Source: Planctomycetaceae bacterium (lineage in GTDB: Bacteria > Planctomycetota > Planctomycetia > Pirellulales > Pirellulaceae). From it: a stretch of 64,000 bases of DNA. Location: positions 1-64,000 of the forward strand of contig JAAYDI010000163.1 in the NCBI GenBank assembly GCA_012729315.1, in the 5' to 3' direction. This document shows positions 1 through 64,000 of the stretch, in pieces. The translations under genes were made by a program, and so were the position numbers. Numbering within the stretch: position 1 is the stretch's first letter; each line of letters opens with the position of its first letter. Under the pieces are notes generated by a model. The model saw nothing but the letters and a program-made list of their open reading frames with translations, did not search any database and had not been told where the DNA came from.

Positions 1-711
1 TCCGCAGCGGCGCGGCTGGTGGCCGAGGATCAGCACCGACGTGAGCGCGAGCGACTCGCCCGCCGCGCGGAGGTCCGCCAGCAGATCAAGCAGCGGGCGG
101 TTCTGATGCAGCAAGTGGAAGACCTGGCTGCCCAATTGCGGCTGTTGGACGCGCGGGCCGATGGACTGGCTGCCGAGCACCAGGCAGCGTGCGAGCCCCT
201 GCAGGAGGCCCTGGCGAGTGCCACAGGCAGCAAGCGCTCCGCCCTGCTCGAAAAGTTGACGGCTGCCAACATTGAGCTGGAGCAGGGTCTTGCGGTGGTC
301 GAGCGTATGCGAGGTCCGCTGACCAAGCAGCACCGCGAGACACGCAGCTCGGCCGCCGCGTTGCCCACCGAGAACCGGCTGGCCGGTGCCGACCTGGCAT
401 CGCCCAAATTGCTGGCCGAAAAGTTCGCGGCCGAGTGCCGCCGACAGGCTGCCCAGATGCGAGTTGATCGGGCGGCCGAGATGCTCAGGCGGTTTGTTCC
501 CGAGCTGGAGACGATGCGGTCGGCGCGCGTTCCCGAGAGTTCGTTCGGCTGGGTGAAAAGCGACAGCCGCCGCGCGCTCGACTTTGAGGCGGTCCACAGG
601 CTGCAGCTGCGTGCGGACCGGTGGCAGTGCGAGCTGACCCACGCCAGCCAAGAGGCACACGCGGCCCAAGAGGCGCTGGCCGATCTGGCCGCCCAGATGC
701 GCACAGAGTAG
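1..711 (+). CDS. Coiled-coil protein of unknown function, 5' end outside window
   Basis: The reading frame is open from the first base (codons S-A-A-A-R-L precede a GTG at 19), so the gene most likely begins upstream and the GTG at 19 is only a possible internal start. The visible product is about 236 residues, almost entirely charged and helical, rich in Arg, Glu, Gln and Ala with heptad-like spacing, which suggests a long coiled coil. There is no signal peptide, membrane segment or catalytic motif in the visible part. I do not recognise the family. A role in a filament or as a scaffold would be a guess. Confidence 0.6.
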   Translation, partial: SAAARLVAEDQHRRERERLARRAEVRQQIKQRAVLMQQVEDLAAQLRLLDARADGLAAEHQAACEPLQEALASATGSKRSALLEKLTAANIELEQGLAVVERMRGPLTKQHRETRSSAAALPTENRLAGADLASPKLLAEKFAAECRRQAAQMRVDRAAEMLRRFVPELETMRSARVPESSFGWVKSDSRRALDFEAVHRLQLRADRWQCELTHASQEAHAAQEALADLAAQMRTE

Positions 712-828
712 CCGGCCGTACTCCTTGTCCAGCCGGCTCGCTTGTCGCGTGACCGGCAGCACATCGGCTCCGGTCTGGCGTTTCGCCGCGTCGTGCCGGG
801 GCCGGTGTGTTTTTCGGTGGACGGGCCG

Positions 829-834
829 TACAAT
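829..834 (+). promoter_or_regulatory. Possible -10 box (TACAAT) just before the small Cys-rich gene
   Basis: TACAAT ends six bases before the ATG at 841. If used, transcription would begin at or next to the start codon and give a leaderless mRNA. There is no clear -35 hexamer at the expected distance and no Shine-Dalgarno sequence before 841, which fits leaderless translation but does not prove it. Confidence 0.35.
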
Positions 835-840
835 TGAGGC

Positions 841-1113
841 ATGATCCGAGCCTCTCAACGCCGGTGCATCTGCTGCGGCCGACCGGCCACGTGGACGGCT
901 CTTGACCGGCCAGGGCGCGATGGCAGCCGGCGGGAGATCCCGTTGTGCCGCCGGTGTCCATCGCCGCTGGAAATCGACGCCAAATCGCGCGAGATTAGCG
1001 ATGCCTGGACTGACCCGCAGCGGCAGTGTCGATACTACCGCTGTCTCACCCATCAGCTCGATAACCTACTGGCAGTGACGGTGCCGGAGTGCAGCATTGT
1101 GGGCGAGGACTGA
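841..1113 (+). CDS. Small Cys-rich (zinc-ribbon-like) hypothetical protein
   Basis: This 90-residue protein has two Cys pairs about 24 residues apart (C-x-C-C near residues 9-12 and C-x2-C near 36-39) and two more Cys near residues 63-69, a pattern that fits a small zinc-binding ribbon. It is basic and has no signal peptide. No Shine-Dalgarno is visible; TACAAT six bases upstream suggests a leaderless transcript. It ends about six bases before the repeat array and on the same strand, so one transcript could run into the array. I do not recognise a named family. It could also be a chance ORF, but the Cys pairing argues for a real gene. Confidence 0.5.
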   Translation: MIRASQRRCICCGRPATWTALDRPGRDGSRREIPLCRRCPSPLEIDAKSREISDAWTDPQRQCRYYRCLTHQLDNLLAVTVPECSIVGED

Positions 1114-1118
1114 GGCCC

Positions 1119-1940
1119 ACCCCCGCGCCCGCGAGCCGCCGCGAGTGTCGCTTCAATCCCGCAGAATTCTGCGGAAGTGAACCCCTACACTCGCGCCCGC
1201 GCGCGAGCTGCGACATAAGCAATGACAAGTCTGTCGTTGCTTATACTCCCCTGCACTCGCGCCCGCGCGCGAGCTGCGACTCGGAAACTCCCACCCCAGG
1301 GTTGGAAGTTTTCTTCCCTGCACTCGTGCACGCGCGAGTTGCCACGGGTGGATTGGCAATTTTGCCTATCCTCCTTCGTACCCCCACACGCGCGTGCGCG
1401 CGAGTTGCCACCGGAAAACCGGTCACACGATGTTACCAGTTTAGAACCCCCACACGCGCGCACGCGCGAGTTGCCACGGCGCATGTATTTCCGTCATTTG
1501 GCGGATTTTCACCCCCGCACGCGCGCACGCGCGAGTTGCCACAACTGTGGATCTATCATTTGATAGATCCTCCTTCGTCCCCGCACGCGCGCACGCGCGA
1601 GTTGCCACGCCAAAGGAAAATGAGCCAAATGGCCAATTTATGTCCCCGCACGCGCGCACGCGCGAGTTGCCACGCGGGAAAAAAGGTACGCAGAATTCTG
1701 CGGCCCTTAATGTCCCTCCCGCCCGCCGCGCGAGGGGCGCCGAGGCTGGCAAATGGAAACCGCGGTTTCGTTTTGATGTCCCTCCCACACGCGCGAGGTG
1801 CGCCAACCACAATCTGTTAATCCAAAATTGGATGAACAAAATGCTGCATCCCGCACGCGCGCGCGAGCTGCAACACCAGTTTGCAGATTGTAACATTATG
1901 TTACAAACTGCATGTTCCCTCCCCCACGCGCGCGACACAC
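1119..1940. repeat. Array of 13 GC-rich repeats separating 12 different palindromic spacers, period about 66 bp
   Basis: The constant repeat is about 29-31 bp. It begins CCCCGCACGCGCG and ends CACGCGCGAGTTGCCAC on the plus strand. Copies begin near 1119 (degenerate), 1183, 1248, 1315, 1381, 1448, 1512, 1579, 1644, 1714 (degenerate), 1779 (degenerate), 1849 and 1916 (degenerate). The spacers are about 35 bp, AT-richer and unlike each other. Each has a central inverted repeat, centred near 1166, 1229, 1298, 1360, 1429, 1497, 1559, 1628, 1695, 1762, 1826 and 1897. Examples are the arms GGATCTATCA/TGATAGATCC at 1549-1570, ATAAGCAATGACA/TGTCGTTGCTTAT at 1215-1244 and TGTTAATCCAA/TTGGATGAACA at 1815-1838. 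The repeat core CGCGCG-CA-CGCGCG is itself a dyad. There is no cas gene nearby, and CRISPR spacers are not expected to be palindromic. No open frame is conserved through the array. The function is unknown. Confidence 0.95.
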
Positions 1941-1963
1941 GTACCCCTGGCTGGCAATCGGCT

Positions 1964-1979
1964 GGGGGGGACGGGGGGG
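1964..1979 (+). other. G-tract pair with quadruplex potential, downstream of the array
   Basis: Seven G, then AC, then seven G occur right after the last repeat. This can provide four runs of three G, the minimal pattern for an intramolecular G-quadruplex. C-runs (2031-2036 and 2041-2045) follow 50 bp later and could instead pair with the G tracts. Only the base pattern is seen; folding is inferred. Confidence 0.4.
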
Positions 1980-2145
1980 AATACCAGAACAACCCCTGAC
2001 CACCAACCGCCACCACGCTGAAAACACTTTCCCCCCAATTCCCCCTTTGCGTCCGCAAACGCTGCACTAGTTGCACATTCTGCTAGCAGTGCTATCATGG
2101 GGGGAATCACTGTTTTTGCCGGGATTTTTGAGGGTTTTCGGCTTG

Positions 2146-2221
2146 CTTGGGGTCAGGTGGCGGAACCGGATCGGCCGTTTTCGCAATGCTGAGGTCGAGG
2201 GTTCGAGCCCCTTCCGCTCCA
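2146..2221 (+). pseudogene. tRNA-like remnant (intact T-arm and 3' acceptor strand)
   Basis: Bases 2197-2221 read as a T-stem, the T-loop TTCGAGC and a 3' acceptor strand ending CCGCTCCA. Upstream, TGGC/GCCG can form a four-base D-stem around a loop containing GG. The 5' acceptor strand (GGGGT..) pairs with only about five of seven bases, two of them G-T, and no proper five-base anticodon stem forms. It reads as a decayed tRNA or an integration scar that kept the 3' half, not a working tRNA. Confidence 0.4.
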
Positions 2222-2378
2222 CTCCTCACAAGTCACGCCGAGGTAACAACTTATCAGAGGTTTCAGGCGGGTCTCGCCGAGAAACCTTCGCTGCACGTAC
2301 ATCTTACTTGTTAGCCGTGCTGAAAGCGCGGACCGGTTAGCGCAACAGCCGCGCCCCGTGAGGTTGCACGCTCGGAAA

Positions 2379-2394
2379 CGGATCGCGCGATCCG
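2379..2394. repeat. 16-bp perfect palindrome
   Basis: CGGATCGCGCGATCCG is self-complementary over 16 bp and lies alone in gene-free DNA between the tRNA-like remnant and trpF. It could be a protein-binding site or chance in GC-rich sequence. Apart from this, 2222-2640 shows no gene or other clear element. Confidence 0.5.
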
Positions 2395-2641
2395 CGTTGC
2401 TCGGTACTCAGCGCGGCTCACCAGGTAAGCCGCACAGTACGAATGGGACAACGCTCGCCACGTCGCACGCCCAACAAGTAGGCCGTGCCACACACCCATT
2501 GAGTGAACCCTCCAGTTGCATTATTTGCATTATTTGCGCCACATGCACGTGAAAAGCAATTGATATCGTGGCAGAAATCATGTTTTGTTCGTGTGTCGCA
2601 GCCCCTGCACCAGGGGTGCGGTACCGGGATAGCTGTCGTCT

Positions 2642-2835
2642 GGCCGAAGGTCAGTTCTCACCGTAGCCTGGGGCAACGCCGCAGGAATGGGAGCACAACG
2701 AGGTGTTTGGCCGATGGCCATATTCACACATGGGAGACCATGCCGTAGGTGAGTTTGGCCTTCGGCCAAACGTGTGCCATGGCTTCGATTTCCTGGGACG
2801 TTGCCCCAAGGCTACGTTGATAGTGGCCTCCGGCC
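2642..2835. repeat. Planctomycete-type intergenic inverted repeat with GGCC hairpins
   Basis: The left arm at 2663-2687 (GTAGCCTGGGGCAACG...) is matched by the reverse complement at 2790-2815 (...CGTTGCCCCAAGGCTAC). The interval and its edges hold four GGCC-NNN-GGCC-like hairpins: 2642-2652 (imperfect), 2709-2719, 2757-2767 (TTTGGCC/GGCCAAA) and 2825-2835. The GGGGCAACG-centred palindrome is a common intergenic motif of planctomycete genomes, as I remember it. It has no ORF and sits upstream of trpF. Confidence 0.65.
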
Positions 2836-3024
2836 AATTGCGGGATGTAACCGCTGCACGGTGCAGGAGGTAGGCAGTCCATGCGAATGGGCCCATCCAT
2901 GGCATGGATTTGTCCACTACAACCGGTTCAGAATGACCGAGCCTTTCACCGTCCTTTACGAGTCATGAGGATACTATCGACGCCCGACACCCGACGGGCA
3001 GACATGTTGGAAAGCAGCAGACCG

Positions 3025-3690
3025 ATGTTTCGGATCAAAATCTGTGGCATCACGACCGTACGAGACGCGGTGGCAGCGGCCAGCGCGGGGGCCGACGCAA
3101 TCGGTCTGAACTTCTGTGCCCAAAGCCCCCGTTGCGTGGATCTTGAGATCGCTCGCCAGATCGTCGATGCCGTCCCGCCTCAGGTCGCAAAGGTGGGCGT
3201 CTTCGTCAACGAGTCGATCGAACGCCTGACGGCAGTCGCCGATGCACTGGCACTGGACTACCTCCAACTGCACGGAGACGAACCGCTGAGTCACATCGGG
3301 GCACTGGCACCCCGCCGCGTCATTCGGGCATTTCGCCTGCGCGACGAGTTCAGCCCAGTGACCGAGTGGCTCGAGCAATGCCGACGTCTCGGCCCACTGC
3401 CCGCTGCTGTACTGGTCGACGCCTATGATCCAGGAAGTTATGGAGGAACAGGCAACACGGTGAAGTGGGGTTATATGCGGGCTTTGGCTGAACGGGTTGG
3501 TCTGGTGCCTCTGGTTCTTGCTGGCGGTTTACGTCCTGAAAATGTCGAGGAGGCAATCAGGGAATCGCAGCTAAGAAGCGTAGATGTGGCAAGTGGCGTG
3601 GAGTTAGCGCCGGGTCAGAAGGATGAGGCGCGGATGCGGCAGTTTGTGGAGGCGGCGCAGCGGGTCTGGGGTGTTTGGGATCTGGCGTGA
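3025..3690 (+). CDS. trpF: Phosphoribosylanthranilate isomerase
   Basis: TrpF converts N-(5-phosphoribosyl)anthranilate to the carboxyphenylamino-deoxyribulose phosphate in tryptophan synthesis, in the cytoplasm. The N-terminal KICGIT (catalytic Cys), the LQLHGDE motif, the VDAYDPGSYGGTG phosphate loop and LAGGLRPENV are all present. From the ATG at 3025 the product is 221 residues, close to the family norm. A longer frame reaches upstream to 2881 but adds no conserved residues; an ATG at 3004 is an alternative. No other trp gene is adjacent, so it is a lone pathway gene, as is common in this phylum. Confidence 0.93.
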   Translation: MFRIKICGITTVRDAVAAASAGADAIGLNFCAQSPRCVDLEIARQIVDAVPPQVAKVGVFVNESIERLTAVADALALDYLQLHGDEPLSHIGALAPRRVIRAFRLRDEFSPVTEWLEQCRRLGPLPAAVLVDAYDPGSYGGTGNTVKWGYMRALAERVGLVPLVLAGGLRPENVEEAIRESQLRSVDVASGVELAPGQKDEARMRQFVEAAQRVWGVWDLA

Positions 3691-3757
3691 GGTGAGGCCA
3701 GAAGGTGGAGTACGGCTGGCAGCTGGGTTGGCAACACACTGCCCGTTACACTGCCCG

Positions 3758-3787
3758 TTGTCCAAGTCACGGTGGACGGCCTATGAT
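3758..3787 (+). promoter_or_regulatory. Probable promoter of ahcY
   Basis: TTGTCC (3758-3763) and TATGAT (3782-3787) are separated by 18 bp, a sigma-70-like arrangement. It would give a leader of about 140 nt before the ahcY start at 3932. Confidence 0.5.
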
Positions 3788-3829
3788 ACGGCATTATATT
3801 AAGGAGCCGTTCGCGCGTGCGGGGAGGCT

Positions 3830-3873
3830 GCAGATTTGCCCGGTCAGTCCGGGGGTGTGCTGGCATGATCTGC
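3830..3873 (+). promoter_or_regulatory. Structured segment in the ahcY leader
   Basis: GCAGAT (3830-3835) pairs with ATCTGC (3868-3873) and encloses a CCCGG/CCGGG hairpin (3839-3853). This lies between the likely promoter and the ahcY start. It does not match the SAH riboswitch consensus that I can recall, so it is listed only as a structured leader that may regulate the gene. Confidence 0.35.
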
Positions 3874-3931
3874 GGGCTCTGCGCGGTGTGGGCCGCCTGG
3901 TGTATGAGTTGTTTTCGGCGAGGAGAATACA

Positions 3932-5248
3932 GTGGCGCACGTAGCATCGAAGAAACTGCCTTACAAGGTCAAGGACCTTTCGCTGGCCGATTGGGGACGG
4001 CGGGAGATAATGTTGGCCGAAAACGAGATGCCCGGCCTCATGGCGCTGCGCGAGAAGCACGGTTCCAGCAAGCCGCTCCGGGGTGCGCGGGTTGCCGGTT
4101 GTCTGCACATGACGGTCGAGACAGCCGTCCTGATTGAGACGCTGGTCCAGCTCGGTGCGGAGGTCCAGTGGAGCAGCTGCAATATCTTCTCGACGCAGGA
4201 CCATGCGGCGGCGGCGATCGCGGCCAGTGGTGTTCCGGTCTATGCGTGGAAGGGCATGACAACGGACGATTTCGACTGGTGCATCGAGCAGACGCTGTAT
4301 TTTCCGGATGGCAAACCGCTCAACCTGATCGTGGACGATGGGGGGGACTTGACGGCCATGGTCCACTACAAGTTCCCCGAACTGCTGGCCGACATCCGCG
4401 GGCTGTCGGAAGAGACCACGACGGGGGTCAATCGTCTGTACCAGATGCACGAACGTGGTGAGCTGAAGGTGCCGGCGATCAACGTGAACAACTCGGTGAC
4501 CAAGAGCAAGTTCGACAATCTGTACGGCTGTCGCGAGTCGTTGGCGGACGGGCTGAAGCGGGCGACCGACGTGATGATCGCCGGCAAGGTAGCGGTGGTC
4601 TGTGGCTACGGCGACGTGGGCAAAGGCTGCGCGCACTCGCTCCAGCGCTACGGCGCTCGCGTGATTGTCACCGAGATCGACCCCATCAACGCGCTGCAGG
4701 CGATGATGGAGGGCTTTCAGGTCACGACGCTCGAGGAAGTGGCGTCGATCGGGAACCTCTTCGTGACGGCCACGGGCAACTGCAATGTGATCCGGGGAGA
4801 GCACATGGAGCGCATGCCCAACGATGCGATCGTCTGCAACATCGGCCATTTCGACCTGGAGATCGACGTCGCCTGGTTAATGTCCCGGACGGACATCCGG
4901 CGGCAGGAGATCAAGCCGCAGGTCGATCGGTTCACCTTTCCCGACGGGCACTCGATCATCCTGCTGGCCGAAGGGCGACTCGTCAACCTGGGCTGCGCTT
5001 CGGGGCATCCGTCGTTCGTCATGTCGAGTTCCTTCACCAACCAGGTGCTGGCCCAGATTGCGTTGTGGACGCATCCTGAGCAGTATCCGATCGGGGTGCA
5101 CCTGCTGCCAAAACAGCTGGACGAAGAGGTGGCCCGGCTGCATCTGGGGAAGCTGGGTGGCAAGCTGACCCGGCTCACTTCGGAGCAGGCGGCCTATCTG
5201 GGGGTGCCGGTTGAAGGCCCGTACAAGCCCGACTTCTATCGGTATTGA
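3932..5248 (+). CDS. ahcY: Adenosylhomocysteinase
   Basis: This enzyme splits S-adenosylhomocysteine into adenosine and homocysteine, clearing the by-product of methylation. The product is 438 residues, a normal length. Visible motifs are [12 protein letters not shown] near the N-terminus, [13 protein letters not shown], the NAD-binding glycine-rich [31 protein letters not shown] and the C-terminal KPDFYRY that closes the active site across the tetramer. The start is a GTG at 3932 preceded by GAGGAG at good spacing. A promoter and structured leader lie upstream, and a GGCCGGCC hairpin follows the stop. Confidence 0.97.
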
Positions 5249-5271
5249 GCAGTCGTGGGTGGGGCCGTGGT

Positions 5272-5294
5272 GGCCGGCCGGCGTCTGGCCGGCC
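5272..5294 (+). terminator. GC-rich hairpin after ahcY
   Basis: GGCCGGCC at 5272-5279 and again at 5287-5294 form an eight-base stem with a seven-base loop. No T-run follows, so termination is uncertain. It lies 24 bp after the ahcY stop. Confidence 0.4.
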
Positions 5295-5375
5295 GCCTGG
5301 ATAGGAGTTGCGACGAACATGTTCGATTCCGCCGGTGCCCGCGCGGGGGCCACACGGGGATGGTGGTGAACAACA

Positions 5376-6692
5376 ATGCCTGAGCTGCACGCATTTCGTG
5401 GACTGCGATACGACCTGGGACACGTGGGGAATCTGAGCGACGTGGTCGCGCCCCCGTATGACGTGATCGATGCCGACCTGCAGTCGGCGCTCTACCGGCG
5501 TCACCCGGCCAACGTGATTCGGCTGATCTTGAATCGGGCCGAAATGGGGGACGCCGATGATGGCGCGCGCTATGCGCGTGCCGCGCAGTTCCTGCGGAAC
5601 TGGACCCGGGACGGGCTGTTGGTGCGCGACCCGGACCCGGCGCTGTATGTCTACCATCAGCAGTTCGACTTCGGGGGGCGGACGTTTATCCGGCGCGGGG
5701 TCATGGGGCGGGTGCGTCTGGAGCGGTTTGGCGAGGGGAATATCTATCCGCACGAGGAGACGCATGCGGCGGCCAAGGCCGATCGGCTTAAACTGACGCT
5801 GGCCTGCCGGGCGAACCTGAGCCAGGTCTTCGGAATCTACCCGGACCCGGAGAACGCGGCGCAGGAGCTGCTGGACCACGCCGTCCAGGGCCAACTGCCG
5901 GTGGAAGCGACCGACCACTTGGGGGTTGTACACCGCATGTGGCCGGTGACAGACGTCCAGACCATTGCCTCTGCGGCCGCGCTGCTGGCCCCGCGCCCCA
6001 TCTTCGTCGCGGACGGGCATCATCGCTACGAAACGGCGTGCAACTACCGGGATCATGTCGCCCAGACTCGCACGCTGTCGGCCGACGACCCAGTCAACTT
6101 CGTGCTGATGATGTGTGTGAGCATGAGCGACCCGGGCATGATCGTACTGCCCACTCACCGGCTCTTCCGCGGCTTGCCACCCGTCAGTTCGTCCCAGCTG
6201 ATGGATAAGCTGGCCGACTGCTTTACGACGGAGCTGGCCGGCCGCGGGCCGGCCGCGACCGAGGCCGTGTGGACCCGAATTGAACGCGCGGGCGACCAGG
6301 GCGGAATCGGGCTCTACGCGGCCAGCGACCAGCAGTGGGTACTGGCGCGGATTACCGAACGGGGGCGGGCGCGGATGGCTCAGTTGTCCGCCGACCACGG
6401 CCCGCAGTGGCAGGGCTTGGGAGTGGCGATCCTGCACCGGCTGATCGTCGATACGTTGCTGGCTGCCCCGGATCTGCCGAAGCCGGCTTACGTGCACCGG
6501 GTGGACGAGGTGGCCGAATTGCTGGAGAAAGGGGACGACGACGGCAGCCGCTTCGCGCTGGCGGCCCTGGTAATGCCCGCCACGCTGCAGCACATTCAGG
6601 CGATCAGCGAGCATGCCGAACGGATGCCGGCCAAGAGCACGTACTTCTACCCGAAATTGCTCAGCGGACTCGTCATCCACCCCCTGGACTAA
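5376..6692 (+). CDS. DUF1015 family protein
   Basis: A 438-residue soluble protein of the DUF1015 family, whose biochemical role is not established. Family landmarks are the N-terminal VVAPPYDVID, NVIRLIL, the central YPHEETH and IFVADGHHRYETA (the most conserved block), and a C-terminal STYFYPKLLSGLVIH. It ends eight bases before the first parS site, and parA follows on the same strand. In many bacteria DUF1015 genes lie near amino acid or partition genes, but no function follows from that. The start codon at 5376 has only a weak ribosome site. Confidence 0.9.
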   Translation: MPELHAFRGLRYDLGHVGNLSDVVAPPYDVIDADLQSALYRRHPANVIRLILNRAEMGDADDGARYARAAQFLRNWTRDGLLVRDPDPALYVYHQQFDFGGRTFIRRGVMGRVRLERFGEGNIYPHEETHAAAKADRLKLTLACRANLSQVFGIYPDPENAAQELLDHAVQGQLPVEATDHLGVVHRMWPVTDVQTIASAAALLAPRPIFVADGHHRYETACNYRDHVAQTRTLSADDPVNFVLMMCVSMSDPGMIVLPTHRLFRGLPPVSSSQLMDKLADCFTTELAGRGPAATEAVWTRIERAGDQGGIGLYAASDQQWVLARITERGRARMAQLSADHGPQWQGLGVAILHRLIVDTLLAAPDLPKPAYVHRVDEVAELLEKGDDDGSRFALAALVMPATLQHIQAISEHAERMPAKSTYFYPKLLSGLVIHPLD

Positions 6693-6699
6693 CCAGAAT

Positions 6700-6863
6700 T
6701 GTTTCACGTGAAACACTCAGTCGTCGGGACCGGCATTGTTTCACGTGAAACACTCAGTCGTCAGAACTGGCATTGTTTCACGTGAAACATTCAGGTATCA
6801 GGACTGGCATTGTTTCACGTGAAACACTCAGTCGTCAGGACCGGCATTGTTTCACGTGAAACA
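6700..6863. promoter_or_regulatory. parS: Five perfect parS centromere sites, 37-bp period
   Basis: TGTTTCACGTGAAACA, the canonical 16-bp parS, occurs without mismatch at 6700-6715, 6737-6752, 6774-6789, 6811-6826 and 6848-6863. Start-to-start spacing is 37 bp every time. The linkers are near-copies of CTCAGTCGTCAGGACCGGCAT, so the cluster grew by tandem duplication. parA starts 100 bp after the last site and parB follows. ParB is known to load on such sites and spread as a clamp; clustering next to parAB marks an origin-proximal centromere. Confidence 0.97.
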
Positions 6864-6901
6864 CTGACCAACTGCCATTCCCCGATCGGCCGTGGTATCG
6901 C

Positions 6902-6907
6902 TAGAAT
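6902..6907 (+). promoter_or_regulatory. Possible -10 box of parAB
   Basis: TAGAAT stands 55 bp before the parA start and 38 bp after the last parS. There is no recognisable -35. If it is used, ParB bound at the adjacent parS cluster would lie right at the promoter, which would allow autoregulation. Confidence 0.3.
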
Positions 6908-6962
6908 CCCGCCACCTGTCCGTCGGCTGACGGGCGGGTTGGGCATCGCAGGAGGACAGCCG

Positions 6963-7706
6963 GTGGCACGGGTGCTGTGCGTCGCAAATCAGAAGGGAGG
7001 GGTCGGGAAGACCACGACGGCCTTGAACCTGGCGGCAGCGCTGGCTCTGGCCGACCAGCGGACGTTGCTGGTGGATCTGGATCCCCAGTGCAACGCGACA
7101 TCGGGGCTGGGCTGCCGGCCGACGGCGCGGCACAGTCTGGTGGAGCGGCGGCCGCTGCGCGAGTCGCTCTGTGCGACGCAGCTGCCCAACCTCCAGCTGC
7201 TGCCGGGCTGCCGCAGCTTCCAGGACATCTCGCTGCTGGCCAGTGATCAGCAGGAGGCGCAGATGCTTGAGCAGCACTTGGCCCATGGGCTGGAGCGTTT
7301 CGACTTTGTGCTGGTGGACTGCCCTCCGTCGGTCGGCCACCTGACCCGCGCCGCGCTGTCGGCATCCACGGAGGTGCTCATGCCCATCCAGTGCGAGTAC
7401 TTCGCGATGGAGGGGTTAACGCAGATGATTCACGTCATCCGCGAGGTGATGCAGGATCGGCCGGGCCGGCTGGAGTTCGGCGGCATCCTGCTGACGATGT
7501 ATGACGACACGCTCGAACTCACGCACGAAGTGGACGCGGAGGTGCGTGAGTTCTTCGGAGACATCGTGTTCGACACAGTCATTCCGCGTGATCCGGCCGT
7601 TTCCGAGGCGCCGAGTCACGGGCAATCGGTGATCGAGTATGCACCGCGATCCCGCGGCACACGTGCCTACATTGAGCTTTGCATGGAGGTACTAGATAAT
7701 GAGTAA
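6963..7706 (+). CDS. parA: Chromosome-partitioning ATPase ParA (Soj)
   Basis: ParA is a deviant-Walker ATPase that binds DNA nonspecifically and moves ParB-parS complexes during segregation. The P-loop KGGVGKTT sits near residues 11-18, followed by the Walker A' LVDLDPQCNAT and Walker B LVDCPPS. The GTG at 6963 is preceded by GGAGGA at ideal spacing and gives 247 residues, normal for chromosomal ParA. The frame continues upstream to 6810 through the parS cluster, but that part would be translated parS DNA and is rejected. It overlaps parB by eight bases, indicating an operon with coupled translation. Confidence 0.95.
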   Translation: MARVLCVANQKGGVGKTTTALNLAAALALADQRTLLVDLDPQCNATSGLGCRPTARHSLVERRPLRESLCATQLPNLQLLPGCRSFQDISLLASDQQEAQMLEQHLAHGLERFDFVLVDCPPSVGHLTRAALSASTEVLMPIQCEYFAMEGLTQMIHVIREVMQDRPGRLEFGGILLTMYDDTLELTHEVDAEVREFFGDIVFDTVIPRDPAVSEAPSHGQSVIEYAPRSRGTRAYIELCMEVLDNE

Positions 7707-8679
7707 AGACCGCCGCCTGGGACGTGGACTAGCAGCGTTGTTGGGGAACACCGACGAGGGGCTGGAGATCGAAGGTGGTCTGGAACGTCAGATTGTCGAA
7801 CGCCCGCCCCAGACGCCGATGCGCCCCGTCACCTCCGACCGGGACGACGCTGTGCTGCAGCTGAACGTCTACGAGATCGACGACAACCCGTTCCAGCCGC
7901 GGCGTGACTTCGGGGATGCTGAAATCGCCTCCCTGGCCGAGAGCCTCAAGGAGCACGATATGCTCCAGCCCGTGCTGGTGCGGCGGGTGGGGGATCGCTT
8001 CCAGCTGATCTCTGGCGAACGGCGGCTCCGCGCTGCCATTCGAGCCGGCTGGTCCACCATCCCCGCCCGCATGCGGGACGCCGACGATCGGCTCGTCGCC
8101 GAACTGGCGATCGTCGAGAATCTCCAGCGCAAGGACCTCAACCCGATCGAAAAAGCGCTCTCGTTTAAGCGTTACCTCGATCAGCACCAATGTCCGCAGG
8201 AAGAGCTGGCCAACCGGCTCAAGATCGATCGGTCGACGATCGCCAACCTGATGCGGCTGCTGGAATTGCCCGACCCCGTCACCGAGGCCGTGCGGGCCGA
8301 ACGTATCACGGCCGGCCACGCCCGCGCCCTGCTGCCCCTGGGCGACGACCGGCTGCAGATCGAGTTCGCTCAGCAGATTGCCGACGAAGGGTGGAGCGTC
8401 CGCGAGACGGAACGCCAGGTGCAGGAGCGGATTGCCAGCGAGGACCAGGAACCGCTGCGGGTTGTCGGCATGGCCAGCCCTGCCACCAAACCAACCACCC
8501 GCAACGATCAGATCGCAGCGCTGGAACAGGAACTCCGCGCCGCACTGGGCACCCGTGTCGAAATCCGCCGCAATGCGCGCGGCCGCGGTAAACTGATCGT
8601 ACACTTCACCAGCCACGAGGAGTTCGACCGCCTGCGCAGCCTGCTGACAGACACCCACCCCGCTTCCCACGCCGGCTGA
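7699..8679 (+). CDS. parB: Chromosome-partitioning protein ParB (Spo0J)
   Basis: ParB binds parS and slides as a CTP-gated clamp. Visible features are the N-terminal RRLGRGLAALLG that contacts ParA, the CTP-binding blocks (NPFQPRR, GERRLRAA, ENLQRKDLNPIE), a helix-turn-helix around LANRLKIDRSTIANLMRLL, and a C-terminal dimerisation region. It is 326 residues, slightly long because of a linker after residue 20. The start lies inside the 3' end of parA. Its targets, five parS copies, lie less than 1 kb upstream. Confidence 0.96.
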   Translation: MSKDRRLGRGLAALLGNTDEGLEIEGGLERQIVERPPQTPMRPVTSDRDDAVLQLNVYEIDDNPFQPRRDFGDAEIASLAESLKEHDMLQPVLVRRVGDRFQLISGERRLRAAIRAGWSTIPARMRDADDRLVAELAIVENLQRKDLNPIEKALSFKRYLDQHQCPQEELANRLKIDRSTIANLMRLLELPDPVTEAVRAERITAGHARALLPLGDDRLQIEFAQQIADEGWSVRETERQVQERIASEDQEPLRVVGMASPATKPTTRNDQIAALEQELRAALGTRVEIRRNARGRGKLIVHFTSHEEFDRLRSLLTDTHPASHAG

Positions 8680-8786
8680 GAACCAGGCGGGAGATCGCGG
8701 CGGCATTGTCTTCTGACCGCGGCGGCGTTAGCATAAGAAGCTCGCCGTTCCGCTTGCAGCCGGCGGCCGAGCCAAGCCAAATTGTC

Positions 8787-8861
8787 CGGGGCGTAGCGCA
8801 GTCTGGTTAGCGCGCCTGCTTTGGGAGCAGGAAGTCGCCAGTTCGAATCTGGCCGCCCCGA
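8787..8861 (+). tRNA. tRNA-Pro (anticodon TGG)
   Basis: The acceptor arms CGGGGCG and CGCCCCG pair fully with discriminator A at 8861. The D-arm, the anticodon stem CCTGC/GCAGG with loop TTTGGGA (anticodon TGG), and the T-arm GCCAG-TTCGAAT-CTGGC are all complete. CCA is not encoded. Confidence 0.96.
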
Positions 8862-8864
8862 TTT

Positions 8865-8883
8865 TTTGCCGCGATGCGGCAAA
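8865..8883. other. Hairpin after tRNA-Pro
   Basis: TTTGCCGC and GCGGCAAA form an eight-base stem with a GAT loop just after the tRNA, and GCGGCAAA is repeated at 8884-8891. No T-run follows, so this is not a classic intrinsic terminator; it may protect or terminate the tRNA transcript. Confidence 0.4.
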
Positions 8884-8895
8884 GCGGCAAATTAT

Positions 8896-9000
8896 AGAGC
8901 AGGAGAGAGGAGAAAGTAGAGCAAAGAGACAAGAGCCACCACTCTCTCCTTTCTCCTCTCTTCTCCCCTCATCTTTTTCCTCTCTCCTCTCTCTCTTCTC
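8896..9000. repeat. Homopurine tract followed by homopyrimidine tract
   Basis: Plus-strand bases 8896-8936 are nearly all A/G (GAGCAGGAGAGAGGAGAAAG...) and 8941-9000 nearly all C/T (TCTCTCCTTTCTCCTCTC...). The halves are roughly complementary and can form a long imperfect hairpin or triplex DNA. The remainder to 9271 shows no gene. Confidence 0.65.
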
Positions 9001-9271
9001 AGAGCGGTTACACTCTGCAGTTGGCCTTTTGCCAGACTACCCAGCCCGGCACCGCGAGGTGACTCGAGTTATTTCCCCGCCGGATGATATGTTCCGATTT
9101 CTCACACGCCAACGTGTCCCGGCCGACGAATCGAGCGTCCGTTGAGCAGGCCGCTGCGCTGCGGTGCGTCCGGCAACACTCCTGGCACGTGCTTCTTTCC
9201 CGCTGGCCCGATAGAATGGTCTCGGTCAGTTCGGGCAAGATACGGGAGATGGCACGCGGGGGAGTGTGTTT

Positions 9272-10096
9272 ATGAGAAAGCAGTGGTTGGCTCTGGTTTG
9301 TCTGGCGGCAGGGATGTGCGGAGTCATCGCAGTTCAGTGTGGCGCCGGGGACAGGCAACCGGTGCCGGAGGCAGACGGCGCGGTCGCGGTCGAGTTCTTT
9401 GCCGGGATCCAAAGTGGGCAACTGCAAGTCGCCCTTGTCCCACATGGCTACAGCATGGTGACGATGCGGGTCCGCAACTGCACATCGGATGTGTTATCGG
9501 TGTCGCTGCCCAAGTCCTTCGCAGCGGTGCCCACAGCGCGCTGGCAGAAACAGCAGATGCTTCGGCAACAGGGGCATACACCCAGTTTGGGGGACGGCTA
9601 CGTGCTCGACCCAAACGGATCGCAGGGGGTGGCCGGTTCGTTATCCGGTCCCTGGGCGTCTCAGTCGCCGCCCAACACAGACGCGGCCGCCGGGGAGCCG
9701 CAATCCGGCGACGACGGGCCGCGGCCCTGGATTCTAGCGCCCGGTCAGATGTTCCAGTTCCAGTTGCCCAGTTTCTGCCTCGAGTTCGGCAAGCCGGATC
9801 CGCATCGCCGCATTCCGTACCAGATCGTCGAGCTGCAGGATCTGAACAATCGACCGGCGGTCCAGGAGTTGTTGGATCGGTTCAGCTCGGGGATGCTGGA
9901 TCAACGCATCGTGCAGCTGGCCATCTGGCACGTGGCCAATGGAGTCCCCTGGCAGGTGCTAGCAAACGTCAAGATACCGCGGCCTGGCGGGCGTGGAGGC
10001 GGCAGCGTCACGCCACAGGAACTGTTTGCGGCCCGGCAGCTGGCCGAATCATTGCCCTCTTACGCCTCCCTTTCTGGTAGTCTGGGAGGACGCTGA
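9272..10096 (+). CDS. Secreted hypothetical protein
   Basis: A 274-residue protein with an N-terminal Sec signal peptide: Arg-Lys followed by a Leu/Ala/Val-rich core ending near AVQCGAG. The mature part shows an immunoglobulin-like beta pattern (MVTMRVRNCTSDVLSVSLP), an acidic/Gly linker and a helical C-terminus. No catalytic motif is visible and I do not know the family. ATG 9272 is chosen over GTG 9266 because a GGGGGAG ribosome site lies upstream. The DUF6807 gene follows after 103 bp and may be co-transcribed. Confidence 0.75.
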   Translation: MRKQWLALVCLAAGMCGVIAVQCGAGDRQPVPEADGAVAVEFFAGIQSGQLQVALVPHGYSMVTMRVRNCTSDVLSVSLPKSFAAVPTARWQKQQMLRQQGHTPSLGDGYVLDPNGSQGVAGSLSGPWASQSPPNTDAAAGEPQSGDDGPRPWILAPGQMFQFQLPSFCLEFGKPDPHRRIPYQIVELQDLNNRPAVQELLDRFSSGMLDQRIVQLAIWHVANGVPWQVLANVKIPRPGGRGGGSVTPQELFAARQLAESLPSYASLSGSLGGR

Positions 10097-10199
10097 GTCA
10101 CGTGTGTCACACCCGTGCCGGGACTTGGCGTGTGGCGGTCGTTGCCGGCGAGGGCACGGCCGAGTGCGTGGAGGATCTGTTTGAGGGGAGCTGCGAACG

Positions 10200-11126
10200 A
10201 TGACCGACGATCCGTTGAGTCGCTGCCGTGTTGTGCCCTTGCCCGATTATCAGGTGTCGCTGCAGGTCGACGGTACGGAGCGACTGCGCTGGCATTACGG
10301 ACCGCAGTATCCGCGCCCCTTCTTCTATCCGTTGGTGGGCCCGTCCGGTCACAGTCTGACGCGGATGGGGCATCCGGGTGCACCGGATCACGAGCATCAC
10401 CGCAGCATCTGGTTTGCGCACAATGATGTGGTGGGGACCGACTTCTGGTCCGATCAGACGGCCGCTCGTATCCGGCAACTGGATTGGTTGTGTTATGAGG
10501 ACGGCGAGTCCGAGGCGCGACTGGCGGTTCGGCTGGGCTGGTTTGACGGGCACGATCCGCAGATGCTGGTGGAGCAGGAGGTACTGGTGGCGGTGCAGCC
10601 GCTCGAGCAGGGAGAGACGGCTGTGGAGCTGGCGTTCACCTTCCGCCCGGTGGCCGAGCGGCTCGAGTTCGGCAAGACGAACTTCGGGTTCCTTGGGGTA
10701 CGGGTGGCCAAGAGCATCTCGGTGCACTTTGGCGGCGGAGCGCTGGTCAGCAGCGAGGGGGGCTCAGGCGAGCCGGCGCTGTTCGAGCAGCGTGCGCGGT
10801 GGGTGGACTACAGCGGCCTGGTGGGGACGCGCGCCAAGGCGGAGTCGGAAGGGATCACGTATTTCGATCACGCGGCCAACCCGGGTTACCCGGCGGGCTG
10901 GCACGTGCGGGAGGACGGTTGGATGATTGCCGCGCCCTGCATGCAGGGGCCGCTGGTAGCGGTCCGCGATGCGCCCTGGACGCTGCGCTATCTGCTTCAC
11001 GCCCACCGCGGAGCGCTCGACGTGGCGCGGGCCAATGCGCTGGCACGCGAGTTCGACAGCCGTGCGCCGCTGCGCGTGGTCCCGGCCGAGGTCCCGCACA
11101 CTCGTTACAGATTCGAGCGGGGGTGA
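10200..11126 (+). CDS. PmoA/DUF6807 family protein
   Basis: A 308-residue protein of the family often labelled 'methane oxygenase PmoA', a misleading name; family members are beta-sandwich proteins frequent in planctomycetes and Bacteroidota, often near sugar-catabolism genes. Landmarks are YPRPFFYPLVGPSG near residue 40, the diagnostic DHEHHRSIWFAHNDV near 62-76, and DGWMIAAPCMQGP late. It lacks a signal peptide. A GGGGAG site lies nine bases before the ATG. Its substrate cannot be inferred and nothing next to it suggests a sugar pathway. Confidence 0.85.
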   Translation: MTDDPLSRCRVVPLPDYQVSLQVDGTERLRWHYGPQYPRPFFYPLVGPSGHSLTRMGHPGAPDHEHHRSIWFAHNDVVGTDFWSDQTAARIRQLDWLCYEDGESEARLAVRLGWFDGHDPQMLVEQEVLVAVQPLEQGETAVELAFTFRPVAERLEFGKTNFGFLGVRVAKSISVHFGGGALVSSEGGSGEPALFEQRARWVDYSGLVGTRAKAESEGITYFDHAANPGYPAGWHVREDGWMIAAPCMQGPLVAVRDAPWTLRYLLHAHRGALDVARANALAREFDSRAPLRVVPAEVPHTRYRFERG

Positions 11127-11164
11127 GTGCAGTGGGGCCCGCGCCGCGTGGCGGGCGGGACGCG

Positions 11165-12430
11165 TCACGGCGAGGAGAAGGCCGCTTCGAATCCGAGCAT
11201 GGCGGACAGTGAGTGCTGCACATAGTCCACGCGGATTTCGCCGGCGTTGAGCCTGTCCCGGTCGGTCCGCTGCGGATAACCGGGCAGGATGCGGGGGAAC
11301 GCGCCTGCATGGCGACCCGACTGGATCTGGCAACGCAGCAGAAACCGCATGCCGTCTGCGATCGCATCGCGGAGAGCCGTGCGGAGTTGCAGATCGTCCG
11401 CCGGCAGAAAGGTGAGTGCGGCCAGCAGTCCCTCCAGACGTGTCGCGGTCGGACAACTCCGCCCGTCGTTGGTGAAGCAGCCGGCGATCTGGGGCGCGTC
11501 GGCCTGACGCATCTGCTCGTGGACCATATCCGCGCAGATCTGGCGCGCGTGCGCCAACACCGGGTCGCGCGCCAGAGACTGCGTCGCGTCGGGTGGGAGC
11601 TGCAGCATCTGGGCCACTGCCAGGAGGTACCAGTGGTCGGGCAGCGTGGGGCGGTTGGCCGCACCGCGGAGCACGATGCCGTGGAGCGCTTTGGTGGCCG
11701 GTTCCAGCCAGCTGGGGGACGGATCCTGGCGGTACAGCATGAGCAGCCCCAACGCCGCTTCGCCCGGATAATACTCCGACTCCCACAGGTCGCTGCGGCC
11801 GGTATCCGGGATGAACTTCGAGTAGAACGTGCCGTTGCTCTTCTGCATGAAGATGATGAACCGGCCCAGGGCGCGCAGCTCGTCCAGCGGCGTGCTGCCC
11901 GGCACCACCTGCTCGACGTTCACCAACGCCACCAATGCCAGGCCGGCACCGCCCAGCTTGGACTGGCGTGGGCCCGGATCCTCTTCGAGTTCCGGGGGGA
12001 GCCAGGCTGCGAGCAGTTGGGGATTGCCGGGCAGTGGAGCGAGCAGCTCCGTGCGGAGGAACCGGGCTCCCCGCAGCATCGCGTCCTGGACGGCGGGATC
12101 GGGTGAACGCTGGCAGTACTGGGCCAATGCGTACACGGCCCCGGCATGCCGCAGCTCGTTGTAGGCGCGCCGCACCCCGACGACCGGATCGAGATGGCTC
12201 CGGTAGGTGAACTGCCCCCGCTGATCGCAGATTCCGGCCAGGTAGTGTGCCGAGCGGTCGATCGCGGCCCGGATATCGTCACGTGGTGTCGCCTCAGCGT
12301 CGCGTGGCGACCGGTCCGCGGCGGTCCGCGCCGCGGCTGCGCGCGGCGGCTCCTGGCGGCGGCAGGCGGGGCAGGCGACGACAGTCGCCAGCAGCAACAT
12401 CCCTACGACAAGACGCCGATGCCCATCCAT
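11165..12430 (-). CDS. Lipoprotein with alpha/alpha-toroid-like helical repeats
   Basis: A 421-residue protein. It starts with a hydrophobic leader ending in a lipobox-like VVAC (or the following CPAC), so it is probably lipid-anchored. The rest is a helical-repeat protein with patterns such as AHYLAGICDQRGQFTYR, GGAGLALVALV and YYPGEAALGLLML that recall terpenoid-cyclase/glycosidase alpha-alpha toroids. No catalytic residues can be named. It is transcribed toward the DUF6807 gene, leaving 38 bp between stops, and sits downstream of der on the same strand. Confidence 0.7.
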   Translation of the reverse strand: MDGHRRLVVGMLLLATVVACPACRRQEPPRAAAARTAADRSPRDAEATPRDDIRAAIDRSAHYLAGICDQRGQFTYRSHLDPVVGVRRAYNELRHAGAVYALAQYCQRSPDPAVQDAMLRGARFLRTELLAPLPGNPQLLAAWLPPELEEDPGPRQSKLGGAGLALVALVNVEQVVPGSTPLDELRALGRFIIFMQKSNGTFYSKFIPDTGRSDLWESEYYPGEAALGLLMLYRQDPSPSWLEPATKALHGIVLRGAANRPTLPDHWYLLAVAQMLQLPPDATQSLARDPVLAHARQICADMVHEQMRQADAPQIAGCFTNDGRSCPTATRLEGLLAALTFLPADDLQLRTALRDAIADGMRFLLRCQIQSGRHAGAFPRILPGYPQRTDRDRLNAGEIRVDYVQHSLSAMLGFEAAFSSP

Positions 12431-12584
12431 TTGGCTGTCCCATCTTCGGCGGATCGTCTTCCAGCCCGCGGCGAACGCTGCGCGGCAGGCTGAGCCCTGT
12501 CCTCCCCCATCGCACGGAAACCTGGCCTGGGCTGCGCTTCCTCGTTACGCGCCCTCCTCGTTACGGGCCCAGACGCATACGTGC

Positions 12585-13928
12585 TTAGACGTTTACGTCA
12601 TCGCGATAGTCGTCGGCTCCGCGACGGTGGAGGAACATCTTAATAGGCACTTCGCCGAAACTCAACTGGTCCCGCAGCACCCCCATCAGGTACCGCCGAT
12701 AGTCGGGCGCGAAGGCCTGCGGCATGTTGCACATCAGCACGATGGTGGGTGGCTGGGTGCCAACCTGCGTCGCGTAGTAGACTCTGGGACGCCGGTTCTT
12801 GTGCAGTGGCGGCGGATGCAGTTCCAGCACCTGCCGCACCAGCCGGTTCAAGTCGCTGGTCCCGATCCGAGAAAGCGACTGCTTGTAGAGCATCTGCGCG
12901 TGGCTCAACAGTGCCCGCATGTTCTTGCCGGTCTGACCGGTGATGAACGCGATCGGGACGTACCAGAGCGTGGGGAACGTCTGGCGGAGATAGTCGACCC
13001 AAGCCGACGTGGGTGTCTGCTTGACGACGAGGTCCCACTTGTTGACCACCAGCACGCACGGCTTGTACTGCTGCAGAATGTACTGGCACAGGTGTTTGTC
13101 GACCTGGCTGATCGGTTCCGCGGCATCGAACAGCATCAGCACGACGTCCGCGCGCCGGATGCTCCGCTGGGCCCGCTGCATGCTGTAGAAATCCAGGTCG
13201 GACCGCACGCTCTTGGTCTTCCGCAGGCCGGGCGTATCGATGGCCAGGAACGACTTGCCGTCCATCTCAAACCGCACATCGACGCTGTCACGCGTCGTTC
13301 CCGGTACCTCGCTGACAATCATCCGTTCGGATTGGATGAGCGTGTTGATGAATGTGCTCTTGCCCACATTGCGCCGCCCGACCAGCGCGATCTTCATTTC
13401 AGGTTCGGCCGGCACCTGGTCGGGATCTGCAGCCGGCAGCAGCGCCAGCATGTGTTCCAGAAGCAAGTCCTTATTGCGGTTTTGATGGGCACTGACTTTG
13501 ATCAGTTCCTGACCGCCCAGGCGGTGGAACTCGTCCGCCTGGCTGTCGAGTTTCGCGTCATCCGTCTTATTGGCCAGGCAGAGGACAGGCTTGTTCACAC
13601 GCCGCAGCCGCTCGGCGACGTGGTCGTCCAGCGGCGTGATGCCCGAGCGCGTATCGACCACGAACAGCAGCAGGTCGGCCGAATCGATAGCGGCCGAGAT
13701 CTGCGCTTCGACCTCCCGGGTCAGGTTGTCAGTGTCCTCGATACCGATGCCACCGGTGTCGGTCAGTTCGACGAAGCGTCCTTCGCACTCGATCAGCTGC
13801 GAGACGCGATCCCGGGTCACGCCCGCCATGTCGTCGACGATCGCCAGACGCCGCCCGGAGAGCCAGTTGAAGATACTGGATTTCCCGACGTTGGGTCGAC
13901 CGACGATAGCAACTTGCGGAACGGCCAT
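12585..13928 (-). CDS. der: Ribosome-biogenesis GTPase Der (EngA)
   Basis: Der is a double-GTPase needed for maturation of the 50S ribosomal subunit. Two G domains are seen in tandem: G1 GRPNVGKSS near residue 9 with DTGGIG and NKTDD, and a second GRRNVGKST near residue 187 with DTPGLRKTK and NKWD. They are followed by the KH-like C-terminal domain. The 447-residue length is normal. The start ATG at 13928 begins MAVPQVAIVGRPNVGKS, as expected. The UDG gene diverges upstream. Confidence 0.97.
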   Translation of the reverse strand: MAVPQVAIVGRPNVGKSSIFNWLSGRRLAIVDDMAGVTRDRVSQLIECEGRFVELTDTGGIGIEDTDNLTREVEAQISAAIDSADLLLFVVDTRSGITPLDDHVAERLRRVNKPVLCLANKTDDAKLDSQADEFHRLGGQELIKVSAHQNRNKDLLLEHMLALLPAADPDQVPAEPEMKIALVGRRNVGKSTFINTLIQSERMIVSEVPGTTRDSVDVRFEMDGKSFLAIDTPGLRKTKSVRSDLDFYSMQRAQRSIRRADVVLMLFDAAEPISQVDKHLCQYILQQYKPCVLVVNKWDLVVKQTPTSAWVDYLRQTFPTLWYVPIAFITGQTGKNMRALLSHAQMLYKQSLSRIGTSDLNRLVRQVLELHPPPLHKNRRPRVYYATQVGTQPPTIVLMCNMPQAFAPDYRRYLMGVLRDQLSFGEVPIKMFLHRRGADDYRDDVNV

Positions 13929-14061
13929 GGTTTTCCCATCATAGTGAACACGGTTTGCTCACGACAGTGCGGCGACCGTGCCCGCACGCCCGCATTCGGA
14001 CGCTTCTGTGGCCGCTGCCCGCGTCGCGGTGCCAATGCACACTTGCACACCGGGTACGGGG

Positions 14062-14952
14062 ATGGATCAACGACGACAATTGCAGCGGCTGGTACTTCAG
14101 CGTCTGGAGAGTTTGCACCTGGCGGGGGTGCTGGACCTGCCGCGGCGCGTGCCCCGACCGCGCGGTGACGTTGTGCCGGCCGCCGCGTCGGCCGGCGCCG
14201 TGCATGTGCCCGCTCCTGTGGCTCCCCCCGCCAAACCAGTCCGGACCGCGCCGGTTCCGCCCGAGGCCGCTGTGTCTGGGGGGGCCGCGCCGCCGGCTGC
14301 GATTGCACCTGAACCTCGCATCCTCTTTCCGGTTGAACGTGAGATGGCAAGCACACCGACCCTGTCGCGCGCCCAGCGCCTTGAAGGTCTCGACCAGGTC
14401 TCGCGGGAGGTTGCCCACTGCCGGCGCTGCGCGGAGCTGGTGGCCACCCGCACGCAAACCGTCTTCGGCACCGGTAACCCCATGGCCCGCCTCGTGTTTC
14501 TGGGCGAGGCGCCGGGGGCCGACGAAGATCGCCAGGGGGAACCGTTTGTGGGGCGCGCCGGGCAGTTGCTCAATGACATCCTTGCGGCCTGCACGCTGAA
14601 ACGCGAGGATGTCTATATCCTGAACATCCTGAAATGCCGGCCACCCGGCAACCGCGCGCCGCAACCGCAGGAGGTGTCCAATTGTCGCGACTACCTCCTG
14701 CGACAGCTCGAGATCATCCGGCCCGAATTCATCTGCTGCCTCGGCGCCGTGGCCGCCCAGAACCTGCTCGACACCACGACACCGATCGGGCAGTTACGCG
14801 GGCGGATTCACCAGTTCGGTCAGATCAAGGTGGTGGCGACCTACCACCCGGCGTACCTGCTGCGCAATCAGAGCGCGAAGCGGTTGACGTGGGACGACAT
14901 GAAGATGCTCATGCGCGCCATGGGGATCAAGCTGCCCGCCAAGAAGAAATGA
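14062..14952 (+). CDS. Uracil-DNA glycosylase, family 4/5 type with [4Fe-4S] cluster
   Basis: The enzyme removes uracil from DNA. The catalytic domain occupies the last 200 residues: FLGEAPGADED (active site), GRAGQLLNDIL, NILKCRPPGNRAPQP and the C-terminal TYHPAYLLR. Cluster ligands are visible as HCRRC (C-x2-C), KCRPP and NCRDYL, spaced as in thermostable family 4 enzymes. An Ala/Pro-rich N-terminal extension of about 95 residues precedes the domain, which is unusual for the core family but common in planctomycetes. ATG 14062 fits the ribosome site GGGTACGGGG; longer starts from 13978 are possible. Confidence 0.93.
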   Translation: MDQRRQLQRLVLQRLESLHLAGVLDLPRRVPRPRGDVVPAAASAGAVHVPAPVAPPAKPVRTAPVPPEAAVSGGAAPPAAIAPEPRILFPVEREMASTPTLSRAQRLEGLDQVSREVAHCRRCAELVATRTQTVFGTGNPMARLVFLGEAPGADEDRQGEPFVGRAGQLLNDILAACTLKREDVYILNILKCRPPGNRAPQPQEVSNCRDYLLRQLEIIRPEFICCLGAVAAQNLLDTTTPIGQLRGRIHQFGQIKVVATYHPAYLLRNQSAKRLTWDDMKMLMRAMGIKLPAKKK

Positions 14953-14973
14953 CCCCCGGCCAAGAACGCACAC

Positions 14974-15005
14974 CGCCCCGGTCCGATGACGTTGGGACCG
15001 GGGCG
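14974..15005. terminator. Hairpin between convergent UDG and BBP7 genes
   Basis: CGCCCCGGTCC pairs perfectly over 11 bp with GGACCGGGGCG around a ten-base loop. It is placed between two convergent genes, as expected for a bidirectional terminator, though no long T-run flanks it on either side. Confidence 0.6.
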
Positions 15006-15038
15006 ATAGAATGAATAAGCTTTGTCACGCGGCCGGCA

Positions 15039-16397
15039 TCAGAACTCGAAGACCGCGCCCAGATTGAGGCCCTGCAACCACATGTCGGTGTGACCGAACT
15101 CGGGGGCAGGCCGGGCCGGACCGACCAGAATGCCGCCTTCGGACGGCAGCTGGGTCGTGTTGACGACCCGGTCGATCTGACCGCCTGACCGGGCGACGTC
15201 GGTGACCCACAGCAGCGAATAGCCGGCTGCGAAGCTGAGCCGTTCGCTCCAGCGGTACCGCAGGTTCAGGGCCAGTTCCGGAATGATGGCGAACTCGTCC
15301 CAGCTGGACCGGCCGATATTGGTTGGCAGTGCCAGCAGGCCGCCCGTGTTGACCAACGGTACTCCACCGGGAGTCGTAATGGTGGTCTGTCCAGCAGCTC
15401 CACCTGACTGGTGCATGTTGCCGACCGCCACTTTCGTCAGAATGTTGATGTCCCAGCAGCCGCGGCGCAGCAGGGTATCGAGCCCGAATTCGCCGCCATG
15501 GAAGTCGTTTTCGGCTGTGAATTCGTCGCGAATGCCGAACGTTGTGCCGACTGGTACGACCCCGCCCGGATCGGTCGAATTCAGGAATTCACCGATTGCC
15601 AGACTCTCGCGGAACCGCAGGTACCGGTAGCCACCGACCAGGTCAAAGCGGCGGTAGCGATCGTTGCTCAGGTTGTGCCGCAGCAGCACCGCCACCGAAT
15701 GCAACTCGCTGTTCGTCTCTGTCCACACGCTGCCCTCGATAACGCCGTTCCCGTTCTCCTCGAACGCCACCAGCTGGGCATCCTCCCGTGCCAGGTTGAT
15801 GTTGTAGAACGGACGAGCCAGGATGGGGCTCAGCGGCGTGCCGACCGATTCCGCGAAGAAGTTGCCCGAGTTGGCGCCATCACCCACCGAGAACCAGGTC
15901 GCTTCCAGGCCGTTGATCTGGCAATCGTCCAGCCAGCGTCCGACGGTCAGCCGCACTCCCGGTCGATAGTTGTCGTCGATCCCCGAGCCACCCATGAGGA
16001 TCTCCGTGCCCGGCTCGCCCAGCACTCCGGCCTGGGCCCGCGGCGTGCCATCGGGACTGGTCGTCACCAGCGCCGGCACCTGGTTCCCCTTGAACCACCA
16101 GATCAAGAGGTCTGCCTGCCCGTACCAGTTCGGCGCGCACCAGTTGCCGCACGCGCAGCAACTATTCGGTGAATTACCAGACGCGCTGCTGGCGGTAGCG
16201 GAGGTTTCATCCTCCTCGTTCCACAAGTCCATCGCCGCGGATCCGGACGAACGGATGCTCAGGGCGGGGGCCGTGGCGGTGCCGTACGAATCGGCAACGC
16301 TGCGCGATACGGGGCTCGCCGCCTGACTCGTGTTGGTGAGACTCAGTACGGCGAGCGCCATGGCGGTCGCCAAGATTCGAAATGCTCTGTCGGCCAT
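15039..16397 (-). CDS. BBP7 family outer-membrane beta-barrel protein
   Basis: A 452-residue outer-membrane protein with a signal peptide (LATAMALAVLSLTNTSQAA), a Cys-rich stretch (CCACGNWC) and then a barrel domain opening NWYGQADLLIWWFKG and ending with the aromatic ...AVFEF terminus typical of beta-barrels. Alternating strand patterns (RYRRFDLVGGYRYLRF, LNLRYRWSERLSFAAGYSL) support this. BBP7 proteins are largely restricted to planctomycetes and have no defined substrate. ATG 16397 is chosen because AAGGA lies at proper spacing; the ATG at 16406 has none. Confidence 0.85.
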   Translation of the reverse strand: MADRAFRILATAMALAVLSLTNTSQAASPVSRSVADSYGTATAPALSIRSSGSAAMDLWNEEDETSATASSASGNSPNSCCACGNWCAPNWYGQADLLIWWFKGNQVPALVTTSPDGTPRAQAGVLGEPGTEILMGGSGIDDNYRPGVRLTVGRWLDDCQINGLEATWFSVGDGANSGNFFAESVGTPLSPILARPFYNINLAREDAQLVAFEENGNGVIEGSVWTETNSELHSVAVLLRHNLSNDRYRRFDLVGGYRYLRFRESLAIGEFLNSTDPGGVVPVGTTFGIRDEFTAENDFHGGEFGLDTLLRRGCWDINILTKVAVGNMHQSGGAAGQTTITTPGGVPLVNTGGLLALPTNIGRSSWDEFAIIPELALNLRYRWSERLSFAAGYSLLWVTDVARSGGQIDRVVNTTQLPSEGGILVGPARPAPEFGHTDMWLQGLNLGAVFEF

Positions 16398-16749
16398 GTG
16401 ACTCATCCTTCTTTCACTGACGACGGGGTGTGTACGAACGTCTCGTATGGGATGCCGGGGTTGCCGGGTGCCTGTCACCAGTCGCTCAGACGCCGGCAAC
16501 CTCGATCTGTCGCCATGCGGCTGGCAGGCGGCCCGCACTTCTGGTTGGACAAACACGACTCCCACACAGTGCGTAGACCTATTCCTTGTATCCGTTCTTA
16601 TCGGGATGACCCGTGTATGCGCTCGCCAGGAATTCCTCCCGTCGACCGTGTTGGGCTGCCGTGCTCCCGGCACAAGTGGTACATTCGGAACATTTCGCTT
16701 AGTTGGCCGGGAACTCTCGGCTTGTCCAGTTTGATTTAGGGGGTCCGCC
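16398..16749. other. Divergent intergenic region between BBP7 and symporter genes
   Basis: This 352-bp gap must hold both promoters, but no clear -35/-10 pair was found. An eight-base hairpin (GTTGCCGG at 16460-16467 with CCGGCAAC at 16493-16500) lies in the likely 5' leader of the BBP7 transcript. No gene is seen. Confidence 0.5.
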
Positions 16750-18399
16750 GTGCGTCTGACCTGGTCCGACTATCTGGTTCTGGCCGGTTACATTGCCCTG
16801 GTCACAGGCCTGGGAGTTTACGGTGCCCGGCACCGGCGATCGGACGACGAGTACTTTCTGGTGGGGCGTCGCATGCCCTGGTTGGCGGTCGGAATCAGCA
16901 TTGTTGCCGCGATGATTTCGAGCATCACGTATCTGGCTGAGCCAGGTGAGGTGTGGAAGTCGGGGGTGACGCACGCGACCGGCAAATTGCTGGGCATTCC
17001 TCTGGAGATGCTCTTCGTCTGGGGTTGCTGCATACCGTTCATGATGCGGTTCCGTTTCACCAGCGTCTACGAATACTTGGAGCACCGCTTCGGCCGCCCC
17101 ACGCGGCGCTGGGGCGCGGCTCTGTTCGTGATCATGGTCCTGCTGTGGATGGGATTTGTGGTCCTGGTACTCTCGCAGGTCGTACACCAGCTCTGCGGCA
17201 TGCCGTTGCTGGCCGTCATTTTGACGGTTGGCACGGTGACCACGCTGTATACGATGCTCGGCGGGCTGCGGATGGTGATCTGGGCCGATGTCGTGCAGGT
17301 GGTGATCCTGGTGGCCGGCGCTGTGGGCACCATCGGCTACATCATGTGGAGCGAGGGAGGGACTCCGGTGGACTGGCTCGCCGCGGCTGACGCGCATCTG
17401 CAGGCGATTGGCCAGCCGACCGCGATCCCCGTGTTCAGTTGGGATCCCACGGTCCGCGTGACGGTCGTCAGCGTGGCGGTCAACATGGCGGTCTGGCACC
17501 TCTGCATCCACTCTTCCAGCCAGACCACGGTGCAACGCTACTTCAGCACGCCCGACGCGCGTGCGGCCCGGCGCAGTTTCCTGGCCAGCTCGATCGCCTA
17601 CGTAGCCGTAAGTCTGCTGTTGGTGAGCGTCGGCCTGGCCGTCCTCTATTACTATGTGTCAACCGGCCGGCCCATCGACGGAAACCTGGATCCGGAGACG
17701 CAACGCGATCTGATCTTCCCCACTTTCGCACTGCATCATCTGCCGGCAGGCGCAGGTGGCGCGTTGCTGGCCGCTCTGCTCTCGGCCGCCATGTCCACCG
17801 TGGATGCCGGTCTGGGTGCCGTGGCGACGGTCGTCTCGCTGGAACTGCGTCCGGTCTGCGCCAGCCATGAGCAGCCGTCTGGGCCCTTGGCGGCTCACGA
17901 GTTGCCGCGGGCCGGCGCGTCCGGCGCCAGCCGCGTGCCGCTGGCGATGGCCACCACAGTATTGGCCGGCACTGTCATTACGGGGATCGCCTGTACGCTC
18001 ACCTGCCTGCCGCCGCACTGGGGGATCTTCGGCGCCATTCCCCGCACCTTCAATGCGATTACCGGACCGCTCGGCGCGCTGTTTCTGACCGGGATGTTCA
18101 TGCCCTGCGTGCGTCAGCCGGCGGTGGTGGCCGCCTCCGTGTGCGGCCTGGCTGTGAGTCTGGTGCTCGGTTACCTCCAGCAGATCAGCGCGGTGCTGCA
18201 CGCGCACGGGCTCGTGCCACATCTGTGGCCCGACATCAGCTTCGCCTGGATCCTCCCCTGTTCCTTCCTCGCCAGCGTCCTGGTGGCTCCCCTGCTGAGT
18301 CTGGTGGACTGGTCTCCGCCGCGGGACCTGACGGGACTGACGTGGTGGACGAGGCGGGCGGCGCTGGGCGAGGCCCTGGAACGTCTCCCACGGCCGTGA
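16750..18399 (+). CDS. Sodium:solute symporter (SSS) family transporter
   Basis: A 549-residue inner-membrane transporter with about 13 hydrophobic segments. SSS landmarks are the N-terminal DYLVLAGYIALVTGLGVYGARHRRSDDEYFLVGRR, the sodium-site region ISIVAAMISSITYLAEP, and ALLSAAMSTVDAGLGAVATVVS in the middle. The substrate (sugar, myo-inositol, sialic acid or similar) cannot be told. The GTG start at 16750 is preceded by AGGGGG at six bases. No catabolic genes are adjacent. Confidence 0.93.
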   Translation: MRLTWSDYLVLAGYIALVTGLGVYGARHRRSDDEYFLVGRRMPWLAVGISIVAAMISSITYLAEPGEVWKSGVTHATGKLLGIPLEMLFVWGCCIPFMMRFRFTSVYEYLEHRFGRPTRRWGAALFVIMVLLWMGFVVLVLSQVVHQLCGMPLLAVILTVGTVTTLYTMLGGLRMVIWADVVQVVILVAGAVGTIGYIMWSEGGTPVDWLAAADAHLQAIGQPTAIPVFSWDPTVRVTVVSVAVNMAVWHLCIHSSSQTTVQRYFSTPDARAARRSFLASSIAYVAVSLLLVSVGLAVLYYYVSTGRPIDGNLDPETQRDLIFPTFALHHLPAGAGGALLAALLSAAMSTVDAGLGAVATVVSLELRPVCASHEQPSGPLAAHELPRAGASGASRVPLAMATTVLAGTVITGIACTLTCLPPHWGIFGAIPRTFNAITGPLGALFLTGMFMPCVRQPAVVAASVCGLAVSLVLGYLQQISAVLHAHGLVPHLWPDISFAWILPCSFLASVLVAPLLSLVDWSPPRDLTGLTWWTRRAALGEALERLPRP

Positions 18400-18495
18400 T
18401 GGCCGACGGCTGTTGGGGCCGGTGCACCGGTTTCCTCGTAACGCTTGACGGCGTGCCTGCACGCCTTTTCGCCTTTTCCGGGTCGGCAAATTCCC

Positions 18496-18524
18496 TTGAC
18501 ACTCTCGATGGTTCCTGAGAAACT
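18496..18524 (+). promoter_or_regulatory. Possible promoter of the lipoprotein at 18598
   Basis: A perfect -35 TTGACA at 18496-18501 is followed after 17 bp by GAAACT at 18519-18524, a weak -10. It would give a leader of about 70 nt. Confidence 0.35.
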
Positions 18525-18597
18525 CCCGCGCCCAGTGAGCACGGCTTCGTGCCGCGCCGCGCAGATTGCTAGCAGTTGAGAAGGGATGCAGAGGACT

Positions 18598-19227
18598 ATG
18601 AAAAACGCGATATGGATTTCGGCTGCCGCGTTTGTGCTTGTCACATTTGTCGGCTGTGGCAGCAAGGACAAGGGTGGGAGTACAGCGGGGCCAGGCAAGG
18701 AGACGGAGCAGCCGGTATCGCAAGCGGCTGCCGAGGCGCCGGCGCCGGTGACGGTGTTGGCCGGGACACCTGAAGAGGCGGTCAACAGCTTTCTCAGTGC
18801 GTTGCAGACAGGTGACGAGAAGGCCGCCGCGGCCCTGCTGACGACCAAAGCACGCGAGGAAACCGCCGCTCACGACATGGTGGTCGAGCCGCCGGGAGCG
18901 CCGAATGCGACTTACACCGTCGGGCGCGTACAACACCCGGACAACAACCCGGATGCGGCCTATGTGAGCTGCATCTGGTCGGAGAAGCGTCCGGACGGTC
19001 AGCAGGAGTCCTACGAGGTGGTCTGGGTCATGCGGCGCGAGGTGATCGGCTGGCGCGTCGCGGGCATGGCGACGCAGCTGGCCGACGAGGAGGATCCGGT
19101 CTTTCTCGATTTCGAAGACCTGGAAGCGATGGAGGATACTGTTCAGCGGGCCGAATCCGCGGCCAATGCTGCTGCGAGCGAAACCACCGCTGCTCAGCCC
19201 CCGGATGCGACCAACGCGGTACGTTAG
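18598..19227 (+). CDS. Small secreted lipoprotein of unknown function
   Basis: A 209-residue protein whose leader ends in a lipobox, FVGC, followed by a Gly/Ser/Lys stretch, so lipid attachment at Cys18 is likely. Residues about 55-165 form one domain (TPEEAVNSFLSALQTGDEKAAAALLT...YEVVWVMRREVIGWRVAGM) that looks like the NTF2-like accumulators often fused to lipoproteins. The C-terminal tail is Ala/Glu-rich. ATG 18598 has GAGGA upstream; an earlier ATG at 18586 would only lengthen the leader. Confidence 0.8.
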   Translation: MKNAIWISAAAFVLVTFVGCGSKDKGGSTAGPGKETEQPVSQAAAEAPAPVTVLAGTPEEAVNSFLSALQTGDEKAAAALLTTKAREETAAHDMVVEPPGAPNATYTVGRVQHPDNNPDAAYVSCIWSEKRPDGQQESYEVVWVMRREVIGWRVAGMATQLADEEDPVFLDFEDLEAMEDTVQRAESAANAAASETTAAQPPDATNAVR

Positions 19228-19521
19228 GAACACGCCCGCAGCGCAGCGCCTGCCCGTCAGTGGGCGCGAACTGTCGTCTTGAGCCGCGCAACACGGCGAT
19301 CGTATCACAGCCCGGGGTAAGCCGCGTCTCGCGGCGCCACCCCGGGTACGCGTGCCCGAGAACATGTCGGTCGAGCCACCGATGCCGCGCTGAACCGGCG
19401 GTCTCCGAAACCGAAAGCAGCCGCGGCCGGGCTTCCGGAGGCTGGGCCGGCAATGTGCGGCTCGTGGCGGGCTCAGACAGCGCCGCTTGGAATCGTATGC
19501 ATCGCTGGAGTTGTTTGCCGA

Positions 19522-20382
19522 TCAGCTCTTGCGGATCAGGGCGTGGAAACGCCGCAGCAGGTCCCGGGTGATGGGGCCCGGACGTCCATCGCCGATCACA
19601 CGGTCGTCCACTTTCACAACCGGGATGACTTCGGCCGCGCTGCCGGTCAGAAAACACTCGTCTGCGACATACACGTCGTGTCGTGTGAGCGCCGCCTCGC
19701 GCACCGGAATGCCGGCCTCGACGGCCAGTTCCATGACAGCGCCGCGGGTGACGCCTTGCAGGATTCCGGCGTCGGTTGGGGGGGTCACGAGCGTCCGGCG
19801 GATGACGACGAAGATGTTGTCGCCAGTCGCTTCGGCCACTTCCCCTTTCTGGTTGAGCATCAGTGCTTCGACGCAGCCGGCGTGGTGCGCTTCGATCTTG
19901 GCCTGGATGTTGTTGAGGTAGTTGAGCGACTTGATCTGCGGGTTGAGGGCGGCCGGGTTATTGCGCAGCGTGCTGGCGGTGACGATCTCCAGCCCCTTTT
20001 CGTAGTACTCGGCCGGATAGAGCGCCACGTGGTCGGTGATGATGATCACTTGGGGATTGGTGCACAGGTGCGCGTCCAGCCCCAGGGTGCCCTGGCCGCG
20101 CGTGACGATCAGCCGTATGTAGCCGTCCTGAATGTTGTTGCGTTTGAGTGTCTCGTTGACCGCTTCGGCCATCTCCTCGCGGCTGATGGGAATCTCCAGC
20201 CAGATCGACTTGGCGGAATCCCACAGACGCCGGAGATGCTCGTCCAGGCGAAAGACCTTGCCACCATAGCTGCGCATCCCCTCGAAGATCCCGTCACCGA
20301 ACAGGAATCCATGATCGAAGACGCTGACGTTGGCCTTGTCTTTGTCGACAAGCTGACCATTGATGTAGACCTGGAGCGGCAT
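19522..20382 (-). CDS. ilvE: Branched-chain amino acid aminotransferase (class IV PLP)
   Basis: IlvE transfers the amino group between glutamate and the keto acids of valine, leucine and isoleucine. The product is 286 residues. Visible features are VFDHGFLFGDGIFEGMRSY near the N-terminus, the PLP lysine in IKSLNYLNN, EATGDNIFVV, and the substrate-side VYVADECFLTGSAAEVIPV. It is last in an operon after lysS, lolC-like and lolD-like genes, 41 bp after lolD. It could be a D-amino-acid or aminodeoxychorismate enzyme of the same fold, but the motif set favours IlvE. About 290 bp beyond its end (19228-19521) holds no gene. Confidence 0.9.
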   Translation of the reverse strand: MPLQVYINGQLVDKDKANVSVFDHGFLFGDGIFEGMRSYGGKVFRLDEHLRRLWDSAKSIWLEIPISREEMAEAVNETLKRNNIQDGYIRLIVTRGQGTLGLDAHLCTNPQVIIITDHVALYPAEYYEKGLEIVTASTLRNNPAALNPQIKSLNYLNNIQAKIEAHHAGCVEALMLNQKGEVAEATGDNIFVVIRRTLVTPPTDAGILQGVTRGAVMELAVEAGIPVREAALTRHDVYVADECFLTGSAAEVIPVVKVDDRVIGDGRPGPITRDLLRRFHALIRKS

Positions 20383-20423
20383 GATGGCAAGTATCCCGGG
20401 GGCCCGGCTCGCAGGGGCACGAG

Positions 20424-21251
20424 TCAGGTGGCCTGGACCTGGCCCTCGACCAACTGCACGGTGCAGTCAGCTCGTTCAGCAATGGCCAGATCGTGTGTCA
20501 CCATGACTATAGTGAGGTTTTCCTCGCGGTTCAAGGTGCGCAGGATGCTCAGTATTTCCACCCCGTTGCGGCGATCCAGGTTCCCGGTCGGCTCGTCGGC
20601 CAGCAGCAGTTGTGGCGCGGCGATCAGCGCGCGGGCGATGGCGGCACGCTGCATTTCACCTCCCGACAGCTCGCGCGGCCGGTGCTGCAGGCGGTGCGAG
20701 AGGCCCACCAGATCCAGCAGGCGCTGCGCCCGCTCCACATGCGCCCGCTTGTGGCGCAGGTAGCTCCAGATGCCCTCGTGGATCATGCTTGGCGCCAACA
20801 CGTTCTCGAGCGTCGTGAGCTCTGGTAACAGGTGATAGAACTGAAAGATCATGCCCAGATTCCGGTTGCGGATCCGGTCCCGCTTGATGGGCGGCAGATT
20901 GTCAATTCGCGTGCCTTCGAAGTGGACTTCCCCGCGGTCGGGCGCGTCGAGGGTCGCCAGCAGGTGCAGCAAGGTACTCTTGCCCGACCCGCTCTGGCCG
21001 ACCACGGCGGTGAACTGACCGCGGCGGACGGCGAAGTCGACGCCGCGGAGGACGGGGATGATGAGATTGCCTTTGCGGAAGCTCTTGTGCAGCCCGCGGG
21101 CCACCAGCTGGTAATCGCTGTCTGCCGGGGCTGGGGCCGGGAGCGGGACTGTGGCCGAGAGACTGTGCAGTCCCGGGAACGCGTGCGACTGTGCCGCGCC
21201 GGTGGGACGCACCGCGATGGTCGGGGACGAGGTGGCGGTCAGACTATTCAT
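20424..21251 (-). CDS. lolD: ABC transporter ATPase, LolD type
   Basis: A 275-residue ATPase that powers release of lipoproteins or a similar membrane process with its permease. Walker A GQSGSGKST, Q-loop MIFQFYHLLPELT, signature LSGGEMQRAAIARAL, Walker B LLLADEPTGNLD and the H-loop VTHD are all present. An extra 55-residue Ala/Pro/Ser-rich N-terminal tail precedes the domain. Its start (ATGAATAG) overlaps the stop of the LolC-like permease gene, so translation is coupled. The family includes MacB and FtsE relatives; the operon with a LolC/E permease argues for LolD. Confidence 0.9.
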   Translation of the reverse strand: MNSLTATSSPTIAVRPTGAAQSHAFPGLHSLSATVPLPAPAPADSDYQLVARGLHKSFRKGNLIIPVLRGVDFAVRRGQFTAVVGQSGSGKSTLLHLLATLDAPDRGEVHFEGTRIDNLPPIKRDRIRNRNLGMIFQFYHLLPELTTLENVLAPSMIHEGIWSYLRHKRAHVERAQRLLDLVGLSHRLQHRPRELSGGEMQRAAIARALIAAPQLLLADEPTGNLDRRNGVEILSILRTLNREENLTIVMVTHDLAIAERADCTVQLVEGQVQAT

Positions 21252-22797
21252 AGCGCAAAGCCTCCACGGGATGCAGCCGCGCGGCCCGCCGCGCCGGCAG
21301 GACACTGGCCAGAACTGCGATGGCGACCGCTCCCGCCATGACACCCACCACCGTGTGCAGACTGACGATCGTAGGGATCTCGCGGAAGTAATAGACAGTG
21401 GGGTCGAAGATCGGCCGGCCGGTGATGCGTTCCAGCCCGGCCGCAATTTCGTTGATGTAGTGGACGAAGAGGAGTCCCAGCCCCAGACCCACGCCAGAGC
21501 CGACCAGGCCGAGCGAGAAGCCGTAGCCCAGGAAGATGCTCATGACGCCCCGGCTGGGTGCGCCGAGCGCCTTGAGGATGCCGACGTCCCGCGTCTTCTC
21601 GACGACGATCATGTAGAACGTGGCCAGGATGCCGAAGCCGGCCACTGCGATGATCAGGAACAGCAGGATGTTCAGGATCGTGGTCTCCAGTTGCACGGCG
21701 GCCAGCAACGGGCCCTGCATGTCGCGCCACGTCTGGATGCGATACGGGTACTGCCTGATCGGAAACCGGCTCTGCAGGCGATCCCGCGCCGCGTTGAGAT
21801 CCGCCCCCGGCTTGAGCTTGATCTGGATCGACGTGACATACCGCACGTTGTGCTGCGCGTCGAACATGCCGCGCAGATTCTGCAGGGCTTCGAGCGGCAT
21901 GAAGGCGAGCGACGCGTCGTATTCGCTCATCTTGCTCTCGTAAATGTCCACCACCGTCAGCACATCGCTTACGAAGTTGGGGGGGCTGCCGGCCGTCGGA
22001 ATCGTGATCTTCACGTCGTCTCCCGGGCGGCAGAAGAAGAAGTCACGCACCTCGCCCGTTTCGTCCTTCTGCCGCTGGCTGCAGACGGCGATCCCCAGGA
22101 TCACGCCGGTCGACTGCTGCGTCATCGGGTCAAAGGTCGGCGCCGCCGCCTGGTGCGACGCGTAGGGGTCGGCCGGCACGGCGCTACCGTACGGATCGGC
22201 CGGGATCGCCGGTTCCGCCGGCTCCTGCTGCGGCACAGCGCCCAGCTTCGCCCGCTCCAACGCCACCTGTTCTTCGTACGCCCGTTCGTACATGATCCGC
22301 GCCCGGCGGTAGCGCCAGCCTGACCGGGGGAACTTCTCTCGCTCCGGCGCGTAGCCGTCCTGCCGCAGCAGGAAGCTCAGCTGCTGGCGGTTCTCCGGAT
22401 GCAGCAGATACTTGCCGAAGTCGCCCACCTCCGCATAGGTCTGTTCGTCCACGCCGATCAGCCGCACGGGGCTGGCCAGGTGCTGATCGTGCCCGACCGG
22501 GATGCTCAACATGGCCGGCACCGCGACGGTGGCCGTGACGCCGACCAGGTCGGATCCCAGCACCTTGCGGATTTCGGCCTTGTGCCAGTCCGGGTTCGGA
22601 AACCCGTCCATGCTGACACTCTCAAACACGATGTCCGAGATAATGCCGTTGAGCCGCTTGTTGGCCTCTTCGGTGAAACCGGCCATGACCGCGTTGACGA
22701 TGATCAGCGTGGCCACGCCCAGCGTGACACTGATAATCGACGCCAGCGCGATGTAACGCGTGCAGAGATAGCGCCAGGAGAGCAGCAGTTTGTACAT
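21244..22797 (-). CDS. LolC/LolE-type ABC permease (FtsX domain)
   Basis: A 517-residue inner-membrane permease. The N-terminal transmembrane segment begins YLCTRYIALASIISVTLGVA, a signature of LolC/E, followed by a large periplasmic MacB-like domain containing an insert (residues about 150-235) rich in Ala, Pro, Gln and Tyr. Three C-terminal helices of the FtsX domain follow (NILLFLIIAVAGFGILATFYMIVVEKTRDVGILKALGA; VVGVMAGAVAIAVLASVLPARRAARLHPVEALRYE). It lies 43 bp after lysS and overlaps the ATPase gene. Only one permease gene is present, so a homodimer is likely. Confidence 0.9.
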   Translation of the reverse strand: MYKLLLSWRYLCTRYIALASIISVTLGVATLIIVNAVMAGFTEEANKRLNGIISDIVFESVSMDGFPNPDWHKAEIRKVLGSDLVGVTATVAVPAMLSIPVGHDQHLASPVRLIGVDEQTYAEVGDFGKYLLHPENRQQLSFLLRQDGYAPEREKFPRSGWRYRRARIMYERAYEEQVALERAKLGAVPQQEPAEPAIPADPYGSAVPADPYASHQAAAPTFDPMTQQSTGVILGIAVCSQRQKDETGEVRDFFFCRPGDDVKITIPTAGSPPNFVSDVLTVVDIYESKMSEYDASLAFMPLEALQNLRGMFDAQHNVRYVTSIQIKLKPGADLNAARDRLQSRFPIRQYPYRIQTWRDMQGPLLAAVQLETTILNILLFLIIAVAGFGILATFYMIVVEKTRDVGILKALGAPSRGVMSIFLGYGFSLGLVGSGVGLGLGLLFVHYINEIAAGLERITGRPIFDPTVYYFREIPTIVSLHTVVGVMAGAVAIAVLASVLPARRAARLHPVEALRYE

Positions 22798-22840
22798 TGG
22801 CCAATCCTTTGGCTGAGCACCGATCCGTCTGTGGTTTCGA

Positions 22841-24418
22841 TCACTCCGTCGGACGCAACAATGGGAAGAGGATCACCTCCCGGATCGACTGTGCGTTGGT
22901 CAACAGCATGACCAGGCGGTCGATCCCCACACCCAACCCGCCGGCCGGCGGCATGCCATGCCGCAGCGCGCGCACGAAGTCGGTATCCATGCGGGCCATC
23001 GAGTCCTCTTCCGGCAGCCCCTCCAGCTGCGTCCGGAACAGTTGTTCCTGCAGGTCCGGGTCATTCAGCTCCGTGTAGGCGTTGGCGACCTCCATCCCCT
23101 GAATGAACAGCTCGAACCGCTCGGCGATCTGCGGATGGCCGGGGCGGCGCTTGGTCAGCGGACAGATGCTGGCCGGATAGTCCGTGACAAACACCGGCCC
23201 CGTCAGCCGCGCTTCGACCCGCTCTTCAAACACGAAGTTCTTCACGACATCCGGGTGCTTCCCGGCGGTGGGCATCCCCAGCTCTTCCGCCACGCGCGCC
23301 AGTCCCGCCGGGTCATCGGGCGCGACCCCGGCATGCTCGGCCAGCAGTTCATCGTAGGTCCGCCGCGCGAACGGCGGCGTGAAATCAACTGTCGCCTTGC
23401 CCCACGGACGACGGTACTCCCCGCCCAGCGCATCGATCGCCGCCAGGATCATCTGCTCCGTCAGATCCATCATCGTTTCATAGTTGCCGAAGGCCTGGTA
23501 CACCTCCAGCATCGTGAACTCCGGATTGTGCCGGGGACTGATGCCCTCGTTGCGGTACACACGCCCCAGTTCGTAGACGCGTTCCATTCCGCCGACCATC
23601 AGCCGCTTCAGGTGCAGCTCCAGCGCGATCCGCAGATAGAGGTCGATGTCCAAGGCATTGTGGTGCGTCACGAATGGCCGGGCGGCAGCCCCTCCGGCGA
23701 TCGCGTGCAGCGTGGGGCCCTCCACTTCGACAAACTGCTGGGCGTCCAGCGTCGCGCGGATCGCGTGCACGATCTTCGTGCGCTGCAGGAACCGCTCCAG
23801 CACGCCGTCGGTGTAGACCAGATCCAGATAACGCATCCGCTGACGCAGTTCCGGATCGGTCAGGCCGTGATGCTTCTCCGGCGGCGGAGCCAAGGACTTG
23901 CAGAGGAAATGCAGCTGCTCCGCAAAGATCGTCAGCTCCCCCGTGTTGGTGAATGCCAGCTGGCCATCCACGCCGATGATGTCACCCAGGTCGAACAGGC
24001 CCGCCAGTGCAAAACCGGCTTCCCCCACCTGCTTCTTGCCCACAAAGATCTGGATGTCGCCCGTCCAGTCGCGCAGGTTCAGAAACACAAGCTTGCCCGT
24101 CGGCCGCTGCAGCATGATGCGCCCGGCAGCCCGCACCTTCGGTCCCACCATTTCGCCGGCACCCTGCTGCGACTTCCAGGCCCGGAAGTCAAACCCCTCG
24201 GCCTGCATGTCCGGCAGCGGTACCTCGGCCCCCGTCTCCAGCCGATAACAGACCTCGCCCGCCCGGGCACGCAGATCGCCAATCCACTGGCGCCCGTCAA
24301 ATCGACCACCCCACGGGTCGACCCCCAGCGCTGCGATCTGCTCCAGCTTGTGGCGGCGCGAGGACTCGTGCATGCCTGGTTCAGCGTCGGGCCGGTCAGG
24401 GAGAAGTGGCTGCGTCAT
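22841..24418 (-). CDS. lysS: Lysyl-tRNA synthetase, class II
   Basis: LysRS charges tRNA-Lys. The 525-residue length and order fit the family: an OB-fold anticodon domain (AAGRIMLQRPTGKLVFLNLRDWTGDIQIFVGK), then class II motif 1 around VEGPTLHAIAGGAAARPFVTHHNALD, motif 2 RVYRNEGISPRHNPEFTMLE and motif 3 GLGVGIDRLVMLLTN. The start ATG at 24418 is the first with a compact N-terminus; a frame to 24664 exists, but its extra residues look non-coding. It heads the operon with the Lol-type genes and ilvE, an arrangement I would call unusual but not unique. Confidence 0.95.
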   Translation of the reverse strand: MTQPLLPDRPDAEPGMHESSRRHKLEQIAALGVDPWGGRFDGRQWIGDLRARAGEVCYRLETGAEVPLPDMQAEGFDFRAWKSQQGAGEMVGPKVRAAGRIMLQRPTGKLVFLNLRDWTGDIQIFVGKKQVGEAGFALAGLFDLGDIIGVDGQLAFTNTGELTIFAEQLHFLCKSLAPPPEKHHGLTDPELRQRMRYLDLVYTDGVLERFLQRTKIVHAIRATLDAQQFVEVEGPTLHAIAGGAAARPFVTHHNALDIDLYLRIALELHLKRLMVGGMERVYELGRVYRNEGISPRHNPEFTMLEVYQAFGNYETMMDLTEQMILAAIDALGGEYRRPWGKATVDFTPPFARRTYDELLAEHAGVAPDDPAGLARVAEELGMPTAGKHPDVVKNFVFEERVEARLTGPVFVTDYPASICPLTKRRPGHPQIAERFELFIQGMEVANAYTELNDPDLQEQLFRTQLEGLPEEDSMARMDTDFVRALRHGMPPAGGLGVGIDRLVMLLTNAQSIREVILFPLLRPTE

Positions 24419-24823
24419 AGTCGCTCTGCGCCGTTCCAGATCTGTCTCTAAAGGTGGCACGCCTGCAAGCTGCCGTACGCTCGGCGACATGGCGCACAGA
24501 CGCTGCACAACCGGCCGCGAGCCCAAGAATTGCCGCATTGTAGTGAAAGGGCATTGCCGGTCAATGTCAGTCTGGGGAGGACGGCGAGAAGAGGATGGCC
24601 GGCGGGATTCGGGGGGGGCGGCAGGCTGGGGCTTCCCGTGGCGAGCCGCCTGTCGGGCTCTCACCAGACTGTGCGTTTGTGCCCGGTTACTTCTTGTGTT
24701 GCCGGGGGCGGTGTGGGATCGTACTGGGTAGTTCGTGGTGAACGCCTTACGTGCCCGGCGATGTCTGCCGCTGGTTGGGCATCAGCGGGTGTTTTTCTTT
24801 CCTGATCGGGGAGGACACGTTTG
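24419..24823. other. Gene-free divergent region
   Basis: About 405 bp between divergent lysS and the large secreted protein. It contains G-rich runs (near 24605-24625) and no recognisable RNA gene, repeat or clear promoter. I see nothing further in it. Confidence 0.4.
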
Positions 24824-27634
24824 ATGTGGCGCTGCATACGATGGCTGGTGTTGTCGGGGATGTTGGTCTCATTGCACGGGGTGTCCGCAGAAGACGCGTT
24901 CTACGCCGTGCCGTTGGGCGAGCTCGAACTGCAGGAGGGCACGCTGCCGACTCAGGAGGAAGGGACGTGGCGCGACAGGCAGCTGTGGCGTTTGAAGCCT
25001 CCGTACGTGATCCTCGACGGGGACGGGGAGGCATACGTCAACCATGACGCGGTTTCTCATCAGGTTTCGCCGGGTGAGCGGCTGGAAGGTTCCGAGCGGT
25101 GGGCACTGCGCACGATAGTCTTGCGTACGGCCGCGCCGCGCGAGGTGACCGGTCGGTTATACGTACCGACGTCGGACGGCCGGCAGATGGTGCAGGTCCG
25201 GTTCAAGGTGCCTGCCAGCCGGGCGAATCGCGATGCGCGCGAGCCGTTCTATCAGCAGAAGAAGGCGCACTTTGACTGGCTGCTGGGGCAGGGGCTACCG
25301 GGCGCGGCATGGTTTCGGCACGAAATGCGGCAGGCGCAACGGGCGCTGGGAGAACAGCCGGGTGATGTGGCCGCGGACGAGTCGCCGGCGTGGGCCAGTC
25401 GCGGCGCTCGGGCCGGCGAGCTGGCAGACACGTACGCGCTGTTTACCGGCGGACGCGCGATGAGTGAGAACCTGCAGCTCGATCGCGTGCTGAATGCGGA
25501 TCGGCAGGGGCAGCAGACGGTCGAGCTGAGTTCGCTCGAGGGTATCACGATCCGCGAGATCGACTGGAAGCCGCTGATCAAGGACCTCCAGCCGGAGCTG
25601 GATCCGCTGGCGGCCCGCATTCCGGCTGATCAGCATGCCGTGTTCTTCCCGTCATTTGATGCGGCGGTGGCGGTCTTCGACGAACTGACGGCCCACAGTG
25701 CGCTGGTGCTTGAGCTGGCGGAGCCGCGGTCGACCAGCGCGCGTACGTTCGAGCGGTACCAGAGGCAGTTGTGCCTGCCGGTCACGGGCTTGGCGCGGCT
25801 GTTGGGCCCGGCGGTCGTGCGGAGCGTCGCGATCACAGGTTCGGACCCGTACTTCCGCACTGGCACGGATGTGGCGGTGCTGTTCGAAGCGGTTGACCCT
25901 GCCGCGCTCGACGCATTGCTGGCGGCGCAGGCCGGTCTGCTGGCCGGGCAGGACGCTGCCGCTCAGGCGGTGCAGGGGGAGGTGGACGGCCTGGCGTACC
26001 AGGGACTGGTGACGCCGGACCGCAGCATCTGCAGCTACCGGGCGCGGCGAGACAATCTGGTGATCGTCACGAACTCGCTGTACCAGCTGCGTCAGTTGGC
26101 ACGCGTCAGCGCGGAGCAGGTGCAGTCGCTGGTTGCGCTGGACGAGTACGTGTTCTTCCGCCAGCGCTATCCGCGGCAGGACGCCGGGGAGACGGCGTGG
26201 CTGTTCCTGAGCGATGCGACGATCCGTCGCTGGTGCGGACCGCAGTGGCGGATCGGTGTTTCGCGGCGGACACGCGACGTCGCGGTCGTCGCCGAGATTC
26301 AGGCCAGCCAGCTGGACCGGCTGGTGGCGGGCCAGGTGCAGCCCGGTCCGCTGTATACGGACCTGCCGCTGGGAGACCAGGCGGAGCTGACGCTCACCTC
26401 CCAGGGCGTGCATTGTTCGACGGCCGGCTCGCTGGCCTTCATGACGCCGATTGCGGAGCTGAACATGGACCGGGTGACCCCGGCGGAGGCCGACGCCTAC
26501 CGGGCCTGGCGCGACCGCTATCAGCAGAACTGGCGGTGGGCGTTCGATCCGATTGCGCTGCGGATGGGTGTGGGGCCGCGGCAGGTGTCTGCGGACCTGA
26601 CCATCATGCCGTTGATCTGGGGCACCGAGTATCGCCAGCTGATCTCCGTCTCGCAGGGCACTGCCCTGGCGGCCGACGCCGGCGACCCGCACGATGCGCT
26701 GGTGCACGCCGTGCTGGCGCTCAACCCGCAATCCGAAACGCTGCGGCGGCAGGCGAACTTCGTGCAGATAATGACCGGCGGCGCGCAGCTGGACTCGTTG
26801 GGTTGGCTGGGTTCATCCGTTGCGGCGTACCTCGATGACGATCCGTTCTGGGAGGTCTTGGCGCAGGTTGAGCCGGACCAGCGCGAGGCGTTCCTGAAAC
26901 GGCGCGGGTGGTGCATGCCGCTGGCAGTGCGCGCCGAGGTGTCCAGTGGCGTGAAGCTGACCGCGTTTCTGGCGGCCGTGCGCGGGTTCCTCGAACAGGC
27001 GGCGCCCGGCATGCTCCACTGGGAATCGTTGACGTACCATGAGCAGCCGTACGTGCGGGTCACGCCGACGCCGCGCGCTGCCGGCCAGTCCGATGAGATG
27101 CAGAATTCGGCGATCTACTACAGCGCCTCCGGCCAGTCGCTGGTGGTGTCGCTCAGCGAGGACGTGTTGAAACGGGCCATCGATCGGGAAGCGGAGCGTG
27201 GGCAGCGCGCGGCGGCGGGGCAGGAGCCGCCGCAGCCGGCGCACGCGTGGCTCGGATCGAACCTGGCGCTGCAGGTCGACCAGAAGGCGCTGCAGGTGCT
27301 CTCTAATCTGGGCCGCCAGGAATACCAGACACGGATGCAGACGCTGGCTTGGGGTAACCTGCCGATTCTCAATGCGTGGAAGCACCGCTATCCCGACCAG
27401 GATCCGGTCGACCTCCACGAGCGCTACTGGCATACGGCGCTGGTCTGTCCAGGTGGCGGCCAGTATGTCTGGAACGAGCAGTGGCAGACGATGGAATCGA
27501 CTGTTTACGGATGCCCGGCTGCGCCCCGCTCAGGTCCGATTGCGGCGGCCGCGTTGTCGGCCGTCAAACGCGGCAGCTTTGGTGTCACGTTCGAGGAGCA
27601 GGGGCTGCGCGCGCGGGTGGTGCTCGACCGCTGA
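24824..27634 (+). CDS. Large secreted hypothetical protein (DUF3352-like)
   Basis: A 936-residue exported protein: a short signal peptide (RWLVLSGMLVSLHGVSA) precedes ED. The sequence alternates alpha/beta segments and resembles DUF3352-type planctomycete proteins, e.g. PADQHAVFFPSFDAAVAVFDEL and later FLAAVRGFLEQAAPGMLHWE. No active-site motif is visible and its role is unknown. ATG 24824 has GGGGAGGA upstream. The kinase gene follows 134 bp later on the same strand. Confidence 0.8.
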   Translation: MWRCIRWLVLSGMLVSLHGVSAEDAFYAVPLGELELQEGTLPTQEEGTWRDRQLWRLKPPYVILDGDGEAYVNHDAVSHQVSPGERLEGSERWALRTIVLRTAAPREVTGRLYVPTSDGRQMVQVRFKVPASRANRDAREPFYQQKKAHFDWLLGQGLPGAAWFRHEMRQAQRALGEQPGDVAADESPAWASRGARAGELADTYALFTGGRAMSENLQLDRVLNADRQGQQTVELSSLEGITIREIDWKPLIKDLQPELDPLAARIPADQHAVFFPSFDAAVAVFDELTAHSALVLELAEPRSTSARTFERYQRQLCLPVTGLARLLGPAVVRSVAITGSDPYFRTGTDVAVLFEAVDPAALDALLAAQAGLLAGQDAAAQAVQGEVDGLAYQGLVTPDRSICSYRARRDNLVIVTNSLYQLRQLARVSAEQVQSLVALDEYVFFRQRYPRQDAGETAWLFLSDATIRRWCGPQWRIGVSRRTRDVAVVAEIQASQLDRLVAGQVQPGPLYTDLPLGDQAELTLTSQGVHCSTAGSLAFMTPIAELNMDRVTPAEADAYRAWRDRYQQNWRWAFDPIALRMGVGPRQVSADLTIMPLIWGTEYRQLISVSQGTALAADAGDPHDALVHAVLALNPQSETLRRQANFVQIMTGGAQLDSLGWLGSSVAAYLDDDPFWEVLAQVEPDQREAFLKRRGWCMPLAVRAEVSSGVKLTAFLAAVRGFLEQAAPGMLHWESLTYHEQPYVRVTPTPRAAGQSDEMQNSAIYYSASGQSLVVSLSEDVLKRAIDREAERGQRAAAGQEPPQPAHAWLGSNLALQVDQKALQVLSNLGRQEYQTRMQTLAWGNLPILNAWKHRYPDQDPVDLHERYWHTALVCPGGGQYVWNEQWQTMESTVYGCPAAPRSGPIAAAALSAVKRGSFGVTFEEQGLRARVVLDR

Positions 27635-27768
27635 ACGCACGCTCGGCGCGGAGTCAGCCGGACGCGGAGGACGGACCGGGATGCCGCTCCTCCGCGGGCC
27701 GGGCGACGGCCTCGGCGACGCTCCGCGGGCCGCCTTTCGGTGAAGGGCATTTTTGATACGATAGCGGC

Positions 27769-29967
27769 ATGAGCTATGACTTTACGGTGTCGCAATCGGG
27801 AGACGACGAGCGTCAGGCGCGGGAGTTGAGTTTGCGCCACACGCGGCCGCCGACGCAGATACCGGGTTACGATCTGACACGTTTTCTCGGGTCGGGTGCG
27901 TACGGCGAGGTGTGGATCGGGCTGGATCGCAACACCGGGCGGCAGGTCGCCGTGAAGTTCTACCAGCATCGTGGCGGCGTGGATTGGACCCTGCTGTCGC
28001 GCGAGGTCGAGAAGCTGGTGCTGCTGTCCACCGACCGCTACGTCGTCCAGCTGCTGGATGTCGGCTGGGAGGCCGATCCTCCCTACTACGTGATGGAATA
28101 CATCGAGAGCGGGTCACTCGAGCAGCTGATTCAGAAGAATGACGGGCGGACGGTCGAACAGATCGTGGAGCTGTTCCGGGAGATTGTGATCGGGCTCAAT
28201 CACGCCCACGCCAAGGGGATCCTGCACTGCGATCTCAAGCCGGCCAACGTCCTGCTGGACCAGGATGCCAAGCCGAGGCTGGCCGACTTCGGTCAGTCCC
28301 GGCTGACGCACGAGCAGACTCCGTCGCTCGGTACGCTGTTCTACATGGCGCCGGAACAGGCGGATCTGAAGGCGGTGCCCGACGCGCGCTGGGACGTGTA
28401 TGCGCTGGGCGCCATCCTCTACTGCATGCTGGTGGGCAAGCCGCCGCATCTGCACGATGAGTTGTTGCGGCGGATTGAATCGGCGACCGATCTGCCCACG
28501 CGTCTGCGGGTGTACCGCCAGTGGATTGTCAGCCACAAAGCGCCGGACGAACACCGCAAGGTGGCGGGTGTGGACCGCGCGCTGGCTGGCATCGTCGACC
28601 GCTGCCTGGCCCCCCATCCGTCGAAGCGGTTCGCCAACGTGCAGGAGGTGCTCGATGCGCTGCGGGCACGCGACCATGCGCGTGCCCGCCGCCCCCTGCT
28701 GCTGCTCGGCGGACTCGGGCCGCTGCTGCTGCTGGCCGTGATGTCCTACAGCGGGTACACGATCTATCGCAGTGCGCTCGAGGAGTCGGAGAAGACGGTG
28801 ATCCAGGGGGCGTACAACAGCAATGCGATTGCGGCTCGCTGGGTGGCCGACGGCGTGGCGACGGAAGTCGAGCGGTATTACCGCGCGGTGGACCGAGTGG
28901 CGCGCGACGCGGAACTGCGACAGCGGATCGCGGAGACCACCGCCGCGCTGCCGCAACTGCTCAGCCGACTGGCGGATCCGCAGCTGTCGGAGGACGAGCT
29001 GCGGGCGTTGCGGAGCGAGTTTGAACGCCACCCGGCGCGCCAGCAGCTTCAGCAGAAGATGACGTTGCTCATGGACGACCCCGAGCTGCCGGAAGTGGCC
29101 AGCTGGTTCGTGTGCGACGAGCGCGGGACGCACCTGGCGGGCGAGTTCCGGCCGGTCACGCGGTCGACGGTCGGCGTCAACTTCGCCAGCCGCACGTACT
29201 GTTACGGTGGACTGCGCGATCTGCCGGACCGCAAAGAGCGCCCCATGCCCGACGCCCATGTGACACAGACCAGCCTGTCGGCCCCGTTCTTCAGCCGCGC
29301 CACCCAACGCTGGAAGATCGCCGTGTCGACGCCGCTGTTCCGCGACGACGACCCGCGGCAGCTGCTGGGCGTGCTGGTGCTCACACGCGATGTCGGCGAC
29401 TTCATGAGCTTCCAGGCCACCGACACCCGCTTCGCCGTGCTGGTCGATGGGCGGGATAACGGATACCGGGGCATGGTGCTGGACCACCCGTGGCTCACGA
29501 AAAGCTACAGTACACAGGCCGGGCTGAGTGACGTCGACAAGTATCGCATCGCCTTCGAATCGATCACGCCCGATCACTGCGAGCACGAGGATCCGCTCGA
29601 CGGCTCAGGCAGTCAGGCCCGCGGCCGCAAGTGGATTGCCGCCGTGGCACCGGTCAGTATCCACAACGGGCATCGCAGTGAGGCGATCGTCGATACCGGC
29701 CTGATGGTGCTGATCCAGGAGGACAAGGACACGGCCACCGAGCCGGTGCAGGACCTGGGGCACACCCTGGCGGTCAAAGGTATCCAGGCGATCGCCGGCT
29801 TCTTCCTGGTGGTGGGGCTGCTGTGGTGCTTCGTCCTGCGCGTGCAGGGGGGGAGGCACTGGTGGCGACGCCCCCCATTCACGCCGGGCTCATCCCTCGC
29901 CACTCCCACGCCGGCCTATACACGCTCCACGGCCGCCGAACGCGGCGCCGAAGCCCGCCAGCCGTAG
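27769..29967 (+). CDS. Membrane Ser/Thr kinase with extracytoplasmic Cache-like sensor
   Basis: A 732-residue sensor kinase. The cytoplasmic kinase domain (about 34-300) shows G-loop LGSGAYGEV (40-48), Lys63 in AVK, the catalytic loop HCDLKPANVLL (153-163), ADFGQSR (172-178) and YMAPEQ (192-197). The residue before the catalytic Asp is Cys, not Arg, so it is a non-RD kinase. A membrane helix (about 309-331) leads to an outside domain with dCache-like motifs (FASRTYCYGG; APFFSRATQRWKIAVSTPLF), then a second helix (about 668-692) and a short tail. No cognate phosphatase or substrate gene is adjacent. Confidence 0.93.
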   Translation: MSYDFTVSQSGDDERQARELSLRHTRPPTQIPGYDLTRFLGSGAYGEVWIGLDRNTGRQVAVKFYQHRGGVDWTLLSREVEKLVLLSTDRYVVQLLDVGWEADPPYYVMEYIESGSLEQLIQKNDGRTVEQIVELFREIVIGLNHAHAKGILHCDLKPANVLLDQDAKPRLADFGQSRLTHEQTPSLGTLFYMAPEQADLKAVPDARWDVYALGAILYCMLVGKPPHLHDELLRRIESATDLPTRLRVYRQWIVSHKAPDEHRKVAGVDRALAGIVDRCLAPHPSKRFANVQEVLDALRARDHARARRPLLLLGGLGPLLLLAVMSYSGYTIYRSALEESEKTVIQGAYNSNAIAARWVADGVATEVERYYRAVDRVARDAELRQRIAETTAALPQLLSRLADPQLSEDELRALRSEFERHPARQQLQQKMTLLMDDPELPEVASWFVCDERGTHLAGEFRPVTRSTVGVNFASRTYCYGGLRDLPDRKERPMPDAHVTQTSLSAPFFSRATQRWKIAVSTPLFRDDDPRQLLGVLVLTRDVGDFMSFQATDTRFAVLVDGRDNGYRGMVLDHPWLTKSYSTQAGLSDVDKYRIAFESITPDHCEHEDPLDGSGSQARGRKWIAAVAPVSIHNGHRSEAIVDTGLMVLIQEDKDTATEPVQDLGHTLAVKGIQAIAGFFLVVGLLWCFVLRVQGGRHWWRRPPFTPGSSLATPTPAYTRSTAAERGAEARQP

Positions 29968-30011
29968 ACACGCACCGACTGCCCGGCCGGCTACGCCACC
30001 GGATGCCGCGG

Positions 30012-31226
30012 TCACGGAGCCACACGCGGGACGGCGCGATGGGCGTCCGCCAGCAGGATGCACGAGTCCGCTTGGCGGCTCAGATGGTCGATCTCGTCGC
30101 GCGACGTGATGCAGCCGATCCCCAGCGATTCGACCGTGCTGCCATCCAGGTCGCTCAACAGATAGATGTGCTGATGGTGGCGGTGTTCGAGCAACAGTCT
30201 GGCCGGCAGCGCGTCTTCCGACCGGTCGTGCTGCAGACGCCGCCACAAGCGGTCTTCGTCCGTACTGCGCGCCAGACGCCGCAGCGCGGGGCCCAACTGC
30301 CGCTGCAGTCCCGTGCACAGCACGATCGTGCCGGTGTCGGTACACACTTCCGACGCCCCGTGCAACGCCCGGCCGAAGTTCTCCCAGCTCTGTTCGGCGT
30401 CCTCCCCGGCAATGGCCGCCACTACCAGACTGGCTTTCGATCGGAACTGCCGGGACCAGGCGGCTTCCGCCAGCTGGGCCCCGCGCGTCGCCACCTCGGA
30501 GACCAGCCCGGCCAGGATGTGCCGGATCGAATTGCCGGGCCCAGCGACGATCTGAATCGTCAGTTGCAGCCCCAGCAGCCATGCCACCTCGTCGGCCTCG
30601 TCGTGCCGCCTCCGGCGTTCCACCGCTCGCATGGTGGACGAAAGCGTGCGAAACCGCTCCCGCGCCGACTCGTCCGCAAACAACGGAAAGAGCCCGCTGT
30701 GCAGCCCCGCGTAGCCGAGTGCCCCACGCGGCCTGAGCAGATTGACCGGCACGATCACGTCCGCCTCACACAGGTGCCGGTTGAGATAGATGGGCGCGGC
30801 GTCCTTCGCCGCCGCCAGATAACACAACGCTCCTTTGTCGCTCGGATCGTGGGTCCGAACAGTGACCGCCGCGGCGTCACCCGCCAACGCCTGGGCCCAC
30901 CCCGCGTCCGTGCCCGCTCCGTTGGCGGTCAGCACCACGATGTCGGCCGGGACCACTCCGCCACTGATCAACGTCCGCACCACCCCCGCCACGACGTGCG
31001 AGACCTGCGGCACCGCCGGATCCACCGGGATGGCCACCCGATCGCCAGGCACCACTGCCCGCACCAGCGGCGGATACCCGGCAGGGTCCTGCAACGCTGC
31101 CATCACTGCCGCCGTCGGATCGCTCACGATCTCGCCGGTCTCGCTGGCCGCGTTCGACACCAGCACCTCCGGCCGGATCTCCAACGACAGCATCGACGAC
31201 TTTCCATAGTGAAGCACGTGCGCCAT
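30012..31226 (-). CDS. LarA-like (DUF2088) protein lacking the usual nickel-site residues
   Basis: A 404-residue protein with the two-domain layout of nickel-dependent lactate racemase: VVPGDRVAIPVDPAVPQ where LarA has PGDxVxIxxxDxTRP, then NRHLCEADVIVPVNLLRPRGALGYAGLHSGLFPLF where LarA reads ..[29 protein letters not shown]. At that site the cofactor-binding His and Lys of LarA are replaced (RPR, LHSG), and the GxHR segment reads ANGAGTD. It is therefore probably not a racemase of the LarA type. Its tail (GCITSRDEIDHLSRQADSCILLADAHRAVP) is intact. Function unknown. Confidence 0.75.
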   Translation of the reverse strand: MAHVLHYGKSSMLSLEIRPEVLVSNAASETGEIVSDPTAAVMAALQDPAGYPPLVRAVVPGDRVAIPVDPAVPQVSHVVAGVVRTLISGGVVPADIVVLTANGAGTDAGWAQALAGDAAAVTVRTHDPSDKGALCYLAAAKDAAPIYLNRHLCEADVIVPVNLLRPRGALGYAGLHSGLFPLFADESARERFRTLSSTMRAVERRRRHDEADEVAWLLGLQLTIQIVAGPGNSIRHILAGLVSEVATRGAQLAEAAWSRQFRSKASLVVAAIAGEDAEQSWENFGRALHGASEVCTDTGTIVLCTGLQRQLGPALRRLARSTDEDRLWRRLQHDRSEDALPARLLLEHRHHQHIYLLSDLDGSTVESLGIGCITSRDEIDHLSRQADSCILLADAHRAVPRVAP

Positions 31227-31451
31227 GCGTTTTCCCCCACCCGCGCGACAGTCGTTGGTCGGCCCGTGTCAGTTTGTTGAAGAATTGTCTGCCAATAGCC
31301 GAATCAGTGAATCGTAGTGTTCGCTCTGCACGGCGGTCAAGCTGCGCGGAGTCGGGCACACGGGGAAGCTTGCGTGTCCTGGGAAACATTCGTTTCCGCC
31401 GTTCTGGGCCGGACACTGACGCGCGGAATGGGCCGTAGCGAAGGAGATGCT

Positions 31452-33887
31452 GTGGTGTTTTCTTGCCACTCGGTACGAGGTGTGCGCCGTTGGGGCGTCT
31501 TAACGAAGATGGTGCTGGTCGCAGGTGTGGCGGCAGCTGTTACCGGTTGCGGACGAGGGGGTGCCGAGCCGGGTGTTAAGCACCACCCAACGGCCGATAC
31601 GGTTCTGCGGGCGATGGTGGACGCCTATCAAGCGGCGGACGCTTACCAGGACCGCGCAGTGGTCTGTCTCAGCTATCGCCGTGACGGGCGCGACTTCAAG
31701 GACGAAGCGCCGCTGGCGGTCCGCTGGCAGGCCCCCAACCGCGTGCACGTGCAGGCCTATCAGGCGTACGTGGTGAGTGATGGCCAGCAGTTGTGCGCGC
31801 AAATCCGGGACGAGGCCACTCGCGATTTCGACGGTCAGCTTGCCCAGCGACGGGCTCCGGAGCGACTGGCGCTGGCCGATCTGTACGAGTACGATGAAGT
31901 CCTGTCGCTCGCCTTCCGCCAGGGCCTGACCGGGTACCCGTTGCAGCTGGATCTGTTGCTGGGGACCGAACCACTGGCCGTGTTGCGGTCGGATCAGGCG
32001 ACGCGTGAACTGCTCGAGCCGTCGATGCTTGACGGGCGTACTTGCCAGCGTGTGGCGATCGACACGCCGGACGGGCGGTTTGTGCTCTGGATCGACGAGG
32101 CCTCGCACGTGCTGCGGCGGGCCGAGTACCCGGCCGCCACGTTTGCGCGGGAGATTGCCGAGGATGTGGCGGTGGAGGAAGTGCGGCTGACGGCCGAGTT
32201 CCGCGGCGCGACCTTTGCCAACCGGCTTGCGGCCGACGCGTTTGCGATGCAGCGGCCGCCGCAGGCCAAGCAGGTCAAGAAGTTCGTGCCCCCGCCGCGC
32301 GAGATGCCCTCCGAGCTGATCGGCAAAACCACCAGCGCGTTCGCCTTTGCCGACCTGGCAGGCGGAACGGTTTCCAGCGACGCGCTGGGGGACAAGATCA
32401 AGGTGCTCCTGTGGTTCAACGATCATCCGGCGTGCCGCTCGAGCGTCCAGCAGCTCAATCAGGTCTACCAGCAGTACCGCCAACACTCGCGGGTAGCCAT
32501 CTATGCTGTCTGCACGGAGCCGGCCACGGTATCCGACGAGCAGATTGGGCAGCTGTTGCAACTGTGGCAGGTCGAGGTGCCGGGCGTCCGGGACGTGCAG
32601 GCTTTCGGTCGCGATCTGTTCCAGATCCCCTGGGCGCCCACCATGGTCGTGCTGGATGGCAACAACGTGCTGCACATCTTCGAGGTGGGCGCCAATCCGA
32701 ATCTGGTGGCCGAACTGCCGCAAGTGCTCGAACGGCTGGTCGCGGGAGAGAATCTGGCGGGAGAGATCCTGGACCAGTTCCACCAGGCCCGCGTCAAATA
32801 CGAACAGATGCTCGCACGCGGCGAACCGGACGCCCTGGACACCGCGCCCGATGGCGCACCGGTGGCCGCTGCCACCTCGCCCGGATTGCTGCGCCTCCGC
32901 CCCGCCTGGACCAGCACTGAGCTTACAGCGGCCGGCAATATCCTGGCCATCGATCAGGGCACCGGCGACACGACGTTCCTGGTCCACGATGGCTGGCGCT
33001 CGATCGTGGAACTCGCCGCCGACGGTCGCGTGACGGCCCGTCACGAACTCGATCTGCCGGATATGGCGGCCGTGAGCCAGTTGCAGTCAGCCCTGGATGG
33101 GCAGAACTCGCGATACTACGTCGCGTGGTCGCTGCGCAGCAATCAAGTACACGTGTTCGACGCGACGTGGCACCGCGTGCTCAGTTATCCCCCGTCGTCC
33201 GTGCCGCACGATGGCGTGCAGGACGCACTGCTGGCAGACTTGAACGCGGATGGAAAACTCGAACTGTGCGTGGGATTCTGGGGGGCCGCCGGAGTGCACT
33301 GTGTGACCCTGGACGGCACTCCGTTGTGGACCAGCAACCGTGTCTCGCATGTCTTCTCGCTCGCCGTCGCCCCCCGGGCAGACAACCCACATGTCTTGTG
33401 GGTGGCCACGGCCAGCGGCCAGGTCGTACCGCTGGATCAACATGGACAGACAGGGACCCTGGCCAATCCGAACGGTCAGCTGATCCACCACATCTACAGC
33501 ACCGGGGACGCCTCACACGGAGCTACGCCGTACTGCGGCATCGCCTACGGTACCGATGGCCGCCGACTCGCTCTGGGACTCACTCCGGAACCGCGGTCTC
33601 AGTGGCGCTATACGCTCCCGTCGGGGTCGTTTCCCAGCCAGATCCGCTTCGTCACCGCCGCAGCTCTGCTGGGCACCGAAGACAGGCAGTGGCTGATTGC
33701 CGGCCCCGAGGGAAGCCTCCACGTCGTGAGTCAGGACGGCAAGTTCACCGACTACTTCCACACCGGCAGCTCGCTGGCCGGCATCGCCGGTGGACACCAC
33801 GGGACGCACGGAGTGCTGGTGATCAGCACAGGACAGGACGTCCGGGCCTGGGAAGTCTCGCCACCCGAAACCGCCTCGCGTCACTAA
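31452..33887 (+). CDS. Lipoprotein: LolA-like domain, thioredoxin-like domain and beta-propeller-like C-terminus
   Basis: An 811-residue lipoprotein; lipobox TGC (VAAAVTGCGRGG) follows a hydrophobic leader. Residues about 40-270 resemble a LolA/DUF2092-type beta half-barrel, as in planctomycete redoxin fusions. Residues about 289-440 form a thioredoxin-like fold (KIKVLLWFNDHPACRSS...PWAPTMVVLDGNN) in which the redox motif is C-x-x-S, so one Cys is missing. The C-terminal 330 residues contain FG-GAP-like ADLNADGKLELCVGFWG and repeated blades. The GTG at 31452 has AAGGAG upstream; the frame reaches 31317 but that segment has no signal. Confidence 0.8.
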   Translation: MVFSCHSVRGVRRWGVLTKMVLVAGVAAAVTGCGRGGAEPGVKHHPTADTVLRAMVDAYQAADAYQDRAVVCLSYRRDGRDFKDEAPLAVRWQAPNRVHVQAYQAYVVSDGQQLCAQIRDEATRDFDGQLAQRRAPERLALADLYEYDEVLSLAFRQGLTGYPLQLDLLLGTEPLAVLRSDQATRELLEPSMLDGRTCQRVAIDTPDGRFVLWIDEASHVLRRAEYPAATFAREIAEDVAVEEVRLTAEFRGATFANRLAADAFAMQRPPQAKQVKKFVPPPREMPSELIGKTTSAFAFADLAGGTVSSDALGDKIKVLLWFNDHPACRSSVQQLNQVYQQYRQHSRVAIYAVCTEPATVSDEQIGQLLQLWQVEVPGVRDVQAFGRDLFQIPWAPTMVVLDGNNVLHIFEVGANPNLVAELPQVLERLVAGENLAGEILDQFHQARVKYEQMLARGEPDALDTAPDGAPVAAATSPGLLRLRPAWTSTELTAAGNILAIDQGTGDTTFLVHDGWRSIVELAADGRVTARHELDLPDMAAVSQLQSALDGQNSRYYVAWSLRSNQVHVFDATWHRVLSYPPSSVPHDGVQDALLADLNADGKLELCVGFWGAAGVHCVTLDGTPLWTSNRVSHVFSLAVAPRADNPHVLWVATASGQVVPLDQHGQTGTLANPNGQLIHHIYSTGDASHGATPYCGIAYGTDGRRLALGLTPEPRSQWRYTLPSGSFPSQIRFVTAAALLGTEDRQWLIAGPEGSLHVVSQDGKFTDYFHTGSSLAGIAGGHHGTHGVLVISTGQDVRAWEVSPPETASRH

Positions 33888-34523
33888 ATGAAATATACCG
33901 GCCACGCCCGAACCGGCTGACAACTGCACAACTGACAACCGCCCGGTCCGGACCAATCCGGTCGAAATGTGACTTCCTGGTGAGAATGGCACGGAGTTTG
34001 CTTGATTTCTGCCAGTGTTCGCTGGACTGGACGCTGACGAGGGGCCGGCACAGAGAAGAGCACGTAACGAAGGGGCCGGTTATTTGAGAGGCATCTGAGC
34101 ACGGCGATTCCGTTACGTCCGGCATACTCCGGCATATGGTCCTTTGATTCGCTCACGGAATAGCGAAACTGAGGCGGACAGAACAGAGGAAGAGGCGAGC
34201 TGAGAGGTAGCCGGAAGTGACTTCCGTGCGAAAGGCAGGCGAGAAGGGATCGTGTCCAGGAACGACTTCCCATCTCGCCTGTTTTGTTTTGCGCGCATCA
34301 AAATGCTGCATATGTATTGGAATGATACATCTGTTTCAGTCATAGGTGGGGTCTGTCCTGGAGGCAGTCGGAACGGTACTGGCGGCCGATTTCAGATGCG
34401 TGTAGCCCATCAGCGGGCAGAAAGCGGGCAGAAAGCGGGGCGGACGACATTGGTTTTCAGATCGATTAGAATCGTGGAGGGAATCACAGCAGCCTGAACG
34501 AACTCTCTGAGGGAGTGGCAGCC
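33888..34523. other. Gene-free region ending in a strong hairpin
   Basis: 636 bp without a gene. It contains a GGTCCGGACC palindrome (33945-33954), a CGGAAGT/ACTTCCG hairpin (34212-34226), the terminator at 34236-34291, a small ATGTAT/ATACAT dyad (34312-34330) and an 11-bp tandem repeat, GCGGGCAGAAA, near 34414. The segment before the terminator could carry a small RNA; no promoter was pinned down. Confidence 0.45.
34236..34291 (+). terminator. Intrinsic terminator-like hairpin with T-rich tail
   Basis: CAGGCGAGAAGGGA (34236-34249) pairs with TCCCATCTCGCCTG (34268-34281) at 13 of 14 positions. The loop itself contains a TCGT/ACGA pair, and TTTTGTTTTG follows. It ends a transcript coming from the left, about 350 bp beyond the stop of the lipoprotein gene. 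Confidence 0.75.
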
Positions 34524-35525
34524 ATGGCACGGCCCGGCATGACGCGTCGGCATTTCCTGTCTCGTTTGCTGGACGCGTCGGCGGCCGCCATTGCCGTGCT
34601 GAACGGCGGGCGGATGTTGTGTGCGCGGGCGGCTGAGCCCGTGACGCGCGGCCGGTCGGTCGTGCTGTTGTGGATGGGGGGAGGCCCGTCGACAATCGAC
34701 CTGTGGGACATGAAGCCGGGTGCGGCTACGGGTGGGCCATTCCGGCCGATTCGCACCAGCGGCGAGGCGTTGATCTGCGAGCATCTGCCCATGCTGGCTC
34801 GGCAGATGCACCATTTCGCGATCATCCGCTCGATGTGCACGCGCGAGACGGATCACGAACGTGGACGGTATTACGTGCGCACCGGCTGCATTCCGGATCC
34901 GGATGTGAGGAAATGGGCCAGTCCGCACGCCTGGGACGTGACAGCCGGCCGTCCTGAGAACCTGTCGCAGCTTGAGCGGGAACCTGTTTCGGCGCGGGCG
35001 CGCTACGGCGAACACGACTTCGGACGTGGTTGCCTGATGGCGCGTCAGCTGGTGGAACGTGGTGTCCCGTTTGTCGAAGTGTCCTTGAGTGGCTGGGACA
35101 ATCATCACGCCATTTTCCATACGCTCAGCGACCGCCAGTTGCCGGTTCTGGATCGCGCAATGAGCGCCTTGGTGGAAGATCTGGATCAGCGCGGGCTGCT
35201 GCGCAACACGCTGATCGTCTGGATGGGCGAGTTTGGCCGCACGCCGCGGATTAACAACAACGGCGGCCGTGACCACTGGGCGCGGGCGTGGAGCATCTTG
35301 CTGGGCGGTGCCGGGATTCGGGGCGGGGCGGTGATCGGACAGACTAGCGCCGACGGCACGCGCGTGGTCGGCGATGCGTTTGCGCCCGAGGATGTGCTGG
35401 CCACCGTGGATCGAGTGTGGCGGGCCAGCCCGGACGTGGGGCCGGCCAGCTTGTTTTGCCGCGCTGGTGACGGACTGTGCCTGCAAAACGACGGGGGGCG
35501 AGTGATCGAAGCAGCGCTGGCCTGA
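34524..35525 (+). CDS. DUF1501 family protein, short form, Tat-like leader
   Basis: A 333-residue exported protein of the DUF1501 family (alkaline-phosphatase-like fold, role unknown, abundant in planctomycetes and usually about 400-500 residues). The N-terminus carries twin-arginine TRRHFLSRL. Core motifs are GGGPSTIDLWDMKPGA, HFAIIRSMCTRETDHERG, EVSLSGWDNHHAIF and VWMGEFGRTPRINNNGGRDHW. The stretch between about residues 125 and 175 is far shorter than usual, so roughly a hundred residues seem to be absent. There is no adjacent DUF1549/DUF1553 partner, the common neighbour. ATG 34524 follows GAGGGAG. Confidence 0.88.
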   Translation: MARPGMTRRHFLSRLLDASAAAIAVLNGGRMLCARAAEPVTRGRSVVLLWMGGGPSTIDLWDMKPGAATGGPFRPIRTSGEALICEHLPMLARQMHHFAIIRSMCTRETDHERGRYYVRTGCIPDPDVRKWASPHAWDVTAGRPENLSQLEREPVSARARYGEHDFGRGCLMARQLVERGVPFVEVSLSGWDNHHAIFHTLSDRQLPVLDRAMSALVEDLDQRGLLRNTLIVWMGEFGRTPRINNNGGRDHWARAWSILLGGAGIRGGAVIGQTSADGTRVVGDAFAPEDVLATVDRVWRASPDVGPASLFCRAGDGLCLQNDGGRVIEAALA

Positions 35526-35726
35526 CACGCATCAAAGAATCTCGATTGCTCTCTCGATACGCGCAAAACACGCCTGCCTGATTTTCTCAGGGCCCCCAGA
35601 TTGTTGAGATCCCGGGCCAAATCAACGGGAACTCACGTTTTTCCACTTGGTGGTTTCTGCTATGCTCCCGCACCGAAATCGAACGGCGCGTCTACCGTTT
35701 CGCACTATCTTCGACGACGTGAAGCC

Positions 35727-36641
35727 ATGATCACCAAGCTGCTGCAGACGATCGGGATCGGTCTCTGGACCGTTTTGCTGATCGGCTGTGGGACGACCAA
35801 ATCACAGCGTGCGACCGAGCAGCTGTTGATGTCGGACGTAGTGGATCGGTCGGTGGCGAACATTGATTTCCGCCCGCTGTCGGGGCGGCATGTCTACCTG
35901 GACACCACCTACGTCCAGAACGTGAAGACGGAAAGCTTCGTCAACGCGGATTACATTATCAGTTCCGTGCGGCAGCAGATGCTCGGTGCCGGCTGTCTGC
36001 TGGAGGAGAACCGGCAGGACGCGGAGTATGTAGCCGAGTTGCGTGTCGGGACGCTGGGAACGGACAGCCATGAATTGACATACGGCATCCCGGCGAACAA
36101 TGCGTTGAGCAGCGCGGCGTCGCTGGTTCCGAGCGCCCCGGTGCTGCCCGCGGTTCCCGAGATCTCGCTGGCCCGCAAGAACCACGAGCATGCGGCGGCG
36201 AAGATCGCGGTCTTTGCCTACCACCGTGAGAGCCGGCGTCCGGTCTGGCAGTCGGGCATCGTGCAGGCCCGCAGCCGGGCCAAGAACATATGGTTCTTTG
36301 GAGCTGGCCCGTTTCAGACTGGCACGATCTATGAAGGGACGAAGTTTGTGGGCGGCGACCTGCCGCTGCCTCTGTTGACCGTGGACCAGGACGACGTGAC
36401 CGGGCGGGTCGATCCCATGGCGACGTACAGCCGGGAAACGACCTATCTGCCGCCGACCGCCGATCATGGGGACGTGAAGCCGGCAGGTTACGAAGGGCCC
36501 CTGCCACCGGCTGCGGAGTCTGAGGCACCCGCCGCACCGGCTGAAACACCAGCACCACCGGCCGAAACCCCGGTGCCGCCGGCTGAAGCGCCGGCCGAGG
36601 CGCCTGCGGAGCCGGCAGCCGCTCCGCCTGACTCGAACTGA
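35727..36641 (+). CDS. Lipoprotein of unknown function with Pro/Ala-rich tail
   Basis: A 304-residue lipoprotein: the leader LWTVLLIGC ends in a lipobox Cys. The domain (about 30-240) has blocks such as LLMSDVVDRSVANIDFRPLSG, HVYLDTTYVQN and VFAYHRESRRPVWQSG and looks like the planctomycete DUF6655-type family, though I name that from memory. The last 60 residues are an Ala/Pro/Glu repeat (PAEAPAEAPAEPA), a likely spacer to the cell surface. The start follows a TGCTATGCT promoter-like stretch at 35658. The glycosyltransferase gene follows after 10 bp, forming an operon. Confidence 0.8.
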   Translation: MITKLLQTIGIGLWTVLLIGCGTTKSQRATEQLLMSDVVDRSVANIDFRPLSGRHVYLDTTYVQNVKTESFVNADYIISSVRQQMLGAGCLLEENRQDAEYVAELRVGTLGTDSHELTYGIPANNALSSAASLVPSAPVLPAVPEISLARKNHEHAAAKIAVFAYHRESRRPVWQSGIVQARSRAKNIWFFGAGPFQTGTIYEGTKFVGGDLPLPLLTVDQDDVTGRVDPMATYSRETTYLPPTADHGDVKPAGYEGPLPPAAESEAPAAPAETPAPPAETPVPPAEAPAEAPAEPAAAPPDSN

Positions 36642-36651
36642 GAGACCTGTC

Positions 36652-37713
36652 ATGAGCCATGCCGACGCGACACCGAGAATCCTCATCACGCGGCTCAGTG
36701 CCGTGGGGGACTGCATCCTGACGCTTCCCCTGGCCTGTGCGCTGCGCCGCCATTTCCCGCAGGCTGAACTGATGTGGGCCGTGGAGCCGTTGGCGGCCAC
36801 GCTCCTGTCGCGGCACCCGGCCATCGATCGACTGATCGTCGTGCCCAAAGGCTGGCTCAAGTCCCCCCGCCTGATTCGCACGCTCCGACGCCGCCTGATG
36901 TCGCTCCACTGCGACTGCGTGCTGGATCCGCAGAGTCTCACGAAGAGCAGTCTGCTGGGCTGGTTCAGCGGCGCACGCCGCCGGATCGGGTTTGCCCGGC
37001 CGCAGGGTCGCGAAGTGGCGCCGTGGGTCAACACCGAGTGCATCGAGCGCGGTGATTCGACCCATATCGTGGACGCGTCGCTGCGTCTGCTGACCGCGCT
37101 GGGGATCACCGCCCCGGACGTGCAGTTCAATCTGCCGGCGCTGCCGCAGGCCGACGCGTATGTCGATGCATTTGTGCGCAGCGCGTGCCTGGCGGGTGGG
37201 TATGCGGTAATCAACGGAGCGGCGAGCTGGAGATCCAAGCAATGGCCGGCCGACCGCCTGGGACGTGTGGCGCGGCATCTGGGCGAGCGCTACGAGCTGC
37301 CGACGGTAGTGGCATGGGCGGGCAGGCGGGAGGCAACGCTGGCTCAGCACATCATCTCCAAATCAGGAGGGCATGCCCTGCAGGCCCCCGCGACCAGTCT
37401 GCCGCAACTTGCCACGCTCATGCGCCGCGCCCGCCTGGTGGTCAGCGCCGATACCGGTCCGCTGCACCTGGCCGCCGCGGTGGGAACTCCCTGTATTGGG
37501 CTCTACGGGCCAACGCGCGTGGAACTCTCGGGCCCGTATGGACCCCAGCACATCACGATCCAGGCGGACTGCCCACCGGCCGCCAGCCGGCACCAGCGGC
37601 GGACGGACGAATCGGCCATGCGCAGCATCACGACCGAACAGGTGTGTGAGGCCTGCGACATGCTGCTGGGCCGCCTGCCGGCTGCCACCGCGCCGCAGAC
37701 ACACGCCGCCTGA
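36652..37713 (+). CDS. Glycosyltransferase family 9 (heptosyltransferase-like)
   Basis: A 353-residue transferase of the ADP-heptose:LPS heptosyltransferase family. Landmarks are ILITRLSAVGDCILTLPLACALRRHFP at the N-terminus, DPQSLTKSSLLGWFSGARRRIGFARP and the C-terminal VVSADTGPLHLAAAVGTPCIGLYGPT that binds the sugar nucleotide. It would act on the cytoplasmic face during lipopolysaccharide core building; the real donor is not shown. It follows the lipoprotein by 10 bp. GAGAGA precedes the ATG. Confidence 0.92.
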   Translation: MSHADATPRILITRLSAVGDCILTLPLACALRRHFPQAELMWAVEPLAATLLSRHPAIDRLIVVPKGWLKSPRLIRTLRRRLMSLHCDCVLDPQSLTKSSLLGWFSGARRRIGFARPQGREVAPWVNTECIERGDSTHIVDASLRLLTALGITAPDVQFNLPALPQADAYVDAFVRSACLAGGYAVINGAASWRSKQWPADRLGRVARHLGERYELPTVVAWAGRREATLAQHIISKSGGHALQAPATSLPQLATLMRRARLVVSADTGPLHLAAAVGTPCIGLYGPTRVELSGPYGPQHITIQADCPPAASRHQRRTDESAMRSITTEQVCEACDMLLGRLPAATAPQTHAA

Positions 37714-37882
37714 CCCGACCTCTGCAGGTTCCTCCCGCGTCCGGCGGCCACACTGTAGACTGGACAGCGCCGAGCGATCCGCCGCGGCCCGGGCGCTGCC
37801 TGCCGCCCATGGTGCCGGGCTGCACAGTGAGTGCCCGGATCCTCCAGACTGAACCGTTCCGTCATGTTTGCTCCCGACCAAT

Positions 37883-38725
37883 ATGCAATATGCACTGCTC
37901 GACTTTGGGGCCGGTCGCAAGCTGGAACGCTTCGGCCAGCTGGTGGTGGATCGACCTGCGCCGGCAGCGCAACAGGCGGTCCGTGCCGATCCGGCACGCT
38001 GGGCGGCCGCTGGCGCTCGCTACACACGCGGCGACGCGGCGCGGGGCACCTGGGCCGTTACCGGGCCGCTGCCGGAGCCCTGGTGTCTGTGTCACGGACC
38101 GCTGGTGCTGGAACTCCAGTGTGCTCCGTCCGGCGCTGTGGGGGCGTATCCCGAACAGGCCGAGAACTGGGACTGGCTCGGCCGGCAGGTGCGCTCTGCG
38201 GGCCGCACGCTCAACGTGCTCAACCTGTTCGCCTACACGGGGGCCAGCACGCTGGCGGCAGCGGCGGCGGGAGCGCGCGTCGTCCATGTGGATGCGGCCC
38301 GGCCGGTGGTGGCCTGGGCTCGCCGCAACGCGGCCCTGTCACACCTGGAGGCGGCGCCCGTGCGATGGCTGGTGGACGACGCCCGCAAGTTCGTCGATCG
38401 CGAGTTGCGGCGCGGCCGCCACTATGACGGTGTGATTCTGGACCCGCCGACGTACGGACACGGTCCCCAGGCCCAGCCGTGGGAGTTGGCACGCGATCTG
38501 CCCGGCCTGCTGGATGCCTGCGGCCGCTTGACGCGGCGTGCACCGGCGTTCATGTTGCTCACGTGCCACACGCCGACGATCGGGCCGGTACAGCTGGAGG
38601 CCCTGTTGGCCGACACGCTGAGTGGCCCGAGCCGACGCGGTGTGCTGGCCCGCCCCCTGGTGCTGCGAACGGCCGACGGGCGCGAGTTGTCAAGTGGCGT
38701 GGTCGCGCGCTGGCCAGCCGTGTGA
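37883..38725 (+). CDS. SAM-dependent methyltransferase, RlmI/RlmK-like
   Basis: A 280-residue class I methyltransferase. Motif I is LNLFAYTGASTLAAAAAGA, followed by VVHVDAARPVVAWARRNAAL and ARKFVDRELRR. The catalytic-loop sequence VILDPPTYG is the DPP[TSY] found in nucleic-acid base methylases such as RlmI. It lacks the N-terminal PUA domain of full RlmI. ATG 37883 is chosen; TTG 37868 is in frame but weaker. The TrmH-like gene starts 46 bp later, so the two are likely co-transcribed. Confidence 0.85.
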   Translation: MQYALLDFGAGRKLERFGQLVVDRPAPAAQQAVRADPARWAAAGARYTRGDAARGTWAVTGPLPEPWCLCHGPLVLELQCAPSGAVGAYPEQAENWDWLGRQVRSAGRTLNVLNLFAYTGASTLAAAAAGARVVHVDAARPVVAWARRNAALSHLEAAPVRWLVDDARKFVDRELRRGRHYDGVILDPPTYGHGPQAQPWELARDLPGLLDACGRLTRRAPAFMLLTCHTPTIGPVQLEALLADTLSGPSRRGVLARPLVLRTADGRELSSGVVARWPAV

Positions 38726-38771
38726 ACGGCCGCAGCAGCGGCTGGGCGGGCCGCATGGGGAACGAGGCAAC

Positions 38772-39572
38772 ATGGCGTCACCAATCCACAGTCTGCACAA
38801 TCCACGCATCAAACAGGCACTGCGGCTGCGCGACCGGCGGGGGCGCACGCAGCAGTCGCGGATCATCATCGACGGTTGGCGGGAGACCTGCCGGGCGCTC
38901 GAGGGGAACGCCACACCGCTGGAGCTGTTTGTCTGCGAGGAACTGCTCGCTGCACCCCAGCAGCACGCGCTGACGCAGCTGGCTGCAGCGCGGCGTGTGG
39001 AACTCACGCCGGTCAGCCGCGACGTGTTCCAGAGATTGGCGTTCGGTGAGCGCGGGGAAGGCGTCGTGCTGGTGGCCGCCTCGCCCCGCACCGCGCTGGA
39101 TCAGATCCCGTCCGCCGACCAGGCCGTCATCGCCGTTCTGGAACGCGTTGAGAAACCGGGGAACCTGGGGGCCATCGTCCGGACAGCCGACGCGGCCGGA
39201 CTGGCCGCCGTCGTGGTCGCTGACCCGAGTACCGACCTGTTCAACCCCAACGCCATCCGGGCCAGCCTCGGAGCGCTGTTTCACATGCCGGTGGCCGCCG
39301 CCAGCGCCGATGCGGTGCGCCGGTGGCTGGAGACGCGCGGCTGGAACGTCTACGCGGCGCGCGTGGACGCCGCCGTACCCTACACACACGTGCGCTACCG
39401 CCGCCCCTGCGCGATCGTCCTGGGAAGTGAGTCACAGGGGCTGTCGGAGGCCTGGCTGGGCGCCGGCATCCAGGCCGTGGCCCTGCCCATGCACGGGATC
39501 GTCGACAGCCTCAACGTGTCGGTGACCGCCGGCGTCCTGTTCTATGAAGTTCTGCGGCAGCAGGAGCTCTGA
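38772..39572 (+). CDS. TrmH-family (SpoU) RNA methyltransferase
   Basis: A 266-residue 2'-O-ribose methylase. The N-terminal substrate-binding part (IKQALRLRDRRGRTQQSRIIIDGWRE) is followed by the SPOUT knot: AVLERVEKPGNLGAIVRTADAAGL, RASLGALFHMPV, AIVLGSESQGLSEAW and VALPMHGIVDSLNVSVTAGVLFYE. The last motif, which forms the knot and binds S-adenosylmethionine, is complete. The substrate is rRNA or tRNA; it resembles RlmB/TsnR types. A second SpoU gene is at 57086. Confidence 0.92.
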   Translation: MASPIHSLHNPRIKQALRLRDRRGRTQQSRIIIDGWRETCRALEGNATPLELFVCEELLAAPQQHALTQLAAARRVELTPVSRDVFQRLAFGERGEGVVLVAASPRTALDQIPSADQAVIAVLERVEKPGNLGAIVRTADAAGLAAVVVADPSTDLFNPNAIRASLGALFHMPVAAASADAVRRWLETRGWNVYAARVDAAVPYTHVRYRRPCAIVLGSESQGLSEAWLGAGIQAVALPMHGIVDSLNVSVTAGVLFYEVLRQQEL

Positions 39573-39743
39573 TTGCCCGGCAAAGTCCCCCCACTTTCGC
39601 CAGGCTGGGCCCGTCGGCATGGCCGCGGGCGTTTTCCCCAAGAAACACGTTAGACGAAACGCGCGGTTTCGGCTAACGTAAGCAGTGTGCAGAGCGTGTT
39701 GCGTGGGGGGACGGTGGTCTCTGTGGGGAAGTAGCAGGACTGT

Positions 39744-40268
39744 ATGTCGGAGCCGCTGCATTTCGAAGACTTGGCCGTGGGTGATCGCTGGACCAGTCTC
39801 GGTCGCACCATCACCGAGACGGATATCGTCAATTTCGCCGGTGTGACGGGGGACTATGACCCGCTCCATGTCGACCATGAGTACGCGCGGCAGACACCGT
39901 TCGGCAAGCCCATCGCTCAGGGGCTGCTCGGGCTCTCGCTGGTCGCGGGGCTGGCCAGCCACTACCCGTCAGTACGCACGATCGCGTTTATGAAGATCGA
40001 GAAGTGGGAGTTCCTCAAGCCCATCTATATCGGCGATACCGTGCACGCGGAAACGGAAGTCATCGGGAAGCATGCCAACGGGCGGCGGACCGGGTTCGTC
40101 ACGTGGCGGCGGCAATTGATCAACCAGACGGGCGCTGTGGTACAGTCCGGCATCTTCCAGACGCTCGTGGCGGTTGCCAAGGTCCAGCGTGCTCCCACGA
40201 CTGTGGCCACCAGCGCGCCGAGCGCGCACGTGGCCGAGAAGCGGGCCGAGAAGCGGATTGTGGGCTAG
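39744..40268 (+). CDS. MaoC-family dehydratase (hotdog fold)
   Basis: A 174-residue single-hotdog protein with FEDLAVGDRWTSLGRTITETDIVNFAGVTGDYDPLHVDHEYARQTPFGKPIAQGLLG, containing the conserved Asp and His (GDYDPLHVD) of R-hydratases. It probably hydrates an enoyl-CoA or acts in a similar acyl step. The last 25 residues are Ala/Arg-rich and poorly conserved. AGGACTGT precedes the ATG. Its stop overlaps that of folD by four bases, in convergent orientation. Confidence 0.9.
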   Translation: MSEPLHFEDLAVGDRWTSLGRTITETDIVNFAGVTGDYDPLHVDHEYARQTPFGKPIAQGLLGLSLVAGLASHYPSVRTIAFMKIEKWEFLKPIYIGDTVHAETEVIGKHANGRRTGFVTWRRQLINQTGAVVQSGIFQTLVAVAKVQRAPTTVATSAPSAHVAEKRAEKRIVG

Positions 40269-41152
40269 GCCGCTGCCGGACACTGGATGCGCGCGGCTTG
40301 AAGCGTGTTGCCCAACAGCATGGCGACAGTCATCGGCCCGACGCCGCCCGGAACGGGCGTGATGTGCGCCGCCACCTGCTTCACTGCGGCGTAGTCGACA
40401 TCCCCCACCAGCCCGTCGGCCGTGCGACTGATCCCCACGTCGATGACGGTCGCTCCCGGTTGCACCATCGCCGCGCTGACGAAACGCGGTACGCCAATTG
40501 CCGCGACCAGGATGTCGGCCTGCCGCGTGATTTCCGGTAGCCCCACCGTGCGGCTGTGACAGACCGTCACGGTGGCGTTGGCCGCCTCGGGGCCCAGCGG
40601 CGAGGTGCGCTGCATGAACAGGTTGGCCATCGGTTTGCCCACAATGTCGCTGCGGCCGACCACCACTACGTGCCTGCCGCTGACGGCAATACCGTGACGA
40701 TGGAGCATCTGTTGGATGCCGTGTGGCGTGCACGGCAGGAACCGAGGACGCCCCTGCACCAGGAGCCCGACGTTCTCCGGATGAAACGCATCCACGTCCT
40801 TCAAGGGCGCGACCGCGTCCAGAACCCGCGCGGAATCCACATGGGCCGGCAACGGCGTCTGCACCAGAATCCCGTGCACCTGTGTGTCGGCGTTCAGACG
40901 CGCGATCAGATTCAATAGCTCAGCCTCGGACGTCTCGGCCGGCAGCCGATGCAGGATGCTGGAGATCCCCGCCTCCTGGCACGCCCGCTGCTTGTTACGT
41001 ACGTACACCTGGCTGCCCGGATCGTCCCCTACCAGGACGGCAGCCAGCGTGGGGACAACCCCCGTGGACGCGGAGAATGCAGTCACGTCCGCCGCGATTT
41101 CCGACCGGATCTGGCTGGCTAACGCTTTTCCGTTCAGGTCCACTGCCACCAT
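40265..41152 (-). CDS. folD: Methylenetetrahydrofolate dehydrogenase/cyclohydrolase
   Basis: FolD interconverts methylene-, methenyl- and formyl-tetrahydrofolate, supplying one-carbon units. The catalytic Lys lies in VYVRNKQRACQEAGI, followed by GILVQTPLPAHVD, HPENVGLL, the NADP-binding VVVGRSDIVGKPMANL and the C-terminal PGGVGPMTVAMLL. The length, 295 residues, is normal. The ATG at 41152 has AAGGAG six bases upstream. It is convergent with the MaoC gene. Confidence 0.96.
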   Translation of the reverse strand: MVAVDLNGKALASQIRSEIAADVTAFSASTGVVPTLAAVLVGDDPGSQVYVRNKQRACQEAGISSILHRLPAETSEAELLNLIARLNADTQVHGILVQTPLPAHVDSARVLDAVAPLKDVDAFHPENVGLLVQGRPRFLPCTPHGIQQMLHRHGIAVSGRHVVVVGRSDIVGKPMANLFMQRTSPLGPEAANATVTVCHSRTVGLPEITRQADILVAAIGVPRFVSAAMVQPGATVIDVGISRTADGLVGDVDYAAVKQVAAHITPVPGGVGPMTVAMLLGNTLQAARIQCPAAA

Positions 41153-41343
41153 GCCTGGCTCCTTCTGGTGCTGCCGCTACCTGGCGTCCTGTCCGACATA
41201 AGCCGCCATTCTACGCGACTTCCCCCCAATTGCCAGCCGGAACCCGATCAAAGCCGCCCCAGCAAAGCAGATCACAAGTGGAGCGTCTCGACCGCCCGGG
41301 CCGCCGCACACTCATCCCCGGATCCCCAACAGGTTCTCTGCGC

Positions 41344-41352
41344 TGCTACAAT
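41344..41352 (+). promoter_or_regulatory. Extended -10 promoter of the FAH gene
   Basis: TGCTACAAT matches an extended -10 element and lies 37-57 bp before the two possible start codons. The same nonamer occurs upstream of the TPR gene (42361) and twice before clpS. Confidence 0.5.
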
Positions 41353-41373
41353 TCCAGTGCGCCGCCGGCCCAG

Positions 41374-41413
41374 AAGGGAAGGACCGCGATGAAAAGGGAA
41401 GGACCGCGATGAA
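41374..41413 (+). repeat. 20-bp tandem duplication of ribosome site and start codon
   Basis: AAGGGAAGGACCGCGATGAA occurs at 41374-41393 and again at 41394-41413. Each copy has a Shine-Dalgarno (GGGAAGGA) and an ATG. The first ATG (41389) opens a seven-codon frame, MKREGPR, whose TGA stop (41410-41412) overlaps the second ATG (41409), which starts the FAH gene. Confidence 0.97.
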
Positions 41414-42266
41414 GCTAGCCAAATACCGCCACCCCAACGGGACGATCCATGTCGGACTGATTGAAGATTTTACCGCAGTCCCGTTGAATCTCTCCGGAGG
41501 TCAGTATAACTGCCTGGCGGATGTGCTGGAGTCGGACAATCCGGCCGAAGTGACGGAGTTCCTGGCCGATCCGGATGGCCGCGTGTCGCTCGGCAAAGTG
41601 CTGTTGCTGCCGCCCATCGACCAGCAGGAGGTGTGGGCTGCCGGGGTGACATATCGGCGCAGCCAGGTGGCGCGCATCGCGGATTCGGCGGTGGCCCGCA
41701 CGTGCTATGAGCAGGTCTACAAGGCGCCGCGGCCGGAGCTGTTCTTCAAGGCCACGCCACATCGCGTGGTGGGGCCCAACCAGCCGGTGCGTCTGCGGCG
41801 GGACTCGCAATGGACGGTGCCGGAGCCGGAACTGACGCTCGTGCTCAACTCGCATTTGCAGCTCGTCGGTTTCACGATCGGCAATGACATGAGTTCGCGG
41901 GATATTGGAGGGGAGAATCCGCTCTATTTGCCACAGGCCAAGATTTTCGACGCCTGCTGCAGCATTGGCCCGTGCATCACGCTGCCGGAGGCGATGCCGC
42001 CGGAGGATACCATCCAGATCCAGATGAGCGTGCGGCGCGAGGAAGAAGTGGTATTTGCCGAGACGACGTCGGTCAGCCAGATGGCGCGCAGTTTTGACAA
42101 TCTGATTGCGTGGCTCGCACGCGAGAACTCGTTCCCCGATGGCGTGTTCCTGCTGACCGGCACCGGCATTGTGCCTCCCGCCGAGTTCGCGCTGCGGGGG
42201 GGCGACGTCGTGGAGATTGCGATCTCGGGGGTCGGCACGCTGATCAATCCGGTGGTTCAGGGGTGA
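41409..42266 (+). CDS. Fumarylacetoacetate hydrolase family protein
   Basis: A 285-residue enzyme of the FAH superfamily, which hydrolyses or isomerises acylpyruvate-type compounds using a metal ion bound by acidic residues. Visible motifs: AAGVTYRRSQ, EPELTLVLNS with the metal Glu, GNDMSSRDIGGENPLYLPQAKIFDACCSIGP and the C-terminal GTGIVPPAEFALRGGDVVEI. Its substrate is unknown. The start region is a tandem 20-bp duplication with a seven-codon upstream frame overlapping the ATG, which would couple translation. Confidence 0.92.
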   Translation: MKLAKYRHPNGTIHVGLIEDFTAVPLNLSGGQYNCLADVLESDNPAEVTEFLADPDGRVSLGKVLLLPPIDQQEVWAAGVTYRRSQVARIADSAVARTCYEQVYKAPRPELFFKATPHRVVGPNQPVRLRRDSQWTVPEPELTLVLNSHLQLVGFTIGNDMSSRDIGGENPLYLPQAKIFDACCSIGPCITLPEAMPPEDTIQIQMSVRREEEVVFAETTSVSQMARSFDNLIAWLARENSFPDGVFLLTGTGIVPPAEFALRGGDVVEIAISGVGTLINPVVQG

Positions 42267-42360
42267 GTGGGCTCCGCGCTTGCTGGTGGACAACCGTCGA
42301 TGCCGGACACAGCAACCATGGCGCCGGTGGGGCTCCCGGCATCGTTGCGTCGGTTTGCCA

Positions 42361-42369
42361 TGCTACAAT
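42361..42369 (+). promoter_or_regulatory. Extended -10 motif upstream of the TPR gene
   Basis: TGCTACAAT, followed by repeated ATGCTACGACAA-type words to 42391. It is 184 bp before the start at 42553, so the leader would be long. The 286-bp intergenic stretch 42267-42552 otherwise holds only a repeated GACGCGCATCCG word near 42429 and 42486. Confidence 0.4.
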
Positions 42370-42552
42370 GCTACGACAAAATGCTACGACAATGTGCGAC
42401 CTGAACGTTTGCCTGCGGTGCTGCGCGGACGCGCATCCGCAGGGTTCGATGTGGCGGCTGGTTGACGGCCGCTGGACCTGCGCTGACGCGCATCCGGCCT
42501 GAGCTCACGACGGCCGGTGGCGCGACGCAGGACGTGGGACAAGGAATGCCGG

Positions 42553-44181
42553 ATGAACAGACGAGCGATGCGATGGTGTTGTGTGGGTGGACTGGTGGCG
42601 CTGCTGGCGGGCCCTCTCCCGGCTCAGGACGGGCAGGCGGAACTGGACAAGGCGATGGACCTCAAGATGTCCGCCGACTCGCTCCAGGACCTGGCTCAGG
42701 TGGCCACCCTGTGCGAGCAGGCGCTGGACAAGGGGCTCACCAAAGATGATGAGGTCATTGCGCGGCAACTGCTGATCGGCGCTCTGTACGAACGGGCGGG
42801 GCGCATGTCCCAGCCGATTCTGTTCAGTGCCCCGCCAATGAACGACAAGCTCAAGGAGATGCGGGACCGTGTGATGCCGGACCTCGAGCGGATTCTCAAG
42901 CACGATCCGCAGTTCGGTCCAGCGCATCTGTTGACTGCCCAGCTCGAGTTGCTCGAGGGGGGCGACGTGCACCGCGCCCGCCAGGCGGTGGACCGGGCGG
43001 TCGAGCACCTGCAGGACGATCATAAGCTGCTGGCCGAAGCGCTCATCCTGCGCGGCCATTTGCCGGGCGCGACGCAGGACCCGCTGGCGGACCTCAATCG
43101 GGCAGTGGAGCTGGCTCCGGACGACGCCGATGTCTGGCAGGCCCGTGCGCTGTACTATCTGCAGCACGGCCAGGTGGAACAGGCCGTCAGCGACTGGAAC
43201 AGCCTTGTGGAACGCGATCCGGACAACTCGCTGATGCGGCTGGGAGTGGCCGAGCAGCTGATTAAGGTGGCGCAGTACGACGAGGCGTTGAAGCACATTG
43301 ATCGGGTGTTGGAGAAGCAGCCCACGACACTGGCCTACACGCTGCGCGCGCAGCTGTGGACGCAGCAGGAGAAGTACGACGAAGCGGTACGGGATCTGAG
43401 CGAGGCGATCAAGCTCACGCCGGACGACCTGGGGCTGGTGTTGATGCGTGCCCGGCTCAACCACGTAGCGGGGCGGTATGACCTGGCACAGCAGGACGTC
43501 GACCGGGTGCTCGAACAGCATGCCGGCTCGCAGCGGGCCATCGAGCTGCGCAGCGCCATCCTGGCGGCGCGGGGCCTGTACGCCGAGGCGGCACGGGACG
43601 TTGAGCAGCTTCTCAAAGAGGACCCCGACAACGTGCTGCTGCAACTGCAGCTGGCCATCTATCTGAATGCCGGGAACCAGTCGCGGCGAGCGATCGAGGT
43701 ATTCAGCCGCGTGCTGACACTCGATCCGCAGAACAGTCTGGCGCTGCGCGGCCGCGCTGACGCGTATCTGAATGTCGGCGAGCACCGCCAGGCGGTCGCC
43801 GACTACGAAGTGGTGGTCAAGCTGTCGGAGGCGGACTCGGGCGTTCTCAATAACTTCGCCTGGGTGCTGGCCACGTCGACCGAGGACGGCATTCGCGACG
43901 GGAAGCGGGCGCTGGAGATGGGGCTCAAGGCGTGCGAGCTGACCGAATACCAGCAGGCTCATATCCTGAGCACGTTGGCGGCCGCCTACGCGGAAAGCGG
44001 GGACTTCGACAACGCGGTCAAGTGGTCGCGGAAATCGGTCGAACTGGGGGACCCGGACATCCAGGAACAGCTGCAGCAGGAGCTGGAGAGCTATCGCCAG
44101 AAGAAGCCCTGGCGGGAGAAGAAAGAGGAGCCGGTCCAGGCACCGGATCCGCCGCCGGCTGACGCGCCGGCGGAACACTGA
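42553..44181 (+). CDS. Secreted TPR-repeat protein
   Basis: A 542-residue exported protein. The signal peptide (AMRWCCVGGLVALLAGPLPAQ) precedes about nine to ten TPR repeats, each with the W/L-G-Y/A-A-P pattern (e.g. ADVWQARALYYLQHGQVEQAVSDWNSLV; LALRGRADAYLNVGEHRQAVADYEVVV). TPRs stack into a superhelix that binds other proteins, here in the periplasm. The last 35 residues are Lys/Glu- and then Pro/Ala-rich. ATG 42553 follows AAGGAA. It is convergent with uvrC. Confidence 0.88.
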   Translation: MNRRAMRWCCVGGLVALLAGPLPAQDGQAELDKAMDLKMSADSLQDLAQVATLCEQALDKGLTKDDEVIARQLLIGALYERAGRMSQPILFSAPPMNDKLKEMRDRVMPDLERILKHDPQFGPAHLLTAQLELLEGGDVHRARQAVDRAVEHLQDDHKLLAEALILRGHLPGATQDPLADLNRAVELAPDDADVWQARALYYLQHGQVEQAVSDWNSLVERDPDNSLMRLGVAEQLIKVAQYDEALKHIDRVLEKQPTTLAYTLRAQLWTQQEKYDEAVRDLSEAIKLTPDDLGLVLMRARLNHVAGRYDLAQQDVDRVLEQHAGSQRAIELRSAILAARGLYAEAARDVEQLLKEDPDNVLLQLQLAIYLNAGNQSRRAIEVFSRVLTLDPQNSLALRGRADAYLNVGEHRQAVADYEVVVKLSEADSGVLNNFAWVLATSTEDGIRDGKRALEMGLKACELTEYQQAHILSTLAAAYAESGDFDNAVKWSRKSVELGDPDIQEQLQQELESYRQKKPWREKKEEPVQAPDPPPADAPAEH

Positions 44182-44186
44182 GTATC

Positions 44187-44204
44187 CCGCAGAGTATCCT
44201 GCGG
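44187..44204. terminator. Small hairpin between convergent TPR and uvrC genes
   Basis: CCGCAG and CTGCGG form a six-base stem with a six-base loop, five bases after the TPR stop. No T-run follows, so this is a weak call. Confidence 0.3.
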
Positions 44205-44242
44205 ACCAGGCCGCCGGCCACGGTGCCCGGCGCGCACCGGTC

Positions 44243-45670
44243 TTAGGGTGCGTCCGGATCACGTCCGCGCGTGCGTCGCAGTTCGTCGGCGCGTGCGGAG
44301 CCGAGTGTGGACTTCTTGCGCAGGATGTGGTGGTAGTGCTGCGCGAATCGGTGGGCCTCGTCCCGCACATACTGCAACAGCCGCAGCGCGAACGCATGGC
44401 GGCTCAGCCGCAGCGGCTCAGACTGGCCGGGCAGGTAGATCTCCTCGTCCCGTTTGGCCAGCGACAGGATGGTGGGCGGCGTGAGCGACTGTTCGCGAAA
44501 GGCGGCCAGCGCCGCGTTGAGCTGGCCTTTCCCGCCGTCGATCAACAGCAGGTCGGGAAACACATCGGACTCATCGTACAGCCGCCGGTAGCGGCGGGCG
44601 ACAACCTCCTGAATGCTGCGGAAGTCGTCCACCCCCTCGACGCTGCGGATCTTGTAACGCCGGTAGCCGGGCTTGAACGGCAGCCCGTCCAGGAACTGCA
44701 CCAGGCTGGCGACGGTCTGCCCGCCCTGCAGGTGCGCGATGTCGATCCCCTCGATCTTCCGCGGCAAAGTGGCCAGTTTCAGCACCCGGCGCAGGCCGGC
44801 CAGTCCCTTGTGGGGATCGATGAAGAACACCTCCGGCTGCGCGTGGGTGTCGAGTTCCCCCCGTTGATCGAGCGTCTTGAGCATGTGGATTTCGTCGCGC
44901 AGCCGGGCGGCGCGTTCGAACTGCAGCGCCGCGGATGCCGCCTGCATGTCGTCCTGCAGCTGCCGCAACAGGATGGCTTTGTCCCCGCTGAGAAACATCT
45001 GCAGCCGGTGAATGGCCCGCCGGTACTCTTCCCTGCTGATCCGCAGATTGCACGGCGCCGTGCACTGGTTGATGCTGGCCAACAGGCACGGGCGGAACCA
45101 CCGCCACCGCTCGTCCCCGTCGGCGATGTCGAGGCTGCACGTGCGGAACTTGAAGATCCGCTGCAGCACCTGCACGGCGCCCCGCAGCGCGCCGGCGCTG
45201 GCAAACGGCCCGTAGAGTTTCACTCCCCGTTCCTTCGGCTCGCGCGTCACCTCCACACGCGGGAAGTCGTCACGGGTCGTGATCATCAGGTAGGGGAAGG
45301 TCTTGTCGTCCTTCTGCTCCTTGTTGTGCCGGGGCTGAATATCCTTGATCAGCCGGGACTCGACGAGCAGCGCGTCGACTTCGCTGTCGCATTCGATGTA
45401 GTCGGCGTCACAGATGTCCTGCACCCACGGGCCGGTCCGCGGATCCTCCGCGGCCGCCTTGACGAAATAGCTTCCGGCGCGGGAACGCAGATCCGTGGCC
45501 TTTCCCACGTAGATGACGATCCCCGCCAGGTCCTTGAACAGGTACACGCCGGGCGAGTGGGGGAACTCCCGCACCTTCGTCAGCGCCCGGCGCTGGCCGT
45601 ATTCCAGTTCCAGTTCGGGGGCGGGCCCTTGCGCTGGCGGATCGGGTTGCGAGGCGCGGTCGGCGGGCAT
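44243..45670 (-). CDS. uvrC: Excinuclease UvrC, without the C-terminal HhH domain
   Basis: UvrC cuts the DNA strand on both sides of a lesion in UvrABC repair. The 475-residue product has the GIY-YIG nuclease (GVYLFKDLAGIVIYVGKATDLRSR), a UVR motif (QFERAARLRDEIHML) and the RNase H-like half (LLIDGGKGQLNAAL, LLQYVRDEAHRFAQHYH). It then ends at ...RGRDPDAP: the helix-hairpin-helix pair usual in about 600-residue UvrC is missing. ATG 45670 has GAGGGA eight bases upstream; ATG 45685, overlapping the mutase stop, is the alternative. It follows the mutase gene by 11 bp. Confidence 0.92.
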   Translation of the reverse strand: MPADRASQPDPPAQGPAPELELEYGQRRALTKVREFPHSPGVYLFKDLAGIVIYVGKATDLRSRAGSYFVKAAAEDPRTGPWVQDICDADYIECDSEVDALLVESRLIKDIQPRHNKEQKDDKTFPYLMITTRDDFPRVEVTREPKERGVKLYGPFASAGALRGAVQVLQRIFKFRTCSLDIADGDERWRWFRPCLLASINQCTAPCNLRISREEYRRAIHRLQMFLSGDKAILLRQLQDDMQAASAALQFERAARLRDEIHMLKTLDQRGELDTHAQPEVFFIDPHKGLAGLRRVLKLATLPRKIEGIDIAHLQGGQTVASLVQFLDGLPFKPGYRRYKIRSVEGVDDFRSIQEVVARRYRRLYDESDVFPDLLLIDGGKGQLNAALAAFREQSLTPPTILSLAKRDEEIYLPGQSEPLRLSRHAFALRLLQYVRDEAHRFAQHYHHILRKKSTLGSARADELRRTRGRDPDAP

Positions 45671-45681
45671 GACACAGTCCC

Positions 45682-47496
45682 TCATGCAAGCGACTCGGAC
45701 GCCACGACCGCCCGGACGTCCGTGGCCAGCTGATCCAGCCAGGCGCGCTGCCGGGCCGCGACCTGGTCCAGATCGGCACCGTCGGCCGGCGGCGCAAAGG
45801 CAAACATGTAGCACTTGATTTTGGGTTCCGTGCCGGAGGGACGCACGGCCAGCCAGTTGCCCGCCGGGGCGAAGTCGAGCACGACCATGTCCCCCCGAGG
45901 CCCGGAGAACGGGCACGTCCCGGCCGGGCCACGCATCTGCTGGTTCAGGTAGTCCCGCATGGCGACAACCCGCTGGCCGCCCAGTTCGGTCGGCGGCCGC
46001 TGGCGCAGTCGCTCCATGAGCCGTCTCATGCACGCCATGCCTTCGGCGCCCTCCATCTGGATCGTGATCAACCGTTCGGTATGCACGCCGTGCTGCCGGA
46101 AAAGCTCCTGCAGACGCTGGTGGACCGACAGGCCGGCAGCTTTCAGGTGCGCGGCCAGCTCGGCCATCAGCAGGCAGGCCACCGCGCCGTCTTTGTCGCG
46201 CGCGTATTGCCCGACCAGGTACCCATGCGATTCCTCGCACCCGAGCACGAACCGATCGGGTCCCTCCTGGTCGATGATCCCGCCGATCCACTTGAAACCG
46301 ACCGGCAGATCCCCGCAGGTCCGCACGCCGTACTGGTCTGCGATCCGCCGGATCAGTTCCGTGGTGACCAGCGTTTTAACCAGGTAATGGTGCGGGGACA
46401 GGGTTCCGGCCGCATGGCGCTGCTGGAGCACATAGTCGGCCAGCAGTGCGCCGAGCTGGTTGCCGTTGAGCGTGGCCCACGGCGCGCCGGGTTGGAGCGT
46501 CAGGGGGGCGGCACACCCCATCCGATCGCAGTCCGGGTCGGTGGCGAGCACCAGTTCCGCGCCGGTCTGGCGAGCGTGTTCGATGGGGAGGTCGAAGACG
46601 CGCGGATTCTCTGGGTTGGAGACATGGCCGGGCACGTTGGGGAAGTCGCCATCCGGTGCGGCGTGCGGACCGTAGATCTCCACCTGCTGGAAGCCGGTCG
46701 TTTCCAGCAACGGCCCGACGGCGCTTGCGCCGACGCCGTGCAGGGGCGAGTACAGGATGCGGACGTCGCGCGGGCCGCCAAAGCACTCGGCTGCCAGGGT
46801 TTTCTGAAATGCCGCGTCGGTCTCCGCCGTGCACGGCACAATCTGGCCCTGGGCCACGGCCGCCTGGAAATCGGCCTGCACGATGTCGTTCACCCGCCGC
46901 ACATGCTCGCTGATCGCCCGGTCATGCGGCGGCAGCACCTGACCGCCTGTAGACCAGTAGATCTTGACGGCGTTGTCGCTGGGCGGATTGTGGCTCGCCG
47001 TGACCATGATGCCACAGTCGCACCGTTGGCGCCGCACGAGAAACGACAGTTCGGGGGTGCTGCGATAGTCGTCGAGCATATACACGCGGAAGCCGGCCGC
47101 CGCCATGATGCCGGCACACAGCTCGGCGAAGTGCCGCGAGCGGTGGCGGGTGTCGTAGGCGATGGCGCACGACCGCGGCGCCTGCGGCGCGGCCTGGGCA
47201 CGCACGTAGTCGGCCAGGCCCTGCGCGCTTTCGCCGATCGTGCGGTCGTTGATGGCGTTGGTACCGATCGGGTACATCCGCCCGCGGCGGCCCCCCGTGC
47301 CGAACGGGATGACGGTCCAGAAGACGTCATCGAGCAGTTGCCACTGGCCGTTGGCCACGTGCTCGCGCACCGCGGCGGCATAAGCCGCATAGCGTGGCTG
47401 AGTGAGCCATTGCCGGATGTTCTCGGCCGCCCCGCACGACAATTGCTGGGCGGCTGCCGCGGCATCCAGCCGCGCCAAAGCCTGCTGTGTGTTCAT
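45682..47496 (-). CDS. Phosphohexomutase (phosphoglucomutase/phosphomannomutase, long form)
   Basis: A 604-residue alpha-D-phosphohexomutase that moves phosphate between the C1 and C6 positions of hexoses. Features: GTGGRRGRMYPIGTNAIN, active-site phosphoserine TASHNPPSDNAVKIYW, metal loop ATDPDCDRMG, sugar-specificity GCEESHGYL and the C-terminal phosphate-binding RPSGTEPK. The length and the N-terminal extension fit the long PGM/PMM subfamily. GGAGG precedes the ATG. It is divergent to a second, shorter mutase at 47665. Confidence 0.92.
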   Translation of the reverse strand: MNTQQALARLDAAAAAQQLSCGAAENIRQWLTQPRYAAYAAAVREHVANGQWQLLDDVFWTVIPFGTGGRRGRMYPIGTNAINDRTIGESAQGLADYVRAQAAPQAPRSCAIAYDTRHRSRHFAELCAGIMAAAGFRVYMLDDYRSTPELSFLVRRQRCDCGIMVTASHNPPSDNAVKIYWSTGGQVLPPHDRAISEHVRRVNDIVQADFQAAVAQGQIVPCTAETDAAFQKTLAAECFGGPRDVRILYSPLHGVGASAVGPLLETTGFQQVEIYGPHAAPDGDFPNVPGHVSNPENPRVFDLPIEHARQTGAELVLATDPDCDRMGCAAPLTLQPGAPWATLNGNQLGALLADYVLQQRHAAGTLSPHHYLVKTLVTTELIRRIADQYGVRTCGDLPVGFKWIGGIIDQEGPDRFVLGCEESHGYLVGQYARDKDGAVACLLMAELAAHLKAAGLSVHQRLQELFRQHGVHTERLITIQMEGAEGMACMRRLMERLRQRPPTELGGQRVVAMRDYLNQQMRGPAGTCPFSGPRGDMVVLDFAPAGNWLAVRPSGTEPKIKCYMFAFAPPADGADLDQVAARQRAWLDQLATDVRAVVASESLA

Positions 47497-47664
47497 CAGT
47501 CCTCCGATGGCTGTCCGTCGGTCATCCTGCTGTGACGCACTTCCGGGTGCGCTGTGGATTGTACGGCTCCAGCTTGTTCCCGTTCAACCCGCGGGGTATC
47601 TTTCCATATTGTCGATGGGCGTGCTGCAGGAGGGAGCCGGTGCAAGGAAGGCTGAGGTTGGATT

Positions 47665-49008
47665 ATGACTGATTTGATCATTAGCGTGTCGGGGCTGCGG
47701 GGCGTGGTGGGGAAGGACCTGACGCCCGAGGTGGCGGCCCGCTATGCGTGCGCTTACGCGGCCGGTCAGCCGGACGGTCCCCTGGTGCTGGCCCGCGACG
47801 GGCGTGGCACCGGACGCATGCTGGTCGACACGATCCGTGGCGCTCTGCTTGCCGTCGGCCGCAACGTGCTCGACGCGGAGGTGGCGGCCACGCCGACGGT
47901 GGGCGTCCTGGTGCGGGACCACGTAGCAGCCGGCGCGATCCAGGTCACGGCCAGCCACAACCCGCCGCAGTACAACGGCATCAAGTTGTTCTCGCCGGAG
48001 GGGCAGGTCCTCTCGGCCGACGCGGGCGAGCAGGTCATGGCCCGGTACCGGCTGGCACACGGGGCGTGGGTCGACTACCAGCACATCGGTCAGGCGCGGA
48101 CGATCGACGACACCACCCACCGCCATCTGGAGATGCTGTTGGCCACCATCGATTCCGCGCCGATCCGCCAGCGGCGTTTCGGGGTGTTGCTGGATTCGAA
48201 TCACGGCTCCGGCAGCCTCCTGGGGCAACGCCTGCTCAAGGCGCTCGGCTGCCGCGTCTCCATGGTCGGGGGGCAACCGGACGGTCTGTTCGCCCATCCG
48301 CCGGAGCCGACGGCCGAGAATCTGGCGGGCGTCTGCCGGGAGATTGTCGCAGCGCGCGCCGACATCGGCTTCTGCCAGGATCCGGATGCCGATCGCCTGG
48401 CGGTGATCGACGAGCAGGGGCGATACATCGGCGAAGAGTACACCCTGGCCCTGTGCCTGGATCAGGTCCTGCGTTCCCGCTCGGGGCCGGTCGTGACGAA
48501 CTGTTCCACCAGCCGCATGGCGGAGGATCTGGCCGGCAAGTACGGCGTCCCGTTCCTGCGTTCGCCGGTGGGTGAAGCCAACGTGGTCCGCATGATGCTG
48601 GAGCACGGGGCCGTGTTCGGCGGCGAGGGGAATGGCGGGCCCATCGATCCGCAGGTGGGGCACATCCGGGACAGCTTCGTCGGGATGGTCTGGATCCTCT
48701 ACGCCATGGCCTGCCGCGGGTTGCCGGTCAGCCGGCTTGTCAGCGAGTTGCCGCGCTATGAAATCTGCAAGACGAAGCAGGAGGTGCCGCGCAAGGCGAT
48801 CCCCAAAGCGCTCCACGCGCTGGAGAAGCACTTCGCCGACGCCCGGAGCGACCGGCTCGATGGCCTGCGTCTGGACTGGCCCGGCAAATGGCTGTTGATC
48901 CGCGCTAGCAACACGGAGCCGATCGTCCGCATTGTGGCGGAAGCGGCCACGGCTGCCGAGGCCCGTCAGCTATGCGCGGACGCCTCCAGGGTGCTCGCGC
49001 GCCGGTGA
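47665..49008 (+). CDS. Phosphohexomutase, probable phosphoglucosamine mutase type
   Basis: A 447-residue alpha-D-phosphohexomutase: SGLRGVVGKDLTPE, active-site Ser in TASHNPPQYNGIKLF, metal loop CQDPDADRLAV, GGEGNGGPI and IRASNTEPIVRI. The sequence is closest by eye to the archaeal-like GlmM/PMM group, so glucosamine-6-phosphate to glucosamine-1-phosphate for cell-wall precursors is the likeliest step, but phosphomannomutase is not excluded. It is transcribed away from the longer mutase, 168 bp apart. Its start ATG lies near GAGGTTGG. Confidence 0.9.
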   Translation: MTDLIISVSGLRGVVGKDLTPEVAARYACAYAAGQPDGPLVLARDGRGTGRMLVDTIRGALLAVGRNVLDAEVAATPTVGVLVRDHVAAGAIQVTASHNPPQYNGIKLFSPEGQVLSADAGEQVMARYRLAHGAWVDYQHIGQARTIDDTTHRHLEMLLATIDSAPIRQRRFGVLLDSNHGSGSLLGQRLLKALGCRVSMVGGQPDGLFAHPPEPTAENLAGVCREIVAARADIGFCQDPDADRLAVIDEQGRYIGEEYTLALCLDQVLRSRSGPVVTNCSTSRMAEDLAGKYGVPFLRSPVGEANVVRMMLEHGAVFGGEGNGGPIDPQVGHIRDSFVGMVWILYAMACRGLPVSRLVSELPRYEICKTKQEVPRKAIPKALHALEKHFADARSDRLDGLRLDWPGKWLLIRASNTEPIVRIVAEAATAAEARQLCADASRVLARR

Positions 49009-49034
49009 GGCGGCCCGCCGCCGTGCCGGCCGGG

Positions 49035-50324
49035 CTAGCGCTCCCGGCGCTCGATGGAGTCGCAGCCGACCCAGGGGCGCAGCACCGGGGGGATCGTCAC
49101 CGATCCGTCCGCCTGCTGGTAGTTCTCCAGAATGGCCAGTAGCGCGCGGCTCACGGCGATGGCGGTACCGTTGAGCGTGTGCACCAGTTGGGTCCCTTTC
49201 TGGCCGGGCACCTTGTAGCGGATGTTCAAACGCCGGGCCTGATAGTCGGTGCAATTGGACGTGCTGGTCACTTCGCCCCACTGGCCCTCTGTGCCGCGCC
49301 CCGGCATCCAGGCCTCCAGATCGTACTTGCGGTAGGCCGGGCCCCCCAGATCGCCCGTGGCCGTGTCGACGACGCGATAGGGGATCCCCAGTTCGTCGAA
49401 CAGGCGGCATTCCAGATCGCAGAAGTGCTCGAGCATCGCATCGCTCTGATCGGGCAGCGTGAAGGCGAACATCTCCACTTTGGTGAACTGGTGCACGCGA
49501 TAGAGCCCGCGGGAGGAGCGGCCGGCCGCGCCCGCCTCCGTGCGGAAACAGTGGCTGATTCCGCACAGTTTGATGGGGAGCTGCTCGGCGGCCACCACGT
49601 CACCGGCCAGCAGCCCGCCGAGTGTGATTTCGGCCGTGGCCACCAGATTCAGATTGGTGTTCTCGATGCTGTAGATCTGCGTTTCCGGCCCGCGGGGGAT
49701 GTACCCGGTACCTTGCAGGATTTCTGTGTACGCCAGATCGGGCGTCGTGACGGGCGTGAAGCCGGCGTCCATCAGCAGGCGGGTGGCGAACTGTTGGAGC
49801 GCCAGCTCCAGCAGGACGGCCTCGTTGCGCAGGAAGTAGAACCCGTGGCCGGCGATCTTGGCGCCTCCTTCGAAGTCGATCAGGTCGAGCTGGGTCGCCA
49901 GATCAACGTGATCGAGCACGGGGAAGTCGAAGGTGCGCGGCAGGTGCCGGCCGCGGCGGATCTCCAGGTTGGCCTGGTCATCCGCCCCCACCGGCGCAGC
50001 GGGATGTGACATGTTGGGGATGCCGGCCTGCAGCCGTTCAATCTCGCGGTCGAGCGCATCGACCTCGCTCTGCAACTGGTCCTTCTGCTCGCGCAGCCGG
50101 CGGCCTTCTTCTTTGCGCGCCTCCCGCTCGGCCGCGTCGGAGGCCTTGCCGATGGACTTCGAGACCTCGTTGGCACGCCGGTTCACGTCCTCCACCACGC
50201 GCTGCTGCTCGCGGCGTTGCAATTCGAGTTCCACCAGGCGATCCACTTCCGCCACAACGCCGCGGCGCACGCAGTTCTGCTTCACCAGTTCCGCATTTTC
50301 GACAATGTACTTCCGATCCAGCAT
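49035..50324 (-). CDS. serS: Seryl-tRNA synthetase
   Basis: SerRS charges tRNA-Ser. The N-terminal helical coiled coil that grips the tRNA long arm (LVELELQRREQQRVVEDVNRRANEVSKSIGKASDAAEREARKEEGRRLREQKDQL) is followed by the class II core: motif 2 SHCFRTEAGAAGRSSRGLYRVHQFTKVE and motif 3 TLNGTAIAVSRALLAILENYQ, with EVTSTSNCTDYQARR between. The 429-residue length is normal. It is convergent with the mutase gene, 26 bp between stops. Confidence 0.97.
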   Translation of the reverse strand: MLDRKYIVENAELVKQNCVRRGVVAEVDRLVELELQRREQQRVVEDVNRRANEVSKSIGKASDAAEREARKEEGRRLREQKDQLQSEVDALDREIERLQAGIPNMSHPAAPVGADDQANLEIRRGRHLPRTFDFPVLDHVDLATQLDLIDFEGGAKIAGHGFYFLRNEAVLLELALQQFATRLLMDAGFTPVTTPDLAYTEILQGTGYIPRGPETQIYSIENTNLNLVATAEITLGGLLAGDVVAAEQLPIKLCGISHCFRTEAGAAGRSSRGLYRVHQFTKVEMFAFTLPDQSDAMLEHFCDLECRLFDELGIPYRVVDTATGDLGGPAYRKYDLEAWMPGRGTEGQWGEVTSTSNCTDYQARRLNIRYKVPGQKGTQLVHTLNGTAIAVSRALLAILENYQQADGSVTIPPVLRPWVGCDSIERRER

Positions 50325-50417
50325 GGCTGTGTCCGATTCAAACCTGTTCCGGCGACTCCGTGTGATGACTCACGACCGGCCTGCGCGCCGCACACCGGCC
50401 GGCCGCCAAACATGATG

Positions 50418-51797
50418 CTACCGATCGCCTACCGTAATCTGGCCTAGTTCACTCCAGAGATGGGCGCTGGCCTTCGTGCCGCGCTGGAAGTCCAGCAGCG
50501 AGAACTTCTCGTTCGGGCTGTGCGCGTTGTCGTCGTCCAGGCCCCACCCGAGCAACAGTGTATCGACGCCGAGCTGAGCGCGGAACAGATTGACGACCGG
50601 TATGGAACCCCCTTCGCGCGTGAAGACGGGTGCCCGGCCAAACCCCTGCTCGATCGCCCGCGTCGCCGCCTGCATGTAGGGGCTATCGAGCGGCACGACG
50701 ATGCCCGGCGCTGAGTGCATGCAGGTCAGTTCCATCCGGATGCCCGGCGGGCACTGCGACGCGAGGTACGCCTCCAACGCCTGGGCAATCTGGGCCGGGT
50801 CCTGGTTGGGTACCAGCCGGAAGCTGAACTTGACCCCGGCCTTGGCCGGCAACACGGTTTTGGCGCCATCCCCCTGATAGCCACCCCAGATCCCATTGAT
50901 GTCGCACGTCGGCCGCGCCCACCGCCGCTCCAGCGTCGTGTAGCCGCGCTCACCCGTGACTCCGTCGACCCCAATCTGCTGCATGAATTCCGATTCGTCG
51001 AACGGCAGCGCCGCCAGCTGCCGGCGCTCCCGCTTCGTCAGCGGCACGACGTCGTCATAGAAACCGGGGACTCTGATCTTGCCCGATTTGTTCATCAGAC
51101 TGGCCATCATGTGCGCCGCACAGTTGACTGGGTTGGTCACCGCGCCGCCAAACGAACCGGAGTGCAGATCCTGATGCGGACCGGTCAGACGCAGCTCGAA
51201 GTAGGCCAGCCCCTTGAGCCCGTACGTGATGGCCGGCTGCCCCGGAGCGAACTGCGAGGAATCGCTGATCACCACCACGTCGCACGCCAGTCGGCGGCTC
51301 TCCTGCGCGACAAACTCATCCAGCCCTGCGCTGCCTGTCTCCTCGGCACCTTCGATCAGGAATTTCAGCTGCACGGGCAGCCGACCGGCCGTCTGCAGCC
51401 ACGCCTCCGCGCTCTGGATGTGCGTGAGCAGTTGACCCTTGTCGTCGGTCGCGCCGCGCGCATAGATATTGCCATCGCGCCGGGCTGGCTCGAAGGGGGG
51501 AGAGAGCCACTCGTCGAGCGGATCGGGAGGCTGCACATCGTAGTGGCCGTACACCAGCACGGTGGGGGCGCCGGCGACGGGCGGCGAGGCGGCGTACACG
51601 ACCGGATTGCTGCTGGTTTCCAGCAGTTCGGCCGGCAAGCCGAGGCGGCGCAAACGGTTGGCGACCCACTCGGCCGCCTGGCGGATCGCCGCCTGATGCG
51701 CGCCGCCGGCGCTGATGCTGGGGATGCGCAGCAGCGCGCAGAGTTCGTCCTCATGGCGTGCCTGCTGCTCGTTCAGATAGCGATCCAGATCCTGCAT
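50418..51797 (-). CDS. M20-family dipeptidase
   Basis: A 459-residue zinc peptidase of the M20 (carboxypeptidase G2/CNDP-like) family. Metal and catalytic motifs are VLVYGHYDVQPPDPLDEW with the zinc-binding His and Asp, ARGATDDKGQ, IEGAEETGSAGL with the catalytic Glu pair, and late HSAPG. The middle dimerisation domain (DLHSGSFGGAVTNP...) is present. No signal peptide, so cytoplasmic. It would split short peptides; its specificity is unknown. It is upstream of serS on the same strand. Confidence 0.93.
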   Translation of the reverse strand: MQDLDRYLNEQQARHEDELCALLRIPSISAGGAHQAAIRQAAEWVANRLRRLGLPAELLETSSNPVVYAASPPVAGAPTVLVYGHYDVQPPDPLDEWLSPPFEPARRDGNIYARGATDDKGQLLTHIQSAEAWLQTAGRLPVQLKFLIEGAEETGSAGLDEFVAQESRRLACDVVVISDSSQFAPGQPAITYGLKGLAYFELRLTGPHQDLHSGSFGGAVTNPVNCAAHMMASLMNKSGKIRVPGFYDDVVPLTKRERRQLAALPFDESEFMQQIGVDGVTGERGYTTLERRWARPTCDINGIWGGYQGDGAKTVLPAKAGVKFSFRLVPNQDPAQIAQALEAYLASQCPPGIRMELTCMHSAPGIVVPLDSPYMQAATRAIEQGFGRAPVFTREGGSIPVVNLFRAQLGVDTLLLGWGLDDDNAHSPNEKFSLLDFQRGTKASAHLWSELGQITVGDR

Positions 51798-51848
51798 GGC
51801 GCCACCGTGCCCCCACGCATACGAGGAAAGACAAAAAAAGACTTCCCG

Positions 51849-51886
51849 ACCGTCACTTTGCTACAATACCGTCACTTTGCTACAAT
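51849..51886 (+). repeat. 19-bp tandem duplication carrying the promoter -10 of clpS
   Basis: ACCGTCACTTTGCTACAAT occurs at 51849-51867 and 51868-51886 with no mismatch. Each copy contains the extended -10 TGCTACAAT. TTGCTA in copy 1 (51858-51863) lies exactly 17 bp before the -10 in copy 2 (51881-51886), so the duplication creates a -35/-10 pair. The start of clpS is 114 bp downstream. Confidence 0.9.
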
Positions 51887-51999
51887 ATAGTAAGCCGCTA
51901 ACATACGGACTATTCGGGGTGATCTGATTCCGCAGCACATCCGCCATCGCGGGCACTTCTGCCACCGCCGGAATCCGAGACATTGGGGGGGCGTCAGCT

Positions 52000-52362
52000 T
52001 TGAGCGATCTGGAACAAACGGCCGTGGTCGATGAACCACTGGTGGAGATAATTCGTCGCCGTCGCGCGCGGGCGCAGGCCGAGCCCAGACGCCAGCCGCG
52101 CTACAGTGTGATCCTGTGGGATGACAACGATCATTCCTACGATTACGTCATCGACATGATGCGCCGGGTGTTCGGCCATCCCCTGGAAAAAGGGTTCCAG
52201 ATTGCAAAGGAAGTGGATGTCCACGGGCGCGCCGTCTGTCTGACCACGACCAAGGAGCACGCCGAACTGAAGCGCGATCAGATCCACGCCTTTGGCCGCG
52301 ATAACCTGATCGCCCGCTGCGCCGGTTCCATGACGGCGACGATCGAGCCGGTGCCGGAGTAA
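52000..52362 (+). CDS. clpS: ATP-dependent Clp protease adaptor ClpS
   Basis: ClpS delivers proteins with destabilising N-terminal residues to ClpAP. The 120-residue product has a poorly conserved charged N-terminus of about 35 residues and then the ClpS core: VILWDDNDHSYDYVIDMMRRVFGH and AKEVDVHGRAVCLTTTKEHAELKRDQIHAFG, with the substrate-pocket Asp/Asn/His segment (DDNDHSYDYV). The start is probably the TTG at 52000, with GGGGGG upstream; no ATG fits. The mtaB gene begins directly after its stop. Confidence 0.92.
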   Translation: MSDLEQTAVVDEPLVEIIRRRRARAQAEPRRQPRYSVILWDDNDHSYDYVIDMMRRVFGHPLEKGFQIAKEVDVHGRAVCLTTTKEHAELKRDQIHAFGRDNLIARCAGSMTATIEPVPE

Positions 52363-52371
52363 GTGCCGGCC

Positions 52372-53670
52372 ATGACGGCTCCGCGGCTCAAGACCTGCAC
52401 GCTCGGTTGTAAGGTGAACCAGTACGAGACGGAGTACGTGCGGGAGGGTCTGCTGAGCATCGGCTACCAGGACGCGATTGGTGCGGATCCGGCGGCACTG
52501 TGTCTGGTCAATACGTGCACGGTGACCCGGGAGGGTGAAGCCAAGAGTCGCCAGGCAATTCGGCGTCTGGCACGCGAAAACCCGGCGGCCCGGATTGTGG
52601 TGATGGGGTGCTATGCGACGCGCGCGCCGCAAGAAGTGGCCGCTCTGCCGGGCGTCGTGGACGTCGTGACCGACAAACGCCAGCTGCCGCAGCTGTTGAT
52701 GCGGCTGGGCATCACCGACGTGCCGACCGGCATTGCCCGCTTCGGTGACCGCCATCGGGCCTACTTGAAAGTGCAGGATGGTTGCCGTCTGCGCTGCAGC
52801 TACTGCATCATCCCCTACATGCGGCCACACGTGCTGAGCCGCCCGGTGACCGAGATCCTGGACGAAGTCCGTCGCCTGCGCGACAACGGCTATCGCGAAC
52901 TGGTGCTGACCGGCGTCCACCTGGGACATTACGGCATCGAGGGCGTCGAGGGCATCGAGGGCATCGAGTTGTCGGCTGGCCGGCCCGCGGCCACACGCTC
53001 CCCGTTGGCGCAACTCGTGCGCCAGATCGCCCGGCTCGACGGAGATTTCCGGCTGCGTCTCTCCAGTCTCGAAGCGACGGAAGTGACGCGCGAGCTGGTC
53101 GAAACGGTGGCCGAATTTCCGGACAAGATCTGCCCTCATTTCCATATTTGCCTGCAGAGCGGTTCGGATCAGGTCTTGCGCCGCATGCGTCGGCGCTGGG
53201 GCGCGCGTCTGTTTCAGGACCGCTGCCGGTTCGTGCGCGACCAGCTGCCGCTGCCCGCGCTCACGACCGACGTCATCGTCGGATTCCCGGGCGAAACGGA
53301 CGCCGACTTTGCCGCCACCTGCCGCGTCGTGCAGGATGTAGGCTTTTCGAAGATCCACGTCTTTCCCTTCAGTCCGCGGGAGGGGACCCCCGCCGCCGAG
53401 ATGCCTGACCAGGTACCGGCCAGTGTGAAAGCCGCCCGCCGCCGGCACCTGAGCGACATCGCCGGCCAACTCCGGCGCGCTTACTTCCAGCAGTTGATCG
53501 GCCGCCCGTTGCGCGTGCTGGTCGAGTCCCACGTCGAAGGCCACCCGGATCGCTGCGCCGGCACCGCCTGCCGCTACGCCCCGGTGGAACTGCCGGGCAG
53601 CACGCGGCTCTCCGGCCAGCTGGTGACGTGCCGGCCGCATGCGGTGCATGATTCCCGGCTGCTGGCCTGA
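52372..53670 (+). CDS. mtaB: tRNA methylthiotransferase MtaB
   Basis: MtaB adds a methylthio group to N6-threonylcarbamoyl-adenosine at tRNA position 37. The N-terminal MTTase domain has TLGCKVNQYE and VNTCTVT with cluster Cys, and the radical-SAM domain has DGCRLRCSYCIIPY (C-x3-C-x2-C); a TRAM-like C-terminus follows. It is 432 residues from the ATG at 52372; the GTG at 52363 is in frame. A short repeat, GIEGVEGIEGIE (52932-52967), expands a loop after the radical-SAM strand. It is co-transcribed with clpS. Confidence 0.94.
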   Translation: MTAPRLKTCTLGCKVNQYETEYVREGLLSIGYQDAIGADPAALCLVNTCTVTREGEAKSRQAIRRLARENPAARIVVMGCYATRAPQEVAALPGVVDVVTDKRQLPQLLMRLGITDVPTGIARFGDRHRAYLKVQDGCRLRCSYCIIPYMRPHVLSRPVTEILDEVRRLRDNGYRELVLTGVHLGHYGIEGVEGIEGIELSAGRPAATRSPLAQLVRQIARLDGDFRLRLSSLEATEVTRELVETVAEFPDKICPHFHICLQSGSDQVLRRMRRRWGARLFQDRCRFVRDQLPLPALTTDVIVGFPGETDADFAATCRVVQDVGFSKIHVFPFSPREGTPAAEMPDQVPASVKAARRRHLSDIAGQLRRAYFQQLIGRPLRVLVESHVEGHPDRCAGTACRYAPVELPGSTRLSGQLVTCRPHAVHDSRLLA

Positions 53671-53864
53671 CTGTACGCCTGCTTCACGCCCCGCGGGCGG
53701 GGGCGGGAGGGCGGGAACATCTGGCCAGATCGATCTGGCCCTCGACTGCGGATTCTGCTACTCTCCCGCCGGTTTGTCTGCCGGTTTGGCACGGCCACAG
53801 CCAATGCAGGACCGTCCGTCGTCGGCACCGAGTGGGTGTCGGCGGGTCGCTCAAGGAGGAAGTC

Positions 53865-55022
53865 ATGAAGACGCGATGGACACGCAGGAATGGGATGGTG
53901 TGGGGCGGCGTGTTGCTGACCCTGGCGTTCGCGGGTGTCGCGACCGCGGCGCCGCCGTGGAAGAAGCTGGTTCCTTTCAAGTCGGTGGATGCCGATCCGA
54001 ACAAGATGTACTGGCTGACCGAGGACCAGGGTCCCTGGATGATCATGGCCACGTCGTTTGCGGGGCCGGGCGCGGAGGAGCAGGCGCACGATCTGGTGCT
54101 GGAGTTGCGGAAGCAGTACAAGATGGAAGCCTTCATGCACAAGCGGACGTTCGACTACACCCAGCCGGTCTATGGCCGCGGCGTGAACCGTTACGGCGGT
54201 CCGAAGCGGATGCGGTACCAGGCGGCCACGAAGTTCGACGAGATTGCCGTCGTGGTGGGGAACTACATGACCAACGACACGCCGGGCCTGCAGGAAGACC
54301 TGGACCGTTTGAAGACGGCCCGGCCAGCCTGTTTGGATATCTCGAGCGAGTCGGTCAAGCGGCACACGACGCAGCGGTTCATCGGGCTGCGCGAGCTGCA
54401 GCGGCTGGTGCATTCGGATCCGGAGGTCCGGGAGCTGGGCCCGATGCGGCGCGCCTTTGTGGTCCGCAACCCGCTGCTGCCGAAAGAGTATTTTGTGAGC
54501 ACCGGCATTGACCCGTTTGTGCTGGAGATGAACCGGGAGGTGAAGCACAGCCTGCTGGATAATCCGGGTCAATACACGGTGCGGGTAGCATCGTTTCAGG
54601 GCGAGTCCTACTTCGCGGGCGAAGAGCAGAGACAGAACGTGAAGGGATTCGGGCCCAGCCTCGATCTGTTGAAGTACGGTCGCTCCCGCAAGCTGGAGGA
54701 AGCTGCTGACAAGGCCCACCGCCTGACCGAAGCGCTCCGCAAGCGAGGGGTGGAGGCGTACGAGTTTCACGACCGGTTCGAGAGCATTGTGACGATCGGG
54801 AGCTTCGATTCGGTGGGGAACAAACTGTCTGACGGCCGGCTGGATCTGCGCCCGGAAGTCTACAAGATCATGCGCGACTACGGTGCGGAGACCAGTGCGC
54901 TGCCCCAGCACGGGCAGGGGTTCAAGCCGCGCACGCTCGACGGCATCCAGTTCGAAATCCAGCCGATGCCGGTGAAGGTGCCGCGACCTGGGCTGGCGTC
55001 CACGTACGCTCTGGACCACTAG
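53865..55022 (+). CDS. Secreted hypothetical protein
   Basis: A 385-residue exported protein with a signal peptide (MVWGGVLLTLAFAGVATA^APP). The mature part, ending YALDH, has blocks such as DQGPWMIMATSFAGPGAEEQAHDLVLELRKQYKMEAFMHKR and NPGQYTVRVASFQGESYFAGEEQ, and two regions resembling SPOR-like beta-alpha-beta repeats (…ALRKRGVEAYEFHDRFESIVTIGSFDS). Peptidoglycan binding is therefore possible but not shown. ATG 53865 has a perfect AAGGAGGAAGTC. It ends four bases past the rdgB stop, convergent. Confidence 0.8.
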   Translation: MKTRWTRRNGMVWGGVLLTLAFAGVATAAPPWKKLVPFKSVDADPNKMYWLTEDQGPWMIMATSFAGPGAEEQAHDLVLELRKQYKMEAFMHKRTFDYTQPVYGRGVNRYGGPKRMRYQAATKFDEIAVVVGNYMTNDTPGLQEDLDRLKTARPACLDISSESVKRHTTQRFIGLRELQRLVHSDPEVRELGPMRRAFVVRNPLLPKEYFVSTGIDPFVLEMNREVKHSLLDNPGQYTVRVASFQGESYFAGEEQRQNVKGFGPSLDLLKYGRSRKLEEAADKAHRLTEALRKRGVEAYEFHDRFESIVTIGSFDSVGNKLSDGRLDLRPEVYKIMRDYGAETSALPQHGQGFKPRTLDGIQFEIQPMPVKVPRPGLASTYALDH

Positions 55023-55645
55023 GACGACGGAAGCTGGGGAATCAAGGGGCGCAGCGCCGCCAGGAGGCGGCGCACGGCGCGCCCCCGGTGACTCAACACG
55101 GCCTTCACGGCGTCCCCCAGTTCGGCGAACGTGCGGTGGTATTCCGCGATTTCGAACACGGGATCGTAACCGAAGCCGGCCGTCCCGCGGGGCGCTGTGG
55201 TGATGCGTCCGTGGCAGCAGGCTTCGCTTTCCGCCCGCACCACGCCGCCGGCGTCGGCCAACGTGATATGGCAGACGTAGTGTGCCCACCGCTGCGCGGC
55301 GGGCACACCTTGCAGTTCCTCGAGCAGATGCTGGGTATTCGCGGCGTCGGTAGCCTGCGGGCCCGCGTAGCGGGCGGAACAGACCCCGGGGCGGCCACCC
55401 AGCGCCGCGACCGCCAGGCCGCTGTCCTCGCCCAGCACCCAGGTGCCGAGGTGCCGTGCCTGCTGGCAGGCCTTTCGCCGCGCGTTCTCCGCGAAAGTCG
55501 CCCCATCCTCGACCACGCAGAGTGGAGCGGGGAAGTCGGCCAGCGTCTTGACCGTCAGCCCCCAGGTGGCGACAAGTTCTGACAGCTCCCGCCCCTTCTT
55601 GCGATTGTGCGTGCCGAGCACGATTACGTGAGAGTCTGTCGTCAT
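55019..55645 (-). CDS. rdgB: XTP/dITP pyrophosphatase (HAM1/RdgB)
   Basis: RdgB removes deaminated purine nucleotides (ITP, dITP, XTP) to keep them out of DNA. The 208-residue product starts GTHNRKKGRELSEL (nucleotide-binding) and contains EDGATFAENARRKA, GEDSGLAVAALGGRPGVCSARYAG, AGFGYDPVFE and LSHRGRAVRRLL, the full set of family motifs. ATG 55645 is preceded by GGGG at suitable spacing. The frame extends upstream to 55732 but those residues are not conserved. Confidence 0.95.
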   Translation of the reverse strand: MTTDSHVIVLGTHNRKKGRELSELVATWGLTVKTLADFPAPLCVVEDGATFAENARRKACQQARHLGTWVLGEDSGLAVAALGGRPGVCSARYAGPQATDAANTQHLLEELQGVPAAQRWAHYVCHITLADAGGVVRAESEACCHGRITTAPRGTAGFGYDPVFEIAEYHRTFAELGDAVKAVLSHRGRAVRRLLAALRPLIPQLPSS

Positions 55646-55747
55646 GCGTATCCCCGGGCGATGCAATAGTCCGTGAGCCGACATATAATAGCAGTGAGTC
55701 CGGGGAGCGTCCCCCCCCGGGACACATGGCACACCGAGACGGCCGTC

Positions 55748-56236
55748 ATGAGCAGCAATGTGGCCGACAACACGAGCATCCGCACGTCACCGCCGTGGCG
55801 CGAGATCCGCGTCGTGAACTGGCCGCTGCGCGACGATCCCTGGCGCACGCTGGCCGTGGCCGCCTGCTGCGTGGCAGTGGGAGGCCTGGCGGGGCTGGGG
55901 GCGGCCAGCTGGGCGATGGGAGCGCTGGCGGCCGCCGCGCTGGGGCTGGCGCTGTGGAAACTGTGGATTCCGCTGGCCTGTGAACTGGGACCCACCGGCG
56001 TGACGCTCGGCATCTGGCGCTGGCGGCGGCACGTTTCCTGGCGGCAGATTGACCAGGTGCACTGCATGTCGCGCGGGGTGTTTCTGTGCGGCGCGGGCGC
56101 AGCCGGTTGGACGCGCGGCTGGCGCAGTCTGTACCTGCCGTGGTGCCGCCAGGCGAATCTGGTGGCGGAGTTCCACGAGTTCTACGGCCGCGGGACGCGG
56201 GGATCCGTCAGATTGTCGGATATTTCCCTTCGCTGA
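55748..56236 (+). CDS. Small membrane protein with PH-like domain (unknown)
   Basis: A 162-residue protein. Two hydrophobic helices (about 37-75: TLAVAACCVAVGGLAGLGAASWAMGALAAAALGLALW) are followed by a compact C-terminal region beginning LACELGPTGVTLGIWRWRRHVSWRQIDQVHCMSRG that resembles bacterial PH (bPH2-like) membrane domains, where a tandem of hydrophobic helices precedes the fold. No function can be assigned. ATG 55748; a weak site GAGACGG lies upstream. Confidence 0.6.
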   Translation: MSSNVADNTSIRTSPPWREIRVVNWPLRDDPWRTLAVAACCVAVGGLAGLGAASWAMGALAAAALGLALWKLWIPLACELGPTGVTLGIWRWRRHVSWRQIDQVHCMSRGVFLCGAGAAGWTRGWRSLYLPWCRQANLVAEFHEFYGRGTRGSVRLSDISLR

Positions 56237-56581
56237 CGGCCCGCTGCTGCGGGGGATTGCGCAGTTCCACGCGGTTCTTTGTCGTGTTCGACCAACAGCC
56301 CCGCTTCAAGTAGTTGAGTCAGCTGTTCCCCACCCATCCGGGTCGGTAAATGTTTCCCAAATTCGCGCCTGCCCGGTTTTCAATCGGCAGTTCCCGAGTT
56401 TAGAATACTGACAATTGCTTATCTTTGTATTACTGGTTCCAGTCGTCTTGTGTTGAAAACGTCTCCACAGTGCCACCCGCCGAGGTGCGTGAGCGCGCGG
56501 CGCGGAGTTTCTGCGGCTGTTTCTGGGGAGATTTTTCAAGGCACAGTCGAGGCCGGTATCAGGCCGGGTCAAGGCGGATCA
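56237..56581. other. Intergenic region upstream of the ArsR gene
   Basis: 345 bp, more AT-rich than its neighbours in 56380-56450. TTTAGAATACT near 56400 is a possible -10 (TAGAAT 56402-56407) but no fitting -35 exists. No gene or repeat is seen. Confidence 0.35.
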
Positions 56582-57064
56582 ATGGCCACAACGCTATTTC
56601 CACATCCATCGTCCAAGAACAAGAACAAGAACGAAAACATAATCAAGAAACAGAAACTCGACGGTCAGCCAGTGTCAACAGAACCTACACCCACGCCGGA
56701 TGCCGACACGTCCGTGTCCGGGCAGATCACGAAGGAGCTCGTGCGGTGGTTCAAGCTGTTGGCCGACGAAACCCGTTTGAAGATCCTGATCTATCTGCTG
56801 GAACGCCGCGAATTGAATGTGCGCGCGCTGTGTGATCTGCTGCAGCTGAGCCAGCCGGCGGTGAGTCATCACCTGGCACTGCTGCGCGGCGACGGTCTGA
56901 TCGACTGCCGGCGCGACGGCAAACACAATTTCTACCGCGTGCTGCCGGAGCGGCTGAGCGAACTGATGGGGATCGTGTTTTCGCGGCAGCCGGGGCGCGA
57001 GCCGCAGTTGCGGTTCGGGCAGTGCGTCTTGATCTTCCAACGCGACAAAGACGTGAGCGAGTGA
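56582..57064 (+). CDS. ArsR-family winged-helix regulator
   Basis: A 160-residue DNA-binding protein. A low-complexity N-terminus (SKNKNKNENIIKKQK, from a short AAGAAC repeat at about 56620) precedes a winged helix: WFKLLADETRLKILIYLLERRELNVRALCDLLQLSQPAVSHHLALLRGDGLIDCRRDGKHNFYRVL. No metal-binding Cys pair (CxCxxC) is visible, so the effector is unknown. ATG 56582 follows AAGGCGG. The SpoU gene begins 21 bp after its stop. Confidence 0.9.
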   Translation: MATTLFPHPSSKNKNKNENIIKKQKLDGQPVSTEPTPTPDADTSVSGQITKELVRWFKLLADETRLKILIYLLERRELNVRALCDLLQLSQPAVSHHLALLRGDGLIDCRRDGKHNFYRVLPERLSELMGIVFSRQPGREPQLRFGQCVLIFQRDKDVSE

Positions 57065-57085
57065 GCGGGTCGGCCGGGAGGCGGC

Positions 57086-57625
57086 GTGGCAGACATGGGT
57101 GAGTTCGTCCACGAGCGGCACAAGCCGCCTTGTGCCTTGCCCGCTACGTGCGAGCTGCTGCTGGCCTGTCCGGTACTGCGCAGCAACGTGAACCTGTCGC
57201 GGATCGTCCGCGTGGCCAGCTGCTGCGGTGTCCGGCGGATGATCGCCTGTGGCCGCCCGAAGCTGGACCGCAAGATCGCGCGCGACGGTGCCGAGCGCGT
57301 GGTGATCGAGGCTCATCGCACGCTCCCCCCCGTGCTCAGACGGCTGCGCGACGAGGGCTTTCACCTGGTCGGGCTGGAACAGACCACCAACTCGAAATGC
57401 CTCTACCACTTCTCGTTCCGTCCCCGCACGGTACTGGTGATCGGGCACGAGCGGCAGGGGCTCGATGCAGATACCCTGGCGCTGCTGGACGACGTGGTCG
57501 AAATCCCGGTCTTCGGACTGCCCTACAGCTACAATGTGGCCACGGCAACTGCGATGGCGCTGTACGAGTACTGCCGGCAGTTTGCGCGGGACGCCTGGCC
57601 GCCGGATGACACCGGCGATCTCTAG
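57086..57625 (+). CDS. SpoU/TrmH-family RNA methyltransferase, short form
   Basis: A 179-residue SPOUT methylase. It has LRSNVNLSRIVRVASCCGV near the N-terminus, VIGHERQGLDADTL and the knot motif IPVFGLPYSYNVATATAMALYEYC. There is no N-terminal RNA-binding extension, so it is the minimal form. It probably methylates a ribose of tRNA or rRNA. GTG 57086 follows GGGAGG. It is in line with the ArsR gene and may share its transcript. Confidence 0.9.
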   Translation: MADMGEFVHERHKPPCALPATCELLLACPVLRSNVNLSRIVRVASCCGVRRMIACGRPKLDRKIARDGAERVVIEAHRTLPPVLRRLRDEGFHLVGLEQTTNSKCLYHFSFRPRTVLVIGHERQGLDADTLALLDDVVEIPVFGLPYSYNVATATAMALYEYCRQFARDAWPPDDTGDL

Positions 57626-57793
57626 CACCCCGGCCGGGGCGCTCCCCCCGGTGTCCGCCTCACCCCGCTCTGCTGACTGCTACTGGTTGACCGGTGGCAG
57701 TCTGCGCGAATAGACTGACCGGCCGGGATGGGGTGCCTCCTGTGGCGAATGGCGTGGCGCGTAGACGCGTGGATGCATGTGGAGACGATTACC

Positions 57794-59122
57794 GTGCCGG
57801 GAACGAGTGTGATTGGGTTGCAGTGGGGTGACGAGGCGAAAGGGAAGCTGGTCGATTTGCTCAGCGAGCGTCTCCACGTGGACATCGTGGTGCGGTATCA
57901 AGGTGGCGCCAATGCCGGTCACACGGTCGTGGTCGGGGACGCGATGTATAAGCTGCACCAGATTCCCAGCGGGATCCTGTCGGATGGTGTGATGAACGTG
58001 ATTGCGCCGGGTGTGGTTCTCAATCCGGCCGTGTTGCTCGAGGAGTTCGATGGGCTGGTCGCACGCGGGATTCCGGTCGCCGAGCGGCTGATGATCAGCG
58101 AACGGGCGCACGTGGTGTTTCCATGGCACATGGCCGAAGACCGGGCCGTGAATATGGAGAAGGTCGGCGGGGAAGGGATCGGGACGACGCTGCGTGGCAT
58201 CGGGCCCTGCTATCGCGACAAGTACGGTCGCCTGTCGGCGATTCGGTTGGGGGACATGGTCGGCAGCGACTTCCGGGAGCGAATTGAAGAGGTCGTGGCC
58301 ATCAAACGGCGGACGTTGGCCGGATACAGTGCTGCCATCCATGACGAGGAACTTGACGCCGCAGCGATCCACGACGAGTACCGCCGATATGCGGACCGGT
58401 TGCTGCCCCTGGTCGGCGATACGACCACCTACCTGCTCGATGCAGTGGAGGCCGATCGCCGGATCCTGTACGAAGGGGCGCAAGGGGCCATGCTGGACAT
58501 TGACCACGGCACCTTTCCGTTCGTGACCAGCAGCAACAGCTCGGGGGTGGGGGTTTCGTCGGGGACCGGTGTGCCGTGCCGCTGGATCAATCGGGTCTAT
58601 GGGGTGATCAAGTCCTACACAACGCGCGTGGGAGGTGGGCCGTTTCCGACGGAACAGGACAACGAAGTCGGCCAGCGGATTCGGGAGCTGGGGAACGAAT
58701 ACGGAACGACTACCGGCCGGCCGCGGCGCTGCGGGTGGTTCGATGCGGTGGCGGTACGGTATGCGGCGCGTTTGAGCGGCGTCGACGTGCTGTCGTTGAT
58801 GATGCTCGATGTGGTCAGTCAGCTGCCGGAGGTCAAGATCTGTGTGGCCTACGAGCTCGATGGCAAGCGGATCCAGTACGTGCCGAGCCGGGCGGCCGAG
58901 CTGCGCCGCGTCAAACCGGTGTACGAAACTTTTACGGGCTGGCAGCAGGACGTGACGCGGGCCACGAAGCTCGATGATCTGCCGGCGCCGGCACACAAGT
59001 TCCTGGAACGGATCAGCCAGTTGGTCGGTGTTCCGATCGAGGTCATATCTGTCGGGCCCGCGCGGGCCCAGACGATTCTCGCTCTGCAGCCCGGTCAGCA
59101 CGACGATGAACGAACCTCCTGA
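57794..59122 (+). CDS. purA: Adenylosuccinate synthetase
   Basis: PurA makes adenylosuccinate from IMP and aspartate in AMP synthesis. The N-terminal [11 protein letters not shown] (GTP- and IMP-binding), [31 protein letters not shown], the arginine loop near [14 protein letters not shown] and the C-terminal GPARAQTI are complete. GTG 57794 gives 442 residues, [13 protein letters not shown] being the family N-terminus, and GGAGA lies eight bases upstream; a longer frame to 57728 is not conserved. It overlaps uppS by 17 bases. Confidence 0.96.
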
Positions 59123-59873
59123 TTCTCCGGCTTCCGAATCCGATCTGTGGCAGGACGTGCCGCAGGCCCAGCGCCCGCGGCACATCGCCATCATCATGGA
59201 TGGCAACGGGCGATGGGCGCAGCGCCAGAATCTGCCCCGCATCGAAGGGCACCGGCGTGGCGTGGCCAGTGTCCGCCGCACGGTCGAGGAGTGTGCCCGG
59301 CTGGGCATCGAACAGTTGACGCTGTACTGCCTGTCGAGCGAGAACTGGAAACGCCCCGCTGAAGAACTCGACTTCCTGCTGCATCTGCTGGAACAGTACA
59401 TGATCGAAGAACGGGGCACGATCATGGCGCAGGACGTCGTGGTCGAGATCATCGGCCGCCGCACGGGCATCCCGGACCACGTGCTGGCCGAAATGGACCG
59501 GACGATCGCCTTCAGCGCCGCAAACGCCGGTACCCGCCTGTGCCTGGCCATCAACTATGGCGGCCGCGCGGAAGTGGTGGATGCGGTACGCGAGATTGCC
59601 CAGCAGGTCCAGGCTGGCCGGCTGCAGCCGCAGGCAATCACCGAAGAAACGATCGCGGCGCATCTGTACACCGCAGGGCGACCAGACCCGGACCTGCTCA
59701 TCCGCACTGCCGGCGAGATGCGTGTGAGCAACTTTCTGCTCTGGCAGATCAGTTATGCCGAACTGTGGGTCACGTCCCGCTGTTGGCCTGAGTTCCGCAC
59801 CGTGGACCTGCACGAGGCGCTGCGGGCGTTCGCCCGGCGCGATCGGCGGTTCGGCGGGATACACGCATCTTGA
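59106..59873 (+). CDS. uppS: Undecaprenyl diphosphate synthase
   Basis: UppS makes the C55 lipid carrier for peptidoglycan and O-antigen. The 255-residue product has [69 protein letters not shown] and [27 protein letters not shown], all family signatures. An acidic N-terminal tail of about 22 residues precedes the domain. It overlaps purA and is 56 bp before cdsA, a common uppS-cdsA pair. Confidence 0.96.
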
Positions 59874-59929
59874 ACCGGCTGCCATCAGCCATGGCAGCAT
59901 CCCGAAAGTGAAATGAGGAGTCCGGTCTC

Positions 59930-60844
59930 GTGTTGAAGCTGCGATTGGTGTCGGCGGCCGTCATCATCTCCGCGCTGCTTGCCCTGCTCCATCTCGACGC
60001 CCACCACGCCCCCTGGGGTGCGCCGGGCGTGTGGCTGCTCCCCCTGGCACTGGCTGTGGCTGTGATCATGGTGTACGAACTGCTCGATCTGTGGCGCGAT
60101 CGGCCCGATCGTCCCACCGCCTGGCCGCTGTACGTCGGGGCACCCCTGACAGTTCTGCTGGCGGCGGCCCCGCTCTACTGGACGCTCGCCGGACAGACCG
60201 GTCCGGCGGACGACCTGGTCGGTCGGCTCGGCTGGCCGCTGGCGGGGGTGACGGCCGGCATCGTGCTGGCATTCATTGCGGAGATGGCCCGCTACACTCA
60301 GCCGGGCTTATCCACCGGCCGCATCGCCCTCTCGGTACTGGCCATCGGCTATGCCGGCCTGCTGCTGAGTTTCCTGGTGAGTCTGCGGCTGTTGCCGGAC
60401 CCGCAGTGGGGCATGGCGGCCGTCGTCTCCGTGATTGTGATTGTCAAGTTGTCAGATACCGGTGCCTACTTCACGGGACGCGCACTGGGCCGGCACCAGA
60501 TGGCCCCGTCGCTCAGTCCCAAAAAGACGCTCGAGGGCGCCCTCGGCGGGCTCGTCGCCGCCGCCTGCGGAGCCTGGATCTGCCGCGACGTGCTGGTGCC
60601 AGCTCTGGTGGAGTCCAGCCAGCTACGCGGCACGCTCGGGAATTGGCTGATCTACGGACTGATCCTGGCGGTCGCCGGCATGCTGGGCGATCTGGCCGAA
60701 TCGCTGCTCAAACGGGACGTGCAGCGGAAGGACTCGAGCAGCTGGTTGCCTGGTCTGGGGGGGGGGCTCGATATTCTGGACTCACTTGTGTTCGCAGCGG
60801 CCCCCGCGTATTTTTGTTGGGCCTGCGGACTGGTGGGTCCCTAA
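59930..60844 (+). CDS. cdsA: Phosphatidate cytidylyltransferase
   Basis: CdsA makes CDP-diacylglycerol, the precursor of membrane phospholipids. The 304-residue integral membrane protein has about eight helices and the C-terminal signature VKLSDTGAYFTGRALGRHQMAPSLSPKKTLEGALGG, with GMLGDLAESLLKRDVQRKDSSSWLPGLGGGLDILDSL (the conserved catalytic Asp region). GTG 59930 has GAGGAG nine bases upstream. Downstream, 60845-61026 holds no gene. Confidence 0.96.
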   Translation: MLKLRLVSAAVIISALLALLHLDAHHAPWGAPGVWLLPLALAVAVIMVYELLDLWRDRPDRPTAWPLYVGAPLTVLLAAAPLYWTLAGQTGPADDLVGRLGWPLAGVTAGIVLAFIAEMARYTQPGLSTGRIALSVLAIGYAGLLLSFLVSLRLLPDPQWGMAAVVSVIVIVKLSDTGAYFTGRALGRHQMAPSLSPKKTLEGALGGLVAAACGAWICRDVLVPALVESSQLRGTLGNWLIYGLILAVAGMLGDLAESLLKRDVQRKDSSSWLPGLGGGLDILDSLVFAAAPAYFCWACGLVGP

Positions 60845-61026
60845 GGGCAGGGCATGGTTAGCTCTCGAGTATGAGGCTGGTCTGTCCAGCCGGCCGAGAG
60901 ACTGGGCCTGAGGGGGGGCGGCATGTCGCGCGATCTGGTGTGAGGTACGGAAAATTCGCTATAGTTGACTAGTGGGTGGAGTGAATCAGGAGGATGGTGG
61001 CGGCCCGAAGGGGTGTCATTGTTCGG

Positions 61027-62010
61027 ATGAGTGAAGCAACACTATCGCTTGCCGAGCCCCAGTTGGCGCTCTCGTTGTTTGGGGTTCGCGACCAGCATTT
61101 GCGTGCGATCCGTGACAGTCTGGGCGTATCGATCACGCATCGGAACGGGCAGATTCGTGTAGTGGGCGACGATCGGGCGGTCGCCAAGGCGACGCAGGCG
61201 CTTGAAGAACTCACGCAGCTGGTCGAGCGGCGTGGTTCGGTGGGCCCCGACGATGTGCGGCGCGTCCTGGGGGTGGTGATGGGTGTCACCGGTGCCCTGG
61301 CTGCCGAGCCGGCGATCGACGTGCCGGATGCGACGCGGCAGATTCGTCCGCGGACGGCCGGTCAGGGTCGGTATGTGTCGGCGATCCGCAAGCACGAGTT
61401 GGTGTTTGCCGTGGGGCCGGCCGGGACGGGCAAGACGTATTTGGCGGTGGCGATGGCGGTGGAGTGTCTGAAGCGGCGCGAGATCCGGCGGATCGTGTTG
61501 GTGCGGCCGGCCGTGGAGGCGGGGGAGAGTCTGGGCTTTTTGCCGGGTGACCTGCAGGCGAAGATCAACCCGTATCTCCGTCCGCTCCTGGATGCGTTGC
61601 ACGAGATGATGGATTACGAGCTGATCAAGAGCTACATGGAGCGCGACGTGATTGAAGTGGTCCCGCTGGCCTACATGCGGGGGCGGACGCTCAACGAGGC
61701 CTTTGTCATTCTGGACGAGGCGCAGAACACGACCGTATCGCAGATGAGGATGTTTCTGACGCGGATGGGTGAGGGGTCGAAGATGGTGGTGTCGGGCGAC
61801 GTCACGCAAGTGGATCTGCCACCCAGCACGCGCAGTGGTCTGGTGGACGCGGTCCACCGCCTGCAGACGCTTCGGGGCGTGAGCATCGTGGAGTTGGACG
61901 AGTCGGACATTGTCCGGCATCGGCTGGTCCAGGACATTGTGCAGGCTTACGAAGAACAGCCACGCCGGCGGCAGCACGCACCGCACGGCGAAGGCCGGTC
62001 GGGACGGTAA
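61027..62010 (+). CDS. phoH: PhoH-like ATPase (YbeZ type)
   Basis: A 327-residue P-loop ATPase. The N-terminal KH-like segment (LSLFGVRDQHLRAIRDSLGVSITHRNGQIRVVGDDRAVAKATQAL) precedes Walker A GPAGTGKTYLAVAMA, FLPGDLQAKINPYLRPL and Walker B AFVILDEAQNTT with VSGDVTQVDLP. PhoH/YbeZ is associated with YbeY in rRNA maturation. ATG 61027 is chosen from the family N-terminus (MSEATLSL); ATG 60994 and GTG 60997 are in frame, directly after AGGAGG. It is followed 8 bp later by the 7TM-HD gene. Confidence 0.93.
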   Translation: MSEATLSLAEPQLALSLFGVRDQHLRAIRDSLGVSITHRNGQIRVVGDDRAVAKATQALEELTQLVERRGSVGPDDVRRVLGVVMGVTGALAAEPAIDVPDATRQIRPRTAGQGRYVSAIRKHELVFAVGPAGTGKTYLAVAMAVECLKRREIRRIVLVRPAVEAGESLGFLPGDLQAKINPYLRPLLDALHEMMDYELIKSYMERDVIEVVPLAYMRGRTLNEAFVILDEAQNTTVSQMRMFLTRMGEGSKMVVSGDVTQVDLPPSTRSGLVDAVHRLQTLRGVSIVELDESDIVRHRLVQDIVQAYEEQPRRRQHAPHGEGRSGR

Positions 62011-62017
62011 CACACCC

Positions 62018-64000
62018 ATGTCCAACCATCAGAAGATCACGCGTTCCGATCACGTCGCATCGCTGACGCTGCCCCCCGGCCGCGTGGCGGAGGTGCTCGG
62101 GCACCTGCAGCGGGCCGATGTGCTGCTGCGGATCGGGATCTGTCTGTTTGCCGCGGTCTGCATGTGGCTCATTACGGGTGGCTGGTCGCCACCGTTCAGT
62201 TACCGTCTCGGTCATCTGCCGGCCCGTGACATCTGTGCCCGGGTGGAGTTCAGCGTCCCGGACGCGGACGGCACGGCGAACCTTCGGGAGCAGAAACGGA
62301 GCGAGGTGGCCTGTACCTACGTGCATGACGTGCGGCCGCTGCAGGAGTTGCGGTCGGCGCTGGTCAATCGCATGTTGGAGGTGCGCCGCGCGGAATCACT
62401 CGAGAAGCTGGATCAGCAGGTCTGGCAGGAGTTCCTGCCGCCGGTCGACGCCACGCGGCCTGCGGAGTCGTCGACCGTGCAGAGCGCGGTGGCCTTCACT
62501 GGCTTGCGCGCAGCGTTGGCCGGAGATGCCGGCCCGGTGGCCTTGACGCTGGCCCTGGAACGCGCGTTCCAGGAATTCGAGAAGAACGGCCTGCTGGAGG
62601 GGCTGGAGCATTCGCCCGAGGACGGAAGTCAGATCACCATCCTGGTTTACCCGCTCGGCCGGCCCTCCCTGCCGCAGGCAGTGGACGTCTCGCGGATCCA
62701 GATCGCGGAGGTAATGAAGGACTTCCGCACGCGGCTGGCGGACGCGTTTCGTGAGGCGCAGCTGCCGGATGACCAGGTCAACATCCTGACGGATCTGACC
62801 ACCAACTGGCTGAAGAACCGGAAGCTGCCCACCACGCTCAGACTGGATCCGGTCGCCACGCAGCAGACCTATGCCCAGTTGGAGGATCTGCAGGTCGAGA
62901 AGGTCTATGCCCCGGGAAGCGTGCTGGTCAAGGGGGGCCAGCGGGTGAGCCCCGACCGGCTGGAGATGCTGCGCCGCGAGCATGCGGCGGTGGTCGCTCA
63001 CCGGAGTGCGGGGGCTCTGTTCGCGCACAGCGCAGCCACCTTCGGCATGTATACGGCGCTGTTCCTGTTCTGCGGCATCTACGTGCTGCGGCATCAGCCC
63101 ACGATCATCGCCGACCTGGGACAGTTGGTCCGGCTGTTGGCCTTGTTGATCCTGACGGTGACTCTCGGGCGGCTGTGTGCCGGCGAGCTGTGGCAGGCGG
63201 AGATCGTGCCGGTGCTGCTGTTCGGCATGACGGTCGCCATCGCTTTCTGGCGGGAACTGGCGCTGGTGCTCACCGCGGCCATGACGCTGATCCTCTGCCT
63301 GACGCTGGGGATGGGGCTGGCGGAGTTCGTGTTGATGGCCACCACCGCGTCGGCAGCCGTGGTGTGGATCAACCCCGTGCGTAGCCGGACGAAACTGATC
63401 TATGTGGGCCTGGGCGCCGGCCTGGTCGCGGTCCTCACCGCGGTCGGTGTCGGAGTGCTGGTGGGTGAGCCGGTCGGGGCCTGGAGCGGCAGCGACGTGC
63501 TGATCATGGGGCGGTGGAGCGCGGCCAGTTCGCCGTTCGTGTTCAGTCTGCTGGCCAGTGCAGTGTGGCACGGATTCGGTACCGTCCTGGCGGCCGTGGT
63601 GATGACCGGACTGCTCCCCTTCATCGAGCGGCTCTTCGGCGTGCAGACCGATATCCGCCTGCTCGAACTGGGCGACGCGGCCCACCCGCTCCTGCAGGAG
63701 CTGGCCCGCCGCGCGCCGGGCACCTACAACCACTCCATCAACGTCGCGTCGCTGGCCGAGGCGGCCGCGGAATCCATCGGCGCCAACGGGCTGCTCGTAC
63801 GCGTCGGTTCATACTTCCATGACATCGGCAAGGTCTTCAAGCCCGGTTACTTCGTCGAGAACCAGGGGCGGGACGGCAATCGGCACGAATCGCTCGTGCC
63901 GACCATGAGCACGCTGGTCATCATCGCCCATGTCAAGGACGGTGCCGACCTGGCCGAACACAGCCGGCTGCCCAAACCGATCGTCGATTTCATCGAACAG
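62018..64000 (+). CDS. 7TM-HD phosphohydrolase (PgpH/YqfF-like), 3' end outside window
   Basis: The frame runs 661 codons to the last base without a stop. One N-terminal helix (IGICLFAAVCMWLITGG) is followed by a large extracytoplasmic region to about 335 (AAVVAHRSAGALFAH), then seven membrane helices, and a cytoplasmic HD domain with RAPGTYNHSINVASLAEAAA and SYFHDIGKVFKPGYFVENQ. In Firmicutes the relative PgpH degrades cyclic-di-AMP; whether that holds here is unknown. It lies directly after phoH, as in the common phoH-pgpH-ybeY order, so ybeY may lie past the window. Confidence 0.92.
   Translation, partial: MSNHQKITRSDHVASLTLPPGRVAEVLGHLQRADVLLRIGICLFAAVCMWLITGGWSPPFSYRLGHLPARDICARVEFSVPDADGTANLREQKRSEVACTYVHDVRPLQELRSALVNRMLEVRRAESLEKLDQQVWQEFLPPVDATRPAESSTVQSAVAFTGLRAALAGDAGPVALTLALERAFQEFEKNGLLEGLEHSPEDGSQITILVYPLGRPSLPQAVDVSRIQIAEVMKDFRTRLADAFREAQLPDDQVNILTDLTTNWLKNRKLPTTLRLDPVATQQTYAQLEDLQVEKVYAPGSVLVKGGQRVSPDRLEMLRREHAAVVAHRSAGALFAHSAATFGMYTALFLFCGIYVLRHQPTIIADLGQLVRLLALLILTVTLGRLCAGELWQAEIVPVLLFGMTVAIAFWRELALVLTAAMTLILCLTLGMGLAEFVLMATTASAAVVWINPVRSRTKLIYVGLGAGLVAVLTAVGVGVLVGEPVGAWSGSDVLIMGRWSAASSPFVFSLLASAVWHGFGTVLAAVVMTGLLPFIERLFGVQTDIRLLELGDAAHPLLQELARRAPGTYNHSINVASLAEAAAESIGANGLLVRVGSYFHDIGKVFKPGYFVENQGRDGNRHESLVPTMSTLVIIAHVKDGADLAEHSRLPKPIVDFIEQ

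Follow-up and report, generated by a model that had tools for sequence, protein, structure and literature searches.

The window, by which we mean the whole stretch of 64,000 nucleotides that was analysed, comes from a Planctomycetaceae bacterium whose draft genome assembly consists of 213 contigs and is 96.65% complete; the elements described here are cut by contig ends. The first gene of the contig is an ORF of 230 amino acids with a coiled-coil look (19..711, plus strand), which has no confident family assignment, and scans against pfam, padloc and phrogs returned nothing convincing. A second ORF of 90 amino acids with CxxC pairs (841..1113, plus strand) codes for a putative small zinc-binding protein and lies directly 5' of an array of 13 GC-rich repeats (approximately 25-37 bp) and 12 AT-richer spacers, each with a dyad, to which no strand was assigned (1117 to approximately 1937). 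The number of repeats and spacers and the start-to-start period of 64-71 bp agree with what had been claimed from the sequence alone. Paralogs of the CxxC ORF are also encoded ahead of arrays on two other contigs of the same genome, C97 and C195. In other genomes (L060 and L062), relatives of the ORF are present and the array is absent, and on contig C70 (L030:228-1895) a paralog is directly followed by a tyrosine recombinase (integrase), again with no array.

Approximately 220 bp past the array, a partial tRNA- or tmRNA-like gene, namely its 3' half with the T arm and the acceptor, can be read from the sequence (2157..2224, plus strand). It gives a weak tmRNA match of 15.6 bits with an E value of 2.6e-4 for 501 bases, which is far under the gathering score, and ARAGORN called no tRNA or tmRNA gene at 2157..2224. 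Such half genes were read at the edges of C154, the contig of the window, and of C97 and C195, the latter two of which end at split tRNA-like genes. We propose that the half gene at 2157..2224 is a probable attachment site and element edge, and the window array appears to sit at one edge of a phage-like element that has integrated. In L010 (560-800) and L009 (740-980), a tRNA-5'-half-like sequence, GTTAGAGCATCGGATTCCACC, is located in the element past the array and lies opposite another, chromosomal tRNA, whose 5' half is cut at the anticodon loop, which suggests insertion into anticodon loops.

With its direct repeats and unique spacers of constant length, the window array is built like a CRISPR array. 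Its repeat copies are not near-identical as in CRISPR arrays but 60-100% identical, with values of 60-90% for many pairs, and they fall into several subtypes, so that a repeat of about 30 bp, as had been described, is present but is less uniform than this description implied. The best-preserved copy, CCTTCGTCCCCGCACGCGCGCACGCGCGAGTTGCCAC (1572..1608), is closest to the repeat of a phage-borne, Cas12u3-linked array in L072/L078. The earlier statement that the array matches no CRISPR pattern has to be qualified in view of this likeness. The repeat of the host, GCTTCAATGGGGCCGCAGCTGATCAGCTGCGGAAC, differs from the repeat of the window array, and only spacer 1 (GCTTCAATCCCGCAGAATTCTGCGGAAG) partly resembles it; approximately 36 copies of the host repeat form a CRISPR array adjoining Cas1 on contig C4 (L215:1-2600). 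An Rfam search of the array yielded no known RNA.

Palindromes in the spacers

Spacer 1 contains the dyad TTCAATCCCGCAGAATTCTGCGGAAGTGAA (1152..1181), an open frame of which reads ASIPQNSAEVN and can be compared with the linker ELPQNFAEV of ParB-like proteins. The dyads of spacers 2, 3 and 4 are ATAAGCAATGACAAGTCTGTCGTTGCTTAT (1215..1244), AAACTCCCACCCCAGGGTTGGAAGTTT (1285..1311) and GGTGGATTGGCAATTTTGCCTATCCTCC (1347..1374), respectively, and that of spacer 5, AAACCGGTCACACGATGTTACCAGTTT (1416..1442), reads ENRSHDVTSLE on the plus strand. Further dyads are present in spacer 7 (GGATCTATCATTTGATAGATCC, 1549..1570), spacer 10 (CAAATGGAAACCGCGGTTTCGTTTTG, 1750..1775) and spacer 12 (TGCAGATTGTAACATTATGTTACAAACTGCA, 1882..1912). 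The dyad of spacer 9, AAGGTACGCAGAATTCTGCGGCCCTT (1683..1708, plus strand), has GKKGTQNSAALN as one open frame and homologs in the arrays on C11 and C195, and for the dyad of spacer 11, TGTTAATCCAAAATTGGATGAACA (1815..1838), a homolog with a paired change was found on C11. The dyads of spacers 6 (1490..1505) and 8 (1618..1639) are weak and, taken alone, not significant. All of the perfect or near-perfect dyads that had been quoted (1159-1174, 1215-1244, 1549-1570, 1756-1769 and 1882-1912) were found in place.

Each spacer was compared with 500 dinucleotide-preserving shuffles, a comparison named beforehand as one that could refute the claim. The 12 window spacers lie well above their shuffles, with a mean dyad z of 4.8 and a Fisher p of 3e-15. 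Ten of the 12 spacers have p values between 0.002 and 0.014 on their own; since the values for spacers 6 and 8 are approximately 0.12, the wording that all twelve spacers are dyadic is slightly too strong. Automatic, untrimmed slices of 36 nt gave a Fisher p of 3.6e-15, and a score of at least 8 was reached by 9 of 11 slices compared to 2.2% of random slices of the window. Thirteen ordinary CRISPR arrays with the same GCGAGNTGC repeat motif served as a control and contributed 79 spacers. The mean z of these spacers is 0.12, whereas the 34 spacers of the dyad arrays have a mean z of 4.6 (Mann-Whitney p 6e-15). Paired changes were seen between related spacers, namely A:T to G:C between C154 and C11 and C:G to A:T between L079 and L161. 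The shuffle statistics, the occurrence in several elements and these paired changes back the claim that the shape of the dyad is kept while its sequence varies.

The spacers had also been said to share no common sequence, which is not entirely so. CGCAGAATTCTGCGG is contained in spacers 1 and 9 and has near-identical forms in the arrays on C11 and C195. A second case is the spacer-5 core, whose dyad family recurs reverse-complemented in spacer 4 of C97, in L213 and in the linker of the L230-L233 genes. Integron attC sites, terminators and REP elements were considered and set aside: an attC-like core and cassettes are absent, and the stems are not followed by T-tracts. The palindrome chains that our detector reported in L186 and L159 turned out to be ordinary intergenic hairpins, a warning that a chain of palindromes alone proves little.

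Related arrays and spacer matches to phage genes

Three further dyad arrays are encoded in the same genome, on C97, C195 and C11. In the C11 element, a ParB-like C terminus lies approximately 0.4 kb from the array; this is a reading of the sequence for which phrogs gives no supporting match. When 397 genomes of the order were scored, with two candidates per genome, the array was found in the source genome only. A search of the viral sequences in IMG/VR with a single repeat motif revealed a second array family on three related phage or satellite contigs (L063, L079 and L161), in which nearly all spacers are palindromic. The flanks of these three arrays are conserved and spacers have been gained and lost between the relatives. 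The comparison of spacers among relatives, which had been suggested as a check, thus uncovered both turnover between related elements and the paired changes described above. Head genes, a terminase and a primase-like gene were recognised in the 13 kb of L161 that could be seen, and no tail genes; this predicted gene set resembles that of small phages or capsid-forming satellites. Among the palindromes of L161, there is also a solitary type I-E-like CRISPR repeat, GATCACCCCGCGCATGCGGGAACA (4211-4236), possibly a solitary repeat unit. Another prophage record, L213, has a palindrome-rich intergenic stretch with a spacing of approximately 55-66 bp after a small zinc-finger-like ORF (913-1420). The spacer-5 dyad is present in L213 in two versions, 65 bp apart, among other palindromes.

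Several spacers match genes of phages and related elements. A search with the core of window spacer 5 led to L213 and from there to L230-L233, where the spacer-5 dyad is part of a coding sequence and falls within the linker TRSHDVTTLDDLGI. In the encoded protein, an LGI..SSRW helix-turn-helix-like motif precedes a Dam methyltransferase domain. Spacer 4 of C97 matches the L230 gene at 28 of 29 nt, with TRSHDVTTLEE in frame against TRSHDVTTLDD; this match was found partly via the spacer core, and the search pattern fixed 17 of the 29 positions. Spacer 4 of L063 agrees with L161 at all of 22 nt, a stretch that includes 7 nt of the coding flank, and L161 contains linker fragments of the ParB-like (LPQNFAEV) type. 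Spacer 7 of L063 matches the ParBc-like gene of phage phiAH14a (18 of 19 nt; linker dyad AACGGTGGAAAATTTTCCACCATT), a gene that was reached by protein homology and independently of the spacer. Spacer 1 of the window matches the ParB-like gene of L235 at 20 of 22 nt. In L216, the linker ACTTCCGCAAAATTTTGCGGAAGT of the ParB-like gene, which has a weak ParB_N match and a match to phrog_12047 (E 1.6e-33), codes for LPQNFAEV, and in the phage contig L219 (3640-3860) several more palindromes of the QNFA/VQDFA type are clustered around a fragment of a ParB-like gene.

The spacers with matches in mobile elements include spacer 4 of C97 (L230) and window spacer 5 (L230-L233 and L213), and most window spacers are unmatched. 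Within the own genome, spacers matched in arrays only, and a search of 0.83 Mb of further contigs gave no additional matches. An IMG/VR scan with the core of spacer 9 found nothing, BLAST searches of phages with arrays or spacers returned either no matches or matches at chance level, and when relatives of the ParB-like genes were sought in plasmids and phages, phiAH14a alone was obtained. The new result is that for some spacers the probable source of the palindromes could be traced to phage ParB-like and LGI-HTH/Dam genes. For the other spacers the link to phage genes is weak, consisting of the dyad form and of short peptides in one of six frames that may correspond to such linkers.

Dyads in the linkers of phage regulators

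In both ParB-like and LGI-HTH/Dam proteins, the linker dyad precedes the helix-turn-helix. LGI-HTH homologs were compared from phages and from genomes belonging to the order. Of these 15 homologs, 8 have a dyad with a score of at least 8 at the same codons, with unrelated sequences, and the remaining 7 have none; the background rate of dyads is 1.05 per kb. Randomisation of the linkers with synonymous codons gave a Fisher p of 1.3e-8, and the genes separated clearly into two groups, one with a dyad and one without. In many such genes, the linker dyad is stronger than the encoded amino acids alone would demand. It is present in a single copy within the phage sequence examined for phiAH14a, L230, L231 and L216. 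The ParBc-like gene of phiAH14a lies between the Cro-side genes and the gene for the replication protein. The lambda origin inside gene O is a classical intragenic site and, by analogy, such a site would not be odd at the position of the phiAH14a gene.

Linker length is mostly equal in homologs with and without a dyad, indicating that the dyads were not inserted but arose by substitution. This bears on the idea that the palindromes are small mobile elements which insert into coding linkers and into the array. Rickettsia palindromic elements are palindromes inside coding regions, as the dyads are here, and the presence of the same dyad families in genes and in the arrays of different elements would fit such an origin. 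However, the dyad sequences are wholly different, with one copy per phage sequence examined, and the mostly unchanged linker length together with the unrelated sequences speaks against an inserted repeat family. This strained reading is highly improbable.

Alternatively, the hairpin could act as RNA: the mRNA of the ParB-like gene would fold at the linker and be bound by a regulator, and a multi-hairpin RNA made from the array would titrate this regulator. In accordance with this idea, RNA folding of the spacers gives z values of -1.7 to -3.9 across the arrays, terminator-like sequences follow the arrays in C11 and L063, and the variants among close linker homologs (L238/L240/L242 and L234/L235) mostly keep the pairing via G-U on the coding strand. 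On the other hand, both orientations are used within one dyad family, many dyads have no loop or a loop of AATT, and the 48 mismatches in the spacer dyads (5 G-T compared to 8 A-C) show no excess of G-U on either strand. The hairpin-RNA array suggested in the sequence-only reading remains a rival on the basis of the former observations and loses ground through the orientations and mismatches; we regard it as unlikely.

Proposed recognition sites or guides

We tentatively favour, at somewhat less than an even chance, the explanation that the array has gathered recognition dyads out of genes belonging to other phages and employs them as DNA sites. The linker dyad would be a putative cis-acting DNA site, that is an operator, a centromere or an origin, bound by the protein of its own gene, and its sequence would differ from phage to phage as the specificity of the protein changes; the linker dyads in excess of codon choice lend this putative binding indirect support. 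The element would gather approximately 12 such sites, each roughly centred in a spacer of 36 bp, with the GC-rich repeats, probably derived from a phage-borne CRISPR-like array, setting the spacing. Such a collection would either sequester ParB-like proteins made by rival phages, as a titration device, or enable recognition, replication, partition or packaging of the element together with helper phages. The dyads are roughly central in the spacers and are used in both orientations, which speaks for a dimer-bound DNA site and less for an RNA hairpin or for a guide target chosen arbitrarily. As the dyad is the unit that is kept, we prefer a collection of sites from other phages, which would act in relations or conflicts between phages or between satellites and helpers. 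Several of the palindromes, in the window array and in the second array family, match single-copy dyads in phage ParB-like genes, and the element thus appears to carry the recognition sites of rivals or helpers. Of the three possibilities offered by the sequence-only reading, a set of different operators comes closest: the matched spacers correspond to single-copy dyads in phage ParB-like/HTH genes, the putative sites of the encoded proteins. Several points count against captured recognition sites. Nucleotide matches exist for some of the spacers only, one copy per site seems a poor sponge, the likeness of the repeats to Cas12u3 repeats is left unexplained, 7 of the 15 homologs have no linker dyad, and the ParB-like reading on C11 has no phrogs match behind it.

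The main rival, which we consider rather unlikely, is a CRISPR-like guide array without an effector of its own, whose guides would serve, in trans, a Cas12u-type protein encoded by another phage or by a host and would all be directed at the linker dyads in ParB-like genes of competing phages, blocking or cutting there; the spacers would then be palindromic only because the target is. Mini-CRISPR arrays directed against other viruses are known from phages (PMC6858448, PMC11656645). The repeat-spacer layout, the constant spacer size, the use of both orientations, the gene flank included in two spacers and the turnover of spacers between related elements all agree with guides. In addition, the repeat at 1572 scores 22.8 against the L078 repeat, compared to a mean of 4.5 and a maximum of 16.5 for random GC-matched repeats with the same anchor, and the phage with the L078 repeat encodes Cas12u3 next to such an array; since this score is the best of several comparisons, the likeness to Cas12u repeats is moderate evidence. 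Against guides, the Cas12f1/TnpB-type domain (PF07282) was not found in the 96.65% complete genome, the repeats are degenerate and have lost the 3' handle in many copies, and the spacers tend to self-fold as RNA (z -2.65), an unfavourable property in a guide. Moreover, ordinary V-U arrays (L078, L087) have non-palindromic spacers, and a guide array gives no account of why every target is a dyad.

Returning to captured recognition sites, a broader claim, which is possible but which we would sooner doubt than accept, is that temperate phages and satellites archive the ParB-like recognition dyads of other phages, a memory of rivals or helpers that would consist of putative protein-binding DNA sites and not of guide RNAs, the original sites being hidden in linker codons. 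If this is right, the array is one whose spacers are kept for their shape and derive from one kind of site, the single-copy dyad in phage ParB-like genes; a class of cis-acting sites would be hidden in the coding linkers of phage regulators, and mobile elements would have a means of assembling sites from numerous other phages. This raises the directly testable question of whether the ParB-like proteins of phages bind the dyad in their own linker and whether an array of foreign dyads alters the fate of the phages concerned.

Among known systems, the V-U3 arrays with Cas12u3 (L072/L078, L087) share the period of approximately 66 bp, a similar GC-rich repeat and the location in phage genomes. They differ in that a TnpB-like effector is encoded alongside, the repeats are near-identical and the spacers are not palindromic, whereas the window array has no effector, degenerate repeats and dyad spacers only. 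In a phage-borne Cas12u2/TnpB locus (L093:1294-1500 and 1534-2814), one spacer, ATCTGACCGAGCCGTAAGATGTTGATCGCAGCATTC, is almost the same as the 3' end of the effector gene beside it, which suggests targeting of its own or of a rival effector. RNA anti-CRISPRs (Racrs, PMC10651486) are likewise CRISPR-repeat-like sequences in phages without cas genes, but they are solitary mimics of CRISPR repeats, whereas the window array has 13 copies and the host's own repeat on C4 is different; this reading was set aside, as there is no mimicry of the host repeat.

The TIGR-Tas systems resemble the window array in their tandem units with variable but consistently palindromic sequences and in their occurrence in phages and other mobile elements (PMC12045711). 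Under this reading, the array would be a guide-RNA array of variable stem-loops for a Tas (Nop-domain) protein. TIGR units have two variable spacers of 8-12 nt flanked by box C/D motifs and a Tas protein, whereas the window array has a conserved repeat between its palindromes and no such protein was found: the IS110-type domain PF02371 is absent from the genome, and no Tas gene was seen near the arrays, whose elements are cut by contig ends. We give this reading hardly any probability. The TIGR and mobile-palindrome readings were weighed and set aside on the grounds of the conserved repeat between the palindromes and of the equal linker lengths, respectively. The closest parallels to captured recognition sites are the ParB-parS centromeres and the lambda origin in gene O, in which a DNA-binding protein has its palindromic site within the gene that encodes it or within a neighbour of that gene, where a linker region tolerates it. 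By analogy, the linker dyads described here would be putative sites of the same kind, but they vary from one phage to another, and a single array brings together many different ones.
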